Assembly (NCBI GenBank): GCA_012522795.1
Contig: JAAYJT010000067.1
Location: forward strand, 1-46,090
Reading direction: 5' to 3'
Source of the DNA: Bacteroidales bacterium
GTDB lineage: Bacteria; Bacteroidota; Bacteroidia; Bacteroidales; JAAYJT01
DNA: 46,090 bases
Each line of letters opens with the position of its first letter. Within the stretch, counting starts at the first letter, position 1. Positions 1-46,090 of this stretch are shown in pieces. The position numbers and the translations under genes were made by a program. Below the pieces are notes generated by a model. It was not told where the DNA came from, ran no database searches, and was given only the letters and a program-made list of their open reading frames with translations.

Positions 1-111
1 GACAATTTAGCAGTGCAAGAAATTTGTCAAACCATAAACGATTATGAAGCAATTTTTCCAGGTACAAAACTCAAGCTGGTCTACAAAACTACGACATTAA
101 CGACTGCGTGA
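1..111 (+). pseudogene. 3' fragment of an unrecognised coding region, cut by the window edge
   Basis: Frame 1 is open from the first base to a TGA at 109-111. It encodes about 36 residues that include ICQTINDYEAIFPG and KLKLVYK. The composition looks like real protein, but I do not recognise the family. The start lies outside the window, so this may be the true C-terminus of an intact gene or a remnant. The same frame reopens after a second TGA at 124-126, so the next fragment could be part of the same decayed locus; that may equally be chance (one in three). Confidence 0.35.
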
Positions 112-126
112 GATCAGGAGTTCTGA

Positions 127-324
127 TTTTATAATAATAGGTTTGAAAAAAAGTTTGAAGGACAGAAAGCAGCTGTTTTCTCAGCCGAAAAGATCCCGGT
201 ACTTCATTCTGCTGAAAACCAAGTTGTTAATGCGGTTTTGGCTGCTGTGATGGCTTTACACCTTTCCGATGTTTCAATTGATATAATAAGGAATGTCCTT
301 GCTTCGCAGGATTTCCAGGTTTAG
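127..324 (+). pseudogene. In-frame coding tail ending in the left direct repeat
   Basis: An open stretch of about 65 codons without a good start follows TGA 124-126 and ends at TAG 322-324. It includes IPVLHSAENQVVNAVLAAVM and ends LASQDFQV. The alternation of hydrophobic and Asn/Ala residues loosely recalls the helix after the central domain of Mur-type ligases, but the match is weak and I do not assign a family. The left copy of the 144-bp repeat begins within this frame at 192, and the frame continues upstream of it. The right copy at 11933 has a stop just upstream. The left copy therefore looks like the original gene end and the right copy an orphan duplicate. Confidence 0.35.
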
Positions 325-335
325 TGCGACAGGTT
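192..335. repeat. Left copy of a 144-bp direct repeat bounding the island
   Basis: Bases 192-335 match 11933-12076 at a constant offset of 11741 with only two differences (C315/T12056 and G318/A12059). Similarity stops sharply on both sides. The repeat contains the last 43 codons of a coding frame plus its TAG stop. It may be an attachment-site-type duplication at a gene's 3' end or a recombination scar. No integrase lies between the copies. Confidence 0.9.
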
Positions 336-404
336 TATTTTTTTTGCTCAATAACTAATTGAATATCAATATAATATTTTTAGTACTTCGATAAGGCGGA
401 CAAG

Positions 405-755
405 TCAGGAGTTAGATTTCTTTAATTCACCTTTTTCCTGAGGTGGTTTTGCAAGCTTCTTTAGTTTTAATTCTATTTCTTCATAGTTACCTAGGTATAC
501 TGTCATTAAACTCTTCCAAAGTTTACCATGATTGGGAACATTGAAATGTAACAGTTCATGAACTATTACATATTCTCCTAATTCTCTATCAATATCAAGT
601 AGTTCCTTGTTGAAATTTAAATTTCCATCTGTGGAGCAGGAAGCCCATTTATTAACCATTGGCCTCAAAGACAATGACTTAACATTAATCTCCATTTTAT
701 TTGCATATTCATGTACGCAATTCTTAAACTCTGCCTTATCTTTCCACTTAGCCAT
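405..755 (-). CDS. Short YgjP/SprT-like (DUF45/WLM-type) zinc metallopeptidase
   Basis: This 116-aa protein carries the zinc-binding signature HELLHFNVPNHGKLW at about residues 66-80: an HExxH-like HELLH, with a downstream His that can complete the metal site. That is the pattern of the YgjP/DUF45 and SprT-like families. These are usually about 230 aa, so this is a compact form holding essentially the peptidase core, followed by a Lys-rich tail. It is the last gene of the restriction operon, starting 2 nt after the hsdR stop codon, so it is almost certainly co-transcribed. DUF45 proteins are frequent neighbours of hsdR in bacteria, but their role there is not established. Its substrate is unknown; a role in protein turnover of the restriction complex is only a guess. 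Confidence 0.75.
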   Translation of the reverse strand: MAKWKDKAEFKNCVHEYANKMEINVKSLSLRPMVNKWASCSTDGNLNFNKELLDIDRELGEYVIVHELLHFNVPNHGKLWKSLMTVYLGNYEEIELKLKKLAKPPQEKGELKKSNS

Positions 756-757
756 AA

Positions 758-3703
758 CTACAATTTGAATGCGATGAATAAATGGTTAAACAATTCATCA
801 ATAAGATTAGCCACTTTGTCGATATCATCTTCCTCTGATAGCAAAACAAAATAAACCGCTTTTCTAAGTTCTCTTAATTCTTTTTCACTTGTTTTCCAAT
901 TCGGATGACTGATAAATTCATCTTTTATTTGGTTGGTTATTTCTTTTGTTTTGCCAATTCCTTTGTCAAGCAGCTTACTGTATATAAAATAGGTTAACCC
1001 GTCAAAACCCATTTCAGCTTGTTTTTTTCGGCGCTTTACATCTTCTTCGAAAAGCTTTTTGATTTCTTCAAGAGCTTCCTGAGTGCTTATTTGGCGGTTT
1101 TCGTATTTTTCTTCAACCAATTCCGCCCTTTCTTTAATCCCTATCAGATATGGATCATCAAGAACTTCATCCGCTCTTTTTTCAATACTCTTAATCAGAT
1201 TGATGACCTTTGTATTGCTGTTTTCATTTTTACCTTTTATATACTCAATTGTTTCTTCATTTATTTCGAAATACTCATTCTTGAATTCCGGGTAAGAACC
1301 GGCGACTTTGCGCTGCACCAATTCATTGGTCTTACGCTGAAATTCTTTATCCACCATTATCCGCTTTGCGTAAGCATTCCTGACCACCTTATAAATGGCA
1401 GAAAGTGTTGCATATGGTTCAATGTACGGCCTAAGGAATTTATCAGGTGAAATGATTTCATAGAGCATTTCAATTTCCTTAAAAAGTCTGTATAGTTCCT
1501 TGCGCTTGGGTTTATCCCTGAAATGTTCTATTAAATTGTCCGTATCCTTATCAATGAATCCGCTCCTGATTAAATCCAGATAAGGCGGAACTTCTTCTTC
1601 CATCTTTGATTGGAAAAGGTATTTCAGCAATTGAATATCTTTTACAATTGCATTGATTTCATCACTATCAAAAGCCAATGCTTTTTCAAGATTTTCAAAA
1701 ATGCCCACAAAATCAAGAATAAATCCATGCAGCTTCACCATTTCAAGTTCTTCATTCTCATAAGGCCGGTTTACCCTTGCAATAGCCTGTAACAAAGTAT
1801 GATCACGCATGGGTTTATCAAGATACATGGCATAAAGAACCGGTGCATCATAACCCGTAAGCAGTTTTTCAGTTACAATCAGAATTTTGGGCTGCTCATC
1901 CAATTTGGTAAAGCGCTTCCTAATTTCCTTCTCCTTTTTTGGATCAAGATGATATGCTTTTAACTCTTCTGTATCGTTGTTGTTGCCGGTATAAACGACT
2001 TCAGAATATTCGGAAGGGAGATATTTATCCAATGCCTTTTTATACATTGCACAGGCAGGCCGGTCAACTCCAACCAGAAATGCTTTGTAACCCAACGGCT
2101 CAACATTTTCTTTATAATGCTTAGCAACATAGGCTGCAACTTTATCAACTCTTTCCCTGCCTTTCAGGAAGTTTTTGGTGTTTACGGCCCGTTCCAGAAT
2201 TTTATTCAACTCCTCAATATCATTAACACCATGAGCTTCGGCCAAATTCAGGAACTCCTCCTCAAGAATTTCCTTAGGTACCAGCAATTCATTCGGCGCC
2301 ATACCGTAGAAAAGCGGCAGTGTTGTTCCATCATCAATACTATCTGAAATCGAATATTTATGTAAATACCCCAGTTCATCATCTATTCCAAATGTTTTGA
2401 ATGTACCACGGCCATACGCTGTTTTATCAATAGGAGTTCCGGTAAAACCGATAAATGTGGCATTAGGTACGGCTGCCATCAGAAAATTCCCCAAATCACC
2501 ACCGGTAGTCCGATGTGCTTCATCAATCAGTACAAATATATTTTTCCGCAAGCTCACATTTGCCGGCATATCCCTGAATTTGTGAACCATGGTCACCAAT
2601 ATACCCCGGTAATCACTTTTTAAAATGCGCTGCAATTCGTGAATACTCTTTGCCTGCGCAACATTGTTGATTCCAACCGACTCAAGATTTTTCAGCATCT
2701 GATCTTCAAGCTCGTTGCGATCTATCATTAGCAGAATGGTAGGCTTTTCAGTTTGCGGAGCTTTGAACAACAGCTCGGCAGATTTAATCATTGTGTAAGT
2801 TTTTCCGCTACCCTGTGTATGCCAAACCAATCCCCTTGTTTTTGACAGATCCAAAGCCCGTTCCAATACTCTGTCAACAGCCGTTTTCTGATGTTGCCGC
2901 AAAATATATTTATTGAGTTCTTCATCCTTTTCAGCAAACAGAATGAATTTTTTAAGCAGATCAAGTATATGCCGGCGTTCGCAAAATGATTTTACCTTTT
3001 CCTCGAGATTCCCTATTGAGTCCACACTGGAGTCAGTGTTTAAACTCTTCCAGTTAAAGATATTCCTGCGAATGGTGTTCCAGGTTACACCATACGAAAA
3101 ACCAATGCTTTCAGTAACTGAAAACAACTGCTGAGCAACCATTAACTCGGGAGTTTCCCGGTGGTATCTTCTAATCTGATCTATCCCTATGGAAATGGCC
3201 TCATCAATGGTAGCATTCTTGCATTCAATAACCAGAACCGGAATGCCATTAATTAAAAAAACCACATCTTCACGAATGGCTTTCTGGCCGTTATAGAAAT
3301 AGTATTCTTCAGTTATCTCAAAAATATTATTTTCAGGATGGTCATAATCAATCAAAATCAGGTTGAATTCCCGATTTTCTTCTTTACTGAAAAATGTTTT
3401 TTCACCTTGCAGGTATTGAAGGAAATCGCGATTGCCATGAATGGTGGGTAAAGGCAGTTCTAACAAACGCAATAAGTCTTCCTTGCTGTCTTTAAACTGA
3501 GGATTGAATTGTTTTACCTTTTCAAAAAGCGTATCCGTAAAAAAGCGGCTGGCGTTGCTTGCTCTTTCTCTTGGTGATTCAGCTAAAATGTCGAAACCTC
3601 TGCGACTTTCAGCTTCGTTTTGCGAAACAAAAGTCCATCCGATTTCACTCGCATATTTTAGTATACGCGTCTGAACGCTTTTATGTTCGGTGGGTTTTGC
3701 CAT
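758..3703 (-). CDS. hsdR: Type I restriction endonuclease subunit R (HsdR)
   Basis: This is the translocating motor and nuclease subunit of a type I restriction enzyme, acting with HsdM and HsdS on unmodified DNA. In the 993-aa frame opened by the upstream Met at 3739 (numbering used here), the N-terminal PDDEXK nuclease shows D159 and the E172-x-K174 pair in VLVIECKNA. Walker A is HTQGSGKT (307-314), the helicase motif II is DEAH (406-409), followed by GFTGTP, and the late arginine motif is QAIARVNRPY. The C-terminal third is helical and charged, as is usual for HsdM/S docking. I chose the second Met (3703, MAKPTEHKSVQ) because it cuts the overlap with the upstream glycosylase gene from 59 to 23 nt; the Met at 3739 is also possible. 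All catalytic motifs are intact, so the enzyme should be active. Confidence 0.95.
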   Translation of the reverse strand: MAKPTEHKSVQTRILKYASEIGWTFVSQNEAESRRGFDILAESPRERASNASRFFTDTLFEKVKQFNPQFKDSKEDLLRLLELPLPTIHGNRDFLQYLQGEKTFFSKEENREFNLILIDYDHPENNIFEITEEYYFYNGQKAIREDVVFLINGIPVLVIECKNATIDEAISIGIDQIRRYHRETPELMVAQQLFSVTESIGFSYGVTWNTIRRNIFNWKSLNTDSSVDSIGNLEEKVKSFCERRHILDLLKKFILFAEKDEELNKYILRQHQKTAVDRVLERALDLSKTRGLVWHTQGSGKTYTMIKSAELLFKAPQTEKPTILLMIDRNELEDQMLKNLESVGINNVAQAKSIHELQRILKSDYRGILVTMVHKFRDMPANVSLRKNIFVLIDEAHRTTGGDLGNFLMAAVPNATFIGFTGTPIDKTAYGRGTFKTFGIDDELGYLHKYSISDSIDDGTTLPLFYGMAPNELLVPKEILEEEFLNLAEAHGVNDIEELNKILERAVNTKNFLKGRERVDKVAAYVAKHYKENVEPLGYKAFLVGVDRPACAMYKKALDKYLPSEYSEVVYTGNNNDTEELKAYHLDPKKEKEIRKRFTKLDEQPKILIVTEKLLTGYDAPVLYAMYLDKPMRDHTLLQAIARVNRPYENEELEMVKLHGFILDFVGIFENLEKALAFDSDEINAIVKDIQLLKYLFQSKMEEEVPPYLDLIRSGFIDKDTDNLIEHFRDKPKRKELYRLFKEIEMLYEIISPDKFLRPYIEPYATLSAIYKVVRNAYAKRIMVDKEFQRKTNELVQRKVAGSYPEFKNEYFEINEETIEYIKGKNENSNTKVINLIKSIEKRADEVLDDPYLIGIKERAELVEEKYENRQISTQEALEEIKKLFEEDVKRRKKQAEMGFDGLTYFIYSKLLDKGIGKTKEITNQIKDEFISHPNWKTSEKELRELRKAVYFVLLSEEDDIDKVANLIDELFNHLFIAFKL

Positions 3704-4184
3704 TTGTAAGGGTATTAAGTTTTTTCCAATATTCCTCATTCCAATAGCTGTGGGCTTTTGCAGATGTTGACGGAGCTACAAAAAACTTAGTTTCTCCAAG
3801 ACATTCATTTTGTAAACCATAGTCTATTTTTTCTACTCCGAAATATTTCTTTGCAGCTTCTTTTCCGTTAAAGCATACAAACTGCGGTTTATATTTTTCT
3901 ATTTTCTCATTGAAGTCAGATATGTTGTAATCTTCTTGCTTCAAATCTTTATCCATTCCTGATTTTTGCTTTACTAAATCAGTTAGTCCGATACCGTAGT
4001 CAATTAATTGTTCATATTGAGACGGAATAAGTTGAACAGGAGTGAACCCTGCATGATGCAATACACAATAAAACTTATTTCCGCATCCGGCATAATAAGC
4101 TTCTTGTTGAGCAGAACGATTACCTGCAGCAGTTCCGCAAAAAACTACTTTTAAATTTTCTTTTAACAAATCTGGTATTTTCAT
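3681..4184 (-). CDS. Mug/TDG-like DNA glycosylase (uracil-DNA glycosylase superfamily)
   Basis: A 167-aa protein with the Mug-type layout. Motif 1 is CGTAAGNRSAQQ (16-27), then YYAGCGNKFYCVLHHAGFTP (30-49), a GIGLTDL segment (64-70) and motif 2 APSTSAKA (137-144). Family members remove uracil, mismatched thymine or other deaminated bases from DNA. In E. coli Mug motif 1 is GINPG, with a catalytic Asn; here it is GTAAG, a variant seen in many bacterial relatives, so substrate preference cannot be inferred. It lies 8 nt downstream of hsdS and overlaps hsdR, so it is a built-in member of the restriction operon. A possible job, inferred only, is repairing deaminated bases at modified or cleaved sites. 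Confidence 0.8.
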   Translation of the reverse strand: MKIPDLLKENLKVVFCGTAAGNRSAQQEAYYAGCGNKFYCVLHHAGFTPVQLIPSQYEQLIDYGIGLTDLVKQKSGMDKDLKQEDYNISDFNEKIEKYKPQFVCFNGKEAAKKYFGVEKIDYGLQNECLGETKFFVAPSTSAKAHSYWNEEYWKKLNTLTNGKTHRT

Positions 4185-4192
4185 ATTAAATT

Positions 4193-4870
4193 CTATTTTT
4201 CTGCTGTTGAAGTTAGCGATTGTTCTTCTATTTTGTATATTTTTTCGGGGACTTCGAGTGCCTCAGCCACCCCGGGTAGCACAGCCATCGGCATGCCTTC
4301 GGTAAAGAGTTTTTGCATCAGTGCTTTTTTGAGTTCGGTGGTGTGGCGGATAAGTTTATCCTGCTGCTCTATGGCTTTTTGCACCGTGCTTAAGATATAG
4401 GCGATTTTGCGTTGCTCGGGGAGGGGTGGTAGGATAATATCAAATGTTTTGATAATGGTTTGACTTATGTTGGGTTGTGCACCTCCATACCTTTGTTTTA
4501 GAAAGTCTTCTCGTTTAAACATCAGTTGAAAGCGAAGAAACTCATTATTGCATTTTTTTTCCTTTGGAATAATTCCGCAGACAGCTTGATTAGTTGTAGC
4601 TTGGACTTTTAAAATTGCTGTTTTCCCAACAGTTGCACCATACATTGCCATTAAAACAGTTCCTGCGGGGAATAATTTTGCAGAAGAATTTTTTACAGCT
4701 TCTTCAGTAATCTTCTCCTCCGTATCAAAAATATAATTATCTTTCAATTCACCAGATTTTACCCATAAGATATTCCCATTATAATAACTTTTATTAGCTC
4801 TGCTTGGGGTGCCTCCACTTGTTGTTTTTGCAATCTCTTCAATTGCTTTTATTTTCCAATCTTCCATCAT
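4193..4870 (-). CDS. hsdS: Half-size type I specificity subunit (HsdS, one target-recognition domain)
   Basis: This 225-aa protein has a single target-recognition domain (about 15-145), including GGTPSRANKSYYNGNILWVKSG-type residues near 19-40, followed by the conserved LPPLPEQRKIA (148-157) and the helical spacer ending KKALMQKLFTEG (181-192). Normal HsdS proteins are 400-450 aa with two such halves, and the second recognition domain would begin after LFTEG. Here it is replaced by a short tail encoded by a REP-like sequence (4247-4273). Half-S subunits are known to dimerise and then recognise a palindromic bipartite site, so this may still function. The ATG overlaps the GIY-YIG stop as ATGA; a second ATG follows directly at 4867. 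Confidence 0.88.
   Translation of the reverse strand: MMEDWKIKAIEEIAKTTSGGTPSRANKSYYNGNILWVKSGELKDNYIFDTEEKITEEAVKNSSAKLFPAGTVLMAMYGATVGKTAILKVQATTNQAVCGIIPKEKKCNNEFLRFQLMFKREDFLKQRYGGAQPNISQTIIKTFDIILPPLPEQRKIAYILSTVQKAIEQQDKLIRHTTELKKALMQKLFTEGMPMAVLPGVAEALEVPEKIYKIEEQSLTSTAEK
4247..4273. repeat. REP-like hairpin element inside the hsdS 3' end
   Basis: The plus strand contains CTTCGAGTGCCTCAGCCACC within an imperfect palindrome (GGGG...CCCC arms). It matches the minus strand of the hairpin at 4968-4992 closely, so the two copies are inverted relative to each other. It is translated as part of the HsdS tail (GVAEALEVPEK). Confidence 0.6.
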
Positions 4871-4890
4871 ATCCCCAACTTTTTAGAATT
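4867..4890 (-). repeat. Junction repeat copy 3 (end of GIY-YIG gene / start of hsdS)
   Basis: Plus-strand TCATATCCCCAACTTTTTAG matches 5553-5572 and 6434-6453 with few differences. It encodes KKLGI-stop of the upstream gene and, in the overlapping frame, the ATG of hsdS. This is one of three copies within the hsdM-hsdS interval. Confidence 0.8.
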
Positions 4891-5328
4891 GTTTTTATTG
4901 TCGCTGCCTTCGAGAGCCTCAGTCAGCGGATTTTTCCTCAGCGGATTTTCAGGCATTGTATTGTCCAGGTGGCTGAGGTTCTCGAAGCCACCCATAGCAG
5001 TATTCTCGAAGCCACCCTTTACAAAGCCACCCGATAACTTTTTCAAATCTCTATATGCCACAGCCAATGTAGGTAGCAATTCCGGCATTCCGTTTATAAG
5101 TGCTTCTTTCTTTTTCCGGCTCCAGCCCTGAACCTGTTTTTCTCTGTAAAATGCTTCATCAACTCTTGCATATTCTTCATAATACACCAAACTAACCGGT
5201 AATCTTTTTTTGGTGTGATTAGCTCCTTCGCCTGCCTGATGCTGTGCTAACCTCAATTCCAGATTATTGGTGCTACCCGTGTAGTAGCTGCCATCAGTAC
5301 ATTCCAGTATGTACATATATCCTTTCAT
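4867..5328 (-). CDS. GIY-YIG nuclease-domain protein with repeat-derived tail
   Basis: The first 85 residues form a small YhbQ/UvrC-type GIY-YIG domain: GYMYILE (3-9) and YYTGST (15-20) replace the canonical GIY and YIG, followed by a conserved Arg (LELRLAQH) and a catalytic-type Glu in FYREKQVQGWSRKKK. Family members are metal-dependent endonucleases. From about residue 97 the protein is low-complexity (GGFVKGGFENTAMGGFENL) and encoded by REP-like hairpin sequence, then ends KKLGI like HsdM and the ORF6N protein. It sits between the truncated ORF6N copy and hsdS. It may be a stray domestic nuclease gene carried as a cassette rather than a restriction subunit; it lacks homing-endonuclease DNA-binding modules. 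Confidence 0.8.
   Translation of the reverse strand: MKGYMYILECTDGSYYTGSTNNLELRLAQHQAGEGANHTKKRLPVSLVYYEEYARVDEAFYREKQVQGWSRKKKEALINGMPELLPTLAVAYRDLKKLSGGFVKGGFENTAMGGFENLSHLDNTMPENPLRKNPLTEALEGSDNKNNSKKLGI
4968..4992. repeat. REP-like palindromic hairpin inside the GIY-YIG gene
   Basis: GGTGGCT (4968-4974) and AGCCACC (4986-4992) form a 7-bp perfect stem around an 11-base loop. A partial copy follows at 5003-5017 (TTCTCGAAGCCACCC), then a diverged one near 5025-5033. A similar element in inverse orientation lies at 4247-4273. The form resembles the interspersed TTCGA-centred palindromes common in Bacteroidota genomes; no REP-associated transposase is in the window. Confidence 0.65.
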
Positions 5329-5340
5329 TTACTTTTTATT

Positions 5341-5556
5341 TTATGACCTTAAACTGCTCCACTCTTTTTCAGTAAGCCGATATCTGAAGCCCTCCGGAAA
5401 TCGTTCAATATTTCTTTTAACTGCCTGATTGAAAACTTTTGTCTCAATATTATACATCTCGGCAAGATGACTGTCGAGCATCACCTGCCGGTCGCGAATG
5501 GTAAAAATCCAGATTTCAATATCTTTCCCTTGTATCGTTGGATTGTTTGTTCTCAT
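5341..5556 (-). pseudogene. Truncated ORF6N-domain protein
   Basis: The 71 residues contain the N-terminal part of an ORF6N domain: IFTIRDRQVMLDSHLAEMYN (17-36), VFNQAVKRNIERFPEGFRYRLTEKEW (41-66). ORF6N proteins are normally 170-300 aa, so most of the domain and all of the C-terminal region are gone; the frame stops just after the conserved QLT-EKEW region. It is not a duplicate fragment of its neighbour, since the residues differ. It overlaps the upstream ORF6N gene by ATGA at a junction repeat, but its own 3' end lacks that repeat, so the missing part was probably lost when the GIY-YIG gene arrived. It could still be translated as a small DNA-binding peptide. Confidence 0.7.
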
Positions 5557-5576
5557 ATCCCCAGTTTTTTAAAAAT
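5553..5576 (-). repeat. Junction repeat copy 2 (ORF6N gene / truncated ORF6N gene)
   Basis: Plus-strand TCATATCCCCAGTTTTTTAA is a near copy of 4867-4886 and 6434-6453. It encodes KKLGI-stop of the full ORF6N gene and overlaps the ATG of the next gene. Confidence 0.8.
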
Positions 5577-6437
5577 AACGATTGACTCTTTATCCATCTT
5601 ACTGAAGGCAAACCATTTTTTGCCCAAATCTTTCAGTGAAGCGCCTATATGATATACCTCCGTTTCATCAATCAGCAAAAAACGATCATGCGAAGCATCA
5701 AATGCATGAAGGGTTAATCCGCCATACTGTTGATTGAATTTTTTGGCATCTTCCTGCAAAGCTCTGCTTATGTTTTTTGTGTAAATGCTTAGTGATACTG
5801 TTTTCTTCTTTTTTGCAAACAGTGAAAGAATGGTTTCGTCCACATAATTGTCAATTAAAATCAAACTGCTTTTTGCGTTTTTTACCAGGTCGCTGATAAA
5901 CACCCAGGCATCAAACACCTGTCCATCAAAGAAAATGCCTTTATCGGGTTGTGTCTTTTTGCTTTCAAGGGCTTTAAAAATACCCTCTATTTTTTGGTCG
6001 GTATCCAATTGTTTTATCTCAATCCGGTCTAATCGTTCAAACAGCCGCCCATGCTGCACAATAAACTTGCGCATTGCCACAAATGCACGCATAATCATAA
6101 TGCTCACTTCTGCCGCTTTCTCACTTTTGAGAACTGCCGATACAGCCGCCACTCCTTGTTCCGTAAAAGCATAAGGCATATATCCGCCAAGCGATTGTAT
6201 GGAAGGTATCGCATTTTGCGATACCAGACTCTCCACCTCGCTTCGGGTAAGCTGAAAAACGAAGTCGTCAGGAAAACGGTTTGCATTGCGTTTCATCTGT
6301 TCTCTTAGGCGTATGGGTTTTACTTCGTAAAAAGTAGCCAGATCTTTATCCAAAACCACCTGAGTATCTCTAATGGTAAAGATTCTTTTCTCAATATTCT
6401 GCTGGGTCAGTGCCCGTACTTGTATCTTGTTACTCAT
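5553..6437 (-). CDS. ORF6N-domain protein with PLD-like C-terminus
   Basis: This 294-aa protein has an N-terminal ORF6N domain (about 16-130: IFTIRDTQVVLDKDLATFYE, then REQMKRNANRFPDDFVFQLT and GGYMPYAFTEQGVAAVSAVL). ORF6N is a DNA-binding module known from phage antirepressor-type proteins. A helical linker follows. The C-terminal part (about 165-290) resembles a phospholipase-D-like fold, with HDRFLLID near residue 255 as a variant half of the HKD motif; only one half is evident, so catalysis is doubtful. It overlaps hsdM by ATGA and is translationally coupled to it. Such genes are recurrent passengers inside hsd operons of Bacteroidota. A regulatory or anti-restriction-control role is plausible but unproven. 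Confidence 0.82.
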   Translation of the reverse strand: MSNKIQVRALTQQNIEKRIFTIRDTQVVLDKDLATFYEVKPIRLREQMKRNANRFPDDFVFQLTRSEVESLVSQNAIPSIQSLGGYMPYAFTEQGVAAVSAVLKSEKAAEVSIMIMRAFVAMRKFIVQHGRLFERLDRIEIKQLDTDQKIEGIFKALESKKTQPDKGIFFDGQVFDAWVFISDLVKNAKSSLILIDNYVDETILSLFAKKKKTVSLSIYTKNISRALQEDAKKFNQQYGGLTLHAFDASHDRFLLIDETEVYHIGASLKDLGKKWFAFSKMDKESIVIFKKLGI

Positions 6438-6457
6438 ATACCCAACTTTTCAAAAAT
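6434..6457 (-). repeat. Junction repeat copy 1 (end of hsdM / start of ORF6N gene)
   Basis: Plus-strand TCATATACCCAACTTTTCAA is the first of three related sequences (others at 5553 and 4867). It encodes KLGI-stop of HsdM, with the next gene's ATG overlapping the stop. This is probably the ancestral hsdM 3' end. Confidence 0.8.
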
Positions 6458-8020
6458 ACTTTTCAGTTCCTTATCTACTTGTATTGCTTCTTCTTCCAAT
6501 ATATTCAATTCTTCCACCAATTCGTCAATTGGTCGGTAGATTTCGGCATCGGCAATTTGTATGTAACGGCTGGGGCTAATGTTATAATCGTTTTTTATAA
6601 TCTCTTCTTTGCTGACTAATCGCGAAAATTTTTCTTCTTCCTTAAATGCCTTAAAATATTCACTGATTTTTTCAATGCCTGCATCGGTGATATAGTTTTT
6701 GGGGTCACCTTTCTCGAATTCTTTGCCCGCATGAAGCAGATACATTTTGTCTTTATGCTTTTTATTCTTGTTCAGAAAAATCACAATACCAGGTGCTGTA
6801 GTGTTGTAAAAAAGGTTTTCGGGCAGGTAAATCACACCTTCAATCAAATCATTGTCCACAAACCATTTGCGGCAATCTTTTTCTTTGTTGTTGCCCTGGT
6901 TGCCACTGCCGCGGCTGGCAGCACCGGTGTCTAAAATAACGGCTGCTCTTCCTTTGTCGTTCAGGCTACTGTATATATGCTGCATCCAACCCCAGTCAAT
7001 TTTTCCGCCACAACTGCCTGCGGGGAAGCGCACCATTTCATCATTGATAAAAAAATCATCATTGATATAGGGCAAGCTGTCTCGCCCCTGGTTCCACATC
7101 GGGTTGGCTACTACACGGTCAAAAGTTTTTAGTTTATTTTTGTTTCTGAACTTGGGATTTTTCAATGTGTCTCCAATTTCAATTTCACCCTCCATGTCGT
7201 GAATTACCATATTCATTTTGCTCATGGCCCATGTTGACGGGGTAAATTCCTGGCCAAACAGTTTCAGCGATGCATATTTAATATCTTCGCCCTTAGGGAG
7301 CCTCAGGGTTCTCATCTTTTCATCCATTACCAGTTGGCACTTAATGAGCAAACCGCCACTGCCGCATGTAGGGTCATATATTTCCATACCCGGCTCAGCA
7401 TCCATAATTTTTGCCATGATTAAACCTACCTCGGCCGGTGTATAAAACTCACCGGCACTTTGCCCGCTGCCTTCAGCAAATTTGCGTATCAGATATTCGT
7501 AACTACGACCAATAATATCCAGTTCTACATCATTAAGTCCCAATCTTTTTTCAGCAACTTTTTCAATCAGCTTGCTCAGGCGGTCATCATCAATATCTCT
7601 TTGCCCGTGTGTGGTTGCATTAAAGTCAATGCGATCAATGATTCCCTGCAAGCCGTTATTTTCCCTTGCTACCAAACGCAGTATGTCAGTAAGCTGCTGA
7701 CCGATTTTATCACTCAAAGTCCGGATAACATCCCAGGTTGATTCTTTCTCAAGGTCTTTCGGTCGCATAGGCAGATAAAACCGCACCAGCAATTTATCCC
7801 TTTCTACCAGTTGCAGCGCTTTGGTCCTTGATTTTACTTTCTCGGCAATGCGGTCAATCTCATCATCAAACACATCACATAAGCGCTTTATAAAAATGAG
7901 AGGAAGAATATAGTCTTTGTATTTGGCTGCATCAGCAGCACCTCTGATACTGCATGCTGCATCCCAAATCCATGATTCCATGGATTTTACTTTCTCTCCG
8001 TTTCCGTTTAATTTGGTCAT
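6434..8020 (-). CDS. hsdM: Type I DNA methyltransferase subunit (HsdM)
   Basis: The 528-aa N6-adenine methyltransferase subunit pairs with HsdS to methylate the recognition site and forms the core of the restriction complex. An N-terminal helical domain (about 14-150, including SIRGAADAAKYKDYILPLIF) precedes the catalytic domain. That domain carries AGEFYTPAEVG (189-199), the SAM-binding DPTCGSGG (216-223) and the catalytic motif IV NPMW (306-309), a variant of NPPF/Y seen in this HsdM subgroup. The length is normal and nothing is broken. It begins 16 nt after the stop of the 920-aa PIN protein, which suggests one transcript. Its 3' end (KLGI-TGA) overlaps the ORF6N gene. Confidence 0.95.
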   Translation of the reverse strand: MTKLNGNGEKVKSMESWIWDAACSIRGAADAAKYKDYILPLIFIKRLCDVFDDEIDRIAEKVKSRTKALQLVERDKLLVRFYLPMRPKDLEKESTWDVIRTLSDKIGQQLTDILRLVARENNGLQGIIDRIDFNATTHGQRDIDDDRLSKLIEKVAEKRLGLNDVELDIIGRSYEYLIRKFAEGSGQSAGEFYTPAEVGLIMAKIMDAEPGMEIYDPTCGSGGLLIKCQLVMDEKMRTLRLPKGEDIKYASLKLFGQEFTPSTWAMSKMNMVIHDMEGEIEIGDTLKNPKFRNKNKLKTFDRVVANPMWNQGRDSLPYINDDFFINDEMVRFPAGSCGGKIDWGWMQHIYSSLNDKGRAAVILDTGAASRGSGNQGNNKEKDCRKWFVDNDLIEGVIYLPENLFYNTTAPGIVIFLNKNKKHKDKMYLLHAGKEFEKGDPKNYITDAGIEKISEYFKAFKEEEKFSRLVSKEEIIKNDYNISPSRYIQIADAEIYRPIDELVEELNILEEEAIQVDKELKSIFEKLGI

Positions 8021-8036
8021 TAGTTGATATTTGTTC

Positions 8037-10799
8037 TTAAAATGTAAGTATTTGCTCTATTCTTTTTCTAAACCAATCAGTTGCGGTTAATTGTTCTATT
8101 GATACCTGGAATTTAGCAATTATAGTCTTATCAAAGTTTGGTGATTTAAGGCTATAAGATTTAAGAAAAATCTCTACATCGTTTGACTTTAAATAGTCAC
8201 AAATTATTTCATCTTTCTTTTCTCTAAACTTATTGTCAGGTATTTTAAATTCTTGATAGCCATTTCTAACGTTTTTTAGATTCATAATTATTTTATCATA
8301 TCTAGCATCCTTTTGGCGAATTAGTTCTTCAGTATACCAATCCTTGTTAAAATCATTTAAACCTAATTCATTAATATTATCCGGATGATACAAATAATTT
8401 TCAAAGCAATAATATTGGAGTATAAAATAGTTTTTATGCTCCTTCTTAATTCTTTCAATTTCTAGGTCAGTTAGAAAATCTCTGTCGCGCAAACCGAAAT
8501 GAGTAGGATTTGCCAGAACTTTAATAAAAACACCATTACTATCTACCTCAGGTATAAAATGTGTGTTTTGGAATTTAAGGCTATTGAAATATTTAGCGTT
8601 TTGATTTTCACAATAAATAATTATTTTATCTTCTGATGAAGGTATTACCAATTTATTGTATTCTTTGTTTAGCTCCGATAATTCATCTTTAAGTTTTAAA
8701 TATTTTCCCTCATCATAATATTTGCGATGAATTTTTTCTTTTAATTCTGATTTTACTTTTTGTTCACCATAGAATGTTGATTTTATTATACTTACAAATG
8801 TTCTTGATTCGCGATTAAACTCTATTTCAGCTTTTCGAACCTGATCTTCATAATCAGCAAGTCTGATTTTGATTTGTTCAATTTTGGTTGACAGGTTACT
8901 CTTTTTTGCTTCTAGTTCTTGAATTCTAGAGTTTCTATTAAATTCAAGCTCTTTTTCAATTTTTCTATTAGTTTTTTCTTGTAGCTCATCAATCTTTTTA
9001 GTTAGATTTCCAATTTCACTTTTAACAATATTCAATTCTTCTGTTAAGTTATTTTTTATTTCTTTCTCCTCATTTAGTTGCTTTTTCGCTACTTCATATT
9101 TTTTAAATAAATCTTCCTTTATTAGTTTTGCATTTTCTTCTACTGAATTGTTTGGTTTAATCTTTTGTCGTAATGCCTTGTTTGTTAGGATTTCAGCTAC
9201 AAGCTCACTGCTAAATTTATCGCTATCCTCATATTGTGAAATGGCCCTTAATATTTCAATGCTAATCTTTTCAGATTCACTGTCGACTTCCTTAAAAAGA
9301 AATGGTAATCTAAAATTGCCTAGAATGGCATTCTCAAATTTCTCAGTTCTTGGAACCCAAAATTGCAGCATTGAAATGAATTCATTCGGATGAAGACAAA
9401 TACTTATTTTAGATATTGAGTTTTTCAGCTGTTTATACTTGTCATACTCTAAAAAACTAAAATCCAGGGTTAGAATCCAATTAACGATATCCTTCGTTGA
9501 ATCAATATAAGTTGGTCTCTTATCTTTCACATAATGCCACATTTGGCAGTCATGATTAAACTTATCATAAATATTTTGCCTTCTTAACTCCTTTTCCTCC
9601 TTTGATAAGCCTTGATACTTTCCTGCTTTTTCATTTCGTTCAAAGCGGTAATCAACTTGTTCTAATAAATCATCTACAACCCTTTGATCAGTAGAGTATT
9701 TATCCATGTTATCTTGTTGAACTTCAAGTCCTCTTTTTCTAATATTTACTGTGAAATTATCTAAGTATGGGTCAAAATAGTCATCAAGATTTAACATAGT
9801 ATTTTTCTCATAACATTTTTGGAAATACTTCTTTATAATACCAGAGAATTCATCAGTATTTTCAGCAGCGATAGCTTGATTCATTGATGGCTTTAGTTTT
9901 ATTAGGTAGTCTTTGAATTTTCCAATAAGATTTTGAAATTCTAATACAGTTACTGGTAAAACATAGAATTTAACTTTTACTCGGTTTTGAATTTCGTCTA
10001 ATAGCTCTAATAATGAGAAAGCTGCTTCATTGGATGGATTATCGTGTAAATCTAATAGTGTAAGTAAAAAATTAGTATCGATAAATACCTTTAAATTAGT
10101 TTGGGATTTAGATAATGTATAGACTTCGTCAATAGTTTTTTGGTTAAGATTGGTTGCTTCAATAAAAAAGTATGCATTAAGTTGATGAAGAATGAATTTT
10201 TTAATGAAGTCGTTTTTAAAATCGAAGTAGTTAAGTAGAAGCGCCTGTATCTTCATTTTGTCGTCCTTATTATATCTTAAAAGGAAACTATTAAATTGAC
10301 CATATTGGTCAATAGATATTGCATTTTCACCGCTAATCAATTCATACGTTTTTGCTCCTATTTCACGTATTAACGGGATTAGCAGATAATCATTTAACTC
10401 GTTCCATAAGTTTTTTGAAATAATATTTGGACATATTTTTAAGCAAAGTTCATTAAAGCGTTTTTCTGCTTCAAATTCAATTTCCTTTTGAGCTAAAAAT
10501 GATGCTTTAAACTCAGTATATGATTCTTCAGATAAAACATATAAATCATTTGAAATGGGTATTATTGTTTTTTGTGATTTCAGAGTTTCTAATTGTTTTG
10601 AAATACGTGTTATATCGAAATTCGTATTGAGTTCAAGTTTTAGGTTATTCAAAATCCCTTGCTCACTCTGAGGGGCATTTTCATTAATACCAAATGTAGA
10701 AATTATAATATTCTGGATTGATTTTTCCCACCATCCACTCTCGTTAAGTTTTACATGATGCACAAGTGATACTATTTCAGTTGATAATATCTTTGCCAT
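8037..10799 (-). CDS. Large PIN-nuclease / coiled-coil / TOPRIM (DUF4435-like) protein, candidate defence effector
   Basis: I do not recognise this 920-aa protein as a named family, but its parts can be read. Residues 1-230 are a mostly helical unknown. Residues 236-455 look like a PIN-type ribonuclease with an internal insertion: VFIDTNFLL (D241), TVLEFQNLI (E287), NHDCQMW (D417) and WILTLDFSFL (D446) supply the usual four acidic positions. Residues 555-715 are a long Lys/Glu coiled coil. Residues 723-810 resemble the TOPRIM-like DUF4435 domain of OLD/PARIS-type proteins: IIIYCEN (E731), GLRDRDF (D772, D774) and YYCFENYL (E800). No Walker A motif or ATPase is present. It lies between a HEPN-like gene and hsdM on the same strand and looks more AT-rich than the hsd genes. 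Two nuclease-type domains in one protein suggest an abortive-infection effector; this is inference. Confidence 0.7.
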   Translation of the reverse strand: MAKILSTEIVSLVHHVKLNESGWWEKSIQNIIISTFGINENAPQSEQGILNNLKLELNTNFDITRISKQLETLKSQKTIIPISNDLYVLSEESYTEFKASFLAQKEIEFEAEKRFNELCLKICPNIISKNLWNELNDYLLIPLIREIGAKTYELISGENAISIDQYGQFNSFLLRYNKDDKMKIQALLLNYFDFKNDFIKKFILHQLNAYFFIEATNLNQKTIDEVYTLSKSQTNLKVFIDTNFLLTLLDLHDNPSNEAAFSLLELLDEIQNRVKVKFYVLPVTVLEFQNLIGKFKDYLIKLKPSMNQAIAAENTDEFSGIIKKYFQKCYEKNTMLNLDDYFDPYLDNFTVNIRKRGLEVQQDNMDKYSTDQRVVDDLLEQVDYRFERNEKAGKYQGLSKEEKELRRQNIYDKFNHDCQMWHYVKDKRPTYIDSTKDIVNWILTLDFSFLEYDKYKQLKNSISKISICLHPNEFISMLQFWVPRTEKFENAILGNFRLPFLFKEVDSESEKISIEILRAISQYEDSDKFSSELVAEILTNKALRQKIKPNNSVEENAKLIKEDLFKKYEVAKKQLNEEKEIKNNLTEELNIVKSEIGNLTKKIDELQEKTNRKIEKELEFNRNSRIQELEAKKSNLSTKIEQIKIRLADYEDQVRKAEIEFNRESRTFVSIIKSTFYGEQKVKSELKEKIHRKYYDEGKYLKLKDELSELNKEYNKLVIPSSEDKIIIYCENQNAKYFNSLKFQNTHFIPEVDSNGVFIKVLANPTHFGLRDRDFLTDLEIERIKKEHKNYFILQYYCFENYLYHPDNINELGLNDFNKDWYTEELIRQKDARYDKIIMNLKNVRNGYQEFKIPDNKFREKKDEIICDYLKSNDVEIFLKSYSLKSPNFDKTIIAKFQVSIEQLTATDWFRKRIEQILTF

Positions 10800-10873
10800 T
10801 TGTATTCTGTTTTTTTGTTATTAGCTGTGACTGTTCAGGGCTTCCTAGTTTACACTATGTTTAATTGTTAAAA

Positions 10874-11716
10874 TCATTCTAGTTTCATTAAAGATTTTGA
10901 TTTTATTTCGTCAGCAATATCTTTTCTTTTAGGTTTAATCCATTTGTCAAATATCTCTTGAATGAAAGGCGCAACCCAATATTGTGAATCTTCTTCAGGT
11001 GTCATACCCATATCAAGATTGTCAATATAATCCGTTGACATCATATAGTGGTCGTTTAAGTAGAAGAAATAAGCAAAATGTTGAACAAAAACAGCTGTCA
11101 AGTCCTTTGAAAAGGTGTCTAATGCCTTAATTATATTTGGCAGATGAATTTCATTGTCATTATACATCAAGTTGTAATAATAGTTGTAATGTATATGGTC
11201 GTTGCACCTGTCTCGAACGTCTTTGTATAGTTTATCTTTTGAAAGTAAGTTGGTTATTGGTTTTAATTTTTCAGTGTCTTTAATGTAATTAGAGATCTCT
11301 CGGTACCCAGGGATTTTCTGTTTTCCTTTTATCCAATTGTCAATATGCTCAACTATGAAATTGTCAAGGGTGAAATGGTCGTTCAGATATAAATTGGTAT
11401 AAACGTTTATTATCGTCGAGTCGTAAAATTTCCGTAAGAGTGCGTAGGAGTCATTTATACGTCTATCTGATAAAATTTTGTTTATTGAGTCAAGAGTTCC
11501 TTTTATAGATCTGAATACATAAGTGTTCAGATTAAAAATTGCTTCTGTACCTTGGCTTACAAATCCCATTGTATTGTATGCCAAAGAATCATAAAAGTCG
11601 GCAAACTCAGAAAGCTGTGCGAATACTTTATGGTCTGTATAATCTTTACCTAGTTGTTCCATTTTTTTATTAGTGTGTAGACTTTTAGCCTTAGCGCTAA
11701 GGTACTTATTTTCCAA
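10874..11716 (-). CDS. HEPN-like helical protein, partner of the PIN/TOPRIM protein
   Basis: A 280-aa, nearly all-helical protein with no recognised family name. The segment VRDRCNDHIHYNYY holds R168-D-R-C-N-D-H174, which fits the R-polar-x-H core (R-x4-6-H) of HEPN ribonucleases, in a helix near two-thirds of the length as in several HEPN-like families. It lacks signal or membrane segments. It is the first gene after the promoter at 11783-11815 and is followed 74 nt later by the 920-aa gene, so the two probably form a unit. The longest frame starts with TTG at 11716; the first ATG is at codon 19 (11662), and I cannot decide between them. It could be the toxin, a sensor, or an immunity subunit for the PIN protein. 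Confidence 0.55.
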   Translation of the reverse strand: MENKYLSAKAKSLHTNKKMEQLGKDYTDHKVFAQLSEFADFYDSLAYNTMGFVSQGTEAIFNLNTYVFRSIKGTLDSINKILSDRRINDSYALLRKFYDSTIINVYTNLYLNDHFTLDNFIVEHIDNWIKGKQKIPGYREISNYIKDTEKLKPITNLLSKDKLYKDVRDRCNDHIHYNYYYNLMYNDNEIHLPNIIKALDTFSKDLTAVFVQHFAYFFYLNDHYMMSTDYIDNLDMGMTPEEDSQYWVAPFIQEIFDKWIKPKRKDIADEIKSKSLMKLE

Positions 11717-11782
11717 TGAATCTTTTCTTTTACAACTTTCTAAACTCCATAATACAAGCTTCTGCTGGTTTTATATTTTTTT

Positions 11783-11815
11783 CAAATATAGAACTTTTTT
11801 TAAAAAATCATCAAA
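11783..11815 (-). promoter_or_regulatory. Bacteroidota-type promoter for the defence/restriction island
   Basis: On the minus strand TTTG (11812-11815) lies 21 nt before TATATTTG (11783-11790), a full match to the -7 consensus TAnnTTTG. Transcription would begin about 11776, roughly 60 nt upstream of the HEPN-like gene, and could read through the whole operon, as no terminator was seen between 11716 and 405. Confidence 0.6.
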
Positions 11816-11932
11816 AGGACTTTTATGTTATCCATCCTGCCCGTTTTAGAGTAACAAAATAAAATTTTTCCTCCATAACTAATAGAGTATCAGTGTGATT
11901 TGTTTGTGTCTTCAATAATGCAAATAAGTCAG

Positions 11933-12076
11933 GATCCCGGTACTTCATTCTGCTGAAAACCAAGTTGTTAATGCGGTTTTGGCTGCTGTGATGGCTTTAC
12001 ACCTTTCCGATGTTTCAATTGATATAATAAGGAATGTCCTTGCTTCGCAGGATTTTCAAGTTTAGTGCGACAGGTT
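11933..12076. repeat. Right copy of the 144-bp direct repeat
   Basis: It matches 192-335 with two mismatches. The coding frame that runs into the left copy is blocked immediately upstream here (TAA), so this copy carries an orphan gene 3' end. Recombination between the copies would remove about 11.7 kb containing the entire restriction operon. Confidence 0.9.
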
Positions 12077-12178
12077 GGGATTTTTGATTACCGTTCCTTG
12101 TAAAGTTGCAGTAGCAGATTTGTGGATTGCTCCACTGTTTATCGCTGTAAAAGCCAACACGTAGCAACGACCACCAAA
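12062..12178 (-). pseudogene. Remnant of a secreted-protein-like frame
   Basis: About 38 codons are open on the minus strand between stops. They include CYVLAFTAINSGAIHKSATA, whose beta-strand-like alternation is typical of repeat domains in extracellular Bacteroidota proteins. The frame runs into the right repeat and stops there. It is too short to assign and may be chance. Confidence 0.25.
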
Positions 12179-12227
12179 CTACGTCCAGGTCACGCTTTTG
12201 TTGGCTATATCATGTTGTGCATAGTTG

Positions 12228-13109
12228 TTATTTCACCACAAACTTTCCTGTAGTATATTCAGCACCCCTTTTTGTAACTTTGAAAATGTAAATTCCCGGT
12301 ACATAATCTTCATTTCTTAACACAATACTTGATTTGCCCGGGTGTATTGTTCTTATTTTAATACCATGAAGGGTGAAAATTTCTATCATTAGATCATTAT
12401 TGAATTCACCGTGAATTTTCATTATTGACGAACTAGCAACAGGGTTTGGGATTATTTCAACTCCAAATCTGTTAGTTTCTATCTCTCCTATTCCTAAAGT
12501 ATTGTAGAAGCAGTCTTCAAATTCCGGATTTGAATATATCAATGCATCATTCTCAAAAAAGCATAAGAGATCATGCTTTGCGCCAGTAAATTCAAATGTT
12601 CCGCTTGACAAGATCCCACATAAGCTACCAATTCCTTCTATCCATTGTTCCCCAGGTTCTCCCCCGAATCCTTCAGGATATACCTCCATTCTTTTCAGGA
12701 TTTCGTGGTTGATCAATATATAGTCAATCTTTCCTACCACTAAAGTCATAGTACCAATCATTATGCTATCACCTACTTCAGCTCCAAAATCATACAGGAG
12801 TTTCTCCGTTTCATTTTTTTCTCTGTAATAAACTTTTTTTAGTGAGTCTTCCCTTATGTAGCCTATAACAGCATAATCAGTCTGATACTCATCTTTTGAT
12901 TCTAATACTTTTTTATAGATCTTATCATCAATTGTTGTGTCAGCCGAAAACTTTATATAATTAGTAACCATTCCGTGAGGTGGAGGTCCGCCGCCAGTTT
13001 GCCAAAGATTACTCCAGAGTTTATTATCGTCAACAAGAGTTTTCGATACTTGTCCGTAAGTAATAATACTTACTGTCATTGTTAAAATAATTGCACAAAT
13101 TTTTTTCAT
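12228..13109 (-). CDS. Secreted protein with T9SS type A sorting domain
   Basis: A 293-aa protein with a signal peptide (MKKICAIILTMTVSIITYGQ). Its middle part (about 30-205) is of unknown function and includes CDCF-like Cys positions (LLCFFEND, EFEDCFYN). A typical type IX secretion C-terminal domain follows from about 212: VEIIPNPVASSSIMK, MIEIFTLHGIKIRTI, VPGIYIFKVTKRGAEYTTGKFVVK-type ending. Such proteins cross the outer membrane by the Por/T9SS machinery and are anchored or released. It is a single gene just outside the island. A possible -7 element (TATATTTG, minus strand, 13154-13161) lies about 50 nt upstream. The substrate or role cannot be told. Confidence 0.8.
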   Translation of the reverse strand: MKKICAIILTMTVSIITYGQVSKTLVDDNKLWSNLWQTGGGPPPHGMVTNYIKFSADTTIDDKIYKKVLESKDEYQTDYAVIGYIREDSLKKVYYREKNETEKLLYDFGAEVGDSIMIGTMTLVVGKIDYILINHEILKRMEVYPEGFGGEPGEQWIEGIGSLCGILSSGTFEFTGAKHDLLCFFENDALIYSNPEFEDCFYNTLGIGEIETNRFGVEIIPNPVASSSIMKIHGEFNNDLMIEIFTLHGIKIRTIHPGKSSIVLRNEDYVPGIYIFKVTKRGAEYTTGKFVVK

Positions 13110-13329
13110 GGGGAATTTTTTTTATGATTATACCTAACGCTTTATTTACGAGCCAAATATACAACATTTATCAGGAAAAAGTATCACATGCACGTAATAT
13201 TTTCACTTTTATTTTAATAGAATGATCAAATTTCCTGATTATCAGTAGAATAGGAAGAAGCTGTAATCTTTTATTTAAACCAGCGATTGTTTGTAAACCT
13301 CTGAATTAGAGTATGTCATGTTATTCTGC

Positions 13330-13929
13330 TTATGAAGTGTTATCCTGATCAGTGATTTTAGTTCCGGTTAAAAGCTTTTCTATTATTCTGGGATACCAGA
13401 AATGTTCAAGCTGATGAATTCTTTGAGCCAAAGATTCAGGTGTATCGTCATCAAAAACCTCACAGCGGGCTTGAAAAATAATATCACCTTCGTCATATCT
13501 TTCGTTCACGTAATGGATTGTTATTCCGCTTTCCTCACAGCCCATAGCAATAACAGCCTCATGCACTTTACTGCCATACATTCCTTTTCCGCCAAAAGCC
13601 GGCAATAAGGAAGGATGAATATTGACTATGCGATCAGGGAATTTTGAGATGATGTTCACCGGCAACAGCCATAAAAAACCTGCTAACACAATTAATGAGG
13701 GATTTTCTCTAATCAATCGGTTCAGAACCAAGACATCATTATATAAATCAGTTCGCGAAAAATACAATGAGGGGATATTTAGGGATTTTGCTCTTTCAAG
13801 AACATAAGCATCATGTCGGTTGCTCATAATCAGCGAAATACCGGCAACATTATGCTTTTGCAAATATTCTGCAATAGCCTCGGAATTAGAACCACTTCCA
13901 GAAGCAAAAATTACAATATGCTGATCCAT
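13330..13929 (-). CDS. purN: Phosphoribosylglycinamide formyltransferase (PurN)
   Basis: It transfers a formyl group from 10-formyltetrahydrofolate to GAR, the third step of purine synthesis. The 199-aa length is normal. The N-terminal FASGSGSNSEAI binds the phosphate. VNIHPSLLPAFGGKGMYG supplies the catalytic N103 and H105, and HYVNERYDEGDII supplies D146, matching Asn106/His108/Asp144 of the E. coli enzyme. It is a single gene divergent from acpP, and its own promoter lies at 13953-13984. The other window member of the purine pathway is the purF-type gene at 36397. Confidence 0.96.
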   Translation of the reverse strand: MDQHIVIFASGSGSNSEAIAEYLQKHNVAGISLIMSNRHDAYVLERAKSLNIPSLYFSRTDLYNDVLVLNRLIRENPSLIVLAGFLWLLPVNIISKFPDRIVNIHPSLLPAFGGKGMYGSKVHEAVIAMGCEESGITIHYVNERYDEGDIIFQARCEVFDDDTPESLAQRIHQLEHFWYPRIIEKLLTGTKITDQDNTS

Positions 13930-13952
13930 AATTATTATTTATTCTTTGAAGA

Positions 13953-13984
13953 CAAAGGTCAAAAAATTTCTATTTATTTGCAAA
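13953..13984 (-). promoter_or_regulatory. Promoter of purN
   Basis: Minus-strand TTTG (13981-13984) lies 20 nt before GACCTTTG (13953-13960), one mismatch from TAnnTTTG. The predicted start of transcription is about 20 nt before the purN ATG. Confidence 0.5.
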
Positions 13985-14097
13985 AATAAGCACTATTTAA
14001 GAAAACTATTTTAAAATAATCTAAAAATCTCAAAATTGTTATTATATTGAAATTCAATATTTTATCATGCGATAATGAAAAAATGCCTCATCATTTT

Positions 14098-14128
14098 TTT
14101 GTTATAAGCGTTTTAATGATTTTCTTTG
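14098..14128 (+). promoter_or_regulatory. Promoter of the acpP-fabF-rnc cluster
   Basis: TTTG (14098-14101), 19 nt, then TTTCTTTG (14121-14128), one mismatch from TAnnTTTG. A good Shine-Dalgarno-like AAAGGAG follows at 14148-14154, 5 nt before the acpP ATG. Confidence 0.6.
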
Positions 14129-14159
14129 CAAGTTCAAATCAATAAACAAAGGAGAAAAA

Positions 14160-14396
14160 ATGTCAGAAATTGCAGCAAAAGTAAAAGCTATTATTGTTGA
14201 TAAGCTCGGTGTTGACGAAAGTGAAGTTACATCTGAAGCAAGTTTCACCAATGATCTTGGTGCAGACTCTCTCGACACTGTTGAACTTATTATGGAATTC
14301 GAAAAAGAATTCAACATGGCCATTCCCGACGAACAAGCCGAAAAGATTGGAACTGTCGGTGAAGCAATCGCTTATATTGAGAACGTACTTAAGTAA
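14160..14396 (+). CDS. acpP: Acyl carrier protein
   Basis: The 78-aa acidic ACP carries growing acyl chains on a phosphopantetheine arm. The attachment serine is S37 in [18 protein letters not shown], the invariant DSL motif. The enzyme that adds the arm, AcpS, is encoded at 21849, and an ACP phosphodiesterase at 38355. It is the first gene of acpP-fabF-rnc, 14 nt before fabF, and has the clearest ribosome binding site in the window, consistent with very high expression. Confidence 0.98.
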
Positions 14397-14410
14397 TTTC
14401 TTATTTAATT

Positions 14411-15658
14411 ATGCTAAAGCGAGTTGTAGTTACTGGCTTAGGCGCACTGACTCCAATAGGCAATAACACCCAGGAATATTGGAACAGTTTGATTAATGGA
14501 GTCAGTGGCGCTACTGCTATTACGCGTTTTGATGCCTCGAAATGTAAAACACAGTTTGCCTGTGAGTTAAAGGATTTCAATGTTGCTGATTATTTTGACC
14601 GTAAAGAAGCCCGTAAGCACGACAGGTATTCTCAGTACGGCATTGTGTGCAGCGATGAGGCAATTAAAGATGCAGGTATTTCTCCGAAAATTGATCATGA
14701 CAGAATAGGTGTGATATGGTCAAGCGGAATAGGTGGTATTGACACTTTTGCCGAAGAGATGATAAGTTTTGCTCATGGTGATGGAACACCGCGGTTTAGT
14801 CCGTTTTTCATACCCAAAATGATTGCTGATATTGCAGCCGGGCATATTTCAATAAAGCATGGCTTCATGGGCCCGAACTTTGCAACTGTTTCAGCATGTG
14901 CTTCTTCTGCTAATGCTATTGTTGATGCTTTTTATCTTATTGCAATAGGTAAGGCAGATATCATAGTTTGCGGTGGCAGCGAAGCAAGTATAAATATTGC
15001 CGGTGTAGGCGGGTTCAATGCTATGCATGCCATTTCAACCAGAAATAATGATCCAAAAACTGCTTCACGTCCGTTTGACAAAGATAGAGATGGTTTTGTA
15101 ATGGCTGAAGGAGCCGGGGCTTTGGTCCTTGAAGAACTGGAACATGCTCTGAGACGTGGTGCTAAGATATATGCCGAGTTAGCCGGTGCCGGACTTTCGG
15201 CTGATGCTTATCATATTACTTCTCCTCATCCTGATGGCGATGGCGCATATAAGTCAATGAAATATGCCATTACAGAAGCAGGATTGCAAATCAATGAAAT
15301 TGAACATATTAATACTCATGGTACGAGCACGCCTCTTGGTGATATAGCCGAACCAAAGGCTATTGTTAGGCTTTTTGGCGAAAATGCCTATAATATTAGT
15401 ATTAACTCAACAAAATCAATGACCGGGCATTTGCTTGGAGCAGCAGGTGCTGTTGAAGCTGTAGCTACTGTACTTTCGATTGTGAATGGCATAGTTCCGC
15501 CTACTATCAACCACTTTACCGATGATCCGGAAATTGACAATAAACTGGATTTTACTTTTCACACAGCAAAGAAACGTAATATTAATGCTGCTATTTCCAA
15601 TACTTTTGGATTTGGCGGTCACAACGTCAGCATGGTTTTTAAAAAATATAATAGTTAA
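14411..15658 (+). CDS. fabF: 3-oxoacyl-ACP synthase II (FabF)
   Basis: This condensing enzyme elongates acyl-ACP with malonyl-ACP. The 415-aa length is normal. The catalytic Cys is C163 in VSACASSANAI, and the two His residues are in NTHGTSTPLGD and SMTGHLLGAAGAVE. The C-terminal GFGGHN loop is present. It is co-transcribed with acpP (14-nt gap). About 100 nt separate it from rnc, the conserved arrangement in many bacteria. Confidence 0.98.
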   Translation: MLKRVVVTGLGALTPIGNNTQEYWNSLINGVSGATAITRFDASKCKTQFACELKDFNVADYFDRKEARKHDRYSQYGIVCSDEAIKDAGISPKIDHDRIGVIWSSGIGGIDTFAEEMISFAHGDGTPRFSPFFIPKMIADIAAGHISIKHGFMGPNFATVSACASSANAIVDAFYLIAIGKADIIVCGGSEASINIAGVGGFNAMHAISTRNNDPKTASRPFDKDRDGFVMAEGAGALVLEELEHALRRGAKIYAELAGAGLSADAYHITSPHPDGDGAYKSMKYAITEAGLQINEIEHINTHGTSTPLGDIAEPKAIVRLFGENAYNISINSTKSMTGHLLGAAGAVEAVATVLSIVNGIVPPTINHFTDDPEIDNKLDFTFHTAKKRNINAAISNTFGFGGHNVSMVFKKYNS

Positions 15659-15757
15659 AACCGTTTGACATACCAGATTGCTTTACAATATTTTGTATGA
15701 ACTATTGACAGCTTTCTACCTTATACTCACAATAAAGGCAAACAAATCATTGCCCAC

Positions 15758-16477
15758 ATGTTCTGTTTTGGTTATTTCAAGGCAATTTTCTCGCCCGACA
15801 GAGAACTATATTTAAAGTTAAAAAATATTTTTGGGTTCTATCCCAACAATATTTCTATTTATCAGTTGGCTTTCAGGCATAAATCACGCGCTTTACGTCA
15901 TTTTAACGGAACGAGGATTTCAAACGAACGTCTTGAGTTTTTGGGTGATGCTGTTCTGGATGCAATAATTGCAGATCATCTGTTCAAATTGTTCCCATAT
16001 AAGGACGAGGGTTTTCTAACCCAAATGAAATCAAAAATTGTAAGAAGGAACAATCTTAACAAACTATCATCAAAACTTGGTATTGACATGTTAATCCAGT
16101 GTTCGCAGGAAACCATCCCTCATCATAAATCAATGAAGGGCGATGCTTTTGAAGCTTTCATCGGAGCTTTATATCTTGATAAAGGTTACAGAATTACCAG
16201 ACGTATCATAATTGATCGTATAATACGACTGCATGTTGATATGGATGAGATGGTTACTATGGATACCAACTTCAAAAGCAGATTGCTTGAATGGACTCAA
16301 CGTGAAAAGAAAACCCTTGAATTTAAAGTTATTGATGAGGTTGGCTCGGGATATCACAAGCAATATATTGTTGAATTGCTAATTGATCAGGTTATTTTTG
16401 GACGCGGGCAGGATTATTCAATAAAAGCTGCTGAACAACAGGCTGCTGAGAAAGCACTGGAGAAAATCTCTGTTTAA
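15758..16477 (+). CDS. rnc: Ribonuclease III
   Basis: A 239-aa endoribonuclease cleaving double-stranded RNA (rRNA maturation, antisense regulation). The signature NERLEFLGDAVLDAIIADHL (about 56-75) gives E60 and D64, and a second acidic cluster is in KGDAFEAFIGALYLDKGY. The C-terminal double-stranded-RNA-binding domain (about 165-239) ends QQAAEKALEKI. The start at 15758 gives a normal N-terminus. The stop overlaps the stop of the convergent exonuclease gene by 4 nt (16474-16477), so the two transcripts share complementary 3' ends, a potential substrate for RNase III itself. Confidence 0.96.
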   Translation: MFCFGYFKAIFSPDRELYLKLKNIFGFYPNNISIYQLAFRHKSRALRHFNGTRISNERLEFLGDAVLDAIIADHLFKLFPYKDEGFLTQMKSKIVRRNNLNKLSSKLGIDMLIQCSQETIPHHKSMKGDAFEAFIGALYLDKGYRITRRIIIDRIIRLHVDMDEMVTMDTNFKSRLLEWTQREKKTLEFKVIDEVGSGYHKQYIVELLIDQVIFGRGQDYSIKAAEQQAAEKALEKISV

Positions 16478-17877
16478 AAACAACAATCATTTTCCAGATA
16501 TATATAAACCATTGTGTTATTGGCTTTTAGTCTGGTTTCGAAACGTAAATCCTTTTCATTATGTCGCAGATACGAGCGTATAATCTGCCGGGTATCGCGG
16601 TTATCTTCAAAATCCCTGATACAATCATCGAGTATTTCCGGATTCCCATTCAAAGCCGCAGGATCAAAATATCCAAAGCCTATATATTTCCCCTGTTCAA
16701 TTTTTATCACTGATCTTTCTTTATCATGGCGCCCATTGCCGATAATAAAAATGTTCTCGCTGCCAATGGCAAGGCTGTCAATAGCCATCTTTACCCTTTT
16801 ATTGTATTCGTCAGGTTTTTCCCTGCCCAAACAGGCACCTTTGCATTGCCCTATTGAATATTGGAAACAGGAATTTTGGGTTTGATACAAACCACATAAT
16901 TTCTGGCATAAACCAAACTTACTTGTTATTGCAAAAAGATGCTCCCGCGATGCCGTTTTGCTTGAATAAACTGAAACAGGAACTTCGTTTCGGCTTGTTT
17001 TATCAATTATCAGGTTCATATAGCCATTATCATCATAAGCATAATACAAACCATACTGCGCTAAAGTCCGGCGCTGAGACCGGTTATACAATGGTTTAAC
17101 CCTTTTAATCTCGTGCGATTCAAAAAGTAATGCAACAAGCTCTGAACCAGTTTCTTCATAGCCAACACCTGCAATGGCATTTTTCATTTCCACCGCTCTC
17201 CGCGTATTGCACTGCAGCAGATGAGTTTTTACACGCTCCCGTATATTCAGACTTTTACCAATATAGATAATTTCATTTTTATCGTTGAAAAAGTAATATA
17301 CTCCTGTTGTTTCCGGAAGATTCCTGATCATTTCGTATTCGGGCGAAACTATTTTTTCTGATAACTCATCAAAATCTCCGGTTTCTTTTATTTCGAGAAT
17401 ATAGTTCAGAAGTTTAATTGTGGCAGGTGCATCGCCGGCAGCTCTGTGACGGTAATCAATTTCAATATCCAATTCCTTGCAAATATTTCCAAGGCTGTAT
17501 GACCGATAACCGGGAAGATATTTTCTACTCAGTTGCACAGTGCAGAGCTTTGGGCGGCGGTAATCATATCCGAGGCGCAAGAATTCCTGGCGGATGAAAT
17601 TATAATCGAAGCTTACATTGTGAGCCACAAATGTTATGTTTTCAGTGATTTCCAGGATTTTTCGAGCAATCTCACAAAATCGGGGGGCATGTGCTACCAT
17701 TTGGTCAGTAATTCCGGTAAGCCGCGTAATAAAATATGGTATTGAACGCTCAGGATTCACAAGGGTAACAAAAGAATCTGTAATGTCAGATCCGTCGTAA
17801 ACAAATACAGCTACCTCAATAATTCTATCGCGCTGCGCACTTCCTCCGGTGGTCTCTATGTCAATAACAGCATACAT
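16474..17877 (-). CDS. DEDD exonuclease / GIY-YIG (UvrC-like) fusion protein
   Basis: This 467-aa protein joins two nuclease domains. Residues 1-165 are a DnaQ-like proofreading-type exonuclease: D6-x-E8 in VIDIETTGG, HNVSFD (D91) and HRAAGDA (H144, D149). Residues about 190-275 are a GIY-YIG domain: TGVYYFF, IIYIGKSLNIRERVKTHL. This architecture is common in Bacteroidota and actinobacteria and related to UvrC/Cho, suggesting a role in excision repair, but the UvrB/UvrC partner domains are not evident. The C-terminal 200 residues include Cys positions (FGLCQKLCGL, IGQCKGACLG) as in UvrC-like proteins. It is transcribed toward rnc. Confidence 0.88.
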   Translation of the reverse strand: MYAVIDIETTGGSAQRDRIIEVAVFVYDGSDITDSFVTLVNPERSIPYFITRLTGITDQMVAHAPRFCEIARKILEITENITFVAHNVSFDYNFIRQEFLRLGYDYRRPKLCTVQLSRKYLPGYRSYSLGNICKELDIEIDYRHRAAGDAPATIKLLNYILEIKETGDFDELSEKIVSPEYEMIRNLPETTGVYYFFNDKNEIIYIGKSLNIRERVKTHLLQCNTRRAVEMKNAIAGVGYEETGSELVALLFESHEIKRVKPLYNRSQRRTLAQYGLYYAYDDNGYMNLIIDKTSRNEVPVSVYSSKTASREHLFAITSKFGLCQKLCGLYQTQNSCFQYSIGQCKGACLGREKPDEYNKRVKMAIDSLAIGSENIFIIGNGRHDKERSVIKIEQGKYIGFGYFDPAALNGNPEILDDCIRDFEDNRDTRQIIRSYLRHNEKDLRFETRLKANNTMVYIYLENDCCF

Positions 17878-17968
17878 TCTATAAGCACAAAACAGGTATT
17901 TACCGGCAAAAGTAATAATTCCGGATATTATTAATCTATGGCATAATTAGTTGCATTTATAAACAAAG

Positions 17969-17994
17969 AAAGCCGGAATTTTAATTCCAGCTTT
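17969..17994 (-). terminator. Intrinsic terminator downstream of hsp20
   Basis: AAAGC-C-GGAATT (17969-17980) pairs with AATTCC-A-GCTTT (17983-17994), an 11-bp stem with one internal mismatch and a 2-base loop. On the minus strand it is followed by CTTTGTTTAT, a weak U-rich tail, and it lies about 27 nt after the hsp20 stop. Confidence 0.6.
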
Positions 17995-18020
17995 CAACAT
18001 CTCAATTTATGAAACTGCTT

Positions 18021-18452
18021 TTACGCAATCTTTATGGTACGTGGGGGCTTTTCTTTTGCATCTTCCTTTTTGGGGATAGTTACATTAAGTACTCCATCTT
18101 TGTAAGCTGCATTGATTTTTTCAGCATCCACAGAGTTAGGTAGTGTGAAAGAGCGCTGAAACGAACTGTAACTGAACTCTTTGCGCATGTATTTTTCATC
18201 GGTTTGCTCGTTTTTAACTTCTTTTTCTGATGAAATCACCAACACATTATTGTTCAGGTCAATTTTGAAATCCTTCTTGTCCAGTCCCGGTACTGCAACT
18301 TCAATTCTGAAGTCTTCCTTACCTTCTATGATATTTACTGAGGGTATGCTCATGCCGGTCTGGTTATCGAAGAAATTTGAGAAAAAATCTCTTCCGAGAA
18401 AATCATCCATAAAACTTGGGAAAGTAGTTCCTCTTCTTAATACTGGTAACAT
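18021..18452 (-). CDS. Hsp20/alpha-crystallin small heat-shock protein
   Basis: A 143-aa ATP-independent holdase that binds unfolding proteins. The alpha-crystallin domain (about 38-130) is clear: DFRIEVAVPGLDKKDFKIDL, then FQRSFTLPNSVDAEKINA and the AxYKDGVLNVTIPK signature. The C-terminal RTIKIA provides the IxI-type anchor for oligomer assembly. It is a single gene with its own terminator and a strong Shine-Dalgarno sequence. No CIRCE-type inverted repeat was seen upstream. Confidence 0.96.
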   Translation of the reverse strand: MLPVLRRGTTFPSFMDDFLGRDFFSNFFDNQTGMSIPSVNIIEGKEDFRIEVAVPGLDKKDFKIDLNNNVLVISSEKEVKNEQTDEKYMRKEFSYSSFQRSFTLPNSVDAEKINAAYKDGVLNVTIPKKEDAKEKPPRTIKIA

Positions 18453-18460
18453 AATTTAGT

Positions 18461-18467
18461 CCTCCTT
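18461..18467 (-). promoter_or_regulatory. Strong Shine-Dalgarno of hsp20
   Basis: Minus-strand AAGGAGG lies 8 nt before the ATG. A complete SD is unusual among genes of this window, which mostly lack one. Confidence 0.7.
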
Positions 18468-18808
18468 AGTTTTAATTTTTATTTTATTAATTTCATTTGC
18501 ATAGTTAAGAGTCAATTTTTATGCCGCCAATTCTTTGAAATGAATCACTTTCTTGTTCATAATATTCAATTAATCTTATAAAGTATTGATATATTGTTGT
18601 TTAAGTATGCTTTTCTGAATCGGATAGTAGTTTATGTGATAAAAACCGTTTATAAAATATCTTAGCAATCCTGCAAATATGGCACACATGCAATTTGTTT
18701 TACAGACAAAATGTCGTATTTATGAAGATTTTTAAGCTTTTTGTAAAATCTTAAATGACCAGAAATAATAAAAATTTGGTACTTTTACTTTTGAATTAAT
18801 AATAGAAC
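18468..18808. other. AT-rich divergent promoter region between hsp20 and the radical SAM gene
   Basis: There is no gene. A plus-strand -7 element TACTTTTG lies at 18786-18793, just upstream of the radical SAM ATG (18809), but no TTTG at the right distance was found. For hsp20 no convincing -7 element was found. Confidence 0.5.
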
Positions 18809-19822
18809 ATGGCTTCTGAGATCCAGCACTTTACTATCCCTGTTTTCATACCTATGCAAGGTTGTCCGCATGCATGTTTGTTTTGCGATCAGCGAAAGAT
18901 AACTTCGGGCAATGAGGCTCCTGATGATATTGGAATAATTAAAAGAATAGAAAAACATCTGGAAACAATCCCCAGGCATAATAGTAAAATTGAAATCGGT
19001 TTTTTCGGAGGAAGTTTTACCGGATTGACGATTGAGCGGCAAAAACATTACCTGAACCTGGTTCAGCCCTGGCTCAAAAGCGGAATTATCAGCGGTATGC
19101 GTTTATCAACACGGCCGGATTATATTAATGATGAAATTCTGCAGATACTTAAGGATTTTGGTGTGAACACGATTGAACTTGGTGCGCAAAGCCTTGACGA
19201 TGAAGTATTGCAGTTAGCCGGACGAAGACATACATCAGAACAGGTTAGGCAGGCAGCCGCTTTAATAAAAAGATCCGGATTTTCACTTGGATTGCAAATG
19301 ATGCTTGGCTTACCCGGCGATACATTTCAAAAATCCATTAATACTGCAAAAGATATAATATCGTCAGGTGCTGATTGTACAAGGATATATCCTACATTGG
19401 TTGTACGCAACACAGATCTGGAAACCATCTATAATAAAGGTGAGTATCAGCCTCTTACACTGGGTGACGCGGTTGAATGGTGCAGTTCGATAATGCCTTT
19501 GTTTGAAGAAGCCAAAGTAAAAATACTTCGAATAGGATTACATCCCGGTGAAGGTATGATCCATGGGAACGATATCATCGCTGGACCTTTTCATGTTGCT
19601 TTTGGTGAATTGGTTCATACAGCTTTATGGAAAGATATTTTGTTGAAAATATCCGAAGATCTATCTGCTGCAATCACTGTTTTTGTTAATCCCAGGCAAT
19701 TAAATTCTGCAATAGGGCATAAAGGCAGTAATAAAAAATTGCTTCAGCAAAGGTTTAGGGATATTAAATTTAAAGTTGATAAAAATTTGGTCGGACGAGA
19801 ATTTTATGTTGATTATCGTTGA
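18809..19822 (+). CDS. Radical SAM protein, Elp3/HemN-like
   Basis: A 337-aa radical SAM enzyme. The 4Fe-4S cluster motif C19-x3-C23-x2-C26 is in GCPHACLFCDQ, FFGGSFTG forms the SAM-binding GGE-like segment, and ELGAQSLDDEVL with GLQMMLGLPGD are typical of the Elp3/HemN branch. It lacks the GNAT domain of true Elp3, so tRNA wobble modification by that route is not indicated. The substrate is unknown. Its 3' end overlaps the next gene by 17 nt, which suggests coupled translation and a shared function. Confidence 0.88.
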   Translation: MASEIQHFTIPVFIPMQGCPHACLFCDQRKITSGNEAPDDIGIIKRIEKHLETIPRHNSKIEIGFFGGSFTGLTIERQKHYLNLVQPWLKSGIISGMRLSTRPDYINDEILQILKDFGVNTIELGAQSLDDEVLQLAGRRHTSEQVRQAAALIKRSGFSLGLQMMLGLPGDTFQKSINTAKDIISSGADCTRIYPTLVVRNTDLETIYNKGEYQPLTLGDAVEWCSSIMPLFEEAKVKILRIGLHPGEGMIHGNDIIAGPFHVAFGELVHTALWKDILLKISEDLSAAITVFVNPRQLNSAIGHKGSNKKLLQQRFRDIKFKVDKNLVGREFYVDYR

Positions 19823-20507
19823 TAAGAAAATGCCTGAAGAGGCTAAGCAAAAACTTGGTTTGTACGGGGAACTGCTGGAACTGCAAACATCCGGCATTGT
19901 ATATCCGTCAATATCCGGGCATCCTGATATTTTTTTCTGTCAAGCTGAAAATGGGCTTATTGTAGCACTCGATCTTCCAGATGAATATATTCAAACTCTG
20001 AAATCAAAAAAGATAAAATTTGTAACTGGTAAGCATAAACTTGGAAGTGTTTATCCTTTTACTGTTAGTTATAATGCAGTATTGGGCAGAAAATTTCTCA
20101 TTCATAATCTTGATCATACTGATCCGGTCATCGCAGATCTAACATCCGGCAAAACCAGCATACATACAGAGCAGGGCTATACACGCTGTAATCTCATATC
20201 GCTTGGTGAAGAGTATTTTATCACTTCTGATCAGGGTATTCAAAGATCATTGAAGCAAAACGGGCTGGATTGTACTTATTTTTCACCTCAGAATATTTAT
20301 CTTCAGGGATTTAAGCATGGGTTTCTGGGAGGAACATGCGGTATTCTCAATAAAATATTATTCATCTGTGGAAGCCTAAACCATTACGAATGGGCTGATG
20401 ATTTCAGAAAAATAGTAAACGGGTTTGGTTATGTAATAACAGAATTAACCGAAGATGTTTTATTTGATGTTGGAAGTATAATTTTCGTACGGAAAATCAT
20501 TGATTAA
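19806..20507 (+). CDS. DUF6873-type (GME-fold-like) protein
   Basis: About 233 aa from the ATG at 19806; the longer frame (243 aa) would need a TTG at 19776. It resembles the DUF6873 family, predicted to have the fold of guanidino-group-modifying enzymes. Candidate active-site residues are in SGHPDIFFCQ, EQGYTRCN and the C-terminal GFLGGTCGIL, whose Cys is placed like the nucleophile of that fold. The reaction is unknown. Overlap with the radical SAM gene implies that the two act together. Family assignment is from memory of conserved segments and is not certain. Confidence 0.6.
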   Translation: MLIIVDKKMPEEAKQKLGLYGELLELQTSGIVYPSISGHPDIFFCQAENGLIVALDLPDEYIQTLKSKKIKFVTGKHKLGSVYPFTVSYNAVLGRKFLIHNLDHTDPVIADLTSGKTSIHTEQGYTRCNLISLGEEYFITSDQGIQRSLKQNGLDCTYFSPQNIYLQGFKHGFLGGTCGILNKILFICGSLNHYEWADDFRKIVNGFGYVITELTEDVLFDVGSIIFVRKIID

Positions 20508-20570
20508 CAGTTATTTACTTAAAATTATAAATATTTAATATTTCTATACAAGTATTATTAATACAATAGC

Positions 20571-20578
20571 TACCTTTG
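20571..20578 (+). promoter_or_regulatory. -7 promoter element for kbl
   Basis: TACCTTTG is an exact TAnnTTTG match 22 nt before the kbl ATG. No TTTG at 18-21 nt upstream was found. Confidence 0.45.
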
Positions 20579-20599
20579 CAAATGAAAAAATATTAAAAA

Positions 20600-21799
20600 A
20601 TGTACGGAAAATTTAAAGAATACTTGCAGGAAGAGCTTGAAAAGATCAAGCAAGACGGGCTTTACAAAGATGAGCGCGTATTGGTAACACCACAAGGTGT
20701 GAATATTAAGATAAATCAGGGTGCTAATGTTTTGAATTTTTGCTCCAATAATTATCTGGGCCTATGCAATGATCCCAGAGTTATGGCTGCGGCAAACTAC
20801 TCATTTTTCAAATGGGGTTTTGGAATGGCATCCGTGCGTTTTATTTGTGGAACTCAATTAGTTCATAAACAGTTAGAAAATAAACTCAGTGAATTTCTTG
20901 GAACTGAAGACACCATTTTGTTTTCTTCGGCATTTGATGCTAATGGAGGTGTGTTTGAACCGCTGCTAGACGAGAACAGTGCTATTATCAGCGATGAGCT
21001 GAATCATGCTTCTATTATTGATGGTGTAAGGCTCTGCAAGGCAAAACGATTTCGGTATAAAAACAATGATCTTGATGATCTGGAATCAAAACTTAAAGAA
21101 GCTTCAGGTTCAAAATTTAAAATAATTGTAACCGATGGCGTTTTTTCAATGGATGGAATAATTGCTCAGGTAGATAAAATATGTGATCTTGCTGACAAAT
21201 ATGAAGCTCTTGTAATGGTTGACGATTCTCATGCTACCGGGTTTATTGGCGAGAAAGGTCGCGGCACTCACGAATACTGCAATGCCATGGGTCGTGTTGA
21301 CATTATTACTACCACTTTTGGCAAGGCATTGGGCGGAGCTTCAGGAGGATGCGTTTCGGGTCATAAAGAAATCATTGACTTGTTGCGTCAGCGTTCAAGA
21401 CCGTATCTGTTTTCAAATTCATTAGCTCCTGCAATTACTGGTGCTACACTTGAAGTTATTAATTTGCTGGCTGAAACATCTGATTTGCGGGATAAATTGA
21501 ATGAAAATACTAAAATTTTCCGTGAAGGGATGGAAAGAGCAGGTTTCAGAATAATTCCGGGCAACCATCCTATAGTGCCGGTCATGCTAGGTCATTTACC
21601 AGATGACGCAAAATTATCTCAGGACTTTGCCAATGAACTTTTGCTTGAAGGAATTTATGTTATTGGCTTTTATTATCCAGTGGTTCCCAAAGGTAATTCA
21701 AGGATAAGGGTTCAGCTAAGTGCAGCTCATTCAAAAGAAAATATAGAGTTTGCACTTGAAAAATTTATCAAGGTAGGAAAAAAACTTAACGCAATATAG
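20600..21799 (+). CDS. kbl: Glycine C-acetyltransferase (2-amino-3-ketobutyrate CoA ligase)
   Basis: A PLP enzyme of the alpha-oxoamine synthase family, 399 aa. It cleaves 2-amino-3-ketobutyrate with CoA to glycine and acetyl-CoA in threonine breakdown. [33 protein letters not shown] and [16 protein letters not shown] are family landmarks, and the Schiff-base lysine is K242 in [13 protein letters not shown]. The closely related KAS/serine palmitoyltransferase group shares these motifs, but the length and the [12 protein letters not shown] segment favour Kbl. No threonine dehydrogenase gene is adjacent. The stop codon lies inside a terminator hairpin. Confidence 0.9.
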
Positions 21800-21818
21800 T
21801 CTGGAGATCAGACTTTTT
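21797..21818 (+). terminator. Intrinsic terminator overlapping the kbl stop codon
   Basis: AGTCTG (21797-21802), loop GAGAT, CAGACT (21808-21813), then six Ts. The stem begins at the TAG stop itself. Outer bases (GCAATAT / ATATCTTGC) could extend the pairing. Confidence 0.8.
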
Positions 21819-21848
21819 TCATATCTTGCGTTTTTAAATCTCTGACAT

Positions 21849-22223
21849 TTGGTTTTTGGAATAGGCACAGATATCATTGAAGTTGAGCGCATTAAAAAGC
21901 AGCTTGAAAATAATTCAGGACTGAGGGAAAAATTATTTACCTCACACGAAATAGCTTATTGCGAAAATAAAAAAAACAAAGCTCAGCACTATGCAGCAAG
22001 ATTTGCAGCAAAAGAGGCTTTTCTTAAAGCAATTGGTACAGGCTGGCGTGAGGGTTTGAAGTTCAATGAAATAGAAGTGACGAATGATAAAATGGGAAAA
22101 CCAATGATAGTGCTTTCCGGAAAAACAAAAGATTTTGTGGATCAAATCAATATTACCAATATACAGGTTTCCCTTACACATATCAAAGATGTAGTAAACG
22201 CAATAGTAATTATTGAAAAATAA
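21849..22223 (+). CDS. acpS: Holo-[acyl-carrier-protein] synthase
   Basis: It transfers 4'-phosphopantetheine from CoA to Ser37 of AcpP. The 124 aa include the Mg-binding GIGTDIIEVERI and ARFAAKEAFLKAIGTG motifs, and the C-terminal VSLTHIKDVVNAIV strand. The frame starts with TTG (21849); there is no nearby in-frame ATG, and the GIGTDI motif must be included, so TTG is well supported. It starts 30 nt after the kbl terminator, so either readthrough or an unrecognised promoter drives it. Confidence 0.96.
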   Translation: MVFGIGTDIIEVERIKKQLENNSGLREKLFTSHEIAYCENKKNKAQHYAARFAAKEAFLKAIGTGWREGLKFNEIEVTNDKMGKPMIVLSGKTKDFVDQINITNIQVSLTHIKDVVNAIVIIEK

Positions 22224-22432
22224 ACCATTAAACTGAGGTGGTCTAGTCCATTGTAAAATATTTTTACCAATCTATTGTTATTGCTTGCAAATGAACGGCT
22301 GGAAGTAGGTTCACAGCCGAGCTAGTTTATGGTTAGTATCTGCAACCCTCCCTTAAACCTTATTTGACACACATCACCAATTTTTGGCTATTTGGGTTAT
22401 GAATTAAGCAATAAAGATTCGCCCGGATATTT

Positions 22433-22474
22433 CCCCGGTACGGGATTTTTAAATTGACAAATTTGAATCCGGGG
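22433..22474 (-). terminator. Possible terminator hairpin after the MFS gene
   Basis: CCCCGG (22433-22438) pairs with CCGGGG (22469-22474), with an inner AAATT/AAATTT pairing. It lies 14 nt after the MFS stop on the minus strand. There is no strong U-tract on either strand. The rest of 22224-22487 contains nothing recognised. Confidence 0.4.
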
Positions 22475-22487
22475 TTATTGGATCAGA

Positions 22488-23699
22488 TTATTGATTTACA
22501 GCTTTTTGTTTTAGGAACAATGAATTTATCAGTCCCAAACTCAGCAAAGCAAGCGCAATATAATATGATAATGTAGCTGCATTGTCCGGATAATTATCTT
22601 TCATAAAGGCAATTATCTGCGGACCGATAATTCCGCCAAAGCCCCATGCAATAAGTGTTATTCCATAAATGGATGCCATCAGCCCTGCATATTTTTCTTT
22701 GATAAGTGAGGGAAGAACGCCAAAACCGCCTCCGTAGCAAAGTAAAATAATGCATACTCCAACAAAGAATATTATAGGATCCTTGCTGAATACTAAAATG
22801 ATGAATATTATTATTTGCAATAAAAATAATATTCTGAAAGTTGAGATCCTACCAATTTTATCCGATACAGCCCCCCAGAAAAACCTGCCCAGACCATTAA
22901 AAATAGCACTTACCGCTATTAAGGTGGCTCCCCTGTTTTCTATAATTATCTTATTAGTTATGCCTTTTTCACGAAGTAAATCCTGTAGAAGTGGTGATTG
23001 GAATGAAAGAAATATCATGCCTGCAATTATATTAAACAAAAACATGAACCATATCAGGATATAATCAATACGTTTGATATAGGGGATGACGCTTTCTTGT
23101 TTCTTATCTATGCTTCCCGGTTTTTCTTTAGGTTCGAGAAAAGAACTGAAAAAAGGCAGAATGATCAGAAGTAAAATCCCTATTGATAGAAAAGTTTTAG
23201 CCAGATCATTGTTAAACAGTTGCATAAATTGAGGTGCAATTAGTTTTGACATAACAAATGCACCCAGTCCGAAGCCCATTACTACCATTCCGGTTACTAA
23301 ACCCTGTTTATCAGGAAACCATGCAGACACAGTAGCTACAGGCGTAACATAAACCAGTCCCAAACCCATACCTCCAATAATTCCAAATCCCAGATACAAC
23401 AAGGCAAGGCTCTGGGTTTTGAATGCAAAGTACGAAATAATATAACCAAAAGCGTATAAAAATGAGCCAGTTACAGCCATTTTCCTTGGTCCAAAACGAT
23501 TTAGGTTTTTTCCGCCCCAGGCAGCGGTAACACCCAGTATAAAAATGGCAAGGCTAAAAGCCCATGCTGTCATAGAGTTGCTCCAATTATAGCTTTGGGA
23601 GATCGGGTTCTGAAAAAAACTCCAGGCATAAACCGTACCAATGCTTAAATGTGCAAAGCTCCCCATTATAGCTATAACCCATCGCTTTTGTATTGTCAT
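22488..23699 (-). CDS. MFS transporter, oxalate/formate-antiporter (OFA) type
   Basis: About 403 aa from the ATG at 23699 (MTIQKRW); the frame extends to 23744 but that adds a basic tail without support. Twelve hydrophobic helices are visible. Typical OFA features are GTVYAWSFFQNPIS in helix 1, GKNLNRFGPRKMAVTGSFLY between helices 2-3, and GGMGLGLVYVTPVATVSAWFPDKQGLVTGM. Members exchange small carboxylates such as oxalate, formate or pyruvate-like acids; the actual substrate cannot be deduced. It stands alone, with a convergent neighbour (acpS). Confidence 0.88.
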   Translation of the reverse strand: MTIQKRWVIAIMGSFAHLSIGTVYAWSFFQNPISQSYNWSNSMTAWAFSLAIFILGVTAAWGGKNLNRFGPRKMAVTGSFLYAFGYIISYFAFKTQSLALLYLGFGIIGGMGLGLVYVTPVATVSAWFPDKQGLVTGMVVMGFGLGAFVMSKLIAPQFMQLFNNDLAKTFLSIGILLLIILPFFSSFLEPKEKPGSIDKKQESVIPYIKRIDYILIWFMFLFNIIAGMIFLSFQSPLLQDLLREKGITNKIIIENRGATLIAVSAIFNGLGRFFWGAVSDKIGRISTFRILFLLQIIIFIILVFSKDPIIFFVGVCIILLCYGGGFGVLPSLIKEKYAGLMASIYGITLIAWGFGGIIGPQIIAFMKDNYPDNAATLSYYIALALLSLGLINSLFLKQKAVNQ

Positions 23700-24092
23700 A
23701 ATATAGTTTTTAACGATTGAAATAATTCTTCTGCAAATTAACAACTATTTATCAATTAGAAACAGCTAATATACGCCCACCTTTTTATTTCTAAATAAAT
23801 TACCGTAGTTAATTTTCCTTATTTAAAAACTATTGGCATATTTGCTTTTGGTTTTAAAAATAACCTAACAACACAATCAATATCCTGAATATCATGTTTT
23901 TTGCTTATATTTAGCAAATTTTATCAGTACCAACTATCAGTCATACAATAACCAAAAAGGTATTGAATAAAGAAAATGTTACTTTTTTAATTATATGCGT
24001 CTAAACTTATAGTCACGTATATTAAGCGTGCTGATTACATGACTTTTGAGTAATAGTAATTCATAGTATTAACACAATTAAACAAAAAGAAA
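23700..24092. other. Intergenic region with divergent promoters, no gene seen
   Basis: AT-rich, 393 nt, between the divergent MFS and lipoprotein genes. No exact TTTG-N19-TAnnTTTG pair was found; TTTTG at 24041-24045 may be a -33 element for the lipoprotein operon. Confidence 0.4.
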
Positions 24093-24686
24093 ATGAAAAG
24101 AAAAAATTTAATGGGTCTTGTATCATTGATGATACTTTTGTTTTTAGCTGGTTGTGGAAAAGTTCCGCAGGATAAGATTGATGCTGCAAAAGCTACTATT
24201 GAGACGTTACGTGCTGCTGAAGCTGACGTTTATGTTCCGGAAGAATTTGCTAATCTGGAAAACCAGATGAAAACAATTATGGCAAGTATTGAAACTGAAA
24301 ATTCAAAAACGTTTAAAAACTTCAAGGAACAGATTGTTCAGCTCGAAAACATTGTTGCTTCAACCGGTGAGATTATTGAAAATACTAGCGAAGCTAAAGA
24401 AGTTGTTCGTGGAGAAACCGAAGGATTGTTTGAACAGGTTAAATCCGTATTGGTTGAAAATAAGGACTTGATGGCTAAAGCACCTAAAGGTAAAGAAGGT
24501 GCTGCTGTTTTGGAAGAAATGCGTAGTGAAATCGCAATTATTGAGACTTCAGTGGCTGAAGCACACAGTATGTTTGAAAATGGTAACTATAAAGCCGCCA
24601 GCGATAAAGTTAAAGCTGCTATTGAAGGCGTTCAGAGTATCAATACAGAACTACAGGAAGCTATTGCTAAAATAAAAAGAAGGTAA
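24093..24686 (+). CDS. Lipoprotein with helical DUF4398-like repeats
   Basis: A 197-aa protein with a lipoprotein signal ending LFLAGC (lipobox Cys at about 21), then an all-helical, Glu/Lys/Ala-rich body with two similar stretches (KIDAAKATIETLRAAEADVY near 28-47 and ASDKVKAAIEGVQSINTEL near 170-188), as in DUF4398-type periplasmic proteins. It probably sits at the inner leaflet of the outer membrane or the periplasmic face. It precedes two L,D-transpeptidase genes, separated by a terminator at 24709-24754, so it is likely the most highly expressed member of an envelope cluster. The exact role is unknown. Confidence 0.75.
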   Translation: MKRKNLMGLVSLMILLFLAGCGKVPQDKIDAAKATIETLRAAEADVYVPEEFANLENQMKTIMASIETENSKTFKNFKEQIVQLENIVASTGEIIENTSEAKEVVRGETEGLFEQVKSVLVENKDLMAKAPKGKEGAAVLEEMRSEIAIIETSVAEAHSMFENGNYKAASDKVKAAIEGVQSINTELQEAIAKIKRR

Positions 24687-24708
24687 TATGAATCCTGTTA
24701 AAGTCGTT

Positions 24709-24754
24709 AAAGAGAGACTGTCTTAACCAATTATTAAAAAGGCAGTCTCTTTTT
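24709..24754 (+). terminator. Intrinsic terminator after the lipoprotein gene
   Basis: AGAGACTG (24713-24720) pairs with CAGTCTCT (24743-24750), 22-nt loop, followed by a run of five Ts. It lies between the lipoprotein and the first transpeptidase gene, so it probably attenuates rather than ends the operon. Confidence 0.75.
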
Positions 24755-24776
24755 GAATTGATATGAGTTAGGTTTT

Positions 24777-25895
24777 ATGGTAAGAAGGAAGAACAGGAAG
24801 AGATTAATATTTTGGATATTGGCAATAGTGATAATTATTTCTTTGCCAATAGTTTTTTTAAAGATTTTGCCCGAACCTCCGTTAACTGAGGTGGAAATGG
24901 CCGGAATGGCTCTTGCCAAAGCTCGTGATAATCAGGCTGAGATCTATGCTACTGATCTTTATGATGAAGCAAATCAATATTATGATTCAGCAATGTCAGT
25001 ATGGCGTAAGGAAAATGAACGCTTTATTTTACTTAGAGATTATTCACGAGTAACTGGTTTTACATATCTTTCAATTGAGAAATCTGAAGAAGCTTTAAAA
25101 CAAACTATTATTTCATCAGCCGATCTTGAGAAAACAACAACAAATAAATTAAATAAACTCAATGAACTGCTGAAAGAAATGAATGGTTCTTTAAGCAGAT
25201 TTCCTTTGTCTGAAGAAATTAGTTCAGAAATTGCACGGGGTAAGTTATTGTTTTCAGAAGTAAAGATTGTTTATAGTAATAAACAATACACTGAAGCTGA
25301 TAAAATGTTGAATCAAACAGAAAGTATTTTAAAAAGCGCTCATAATAAGGCTTTTGACCTCATAATCAATTATTTCAAAAGTTATAATCAGTGGTCACAA
25401 TGGATGGAGCAAACTATAATTGAGTCACGTAATAAAAAAACTACTGCTATAATAGTTGATAAATATGCGGGTAAATGCTTTATTTACAAAAATGGTAAAA
25501 GAGTCAATGAATTTGATGCGGAGCTTGGTAAGAAATGGATGAGCGATAAACGCCATAAAGGTGATAATACTACTCCTGAAGGCCGATATCGGATAATTAA
25601 AAAGAAGGAAGGAAGCGCTACAAAATATTATAAGGCATTACTTATTGATTATCCGAATAATGAGGATAAACAGCGTTTTCAGGCGGCAATTGCCGATGGA
25701 ACACTTCCGCGCAATTCTCATATTGGAGGTCTTATTGAAATTCACGGCCATGGAGGAAAAGGAGCAGACTGGACAGAAGGTTGCGTAGCACTGGTTAACA
25801 GCGATATGGATAAGATTTTCAGGTTAGTGCGTATTGGCACACCAGTTACTATTATCGGTTCAATATCTTCGTTTGATGAGATTTTCAAAAACTGA
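24777..25895 (+). CDS. L,D-transpeptidase (YkuD) with N-terminal anchor and helical spacer
   Basis: A 372-aa membrane-anchored cell-wall enzyme. A single transmembrane segment (about 9-30) follows a basic start. A helical, DUF4398-like spacer (about 40-215) contains KARDNQAEIYATDLYDEANQ and resembles the preceding lipoprotein. The YkuD catalytic domain (about 222-362) has GDNTTPEGRYRI, H323 in EIHGHGG and the nucleophile C336 in WTEGCVAL. It would form 3-3 peptidoglycan cross-links or attach proteins to peptidoglycan. The catalytic motif is HGHGGKGADWTEGC instead of the common HG...SHGC. Its stop is directly followed by the second transpeptidase gene. Confidence 0.87.
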   Translation: MVRRKNRKRLIFWILAIVIIISLPIVFLKILPEPPLTEVEMAGMALAKARDNQAEIYATDLYDEANQYYDSAMSVWRKENERFILLRDYSRVTGFTYLSIEKSEEALKQTIISSADLEKTTTNKLNKLNELLKEMNGSLSRFPLSEEISSEIARGKLLFSEVKIVYSNKQYTEADKMLNQTESILKSAHNKAFDLIINYFKSYNQWSQWMEQTIIESRNKKTTAIIVDKYAGKCFIYKNGKRVNEFDAELGKKWMSDKRHKGDNTTPEGRYRIIKKKEGSATKYYKALLIDYPNNEDKQRFQAAIADGTLPRNSHIGGLIEIHGHGGKGADWTEGCVALVNSDMDKIFRLVRIGTPVTIIGSISSFDEIFKN

Positions 25896-25904
25896 TTGTT
25901 AATC

Positions 25905-26669
25905 ATGCAAAATACATTAAAACTAACCGATAAGGAAGGTGGGGGAAAAGAGAAAAGGTCTTTTTTATTCCTTAAATATATCTCAAATGGATTTAAAAAA
26001 GAGAAGTCATTCAGGCTGCTTAAATTAAGCGCGCTGGTAGTTGCATTACTGGTTGCATTTATCGCATTTATTTATCTGTATGTTTTTTATGTGCCTGCCA
26101 TTGGCGGGGTGTTTGTAAAAAAAGCAACGGTTAATAAGCAGATACAAAATGATTCTGTAACAAAACAACTAACACTATTAGAAAAAGAACTTAATGCTCT
26201 GAAAACCAAATACATTTCTCTTACACCTAAACAACCCTATTTGGTAATAAACACAACTGACAATCATTTCTTTTTGTATAAAAAACGGGAACTAATCAGG
26301 GAGGGATTTGTGAGTACGGGGAGTTATATTCGTTTGCGGTCGGAAGATAATCGGGAGTGGCTGTTTAAAACCCCTAAAGGTAAAAGAACTGTTAAGGGGA
26401 AAATGACAAATCCTGTATGGAGGAAACCTGACTGGGCATTTGTTGAAGAAAGTTTACCAGTTCCTTCGGCAAATCATCCAAGCAGATATGAAGCCGGTGT
26501 TCTTGGCGACTATGCATTAAGTCTTGGTGATGGTTATCTGATACATGGCACACTTTATAAAAGATTTTTGGGAATGCCGGTTACTCATGGATGCATCAGA
26601 ATGAATGATGAAGATCTTGAATTTATTTTCAAATCATTGAATACAGGTTCACATGTATATATTTATTAA
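25905..26669 (+). CDS. L,D-transpeptidase (YkuD), membrane-anchored
   Basis: About 254 aa from the ATG at 25905; the frame opens with TTG at 25896. One transmembrane helix (LKLSALVVALLVAFIAFIYL) precedes a short coiled coil and a YkuD domain (about 115-257 in the longer frame): FKTPKGKRTVKGK, DGYLIHGT (H217) and the canonical nucleophile motif THGCIRM (C233). It differs from its neighbour in sequence and motif style, so the two are not a recent duplication. They probably act at the same wall site with different substrates. Gap to the next gene is 8 nt. Confidence 0.88.
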   Translation: MQNTLKLTDKEGGGKEKRSFLFLKYISNGFKKEKSFRLLKLSALVVALLVAFIAFIYLYVFYVPAIGGVFVKKATVNKQIQNDSVTKQLTLLEKELNALKTKYISLTPKQPYLVINTTDNHFFLYKKRELIREGFVSTGSYIRLRSEDNREWLFKTPKGKRTVKGKMTNPVWRKPDWAFVEESLPVPSANHPSRYEAGVLGDYALSLGDGYLIHGTLYKRFLGMPVTHGCIRMNDEDLEFIFKSLNTGSHVYIY

Positions 26670-26677
26670 CAGAGATA

Positions 26678-27487
26678 ATGGATACCAGTAAAGAGGTCAA
26701 ATCCTGTAATTCCAGGCTAAAGATATTTTTTAAACTTGCTATTTCATTGCTGGTTTTTATTCTGGCATTTCTTGTTTTTTACATAGTAATGTCGGCATTT
26801 TCTACAAGCAGATGGATAAAAGATGTTAATTCCCGGTATTCTGAACAGGTACATGAAAGATCTGATCCTCAACTGATTAATAATCAGAAATATATTGCTT
26901 TACAAAATGAGATTGCTTTCATCAAAGCACAATTATCAATGGCTAAAACTGATTCTATTGGTTTAATAATCAATATTCCGGATAGCACTATGGCTCTCGA
27001 TATCAGTGGAGTAGATGTAGGTGTTGCAAAAATAATCAACAGTAAATTCAGTCGCAGTTTATATGCAATTGATCATAGAGCATTGGCAATAATGCTTTTA
27101 GAACCTTTACGGATAACTAATTCAGTTGCTTCAATTGAAAAGGAACCCATTATAGATAAAATAGCACAAAAAGATATCACTGAAGCGAGTTTGCCAAATA
27201 AAAACCAGGAGATTATTAAGGATGAGCCTGTATATTTTGAATTAACTTTAGAAAATGATTTTAAAATATTGATTATTCAGCAAGAAGAATTAAGTAAGAT
27301 TAACCGTTTTAAATTTCGCCTTGATCTGGCAGTACAAAGAGCTATTAAAGATACAAAAAGCATATTGAAATTCAGGCTTCCTGATTATAGCCCTGTTATC
27401 CAATTAATTCTATCAGAAAAAGATGCCAAAGCAATTTACAGAGCTATACCTGAAAAAGGAAAGATTTGTTTATTTTTGATAAATTAA
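26678..27487 (+). CDS. Membrane-anchored protein of unknown function
   Basis: A 269-aa protein with one transmembrane segment (about 18-45) and a periplasmic remainder that I do not recognise. A short predicted coiled coil (QKYIALQNEIAFIKAQLSMA) follows the anchor, then a region with IPDSTMALDISGVDVGVAKI near 105-125. The anchor plus coiled coil is laid out like the preceding transpeptidase, but no YkuD catalytic residues are present. Being the last gene of the envelope operon, 8 nt after the second transpeptidase, it is likely an accessory factor for these enzymes. Confidence 0.6.
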   Translation: MDTSKEVKSCNSRLKIFFKLAISLLVFILAFLVFYIVMSAFSTSRWIKDVNSRYSEQVHERSDPQLINNQKYIALQNEIAFIKAQLSMAKTDSIGLIINIPDSTMALDISGVDVGVAKIINSKFSRSLYAIDHRALAIMLLEPLRITNSVASIEKEPIIDKIAQKDITEASLPNKNQEIIKDEPVYFELTLENDFKILIIQQEELSKINRFKFRLDLAVQRAIKDTKSILKFRLPDYSPVIQLILSEKDAKAIYRAIPEKGKICLFLIN

Positions 27488-27635
27488 TCGTACTCGAACC
27501 ATCGTATTTATATATTTGAATATTTAACAATCAAGTGTGGAAAAATGATAAAGAGAACCCTTACCTAGTTTATATTAATTATTTTTGTACTTTTGGTAAT
27601 ATTGTATTGAAATCATAATTGAAGTTGAGGATTGT

Positions 27636-28856
27636 ATGTTAAAGGATTTAATGGTATTTCTGGAGTTTCATTCAAAATGGTTTTTTGCAATTCTGGTTTA
27701 TCAGAACTTTCTTTTATTTATCATAATGTTTTATTATGGTAAATGGGCTTCCAGCCGCCCCAAGCTTATCCTTTCCCAGTTTTTTCTCATTTCGGGTATT
27801 ATTTTTCTTGCTTTTCTTTTTCAGCATACCGGAAGAATTCAAATGGCGGGAAAGCTTAATTTCCTCCTCCCGGGTGGATTTTTTCTTATTATGCCATTTG
27901 CTTATTTTTATCTCAGGTCTCTGGCAAATAAAAAATATGATTCATGGGTCTGGATCTTATTTCATTTCATACCTGCAGCTATTTTACTGATCGTTAATTT
28001 TATTCTTATATTCACAAGGCATTCACCAACAATTAGTCTGATGAATATTCCTCATAATTCAATGGCAGTAATTATAATATTACAGGTAGTGTTGTGGGGA
28101 CAGTTTTTGTTTTATACTATTCAGATAATAAAATACCTTTGGAAAACGGGTTATTTGTCATTCAGAAAAATATCATTTTCAATAGAGGCGCGGGTAAAAT
28201 GGCAATTGCTGCTTTTTGTAGCTTTTGGGGTTTATTCCATAATCATGGCTTTTATGATTTTCGATAGTATGGTTTATAAGAAAGAAACAAATGATATCAT
28301 ACTCTATATAATTGCCTTTATAACCATTTCCATAGTAATCGGACTTTTTGCTTTTAAATATCAGGAGCTGCCTGATGGTGTTACTGTTGTTTATGATGAT
28401 TCTGGTGAAATAGTTTATTCAAATTCAGAAACTGCCAATGTTCAGATAACAGCTAAAAAGATCAGTGATGAAAATGGAACAAAGACAAAGTCACAATTAA
28501 CACCTGAAAGAAGAGAAGAATTGCTTGCTAGATTTAATCAGCTAATTGAAGAAAAAATTTATTTGAATGTGGATTTTAACCTGTCGAGTCTGGCAAAAAG
28601 CATGAATTCTAACTCGAAATATGTTTCAGAAGTAGTAAATGTTAGCACAGGCAAGACCTTTTCGCAATATATCAGAGAACTTAGAATAGATGAGGCTAAG
28701 AAATTAATAGAGGAAAAAAACACTGAATTATATTCAATTGAAGGTATAAGCAGGATAGTAGGATATAATTCAAAATCTTCCTTTAATTCTCATTTTAAAG
28801 AGCTTACAGGAATGACGCCAAGTGAGTATCTTCAAAAAATAAAAGATGAAGAATGA
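27636..28856 (+). CDS. Membrane-bound AraC-family transcriptional regulator
   Basis: A 406-aa protein with seven or so hydrophobic helices in the first 245 residues (e.g. WFFAILVYQNFLLFIIMFYY) and a cytoplasmic AraC-type DNA-binding domain at 295-406. That domain has LSSLAKSMNSNSKYVSEVVN and the second helix-turn-helix with ISRIVGYNSKSSFNSHFKEL, ending MTPSEYLQ. This 7TM-AraC architecture is frequent in Bacteroidota and couples a membrane-sensed signal to transcription. The ligand is unknown. A TATTTTTG -7-like element lies at 27580-27587. It ends 11 nt before the convergent hutH stop. Confidence 0.9.
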   Translation: MLKDLMVFLEFHSKWFFAILVYQNFLLFIIMFYYGKWASSRPKLILSQFFLISGIIFLAFLFQHTGRIQMAGKLNFLLPGGFFLIMPFAYFYLRSLANKKYDSWVWILFHFIPAAILLIVNFILIFTRHSPTISLMNIPHNSMAVIIILQVVLWGQFLFYTIQIIKYLWKTGYLSFRKISFSIEARVKWQLLLFVAFGVYSIIMAFMIFDSMVYKKETNDIILYIIAFITISIVIGLFAFKYQELPDGVTVVYDDSGEIVYSNSETANVQITAKKISDENGTKTKSQLTPERREELLARFNQLIEEKIYLNVDFNLSSLAKSMNSNSKYVSEVVNVSTGKTFSQYIRELRIDEAKKLIEEKNTELYSIEGISRIVGYNSKSSFNSHFKELTGMTPSEYLQKIKDEE

Positions 28857-28867
28857 TTTTTGGTTAG

Positions 28868-30400
28868 CTATAGCTGATATTTTGTTATCTCCTCATCTGG
28901 TAATTCAATAATCACTTCATCAAGAAACTCAATTGTTTTGTTGATATCGTTATACATAATGATATCGTCCTGTACGAAATTTACCCTGGTTCTGTATTCA
29001 GCGAGGAATTTTTCTAATACCGGAGAAGTTTTTAATGGCCTTCGGAAGTCCATAGCCTGAGCAGCATTATATAATTCAATTGCAAGAATTCGTTTCAGAT
29101 TTTCGAGTACCATAAATGTTTTTGTAGCTGCATTGGCACCCATACTTACATGATCTTCCTGCCCTTGCGATGATTCAATCGTATCAACTGAAGCCGGTGT
29201 ACAAAGTTGTTTGTTTCGGCTGACAAGGGAGGCTGCAGTATACTGGGGGATCATAAATCCGGAATTCAGACCTGGGTTTACTACCAGAAAATTAGGAAGC
29301 CCACGTTTGCCCGCCAGCAACTGATATGTACGACGTTCCGCAATACTTCCTAGCTCGGCAGCGGCAATGCTTAAATTATCCAAAGCCAGTGCTAATGGCT
29401 GTCCATGAAAATTACCAGCTGAAATAATTAAGTCTTCATCAGGGAAAACGGTAGGATTATCAGTTACCGAATTAATTTCTTCTCTGAACACATAAGAAAC
29501 ATAATTTATTGAATCCTTGCTTGCACCATGTACCTGAGGGATACAGCGAAATGAATATGGGTCCTGAATATGAACTTTATGACGTGAAATCATTTCACTT
29601 CCTTCAAGGATCGAACGAATACGTCGGGCTGTTTTTATCTGGCCCTTGTGGGGGCGTATTTTCTGTATCAGTTCATGAAAAGGTTCAATTCTGCCATCAA
29701 AAGCATCAAGTGAAATGGCGGCTATAATATCCGCCAGACGGGAAAGACGAAATATCATTAAACAGCAATGCACACCGTAGGCACTCATGAATTGGGTACC
29801 ATTCAATAAAGCTAAACCTTCTTTTGATTTTAGATTTATAGGCTCCCACCCAAATTTTTTCATGATGTTTTCTGCAGGTTGCCTGCTACCTTCATGCCAT
29901 ACTTCTCCCAATCCCAGCAATGGAAGTGAAAGATGTGCCAGTGGGGCAAGGTCGCCAGAAGCTCCCAAAGAGCCGTATTCATAAACTACAGGAATTACAT
30001 CATTGTTGAAAAAATCAATCAAACGCCTCACTGTTACCAATTGTACAGCACTATGACCGTATGAGAGTGACTGTACTTTAAGCAGAAGCATTAATCTGGC
30101 AATTTGACGGGGTATTTCATCCCCGGTTCCGCAAGCATGAGACTTTACAAGATTTTCCTGAAGCTTTGAAAGATCTTCATTGGATATCTTAACATTATAT
30201 AATGCACCAAATCCTGTGTTTACACCATAAATAGGATCGTCAGAGTTTTCCATCTTGTTATCAAGATATTCCCGGCATTTTACAATACTGTTTTCAGCAG
30301 ATGGAGCCAGAGCGAGATGGAAGTTGTTTTTTAAAATTTCTTCAATCCTTTCAAAATCCAGCAGGTCATTATTGATGTAATGTATATTGTTCATTTTCAA
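28868..30400 (-). CDS. hutH: Histidine ammonia-lyase
   Basis: It removes ammonia from histidine to form urocanate, the first step of histidine degradation. The 510-aa length is typical. The autocatalytic MIO prosthetic group forms from A147-S148-G149 in GASGDLAPLAHL; YGVNTGFGAL (58-67) and the SSQGQEDHVSMGA segment are also conserved. The start could be the second Met (30394). It lies 34 nt downstream of hisS on the same strand, and no hutU, hutI or hutG gene is in the window. A catabolic enzyme in the same transcript as the histidyl-tRNA synthetase is noteworthy. Confidence 0.93.
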   Translation of the reverse strand: MKMNNIHYINNDLLDFERIEEILKNNFHLALAPSAENSIVKCREYLDNKMENSDDPIYGVNTGFGALYNVKISNEDLSKLQENLVKSHACGTGDEIPRQIARLMLLLKVQSLSYGHSAVQLVTVRRLIDFFNNDVIPVVYEYGSLGASGDLAPLAHLSLPLLGLGEVWHEGSRQPAENIMKKFGWEPINLKSKEGLALLNGTQFMSAYGVHCCLMIFRLSRLADIIAAISLDAFDGRIEPFHELIQKIRPHKGQIKTARRIRSILEGSEMISRHKVHIQDPYSFRCIPQVHGASKDSINYVSYVFREEINSVTDNPTVFPDEDLIISAGNFHGQPLALALDNLSIAAAELGSIAERRTYQLLAGKRGLPNFLVVNPGLNSGFMIPQYTAASLVSRNKQLCTPASVDTIESSQGQEDHVSMGANAATKTFMVLENLKRILAIELYNAAQAMDFRRPLKTSPVLEKFLAEYRTRVNFVQDDIIMYNDINKTIEFLDEVIIELPDEEITKYQL

Positions 30401-30434
30401 TTCTTTAATATTTAAGATTAGATATTAGGCTTTC

Positions 30435-31799
30435 CTAAACCGGATTTTGCAAAAACAGATTAATATTTTTAAAAGTTGCCTGTTCCCCGGTCTTCATATT
30501 TCTAATATTAATTACTTTTTTTTCTATTTCTTCATCTCCTATTATTGCGACATAAGGGATGTTCAGTGAATCGGCATAAGCAAATTGCTTTTTAAGCCTT
30601 GTTTCATCAGGGTAGAGTATTGATGCCACCCCATTTTTTCTGAGTTCATCTGAATATTTAATACTTTCTTCAATACTTTTTCCTCCAAAATTTACAAACA
30701 TGATTTTTGCTGAGCCGGCAAGGTTGTCCGGAAATAAATTCAGTTCATCAAGCACATCATATATACGCTCAGCTCCAAAAGATATTCCAACTCCCGAAAT
30801 TCCTGGCAAACCAAAAATACCGGTCAGGTCATCGTAACGCCCTCCACCGCATACGCTCCCAATTTTCATACCAGCAGCTTTAACTTCAATTATAGCTCCG
30901 GTGTAATAATTCAAACCACGTGCAAGTGAAGGTCCAACTATAACTTCAGAATTTAAATCAAGGTTTTTAAGGTGAGTAAAAATCGTTTCCAGTTCTTCAA
31001 TACCTTTTAATCCCTCGACTGAAGTGCTTACGATTTGCTTCAGCGAACCTAACATAGCTGTGGTTTCACCTTTCATTTTCAGTACTGATAAGATCATTTT
31101 CAGTGCTTCAGAATCTATTCCCAGACTTTTTAATTCTTCAAGTACACCCTCAATACCGATTTTATCAAGTTTATCAATTACAACTGTAAACGGAATAAGC
31201 TTATCGCCAATACCTAATACCTGTGCTATACCTGCCAGTATTTTACGATTGTTCACCTGTATTTCTACTTTCAATCCCAATTTTGTAAAAACCAGATCAA
31301 TTATTTGTATCAACTCAACTTCGTTCAATAAGGAATCGCTGCCAATAACATCGGCATCACATTGAAAGAATTCACGATAACGTCCTTTCTGAGGGCGGTC
31401 GGCACGCCATACAGGTTGTATCTGATATCGTTTGAACGGAAATGTTATGTCGTTACGGTGCTGAACAACAAAACGAGCAAATGGTACAGTAAGGTCATAA
31501 CGTAATCCTTTTTCACAAATCCTGGAACTTAGTGTGGCAATATTGCGTTCAGCCAGCAGCTCATCGCTGACGCCAGACAGGTAATCACCTGAATTTAAAA
31601 TGCGAAATAATAATTTATCGCCCTCTTCACCATATTTTCCCATTAAAGTAGTAAGGTTTTCCATTGCCGGTGTTTCAATGGGTTGATAACCAAATAGGTT
31701 AAAAACATCACGTATGGTTTCAAAAATATAATTACGCTTGATTGTTTCGAGAGGCAAAAAATCACGCGTGCCTTTTGGAATTGAAGGTTTTAGCGACAT
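30435..31799 (-). CDS. hisS: Histidyl-tRNA synthetase
   Basis: A class II aminoacyl-tRNA synthetase, 454 aa. The N-terminal PKGTRDFLP, motif 2 (PFKRYQIQPVWRADRPQKGRYREFFQCDADVIG) and the histidine-specific LARGLNYYTGAIIEV and GGRYDDL segments are all present. The C-terminal anticodon-binding domain is at about 360-450. A class II form of this length with the extra GEEGDKLLFRILNSGDYLSG region is typical for the phylum. It is the first gene of a two-gene unit with hutH; a -7 element lies 27-34 nt upstream. Confidence 0.96.
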   Translation of the reverse strand: MSLKPSIPKGTRDFLPLETIKRNYIFETIRDVFNLFGYQPIETPAMENLTTLMGKYGEEGDKLLFRILNSGDYLSGVSDELLAERNIATLSSRICEKGLRYDLTVPFARFVVQHRNDITFPFKRYQIQPVWRADRPQKGRYREFFQCDADVIGSDSLLNEVELIQIIDLVFTKLGLKVEIQVNNRKILAGIAQVLGIGDKLIPFTVVIDKLDKIGIEGVLEELKSLGIDSEALKMILSVLKMKGETTAMLGSLKQIVSTSVEGLKGIEELETIFTHLKNLDLNSEVIVGPSLARGLNYYTGAIIEVKAAGMKIGSVCGGGRYDDLTGIFGLPGISGVGISFGAERIYDVLDELNLFPDNLAGSAKIMFVNFGGKSIEESIKYSDELRKNGVASILYPDETRLKKQFAYADSLNIPYVAIIGDEEIEKKVINIRNMKTGEQATFKNINLFLQNPV

Positions 31800-31825
31800 T
31801 TATAATATAATTTGTTAAGAGTGTG

Positions 31826-31833
31826 CAAAGTTA
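31826..31833 (-). promoter_or_regulatory. -7 promoter element of hisS-hutH
   Basis: Minus-strand TAACTTTG matches TAnnTTTG exactly, about 27 nt before the hisS ATG. No TTTG at the usual distance is visible. Confidence 0.5.
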
Positions 31834-31984
31834 GTTTTTTAATAGGATTCTGAGCCTTATGTCTGCTTCTCTATATAAAAGAGATAAAATAATATTTGGG
31901 GGATGCTTTTATCGGGTCAGAATTATAATTTTGAATGTCAATTTTTTTAAATATTGAAAGTGAACTTTAAAATAAACAACTGTT

Positions 31985-32886
31985 ATAAAAAAGAGAGCTT
32001 TGCTTATTGCTTGTTTTGTAATAATCCTTTGGGTAGTGTGTTTGCCCAAAAGCAGGAATACATTGTATTTACGGCTTCACAGGATTTTCTTTTACGGATT
32101 TATGTACTTAATATGGATGGTTCAGTACATACTTATCATGAATATATAAATTATCGCTGGACGGATATGACTGTAATTGATAACGAAGTTTATGTTGCTG
32201 AGGCATTTATGCCCGGAATTTATAAGGTGGATATTTTCGCCGGCGACCTGACTCTGGTAATGCATTATTTCTCTCTGTATTATTTCTATGGGCTTGCCTG
32301 GGACGGCACGTATTTCTATGTGAAAAAGTGGTCAATGAATCGTTATGATATCAGTGGCAATAGTTATGGTTCTGCGTCTTTTGCTCATTCAGTTTATGGG
32401 GCTACTTTTAAGGATGGTTATTACTGGATGATAGGTAATGAGAACCTTGTGAGATGCTATGATTTCTCGGGATGGCCTAATCTGGTTGAGGTTCCCGGGA
32501 ATCAGTTTTTTCCTCCCAATGCTGATTGTCGGGGTCTTTGGTGTGATCGTGAATATTTCTGGACAGCAGAATCTGTTGAAAATCAATTGGGGAAAATATA
32601 CAAATTCGATCAGTAGGGGCAGGTAGTTTAGCAATGGTGGGCTCCGGCTTTCCGCGGATGGGGAGCAGTAAGAGTAAGTTTTCCTTCTCCGGTATTAACA
32701 GGTGATGCTAATTGCGATGGTTTGATCAATATTCTCGATGTAATAACAATCGTAAACAAAATACTTGGATTCGAGCCGGAACCGTTCTGTTTTGATAATG
32801 CAGATTTGAATAGTAACGGCATAATTATTCTGCTTGATGTAATAGCTGTAACAAGCCTGATTATTCATTCTGACACAGGTTTTTAA
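31985..32886 (+). pseudogene. Decayed secreted protein with a C-terminal dockerin domain
   Basis: Three lesions are visible. A good signal peptide (KKRALLIACFVIILWVV) is encoded from 31988 in one frame, preceded by ATA (31985) where an ATG might be expected. The mature protein (AQKQEYIVFTASQD..., a beta-propeller-like set of repeats with W/Y-rich strands such as AWDGTYFYVKKW) continues in another frame, open from a TTG at 31954 to TAG 32614-32616. The same frame resumes after a second TAG (32629-32631) with VLTGDANCDGLINILDV..., a dockerin type I repeat pair ending at 32886. The second calcium loop is degenerate (DLNSNGIIILLD). The intact ancestor would be about 300 aa. A sequencing error cannot explain all lesions. 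The dockerin is very similar to that of the 34914-36305 gene. Confidence 0.7.
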
Positions 32887-32932
32887 GATTTTAAAAAGAT
32901 AAGCTGATTTACCAAGGGCAATATGTTTATAT

Positions 32933-33391
32933 TCACTGTTTTACCCATTCAAAGAGCCGGTAAAACTCATCGTCCATTCCCACCGATTTATAAACGGCCT
33001 GAGCTTTCTTGTTGGTGTGAAACACATATAGCCTAATTCCTTTCAAATTTTTATCAGCTTCAACTAACGATCTGATATGATTATACATTTGTTTGAAAAC
33101 ACTTTTGCCTCTGAACTCAGGCTTTACATAAATTGACTGAAACCATAAAAAAGTTCCATTTCGCCAGTCGCTCCATTCAGTAGTTATTAACATGCAGGCT
33201 ATCACTTCGTTATTGATTTCAGCAACATAATACTGCCCTTTTCCAGGATTCTTAAAAACAGCCTTAACTCCCTCTGAAACAATTGGTTCAGAAAGAGCAA
33301 CATCTTCGGTTTCCTTTGCCATAGCAATTTGAAATCCAGCAATCAGATCAGATTCACTAGGATTTGCTTTACGTATTACACAATCAATCAT
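32933..33391 (-). CDS. GNAT-family N-acetyltransferase
   Basis: A 152-aa protein with the GNAT fold: IRKANPSESDLIAGF at the start, IYVKPEFRGKSVFKQMYNHI (acetyl-CoA binding, R/Q-x-x-G-x-G/A variant RGKSVF) and a C-terminal FHTNKKAQAVYKSVGM segment. Members acetylate amino groups on small molecules or proteins with acetyl-CoA. The substrate is unknown. The gene is isolated, flanked by the decayed dockerin gene and a metallophosphoesterase on the same strand (51-nt gap). Confidence 0.87.
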   Translation of the reverse strand: MIDCVIRKANPSESDLIAGFQIAMAKETEDVALSEPIVSEGVKAVFKNPGKGQYYVAEINNEVIACMLITTEWSDWRNGTFLWFQSIYVKPEFRGKSVFKQMYNHIRSLVEADKNLKGIRLYVFHTNKKAQAVYKSVGMDDEFYRLFEWVKQ

Positions 33392-33442
33392 AATAACATG
33401 ATTTATAATGAAATAGACATGAATTCAAAGATAAGGAAATAA

Positions 33443-34606
33443 TTATTCGCTATTAAAATTCAGTTTCATTTTAATTATTTCAGGTCTGGTCCCTATTCTT
33501 ACCGGTGGTCCCCATGTTCCTAAACCGGAAGAAACATAAACATGAGTGCCGGATTTATTTCTATAACCCCAGCCTATTTCATAAACAGCATCAATAATAT
33601 AATTCAGAGGCCATATTTGCCCGTTATGGGTATGACCAGCCAGATGAACATCAATTCCGTTTTCTACCGATTCTTCAAGTTTAAATGGTTGATGATCCAT
33701 AAGAATTAGGGGCAGATCCTTATTTAACCCCTTCATTATATCAGGCAGAGCTTTACGCTGTTTGCCAAAAAATCCCCGATGACTGCGATCTTCGCGTCCG
33801 ATAAGGTAAAAGCTGTTTTCAATCAATACTGCAGTGTCGCGTAACAATTGTATGCCATGACTTTCAAGATATGAAACCGCCGGATTTACTCCTCCAATAT
33901 ATTCATGGTTTCCGGTTACTGCAAAAACTCCTGATTTAGCTTTCAGCATTTTTAATTCCGAACCTAAATCTTTACGAATAACAGGTTTCAGGTCTTCATC
34001 AATGATATCTCCTGCCAGTAATATAATATCGGGTTCTAAACTATTGATCTGATTTACAATTTTCTGAAGACGCTTTTTAGTAAACATTGTACCCAGATGA
34101 ATATCGGAACCCATTACAATATTAAGCTCTTTTCTGTTGCCGGCTTGTTTCGGTATATTGAGTTCAAGGTCTCTTATCAATGGTCTACGGGCATTGAAAT
34201 AACCATAAGTCATCAATATTCCGGTGGCTACAATCAAACCCCAAAACAAATATTTTTTCACATCATTCAAATGGCTTGAAACACCAGATGATAAAAACGG
34301 GATAACATACCCTATAAGGCGGGTCAAGTCAATCAGTAAAACGGCAATTAGTAAATATAACATGGCAGCCAGCCAGTACGAACCTATAATTGTAATGCCC
34401 ATTGTGATTTTTGAAAGCCATATCCTTTCCAGAAACCGTCCGGCAAAATAAGAAACAACCAAAAACCAGAAAATTATTTTTACATACAGGGCGATTCTGG
34501 AAGTGCCCGGGAAAACCATGTTTAATCTGGAAAACAGGTAATAATTAATGGAAGAATAAACAACGAAAACTATTGCAAAAAATACCAGAAAGGTCATTGC
34601 CCTCAT
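33443..34606 (-). CDS. Membrane-anchored calcineurin-like metallophosphoesterase
   Basis: A 387-aa protein: four hydrophobic segments (about 4-25, 40-55, 68-100, 119-137), then a YkoQ/YaeI-type phosphoesterase domain. Metal ligands are D168 and H170 in GSDIHLG, D200 in LLAGDIID, N233-H234 in VTGNHEY, a His in MDHQPF, and the final GHTHNGQIWP. Relatives include UDP-2,3-diacylglucosamine-type and phospholipid-linked hydrolases; the substrate is open. The membrane part suggests action at the inner membrane surface. The motif set is complete. Confidence 0.9.
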   Translation of the reverse strand: MRAMTFLVFFAIVFVVYSSINYYLFSRLNMVFPGTSRIALYVKIIFWFLVVSYFAGRFLERIWLSKITMGITIIGSYWLAAMLYLLIAVLLIDLTRLIGYVIPFLSSGVSSHLNDVKKYLFWGLIVATGILMTYGYFNARRPLIRDLELNIPKQAGNRKELNIVMGSDIHLGTMFTKKRLQKIVNQINSLEPDIILLAGDIIDEDLKPVIRKDLGSELKMLKAKSGVFAVTGNHEYIGGVNPAVSYLESHGIQLLRDTAVLIENSFYLIGREDRSHRGFFGKQRKALPDIMKGLNKDLPLILMDHQPFKLEESVENGIDVHLAGHTHNGQIWPLNYIIDAVYEIGWGYRNKSGTHVYVSSGLGTWGPPVRIGTRPEIIKMKLNFNSE

Positions 34607-34913
34607 TTATAGTGTGTTTGATAAAAAGTTTAATTAGTTTGTATAGCTTAAGTTTTATTCATTTCTGATCCCGGGATAGTACGATAAATGATTTTTATAA
34701 ATACCTGGAATTTATAAATATGTTAAACTTATCGGGTCTGATTACATAAAAACAGAACTTTGTTATGATTTCGTATAATAAAAGCCACAATTGTTTGAAA
34801 CCGAAAGAATTTTCTGACAGATGACTCATTAATTCCATCAATTCACAACTACCTTTTCATAGTATTGATTTGCAGGAATTTATAAAATTATGGATCCGGA
34901 TCTTGAGTGAAAG
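34607..34913. other. Intergenic region with no recognised element
   Basis: AT-rich, 307 nt; no open frame, clear promoter consensus or terminator hairpin was seen. Confidence 0.4.
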
Positions 34914-36305
34914 TTAATCCAGACGCAGGATTATATTTGCAGTACGAATAATATCCAGCAGGTCAATAATACCATCTCCGTTTATATCAGCATTTTCAAA
35001 ACAGAATGGTTCAGGGTTATGTCCAAGGATATAATTTGAAATGCAAATAATATCAAGCACGTCAACTTCTCCGTCACAATTGGCATCGCCGGTTAATACC
35101 GGATTTAAGACCATTATTGGCAGATAATCCACAAATCCAAGTGCAGGATCATCGGGCTGATGCACAATTACCATTTCCACTGAGTCAACATCGTTATAGC
35201 CCCAATAGTTGTTCTGAGCTAACTGGTCCTGGGCTGTGTTGTTGTACATTGCGAAGATCTGACCATCATTTCCGTTATCATAGAATTTGTTTCCTCCGGG
35301 ATGAACATCAGGATTGCTCATATCTCCAAGATTTGGAGTAGCCGATCCCTGTAATGTGATTCCCCAGAGATTTCCGCTTATTTCATTGAAGCTGACAATA
35401 CCAGTATTTGTTGTGCCTCCGTTGAAATTCAGTCCGCTACCGCCGAGGTTGGGCTCATTTTGTATGTCATTATCAAAGATCTGATTATTACGAACAATTG
35501 AATAAATATTGTTTCCAATAGCAGCATAACCATAGCGGTTGTTTTCGATATAATTATCTTCGACAATAGATACACATCCACCACCAATAAGAGTAGAAAC
35601 TGCTATACCTCCTGCCATAGGATATTGTCCGATGATGGTGTTGCCTATGATCCTTATGGTATCGCCTGAGGCACTGCCAAGGTTGATTTGTGGAGCATTA
35701 GTATTGCCAGTGTTATTGCTCCAGATATTATTGTTAAAAATTTGTGGTGCTGCAGCACCGTTTGATGCTGAGGCAATTGCGGGTCCATGATTTTGATGTA
35801 TTTCATTGTTTTTAATCCAGGTCCTTCCATTTGAAACCTGTATTGCACCTGTAGTGTTCGAACGGTTAAAAAGCCTGATAGTATTGCCTTCAAGCAACAT
35901 TTGTGAACCGATTATCTGAATTCCCCCGGCATATTCAATTACGCAATTGCGTATTACAGAGGCATGCGAACTCTCAAATCTGAATCCTTTGAAAAACTGA
36001 TCCTCCGAACTTACAGTAAACAATGACTGATTGGGTGCATCAGCAATAAATACGCCCTTTACTGTTAAAAGGATTATTGGGTCGAACTTAATTGTTTCAT
36101 TTTCAACAACACGTAAAGTGTCGGTAAGCGAAACAGTAAGATTTTGATGTACAGTAAAAATTCCATTATCAATGGTAACAACACCACCCGATTCCTGTAC
36201 AAGATCATTAAATGTCCAGCTAACACCGGTTCCAGGAGTAATATACTGACCGTAAACCAATGAACTGAAACAAAATGCCATAAAAAGTAATAATGTTCGT
36301 TTCAT
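34914..36305 (-). CDS. Secreted parallel beta-helix protein with dockerin-like C-terminus
   Basis: A 463-aa protein with a signal peptide (MKRTLLLFMAFCFSSLVYGQ) and repeated right-handed beta-helix coils from about 60 to 375 (GGIQIIGSQMLLEGNTIRLF, GRTWIKNNEIHQNHG, SIVRNNQIFDN, GIVSFNEISGN). These are the NNxI/GNxI ladders found in pectate-lyase-like polysaccharide enzymes and adhesins; catalytic residues cannot be assigned. Residues about 398-460 form two dockerin type I calcium loops, GDANCDGEVDVLDI and NADINGDGIIDLLDI. In Bacteroidota such dockerins are not tied to cellulosomes. It lacks the usual T9SS domain, so the dockerin may serve as anchor or sorting module. A -7-like TATTTTTG lies at 36349-36356 (minus). 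Confidence 0.82.
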   Translation of the reverse strand: MKRTLLLFMAFCFSSLVYGQYITPGTGVSWTFNDLVQESGGVVTIDNGIFTVHQNLTVSLTDTLRVVENETIKFDPIILLTVKGVFIADAPNQSLFTVSSEDQFFKGFRFESSHASVIRNCVIEYAGGIQIIGSQMLLEGNTIRLFNRSNTTGAIQVSNGRTWIKNNEIHQNHGPAIASASNGAAAPQIFNNNIWSNNTGNTNAPQINLGSASGDTIRIIGNTIIGQYPMAGGIAVSTLIGGGCVSIVEDNYIENNRYGYAAIGNNIYSIVRNNQIFDNDIQNEPNLGGSGLNFNGGTTNTGIVSFNEISGNLWGITLQGSATPNLGDMSNPDVHPGGNKFYDNGNDGQIFAMYNNTAQDQLAQNNYWGYNDVDSVEMVIVHQPDDPALGFVDYLPIMVLNPVLTGDANCDGEVDVLDIICISNYILGHNPEPFCFENADINGDGIIDLLDIIRTANIILRLD

Positions 36306-36396
36306 AAATATTAATTTTGTATTTTTAAAAAAATGATTATTATCTCTGCAAAAATAAGGTTTTTAGTAAAAGAAAATAATTTTTAACTTAATAATT

Positions 36397-38298
36397 GTGA
36401 GCGAACAAATTAAGCACGAATGTGGCATTGCCCTGATAAGGCTATTGAAACCACTTGAATATTACTTGTTTAAATATGGTACAGCCTTTTATGGTTTAAA
36501 CAAGTTACATCTGCTGATGGAAAAGCAACATAACCGCGGACATGATGGTGCTGGAATTGCCGGCATTAAACTGGATACAGAGCCGGGTCAGAGATATATA
36601 AGTCATATGCGTTCAGTGGCTGATACGCCTGTAAATGATATTTTTTATCAGGTGTTTGAAAACATTAATAAGATAAAAGAAAGCTATCCAGACAGATTAA
36701 GGGATGTAGAATGGATGAAAAGCAATATTGATTTTACAGGAGAATTATTTCTTGGGCACCTCCGCTATGGAACATACGGTGATAATGATATACGAAATGT
36801 GCACCCCTTTATCAGGCAAAACAACTGGAAGACCAGGAATCTTATTCTCGCAGGAAATTTCAATCTTACCAACGTAGGCGAACTTTTTAATTTGCTGGTT
36901 GAGATAGGACAATATCCACTCGAAACATCTGATACTGTAACAATTCTTGAAAAGATCGGGCATTTTCTGGACTATGAAAATGAAGAACTTTACCGGAAAT
37001 TCAAGCAAAAAGGTTTTTTGAAAAAAGAGATAAGTGCTCATATTGCCGAAAACCTTGATCTTCAGAAAATACTTGCAAATGCTTCTAAAAACTGGGATGG
37101 AGGTTATGTAATTGCAGGTATGCTTGGCCATGGTGATGCTTTTGTATTGCGCGATCCGGCTGGCATTCGTCCGGCATTTTATTACGCTGATGATGAAGTT
37201 ATTGTAATCACGTCTGAACGACCTGCAATTCAAACAGCTTTTAATGTTCCATTTGGTGAAATCAGGGAAATTAAGCCCGGGCATGCGCTTATCATAAAGC
37301 AGAATGGAGTTTGGTTTGAAAGCAAGTGTATTGAACCTGTTGAAAAATCACCATGTTCGTTTGAGCGTATATATTTTTCAAGGGGAACTGATGCTGACAT
37401 TTACCTTGAACGCAAAAAACTTGGCAAAACGCTGACCAATACCATTCTTAAAATAATTGATTATAATTTGACTGACACTGTGTTTTCCTACATTCCAAAC
37501 ACTGCTGCAGTTGCTTATTATGGTATGGTAGAAGCTCTTAACGAATTTTGCAATAAAGTAAAATGTGAGAAATTATTACAACATAAAAATGAACTAAACG
37601 AGCAACTGATAAATGAGATTTTATTTTTCAGTCCACGCGTTGAAAAGGTAGCAGTAAAAGACCATAAGCTGCGTACTTTCATTAGCCAGGATATTGGACG
37701 TGACGACCTGGTGGCGCATGTTTACGATGTTACCTACGGAATTGTAAGAACCGGAATTGATACCCTTGTAGTACTTGATGATTCAATAGTTCGGGGAACT
37801 ACATTGCGAAAAAGTATAATCCATATTCTTGATCGTCTTGGTCCTAAACATATTGTAATAGCTTCGTCTGCACCACAGATACGCTATCCTGATTGTTACG
37901 GAATTGATATGGCTATATTAGGCGATTTCATTGCTTTTCGGGCTACCATAGCATTATTGAGAGAAAGCTATCAATCGCATATTATTAACGAGGTTTATAG
38001 AAAATGTAAACAGCAGGAAAATTTACCTGCGAAAAAAATAATCAATTATGTAAAAGAAATCTATCGTCCTTTCAGTGCTGACCAGATTTCAGAAAAGATA
38101 TCTGAACTTGTGCGTCCAGCTACTGTGAACGCAAAAGTAAGTGTTGTTTTCAATACTATTGAGAACCTTCATGAGGCTTGCCCAAACCATAAGGGCGACT
38201 GGTATTTTACGGGCAATTACCCAACTCCGGGCGGAAATAAAGTAGTGAATCGTTCTTTCATTAATTACATTGAAGGAAGAAACGTCAGAGCCTATTGA
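36397..38298 (+). CDS. purF: Amidophosphoribosyltransferase, long form (PurF)
   Basis: The 633-aa enzyme makes phosphoribosylamine from PRPP and glutamine, the first step of purine synthesis. The N-terminal class II glutaminase begins with the nucleophile Cys9 (HECGIALIRL), so a short propeptide is expected to be removed; LGHLRYGTYG and the NRGHDGAG segment are conserved. The phosphoribosyltransferase domain has the PRPP loop TLVVLDDSIVRGTTLRKSI and a IFFSPRVEKVAV-type region. It is about 150 aa longer than E. coli PurF because of insertions in both domains, a form common in Bacteroidota, often next to a shorter paralogue. The start is GTG (36397). It may be the main PurF or an accessory one. 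Confidence 0.85.
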   Translation: MSEQIKHECGIALIRLLKPLEYYLFKYGTAFYGLNKLHLLMEKQHNRGHDGAGIAGIKLDTEPGQRYISHMRSVADTPVNDIFYQVFENINKIKESYPDRLRDVEWMKSNIDFTGELFLGHLRYGTYGDNDIRNVHPFIRQNNWKTRNLILAGNFNLTNVGELFNLLVEIGQYPLETSDTVTILEKIGHFLDYENEELYRKFKQKGFLKKEISAHIAENLDLQKILANASKNWDGGYVIAGMLGHGDAFVLRDPAGIRPAFYYADDEVIVITSERPAIQTAFNVPFGEIREIKPGHALIIKQNGVWFESKCIEPVEKSPCSFERIYFSRGTDADIYLERKKLGKTLTNTILKIIDYNLTDTVFSYIPNTAAVAYYGMVEALNEFCNKVKCEKLLQHKNELNEQLINEILFFSPRVEKVAVKDHKLRTFISQDIGRDDLVAHVYDVTYGIVRTGIDTLVVLDDSIVRGTTLRKSIIHILDRLGPKHIVIASSAPQIRYPDCYGIDMAILGDFIAFRATIALLRESYQSHIINEVYRKCKQQENLPAKKIINYVKEIYRPFSADQISEKISELVRPATVNAKVSVVFNTIENLHEACPNHKGDWYFTGNYPTPGGNKVVNRSFINYIEGRNVRAY

Positions 38299-38354
38299 TT
38301 TCGAAAATCTGGTTTTGAACTCAAATTGAAAGTCAATGCTCTTAAAAATGGCTT

Positions 38355-38945
38355 TTAAAGCTCATTTTCAATAAAAAAGCTTGCTGTATCTTTTCTGATA
38401 TCTTCAAAAAACATCAGAAATTCATTTTTATAATCCTGATAATCCTGTATCAGCGCCTCAGTTGCATATTCCATGCGGGAGATATATTTTGTGCGCTCCG
38501 ACATTAACGACAGAGCCTTATGCAAACCCTGTAATTGTGCATAACTTGCAAGCCAATCAGCTTCAATCATATATGGCATCATTTTACGAGTTCTTGGTGG
38601 AAGAATTGTAAGACTGTTCAAAATAATCTGGTAAATATTCAATGTAAATTCTTTTAACGGAATAGAAGAGTAATCTTTCCAGTTGCTTGCCAGCAAATGA
38701 TCGTAAAACATATCAACAATAACTCCCGAGTACCTGCCAAATCTATCTTTAAGCCTGTTAATACTTTTTCGGACTACAGGATGCGAATCAGTAAAAGAAT
38801 CGATGCGGCGATGTAAATCTATGCCAACCCTTATGTCATCATTGTATCTCTCTATTGCCTTTCCTTTTACATGGTCGGCAATAAAATTGCCAAGAATAAT
38901 ATCTTCATTGTTACCTGAAAGAAAGGCGTGAGCAAGGAAATTCAT
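38355..38945 (-). CDS. Acyl carrier protein phosphodiesterase-like (AcpH/DUF479)
   Basis: A 196-aa protein related to E. coli AcpH, which removes the phosphopantetheine arm from ACP. Conserved: MNFLAHAFLSG at the start, ILGNFIADHVKGK, LHRRIDSFTDSHPVVRKS, and IVDMFYDHLLASNW, which give the metal-binding His/Asp set (H6, D24, H25, H45/R46, D49). The fold is of the HD-like all-helical type. It ends 57 nt from the convergent purF stop. Together with acpP and acpS it implies reversible phosphopantetheine control of ACP. A -7-like TATTTTTG (38965-38972, minus) lies 20 nt upstream. Confidence 0.85.
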   Translation of the reverse strand: MNFLAHAFLSGNNEDIILGNFIADHVKGKAIERYNDDIRVGIDLHRRIDSFTDSHPVVRKSINRLKDRFGRYSGVIVDMFYDHLLASNWKDYSSIPLKEFTLNIYQIILNSLTILPPRTRKMMPYMIEADWLASYAQLQGLHKALSLMSERTKYISRMEYATEALIQDYQDYKNEFLMFFEDIRKDTASFFIENEL

Positions 38946-39041
38946 TTGATTTATTTTAGTTTTGCAAAAATATCGTCCTTTTTCAAAACAAATGAAATTG
39001 TAACATTACTGTCGTAAATTTGTCAAATAATTGTTAAAGAC

Positions 39042-39071
39042 TTTGTTTTATACTTGTTGCAATTAGTTTTG
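39042..39071 (+). promoter_or_regulatory. Promoter of the TolC-type efflux genes
   Basis: TTTG (39042-39045), 18 nt, then TAGTTTTG (39064-39071), an exact TAnnTTTG match. The leader before the ATG at 39153 would be about 75 nt. Confidence 0.65.
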
Positions 39072-39152
39072 GGGAGGTAAGACGCAGAATATCAATGACT
39101 TGGCATAAGAAGCAACTTAAAGAACACAAATCTTAATTTATAACTGTCGTTT

Positions 39153-40577
39153 ATGAAAAAGCTTTTTCTAACATTAACCCTATCAGTTTCTTTCTTTTTC
39201 TTGTCTTTTGCTCAAAAGGTCTGGACTCTGGAAGACTGTATTCAACATGCATTTGAAAATAATATTCAGATCAAGCAATATATGCTTGGTGTTGAAAATG
39301 CCGAAACCAATTTATTACAAAGCAAGTTAAATTTGCTGCCAAACCTGAACGGATACGTCTCGCATGGATGGAACTGGGGGCAGGCAATTGACCGGTTTAC
39401 AAACCAGTTTGCAACTGAAAGAGTAAGATCAAACAATTTTTATGCTTCCTCCTCATTCAATGTTTTCAGTGGGTTTCAAAAAATAAATACAGTAAGGCAG
39501 GAGCAGTTAAATGCTATGGCAAGCCGGCTTGATGCCGATAGTTTTATGGACGACCTCGCCTTGAACATAGCCACCGCATATCTACAGTTATTATTTGCCG
39601 AAGAGATACTTGAAAATACGACAAATCAACTGAATATTACCCGCCAGCAGGTTGAACGTATGGAGAAACTTGTTGCTGCCGGAACTCTGGCAAAAGGTGA
39701 TTTACTTACAATTGAGGCTCAGGCTGCTGCCGAAGAACTTCAAATGGTTGAAGCCCGTAACAATCTGGATTTAACCTATCTGACTCTGGTACAAATGCTC
39801 GATTTGCCATCAGTTCAGAATTTCAGAATTTTAAAACCTGAAATTGAATTGTATGAATCTCAGACCATGACAATGACACCTGAGCAGATTTTTACAAATG
39901 CAGTTGTGAAAAGACCTAATATAAAAAGCGCCGAACTTAAGGTAGAAAGTGCGATAAAAAACCTTGCCATTGCCCGTGGCGCTCAAAGTCCTTCAATTAG
40001 CATGAATGCATCATGGGGAACAGGTTTCAGCGGTGCTCAAAAAACCGGCGAGGATGCAATTACTATTCCTACCGAATTTGGCTATGTATGGTTTAATAAT
40101 GCGAAAGTACCTGTTTTTACTGATTATACGCAATATTCCAAATACGAAATAAAGCCTTTTAAACAACAATTTAACGATAATAATAATCGTACTATTGATT
40201 TCAGGATGAGTATACCTATTTTCAACGGGTGGTATGTGCGAAGCAGTATTGAAAAAGCAAAACTGGCTATTCAGAATGCAAGCTACGAACACGAAACAGC
40301 TAAGCTTCAGTTGAATAAAACTATTCAACAGGCATGGGCTGATGCTTCAGCATCACTTAAAAAATATGCTGCTTCAGGAAAAAAAGTTGAAGCTACTGAA
40401 GAATCATTTAAATATGCCGAACAACGCTTCAATCTTGGCATGCTAACTTCGCTTGATTATAATAATGCTAAGAATGAATTACAGCGGGCACAGTCGGAAA
40501 TGCTGCAAGCCAAATACAATTATATTTTTAAAACCAAGGTACTTGACTTTTATATGGGTATTCCGATTACACTTTGA
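39153..40577 (+). CDS. TolC-family outer-membrane efflux protein
   Basis: A 474-aa protein with a signal peptide (MKKLFLTLTLSVSFFFLSFAQ). It shows the two-fold repeat of outer-membrane efflux proteins: DCIQHAFENNIQIKQYMLGV and NLLPNLNGYVSHGWNWG in the first half, PNIKSAELKVESAIKNLAIA and MSIPIFNGWYVRSSIEKAKL in the second, with long coiled helices ending AKYNYIFKTKVLDFYMG. It forms the trimeric exit duct for tripartite pumps or type I secretion. It pairs with the adaptor gene 130 nt downstream. Confidence 0.94.
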   Translation: MKKLFLTLTLSVSFFFLSFAQKVWTLEDCIQHAFENNIQIKQYMLGVENAETNLLQSKLNLLPNLNGYVSHGWNWGQAIDRFTNQFATERVRSNNFYASSSFNVFSGFQKINTVRQEQLNAMASRLDADSFMDDLALNIATAYLQLLFAEEILENTTNQLNITRQQVERMEKLVAAGTLAKGDLLTIEAQAAAEELQMVEARNNLDLTYLTLVQMLDLPSVQNFRILKPEIELYESQTMTMTPEQIFTNAVVKRPNIKSAELKVESAIKNLAIARGAQSPSISMNASWGTGFSGAQKTGEDAITIPTEFGYVWFNNAKVPVFTDYTQYSKYEIKPFKQQFNDNNNRTIDFRMSIPIFNGWYVRSSIEKAKLAIQNASYEHETAKLQLNKTIQQAWADASASLKKYAASGKKVEATEESFKYAEQRFNLGMLTSLDYNNAKNELQRAQSEMLQAKYNYIFKTKVLDFYMGIPITL

Positions 40578-40709
40578 TGAAGAGTGGGAGTGAATGAATA
40601 AATCAGATGCTTATATATTCGGATTGAACGCTAATCATAGCATTAAAACTCCGCCGTTATTTAACATTATGTATTCGTTTTTAATACTTTTGACAAAAAT
40701 TTCAGTCAG

Positions 40710-42053
40710 ATGAAAAATAAGAAAAATTTGCTGAGAATCATTATAGGACTAATAGCTATTGTGGTGATTGTTCTGGCAGTAGCCAAAAAGAAAGGATTCA
40801 TTGGAGATAAGCCCGGAATCAGAGTTACTGTTGAAAAGGCTGAAAAGCGGACTATTATTGAGATTGTGGCTGCCAGTGGTAAAATTCAGCCTGAAGTGGA
40901 GGTGAAACTCTCACCTGATCTTTCTGGCGAAGTGGTGGAATTAAATGTTAAAGAAGGTGATTTTGTTTTGCAGGGTCAGCTTCTTGCCAAGATAAACCCT
41001 GAGATTTATATTTCAAACTACGATCGTATTGTAGCTTCGCTCAATATGCAAAGGGCTAACCTAGCAAATGCCAAGGCACGCCTGGCACAAACCAGAGCAC
41101 AATTTATCAATGCTGAGGTAACCTATAACAGAACAAGATCATTACTCGATCAAAATGCTGTTTCTCAGGCTGACTACGATCAGGCTAATGCATCGTATCA
41201 GGTTGCAAAATCGGAAGTTGAAGCTGCCGAACAGAGTGTTGTTGCTGCTGAATACAGTGTTAAAAGCTCTGAAGCATCTGTTAAGGAAGCACGTGAAAAT
41301 CTCACTAAAACATCAATTTTTTCACCTATTGAAGGAACTATTTCCAAACTCTCGGTTGAGAAAGGAGAAAGAGTAGTTGGCACATCACAGTTTGCCGGCA
41401 CTGAAATTATGCGTATTGCAAGGCTTTCGAGTATGGAAGTAATTGTAAGCGTGGCAGAAAATGATATAGTCAGAGTAAGGCATAACGATACGGCAATGAT
41501 AGAAGTAGATGCTTATCTGAACCGCAAATTCAAAGGTGTTGTTACTTCCATTGCTACTTCGGCAAACCTTACCGGAGTTAGTGCTGACCAGGTTACAAAT
41601 TTCGATGTAAAGATCAGAATACTTCCTGAAAGCTATTCCGACCTTTTGAGTGGTGAAATGAGTGATTATTCTCCGTTTCGTCCGGGAATGTCGGCAACTG
41701 TGGATATTCAGACTAAAACTGAATATGGGGCTCTCTCGGTTCCTATTCAGGCAGTGACAACCCGTTCTGACACTTTGCAAAACAATAAAATAAGATCAGA
41801 AGACAAAGAATCGGTTCGAACAGACGAAACAGATGATAATTTTAAAGAATACATATTTGTTTTTGAAAATAATAAGGCAAAACTAACTGAAGTCAAAACC
41901 GGTATTCAGGACAATATGTTTATTCAGATCATAGAAGGAATTGAGGAAGGACATGAAATCATTTCCGGACCGTATCGCGCCATTTCTACAACCCTTAAAA
42001 ATGGTGATATAGTTAAGAAAGTGGAACGTACCGAACTATTCACAGCTAAATAG
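40710..42053 (+). CDS. Efflux periplasmic adaptor (membrane fusion) subunit
   Basis: A 447-aa protein with an N-terminal transmembrane anchor (about 7-25), a split biotinyl-lipoyl domain (VKLSPDLSGEVVELNVKEGD near 63-85 and FSPIEGTISKLSVEKGERVVG near 200-222), an intervening alpha-helical hairpin (about 100-195, Ala/Gln-rich) and beta-barrel domains after 225. This is the MacA/HlyD-like plan, linking an inner-membrane pump to the TolC duct. No ABC permease, ATPase or RND pump gene follows, so the motor must lie elsewhere. A TACTTTTG -7-like element at 40685-40692 suggests its own promoter. It ends 3 nt before tsaB. Confidence 0.92.
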   Translation: MKNKKNLLRIIIGLIAIVVIVLAVAKKKGFIGDKPGIRVTVEKAEKRTIIEIVAASGKIQPEVEVKLSPDLSGEVVELNVKEGDFVLQGQLLAKINPEIYISNYDRIVASLNMQRANLANAKARLAQTRAQFINAEVTYNRTRSLLDQNAVSQADYDQANASYQVAKSEVEAAEQSVVAAEYSVKSSEASVKEARENLTKTSIFSPIEGTISKLSVEKGERVVGTSQFAGTEIMRIARLSSMEVIVSVAENDIVRVRHNDTAMIEVDAYLNRKFKGVVTSIATSANLTGVSADQVTNFDVKIRILPESYSDLLSGEMSDYSPFRPGMSATVDIQTKTEYGALSVPIQAVTTRSDTLQNNKIRSEDKESVRTDETDDNFKEYIFVFENNKAKLTEVKTGIQDNMFIQIIEGIEEGHEIISGPYRAISTTLKNGDIVKKVERTELFTAK

Positions 42054-42056
42054 ATT

Positions 42057-42755
42057 ATGGCTCTTATTCTTTGTATTGAAACTGCAACAACAGCCTGTTC
42101 TGTTGCTTTGCTCAGCAATGGCGAAATTGTGGATAGCCGTCTGTCGCTCATCAGGAATGCACATTCCACAGTTTTGAGCCTTTTTATTGACGAGCTGATT
42201 AAAGAATCAGGATATAATTATTCCAATCTGGATGCCGTAGCTGTGAGCAAAGGTCCCGGTTCCTATACAGGACTAAGGATTGGAGTTTCAACGGCAAAGG
42301 GTCTATGCTACGCTCTTGGTATACCTTTGATCGCGCCTGATACCTTGGCATGCATGGCTTCTGGTTTTATTTCAAACCAAAAAGATATTCCTGACAATGC
42401 CTTGTTTTGCCCTATGATTGATGCACGGCGTATGGAAGTTTATACTGCTGTGTACGATAAGAACCTCACTCCCGTTGTCCAGGTTGATGTGCTTATCGTT
42501 GATAAAGATTTTTTAAATCAGTTTGATTCTGATAAACCGGTTTATTATTTTGGTGAAGGCGCTGATAAATGCCTGAATATTTTATCGGCTCGGCAAAACT
42601 GGAATCTGATCTCTGATTTTCATAATTCGGCAACATATATGGGTAAAATTGCTCTAGAATACTTTAAGTTATCCCGTTTTGAAGATGTAGCTTATTTCGA
42701 ACCTTATTATTTGAAAGATTTTGTTGCCGGAAAACCAAGTGTGAAAGGTTTATAG
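42057..42755 (+). CDS. tsaB: tRNA threonylcarbamoyladenosine biosynthesis protein TsaB
   Basis: A 232-aa ASKHA-fold protein, the scaffold partner of TsaD in making t6A at position 37 of ANN-decoding tRNAs. ILCIETATTACSVAL at the start and SKGPGSYTGLRIGVSTAKGL (about 64-83) are signature segments, and PMIDARRMEVYTAVYD is also conserved. The length is normal. It lies 3 nt after the adaptor gene, so it may be expressed from that transcript. Confidence 0.95.
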   Translation: MALILCIETATTACSVALLSNGEIVDSRLSLIRNAHSTVLSLFIDELIKESGYNYSNLDAVAVSKGPGSYTGLRIGVSTAKGLCYALGIPLIAPDTLACMASGFISNQKDIPDNALFCPMIDARRMEVYTAVYDKNLTPVVQVDVLIVDKDFLNQFDSDKPVYYFGEGADKCLNILSARQNWNLISDFHNSATYMGKIALEYFKLSRFEDVAYFEPYYLKDFVAGKPSVKGL

Positions 42756-43129
42756 ATTTGAAATCTAGTATTTATCATCATCTTGATATATTATAGATTA
42801 AATGAGGATGACTTTTGGTCATGGCAATAATTCAGGCTTTTTTACTGATATTACTGGTTCTGGGCAGAGGATGATTTAGTAAAATAAATCTCAATTTTCA
42901 AAAAATCAGTCTAATTAGCTGTTGAAAAACAAATTAGTTCTTATTTAAGCCATATTATTTTTACATAGCTTTATTCATTGATAATCAGGATGTTTGGTGT
43001 TTGAAGATAAAGATTTATCGATTACCAGACTTTTTAAATTTCATTTTTAGTATAATTGCATCATGCATCAAATTGCTAATCAAAATATTATTTCTAATTT
43101 TGCACCCCTAAAATTAAAAACCCCTAAAT
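42756..43129 (+). other. AT-rich leader region ahead of the DUF177-rpmF-plsX-fabH cluster
   Basis: No gene or terminator was recognised in 374 nt. The last part carries the promoter at 43074-43102. Confidence 0.5.
43074..43102 (+). promoter_or_regulatory. Promoter of DUF177-rpmF-plsX-fabH
   Basis: ATTG (TTG at 43074-43076), 18 nt, then TAATTTTG (43095-43102), an exact TAnnTTTG match. The predicted transcript starts about 43108, leaving a leader of some 20 nt before the GTG start at 43130, which supports that start. Confidence 0.6.
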
Positions 43130-43645
43130 GTGTATTACAGACGTCAATTTCATATATCGTTTAGCGGCTTAAAGCTTGGGAATCACAGATTTGAGTTTGA
43201 AATTGACAAAAAGTTCTTTGATGAGTTTGGATATTCGGAATATGAGGATGGATTGTTGAATATAGTGGTAGAAATGGAAAAGCAGCAGCGCATGCTTATC
43301 TTTACTTTTACCATTTTAGGAACAATTGATGTGGTTTGCGATCGTTGTCTTGATGTTTTTCCTCTTGAGATCTATGGAAATTACAGGCTTTTTGTGAAGT
43401 TTGGCAACGATAGTCATGAAGAGAGTGATGAAGTAATTGTGATCCCTGAAAGTGAAACTCATTTTGATATCGGACATTATATTTACGAATATATTGTGCT
43501 TTCGGTTCCTATGCGCCATATACACCCTGATAATGAAGATGGTACAAGTAATTGTGATCCGGAAATATTGCAGAAATTAGCAGAACATAAAACAAAAGAA
43601 CAGATTGATCCACGCTGGGGGATTTTAAAAAAACTAAAGGAGTAA
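43130..43645 (+). CDS. DUF177 (YceD-type) protein
   Basis: A 171-aa protein of the family encoded next to rpmF across bacteria, implicated in 23S rRNA and large-subunit metabolism. The start motif FHISFSGLKLGNHRFEFEIDKKFFDEF, a conserved Cys pair region CDRCLDVFPLEI and the C-terminal acidic DPRWGILKKLKE agree with the family. The start is GTG at 43130; an ATG at 43128 is in another frame and yields only a 14-codon product. It lies 19 nt before rpmF. Confidence 0.85.
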   Translation: MYYRRQFHISFSGLKLGNHRFEFEIDKKFFDEFGYSEYEDGLLNIVVEMEKQQRMLIFTFTILGTIDVVCDRCLDVFPLEIYGNYRLFVKFGNDSHEESDEVIVIPESETHFDIGHYIYEYIVLSVPMRHIHPDNEDGTSNCDPEILQKLAEHKTKEQIDPRWGILKKLKE

Positions 43646-43664
43646 CTATTAATATTTAATTAAA

Positions 43665-43850
43665 ATGGCACATCCAAAACGAAAATCTTCTACAACAAGA
43701 AGAGACAAAAGACGCACACATTACAAAGCAGTAAAACCCACACTTATAATTTGTTCAAATTGCGGTGCACCTGTACTTTATCATAGAGTTTGCTCTGAAT
43801 GCGGTTATTATAAGGGCAAACTTACTATTGAAAAAGAAGTAGCCTCTTAA
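43665..43850 (+). CDS. rpmF: 50S ribosomal protein L32
   Basis: A 61-aa ribosomal protein with the standard MAHPKRKSSTTRRDKRRTHY N-terminus and a zinc-ribbon of two Cys pairs, CSNCGAPV and CSECGYY. Having all four Cys marks the zinc-containing (C+) type. It stands between DUF177 and plsX, the usual neighbourhood. Confidence 0.98.
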   Translation: MAHPKRKSSTTRRDKRRTHYKAVKPTLIICSNCGAPVLYHRVCSECGYYKGKLTIEKEVAS

Positions 43851-43945
43851 CTCATCCTAAGCCTTTTTTGAGAAAACCAACAAAAGCCCTGGCAACAGCC
43901 CTGGCTTTATCGTATTTTGTTCAAGTATAAATAAAAATAACAATT

Positions 43946-44920
43946 ATGAAAATTGGGCTTGATGTTATGGGAGGCGATTTTGCTCCCAAAACAACTATTT
44001 CTGGTGCCATACTGGCAAGACAAGTTTTAGGAAAGGTCGATGATATTGTTCTGATTGGCAACAAGGAGCTTATTTGTGACGAGCTGGAAGCCATGAACAG
44101 TAATCCTGAGGACTTTATTATTGTTCATGCCAGTGAAGTAATCGAAATGGGTGAATCGCCAACCAGAGCATTGGTCCAGAAGCCGGATTCAAGCATTGCC
44201 GTTGGTTTTAAATTAATGAAAACCGGTGAAATAAACGCTTTTGCAAGTGCCGGCAGTAGCGGAGCAATGCTTGTAGGTGCAATTTATTCAGTGAATACTA
44301 TTCAGGGAATTATCAGGCCTACAACTACTGCAATTGTTCCTAAAGTTGAAGGTGGGTTTAATTTAATAATGGATGTGGGCACAAACCCAGACGCAAAACC
44401 AGATGTACTATATCAATTTGCTATTTTGGGTTCGCTTTATGCTGAGTTTGTGCATAATATCAGAACCCCCAAAATTGGTTTGCTTAATATAGGTGAAGAA
44501 GAAAATAAAGGAAATTTATTAGCTCAATCAGCCTATAATTTGATGAAGGGATCCCAAAAAATCAATTTTGTTGGAAATATTGAGGGGCGGCATCTGTTCA
44601 GAGATAAGGCTGATGTTATTGTATGCGATGGTTTTACAGGCAATATTGTTTTAAAACAGGCAGAAGCTTTTTACCGCATCCTTGTTAAACGAGGGATAAG
44701 GGATGAATATCTTGATAGGTTTAATTATGAAAATTATGGTGGAACCCCGATCCTTGGAGTTAACGGTACTGTGATAGTGGGTCATGGAATTTCAAATGAT
44801 AAGGCAATTAAAAATATGATCCTGCTTGCCAAGGAAGTTCATGAAGCTGGATTGACGCAAAAAATCAAAGAAGCATTAGTTCAACATTCATTAACCAATA
44901 AATTAGCTGACGAAATTTAA
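43946..44920 (+). CDS. plsX: Phosphate acyltransferase PlsX
   Basis: A 324-aa enzyme making acyl-phosphate from acyl-ACP for phospholipid synthesis. Conserved: IGLDVMGGDFAPKTTISGA, SSIAVGFKLMKTGEINAFASAGSSGAML, and DGFTGNIVLKQAEAF near 230-245. It is membrane-associated in other bacteria. It is 12 nt upstream of fabH in the standard plsX-fabH pair. Confidence 0.97.
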   Translation: MKIGLDVMGGDFAPKTTISGAILARQVLGKVDDIVLIGNKELICDELEAMNSNPEDFIIVHASEVIEMGESPTRALVQKPDSSIAVGFKLMKTGEINAFASAGSSGAMLVGAIYSVNTIQGIIRPTTTAIVPKVEGGFNLIMDVGTNPDAKPDVLYQFAILGSLYAEFVHNIRTPKIGLLNIGEEENKGNLLAQSAYNLMKGSQKINFVGNIEGRHLFRDKADVIVCDGFTGNIVLKQAEAFYRILVKRGIRDEYLDRFNYENYGGTPILGVNGTVIVGHGISNDKAIKNMILLAKEVHEAGLTQKIKEALVQHSLTNKLADEI

Positions 44921-44932
44921 ATCGGTTTAATT

Positions 44933-45919
44933 ATGAACAAGATCAGAGCTGCAATTACAGGAGTTGGTGCCAATTTGCCCGATTACATTCTGACAAACGA
45001 TGAACTCAGCCGTATGGTTGACACTACTGATGAGTGGATAATGACCCGTATCGGTATTAAAGAGCGGCGCATTATAAAAGGACAAAAAGGAGCCTCTGAA
45101 GTCGGATACAAGGCTGTAAATCAGCTGTTTGAAAAAACCAATACTTCTCCCGATGAAGTTGACATGCTGGTGTGTGCTACAGTTACACCCGACAGGCAAT
45201 TTCCTGCTACAGGCAATATAATCAGTGATAAATGCGGGATAAAAAATGCATTCAGTTTTGATCTTAATGCCGGTTGTTCCGGTTTTCTTTACGCTTTGGC
45301 CATAGCTTCAAAATTTGTTGAATCAGGCTCACATAAAAAAGTTGTTGTTGTGGGAGCCGAAAAGATGTCATCAATTGTTGATTATACTGATCGTGCCACA
45401 TGCCCGATTTTTGGCGATGGTGCAGGTGCTGTTTTACTGGAGCCCACTACTGAAGATGTTGGCATAATTGATTCAATCCTTCAAAGCGACGGTGTTGGAA
45501 ATATTCACCTGCATCAGAAAGCAGGCGGTTCTGAAAAACCAGCTTCACATGAAACTGTTGATGCTCGTGAGCATTTCATTTACCAGGAAGGACAGGCTGT
45601 TTTTAAATGGGCAGTATCGAAAATGGCTGATGTTTCAGTGGAAATAATGCAAAGAAACGGACTTACATCTGAAACCCTTCAATGGCTTGTTCCTCATCAG
45701 GCGAATATGCGTATAATTGAAGCAACAGCCCAGCGTATGAAGCTTGAAAAGAGCAAGGTGATGATCAATATCCAGAAATATGGAAATACTACTGCGGCTA
45801 CTCTTCCGCTTTGTCTGTGGGAATGGGAAGATCAGCTTAAAAAAGGTGATAATATTATTCTTGCAAGTTTCGGTGCCGGTTTCACCTGGGGTTCCATTTA
45901 CTTAAAATGGGCTTATTAA
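44933..45919 (+). CDS. fabH: 3-oxoacyl-ACP synthase III (FabH)
   Basis: It condenses acetyl-CoA with malonyl-ACP to begin fatty-acid synthesis. The 328-aa protein has the catalytic C115 in [12 protein letters not shown], the His in [12 protein letters not shown] and the Asn in [29 protein letters not shown] near 31-47 is the conserved CoA-binding start. It ends the cluster; no clear terminator follows. Confidence 0.97.
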
Positions 45920-45991
45920 TCTGAGCCGGAAAACAGTAATATTTCTAAATAATGGATTTTTAAATAGGCACTTTCAGAAAAGGCTTAAATA

Positions 45992-46023
45992 TTTGATTTA
46001 TAAATAATTAAGTTGTATCTTTG
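45992..46023 (+). promoter_or_regulatory. Strong Bacteroidota promoter directed out of the window
   Basis: TTTG (45992-45995), 20 nt, then TATCTTTG (46016-46023), an exact TAnnTTTG match. The predicted transcript begins at about 46030, at the edge of the hairpin below. Confidence 0.7.
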
Positions 46024-46031
46024 CAGAAACA

Positions 46032-46071
46032 AAACCCCGAAAACGAGCATAAAGTCTCAAAATCGGGGTTT
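46032..46071 (+). ncRNA. Hairpin at the start of the outgoing transcript (leader or small RNA)
   Basis: AAACCCCGA (46032-46040) pairs perfectly with TCGGGGTTT (46063-46071) around a 22-nt loop. It lies within the first 45 nt of the predicted transcript, and an A-rich stretch follows at 46075-46081 rather than a U-tract. It could be a regulatory 5' leader, or a terminator on the opposite strand (the minus strand has a T-run before it, not after). The role is undecided. Confidence 0.4.
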
Positions 46072-46090
46072 CTCAAAAAAAGCGAGATGA

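Follow-up and report, generated by a model that had tools for sequence, protein, structure and literature searches.

How do unrelated genes come to lie between the overlapping hsdM and hsdS genes of a type I restriction-modification operon, and why do their products end in the same residues as HsdM? This question is raised by an operon of a Bacteroidales bacterium (GTDB JAAYJT01; GCA_012522795.1, contig JAAYJT010000067.1, positions 1 to 46,090 of the forward strand, this whole stretch of 46,090 nt being referred to as the window), in which the genes bearing the junction copies, namely hsdM, the ORF6N and GIY-YIG genes and hsdS, are all located on the minus strand. The features concerned are the following.

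6434..8020, minus strand: hsdM, 528 aa, product ending in IFEKLGI-stop; junction copy 1 at the 3' end (6434-6457)
5553..6437, minus strand: ORF6N protein gene, 294 aa, start in copy 1, end (IFKKLGI-stop) in copy 2 (5553-5576)
5341..5556, minus strand: second ORF6N gene, truncated, 71 aa, start in copy 2
4867..5328, minus strand: GIY-YIG protein gene, 153 aa, product ending in NSKKLGI-stop (Pfam GIY-YIG, 4e-18)
4968..4992, minus strand: palindromic repeat GGTGGCTTCGAGAACCTCAGCCACC of the GIY-YIG element
4867..4896, minus strand: junction copy 3 (24-nt gene end at 4867-4890), an hsdM-type tail joined to hsdS
4193..4870, minus strand: hsdS, 225 aa, one target-recognition domain (Pfam Methylase_S)
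4247..4271, plus strand: degenerate copy of the palindromic repeat, with 3 mismatches, inside the non-homologous C-terminal end of hsdS
758..3739, minus strand: hsdR of the same operon

HsdM contains the N-6 methylase domain (N6_Mtase, 4.2e-86) and HsdM_N (1.1e-22), and HsdR contains the domains HSDR_N, SWI2_SNF2 and ResIII of a translocase/nuclease subunit. HsdS carries one target-recognition domain instead of two; it is 84% identical to residues 1-192 of a 416-aa HsdS (operon L011), and the homology stops at residue 192. Half-size HsdS proteins are able to act as dimers in some systems. The domain C-terminal to the ORF6N domain of the 294-aa protein is presumably PLD-like. The 71-aa fragment matches Pfam ORF6N (7.8e-21) at profile positions 3-57 of 86, and longer relatives of it exist.

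The near-identical sequences reported by the first-pass annotation at 4867, 5553 and 6434 are real: the last 24 nt agree at 20/24 positions in every pair. Among 23,641 pairs of non-homologous ATGA-ending ORFs, built from 223 ORF ends, all out of the retrieved loci, five reach this value; in three of them one partner is the window's own locus (as L160) and the other a KLGI junction elsewhere, which leaves two. A search of 296 genomes of the phylum with the exact pattern AARTTGGGGATATGA, matched among the window copies by copy 3 only, gave 19 occurrences, two of them at the end of an ORF of more than 50 aa (the GIY-YIG gene of the window and one hsdM); it revealed no additional filled locus and was used as background. 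The repeated sequence represents the 3' tail of hsdM. KLGI-stop, overlapping the next start as ATGA, is present at all three positions, but the gene started by copy 2 is the 71-aa ORF6N fragment and not the GIY-YIG gene, the start of which lies 12 nt after the end of the fragment (5556-5341).

The common KLGI end of the HsdM, ORF6N and GIY-YIG proteins is likewise present in all three, but only GI-stop-ATG is borrowed by the ORF6N protein, because ‘KL’ is native, in the same register, in many ORF6N relatives. ORF6N relatives ending in KLGI were found in L008, L015 and L068; in L018 the ORF6N protein ends in EKLEI, yet hsdM there ends differently. The retrieved loci contain 33 distinct ORF6N tails, 28 of them from outside this hsd family. 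Homologues with the KLGI end outside hsd loci, which would speak against its derivation from hsdM, were not found among these 28 tails, 5 plasmid homologues and 29 GIY-YIG loci. The plasmid homologues come from five regions, inspected as outside controls among 71 plasmid records that match ORF6N, and contain no annotated hsd gene.

Empty sites and other cargo bounded by the local hsdM tail, both expected if genes had been inserted here, were found. Nine unique single-copy hsdM-ATGA-hsdS junctions, ending in KLGI or KLGV, are present in related operons (L006, L010, L011, L014, L021, L034, L035, L037 and L113), which represent relatives and not isogenic strains; single-copy targets are further represented by L183, whose hsdM has a tail of the KEIQR type, and by L117-L119, where hsdM directly overlaps a gene with the start MKIFISSVQK. 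The order in the corresponding filled locus L221 is hsdM, HicA, HicB, a 131-nt copy of the hsdM tail (117/131) and a gene starting MKIFISSVQK. Cargo between copies of the tail was found with four hsdM tail types and includes ORF6N, KilA-N, Bro-N, HicAB and GIY-YIG genes. Two KLGI junctions enclose the ORF6N gene of Hydrotalea sandarakina DSM 23241 (L008) and that of L068, and in L015 a KLGV junction is followed by KLGI. In the KEIQR type, L175, L176, L185 and L186 pass the copy test, and the KilA-N protein of L185 ends in KEIQR, as HsdM does; in L101 both HsdM and the ORF6N protein end in IKELI. Some tail copies belong to no cargo gene and persist as remnants, namely the 131 nt of L221 and about 78 nt in L005, where the GIY-YIG element is followed by a piece of hsdM tail that contains an in-frame stop and adjoins hsdS. 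L185 and L016 have their copy at a place other than immediately before hsdS. L106 and L107 were not counted, with an overlap of merely 8-9 nt; the gene before ORF6N in L107 is a putative hsdM.

Type I operons often hold unrelated genes between the subunit genes: an interval of at least 60 nt occurs in 65 of the 117 hsdM-hsdS rows surveyed, two L079 rows with fragmentary hsdM having been dropped from 67. A first, gapped test gave 8/67 at p<=0.02 and 14/67 at p<=0.05 (expected 1.34 and 3.35) and was replaced, because several alignments stopped short of the junction (L061, L062), by a strict test, junction-anchored and ungapped, comparing the own tail with foreign tails. In this test the own hsdM tail recurs, above every foreign tail, in 11/65 cargo intervals (0.88 expected; 1/65 on the opposite strand), with the null imperfectly calibrated, since 4/104 were positive, against 1.34 expected, in a control region lying within or past hsdS. 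The positives span four tail types, with copy lengths from 18 to at least 90 nt (overall up to 131 nt). hsdM ends in ATGA in 11/11 positives versus 17/54 negatives (Fisher 2.4e-5, a value which overstates the link, because the positives are not independent and correspond, by our estimate, to about six events). The strict test was failed by 54 of the 65 intervals, among which L015, L174 and L020 hold weaker likely copies. The start of hsdS was wrongly assigned by the script in L008, L108 and L174, and L108 was therefore not fairly tested. In one retrieval set, 57 of 60 regions were hand-picked from HsdM matches, mostly near full-length frames, and the other three (L219, L220, L221) are longer stretches of loci already showing matching ends; L219 and L220 contribute no survey row, and without L221, a longer stretch of L115, where the copy was already known, the count is 10/64.

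The most probable explanation is that genes were inserted at the hsdM/hsdS overlap and that each retained insertion left an hsdM-type tail before the downstream gene. How the insertions in the window succeeded one another, by which mechanism at the DNA level and under which selection, may be reconstructed as follows. The ancestral hsdM would have ended in KLGI, overlapping hsdS as ATGA, and more than one DNA insertion would have occurred at this overlap, by insertion with target duplication or an equivalent route via template switching. In the first event an ORF6N gene would have become enclosed by two tails, its frame passing into the tail through a short stretch of matching sequence (..KL), which would explain why the protein ends in KLGI. 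A second ORF6N gene would have come next, later cut by the GIY-YIG element with its palindromic repeats, the frame of which would run on into the original hsdM/hsdS junction still present there. Insertions keeping the tail may have been favoured because it carries the stop-start overlap, coupling translation to the next gene and finally to hsdS; in one family the tail also holds a ribosome-binding-like AAGGAG, which would aid coupling. Coupling across the copied tails is suggested by the geometry of the overlaps.

The proposal of the first-pass annotation that the junction was copied each time a gene was inserted holds as regards the origin of the copies from the hsdM tail and the occurrence of other cargo, but ‘each time’ is too strong, because only a minority of the cargo intervals passed the strict test. 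Instead of a fresh copy, copy 3 seems to be the original hsdM/hsdS junction, which still leads into hsdS; it resembles the hsdM-hsdS junctions of L011, L113 and L037 and the L005 remnant. Moreover, the GIY-YIG gene of the window is probably not the same kind of cassette as ORF6N, because it lies behind the truncated second ORF6N gene, brings palindromic repeats of its own and continues through them into the junction, so that the C-terminal tail of its protein is encoded by these repeats and by copy 3. Palindromic repeats of this type were found near GIY-YIG relatives in 4/29 loci, and in L005 such a relative is located between hsdM and hsdS.

The resemblance of copy 3 together with its hsdS to one native unit (L011, L113) also agrees with allelic import, in which another hsd operon donates hsdM together with the cargo, one end being exchanged by homologous recombination and the other joined illegitimately; the copy before hsdS would then be a leftover of the old resident hsdM, and two alleles would be juxtaposed with no target duplication. 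Copies 2 and 3 are indeed nearer to the hsdM tails of other operons than to that of the local hsdM (26 versus 22/30 and 29 versus 26/36), as is the L005 remnant (53/80, ungapped, versus 47/80). However, the copies in L016 (41/45) and L008 (28/30) are closest to the local hsdM, a 102-nt repeat in L016 spans the junction itself, and the in-frame fusion of ORF6N proteins to the tail requires an extra step, so that allelic import is considered unlikely.

Convergence is much less probable. It supposes that the site selects a stop-start overlap with a ribosome-binding-like stretch and that the proteins end in lysine-leucine stretches anyway; the native ‘KL’ of ORF6N relatives agrees with this, as does an ORF of L176, by eye like the L185 KilA-N protein, which ends in RKEILP, close to KEIQR. 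Exact identities to the hsdM tail of 28 nt in L008 (hsdM end versus ORF6N end), 21 nt in L185 and 19 nt in L176, the remnants of L005 and L221 outside cargo genes, and the excess of own-tail over foreign-tail matches contradict it, although it may still account for part of the ‘KL’ match.

Integron-like, site-specific cassette recombination, with the junction as an integrase recombination core, would agree with repeated junctions, several unrelated cargo genes and head-to-tail order, but is highly improbable, as beyond the stop-start overlap the hsdM tail types have no common core, copy lengths vary in the strict test, and no recombinase, integrase or transposase was found among the Pfam-scanned window and cargo proteins. 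Assignment to integron-type cassette arrays, lacking here a common core and, among scanned proteins, an integrase, was rejected, as was a transposon with fixed short duplications, given copies of 18 nt to 131 nt and the absence of transposase from the scanned proteins.

Under insertion at the overlap with retention of the tail, the duplicated tail offers a concrete answer to how a gene may enter a translationally coupled operon without silencing the genes downstream. It represents a searchable sequence signature, marks likely insertion boundaries separating cargo from core genes, predicts exact loss through recombination, and accounts for the common C-terminus of unrelated neighbouring proteins, which could mislead homology or motif analysis. 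More tentatively, the hsdM 3' tail could be a reusable coupling module, the operon growing as tail-bounded cassettes that recombination removes exactly. If so, incoming defence genes would be kept in type I operons of the ATGA-overlap kind when a tail copy precedes the next gene, tail repeats would permit exact cassette loss restoring a working hsdM-hsdS overlap, and defence cargo would be gained and shed with the restriction system intact.

The whole island is itself flanked by a direct repeat.

192..335, plus strand: left copy of the 144-nt repeat, 142/144 identical to the right copy
11933..12076, plus strand: right copy of the 144-nt repeat

No third match was found in the genome, and 59 other genomes contain neither a match nor an empty site for the island; Pfam gave nothing below E 0.24 for the 65-aa frame of the repeat. 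This repeat would fit insertion of a restriction system with long target duplication. Direct repeats of the target flank inserts at 144 nt for the island, 131 nt in L221, 102 nt in L016 and about 78 nt in L005; inside the operon of the window they measure only 24-30 nt.

Among known systems, translational coupling of hsdM and hsdS across their overlap is stated for EcoKI (PMC3510504). The same text proposes, for type IB systems, that hsdS acquired the C-terminal tail of hsdM and that this tail was duplicated; in that proposal the tail is incorporated into HsdS, whereas here it lies between inserted genes. DarTG2 in the RRDM island of EPEC is similarly a defence cassette within a type I operon, at a site described as a potential recombination hotspot (PMC12255303), but this site is between hsdS and hsdR and not at the hsdM-hsdS overlap, and junction copies are not described in the parts consulted. 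Extra ORFs between subunit genes, as here, are known from a 2005 study, cited in PMC5183652, between hsdS and hsdM (mlo) and between hsdR and hsdS (rlo); the portion of PMC5183652 consulted makes no mention of a duplicated hsdM tail at cargo boundaries. Duplicated hsdM tails between hsdM and hsdS were not described in the titles and abstract openings covered, most subscription papers excluded. The closest likeness is to the insertion of restriction-modification genes with variable, long direct target duplications (Nobusato et al. 2000, as cited in PMC3031569 and PMC1643837), with which the present case shares direct target repeats and the tie to restriction systems. Unlike in those insertions, the target here is the 3' end of hsdM inside the operon, the insert is cargo, which among the scanned proteins does not consist of restriction-modification genes, and the duplicate persists as a gene junction, which may supply the C-terminus of a cargo protein. 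The operon-internal tail copies are best filed under a variant of insertion with long target duplication.

The hsd operon of the window carries ORF6N and GIY-YIG genes between hsdM and hsdS, with the following features:

8020-6434, minus strand, hsdM
6437-5553, minus strand, ORF6N protein
5556-5341, minus strand, second ORF6N gene, truncated
5328-4867, minus strand, GIY-YIG protein
4870-4193, minus strand, hsdS
4184-3681, minus strand, uracil-DNA-glycosylase-superfamily protein
3739-758, minus strand, hsdR
755-405, minus strand, YgjP-like peptidase

The three copies of a shared gene-end/start sequence reported in the first-pass annotation are real: the last 24 nt of the hsdM, ORF6N and GIY-YIG genes (copies 1, 2 and 3) are identical at 20/24 positions in each pair, and the copies form the first family given by a repeat finder in the window. 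Among ORFs of the fetched loci, which include the window's own locus as L160, 5 of 23,641 non-homologous ATGA-ending pairs reach 20/24, and three of these five pair L160 with KLGI junctions elsewhere. Across 296 genomes of the phylum, the 15-mer AARTTGGGGATATGA was found 19 times; 12 occurrences terminate no ORF of at least 35 aa, five terminate ORFs of 37-47 aa, and the remaining two are one hsdM end and copy 3 of the window.

The shared sequence is the 3' end of hsdM. HsdM of relatives ends in KLGI or KLGV, with ATGA overlapping hsdS directly, and the anticipated empty sites with a single junction are present in nine loci of the survey set (L006, L010, L011, L014, L021, L034, L035, L037 and L113). 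Copy 3 is best read as the original hsdM/hsdS junction, since this copy and its downstream sequence are similar to the native junctions of L011, L113 and L037, and the HsdS proteins of the window and L011 are 84% identical across 192 residues. The window HsdS (4193-4870) is half-size; the 84% match joins its residues 1-192 to the start of the 416-aa HsdS of L011, and the rest is partly encoded by a degenerate GIY-YIG-associated palindromic repeat (4247-4271).

The window layout, with an ORF6N gene, was also found in L008 (Hydrotalea sandarakina DSM 23241; 28 identical nt between the hsdM and ORF6N ends), L068, L015 and, with the altered end EKLEI, L018. The fetched loci provide 33 distinct C-termini of ORF6N proteins that carry the GASLKDLG motif; four of these end in KLGI, all within the hsd family of the window. 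KLGI-ending relatives outside hsd loci, which would have spoken against copying, were not found: 0/28 ORF6N C-termini outside this family, 0/5 plasmid ORF6N homologues and 0/29 GIY-YIG loci end in this way. Several other ORF6N C-termini carry x-K-L followed by other residues in the same register (e.g. LQKLNEKS, LQKLEGKNHE, IIDKL); therefore, 'KL' is native to many ORF6N relatives and the borrowed part is 'GI-stop-ATG' only, which points to joining of the ORF6N frame to the hsdM tail at a short match. Only 71 residues remain of the second ORF6N gene, 12 nt beyond which the GIY-YIG gene starts. A second hsdM-hsdS pair in the window's own genome (L002, contig C78) also has an intervening gene, encoding the same C-terminal domain as the window ORF6N protein; no hsdM-tail copy was detectable in that interval.

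Palindromic repeats (GGTGGCTTCGAGAACCTCAGCCACC and related sequences) encode the tail of the window GIY-YIG protein, which then runs into copy 3; these repeats altered protein C-termini in the window. The hsdM-hsdS interval of L005 (Candidatus Kuenenia hertensis MAG) holds a GIY-YIG gene with repeats of the same kind; its product is 80% identical, and about 78 nt of hsdM tail, including an in-frame stop, stand ahead of hsdS. Repeats of this type were found near the GIY-YIG gene in 4 of the 29 loci (L260, L262, L263, L264); GIY-YIG nuclease genes are accompanied by repeats of the type CTGAGGYTCTCGAA in the window (4968-4992), L005 and the same four loci. Together, the gene and its repeats resemble a small, repeat-associated mobile element.

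For the survey, hsdM loci were collected by similarity to HsdM or ORF6N, with longer stretches taken at 60 places; loci from the junction-pattern search contribute no row. The set comprised 117 distinct hsdM-hsdS rows, 67 of them with an interval of at least 60 nt, or 65 after removal of two fragmentary L079 rows. The last 90 nt of each hsdM were placed in the interval, stop-anchored and ungapped; the tails of hsdM genes of <50% identity, taken as unrelated, served for comparison. The own tail exceeded every foreign tail in 11/65 intervals (0.88 expected), namely L005, L008, L016, L068, L101, L175, L176, L185, L186, L221 and the window, while the opposite strand gave 1/65 (0.88 expected). Placement inside or beyond hsdS gave 4/104 positives, with scores of 11-24, where 1.34 were expected; this mild excess shows that the null is not perfect. 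The L221 row arises only from extending L115, a locus already seen to hold a copy, and without it 10/64 intervals are positive; neither this selection nor the control excess alters the main result. The strict test failed in 54/65 intervals, among which L015, L174 and L020 hold weaker, likely copies. The positives span four tail types (KLGI/V, LGVG, KEIQR and IKELI), HsdMs of the first two being about 65-69% identical to each other; the 11 are not independent and, by our count, represent about six events. Within hsdS of L139, the stretch 4065-4162 is similar to the tail of the operon's own hsdM (score 24, higher than for any foreign tail) and may be an incorporation as proposed for type IB HsdS. 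The hsdM-hsdS interval of L007 (7315-9080) encodes two cargo proteins, one with DUF1016_N and the other with DUF1016_N + YhcG_C; the gene start, not the end, seems to be duplicated, since both cargo starts read ATATGAAACAG.

Other cargo bounded by hsdM-tail sequence, as the first-pass annotation had envisaged, includes HicA/HicB (L221), Bro-N (L186) and KilA-N (L185). The order in L221 is hsdM, HicA, HicB, 131 nt of hsdM tail (117/131) and a gene whose product starts with MKIFISSVQK and has Pfam matches to HATPase_c_4 and Fic-like_C. In L117-L119, a gene with this start is overlapped directly by hsdM, and 16-19 nt past the stop match the L221 copy exactly. By eye, the MKIFISSVQK proteins of L221 and L117-L119 have other segments in common, but internally they diverge; what is compared here are therefore relatives rather than isogenic strains. 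L186 contains, in order, a Bro-N protein, a 62-nt hsdM-tail remnant and hsdS. In L185, HsdM and the KilA-N protein end alike in KEIQR (21 identical nt), followed by a Bro-N gene and hsdS; L183 is an empty site of this type. In L101, HsdM ending in IKELI is followed by an ORF6N protein ending in IKELI and then hsdS.

Most likely, the hsdM tail was duplicated by insertion with target duplication, or by template switching re-entering the tail, and forms keeping translational coupling would then have been retained. The main rival, allelic import leaving the old hsdM tail behind, would give an identical arrangement; the remnant in L005 and copies 2 and 3 of the window lean that way, whereas L008 and L016 lean to local duplication. 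L016 (5251-5633) has a repeat of 102 nt across the hsdM/hsdS junction itself; judged by eye, the ORF between its copies looks like a shortened N-terminal part of the neighbouring PDDEXK_3 gene. Site-specific recombination is an unlikely source of the copies, as is purely convergent evolution of the gene ends. hsdM ends in ATGA in 11/11 positives vs 17/54 negatives (Fisher 2.4e-5, a value that ignores relatedness and comes from a stop-anchored test favouring this ending), consistent with copies being kept for the stop-start overlap they carry. Copies of the KEIQR type also include AAGGAG shortly upstream of ATG. For EcoKI, a passage of PMC3510504 states that translation is coupled across the hsdM/hsdS overlap.

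The hsd island is bracketed by a direct repeat of 144 nt (192-335 and 11,933-12,076; 142 identical), enclosing ten ORFs, of which YgjP (405) and a 280-aa protein (11,716) are the outermost, and no third match occurs in the available sequence of the window's genome. The island was apparently inserted with long target duplication; an empty site was not found, as the repeat's reading frame matched none of the 59 other genomes searched. Additional ORFs within hsd loci and embedded defence genes in restriction loci are already known from passages of PMC5183652 and PMC12255303, respectively. What appears new is that the hsdM tail is used again to delimit inserted genes, of which no report was found in the incompletely covered literature searched. 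Long target duplication at restriction systems is itself known, and the flanking 144-nt repeat bears its signature as described in parts of PMC3031569 and PMC1643837. Duplication of the hsdM tail is likewise known, but in the type IB proposal (PMC3510504, section 22) the duplicate lies within HsdS, whereas here the tail forms the boundary between inserted genes.
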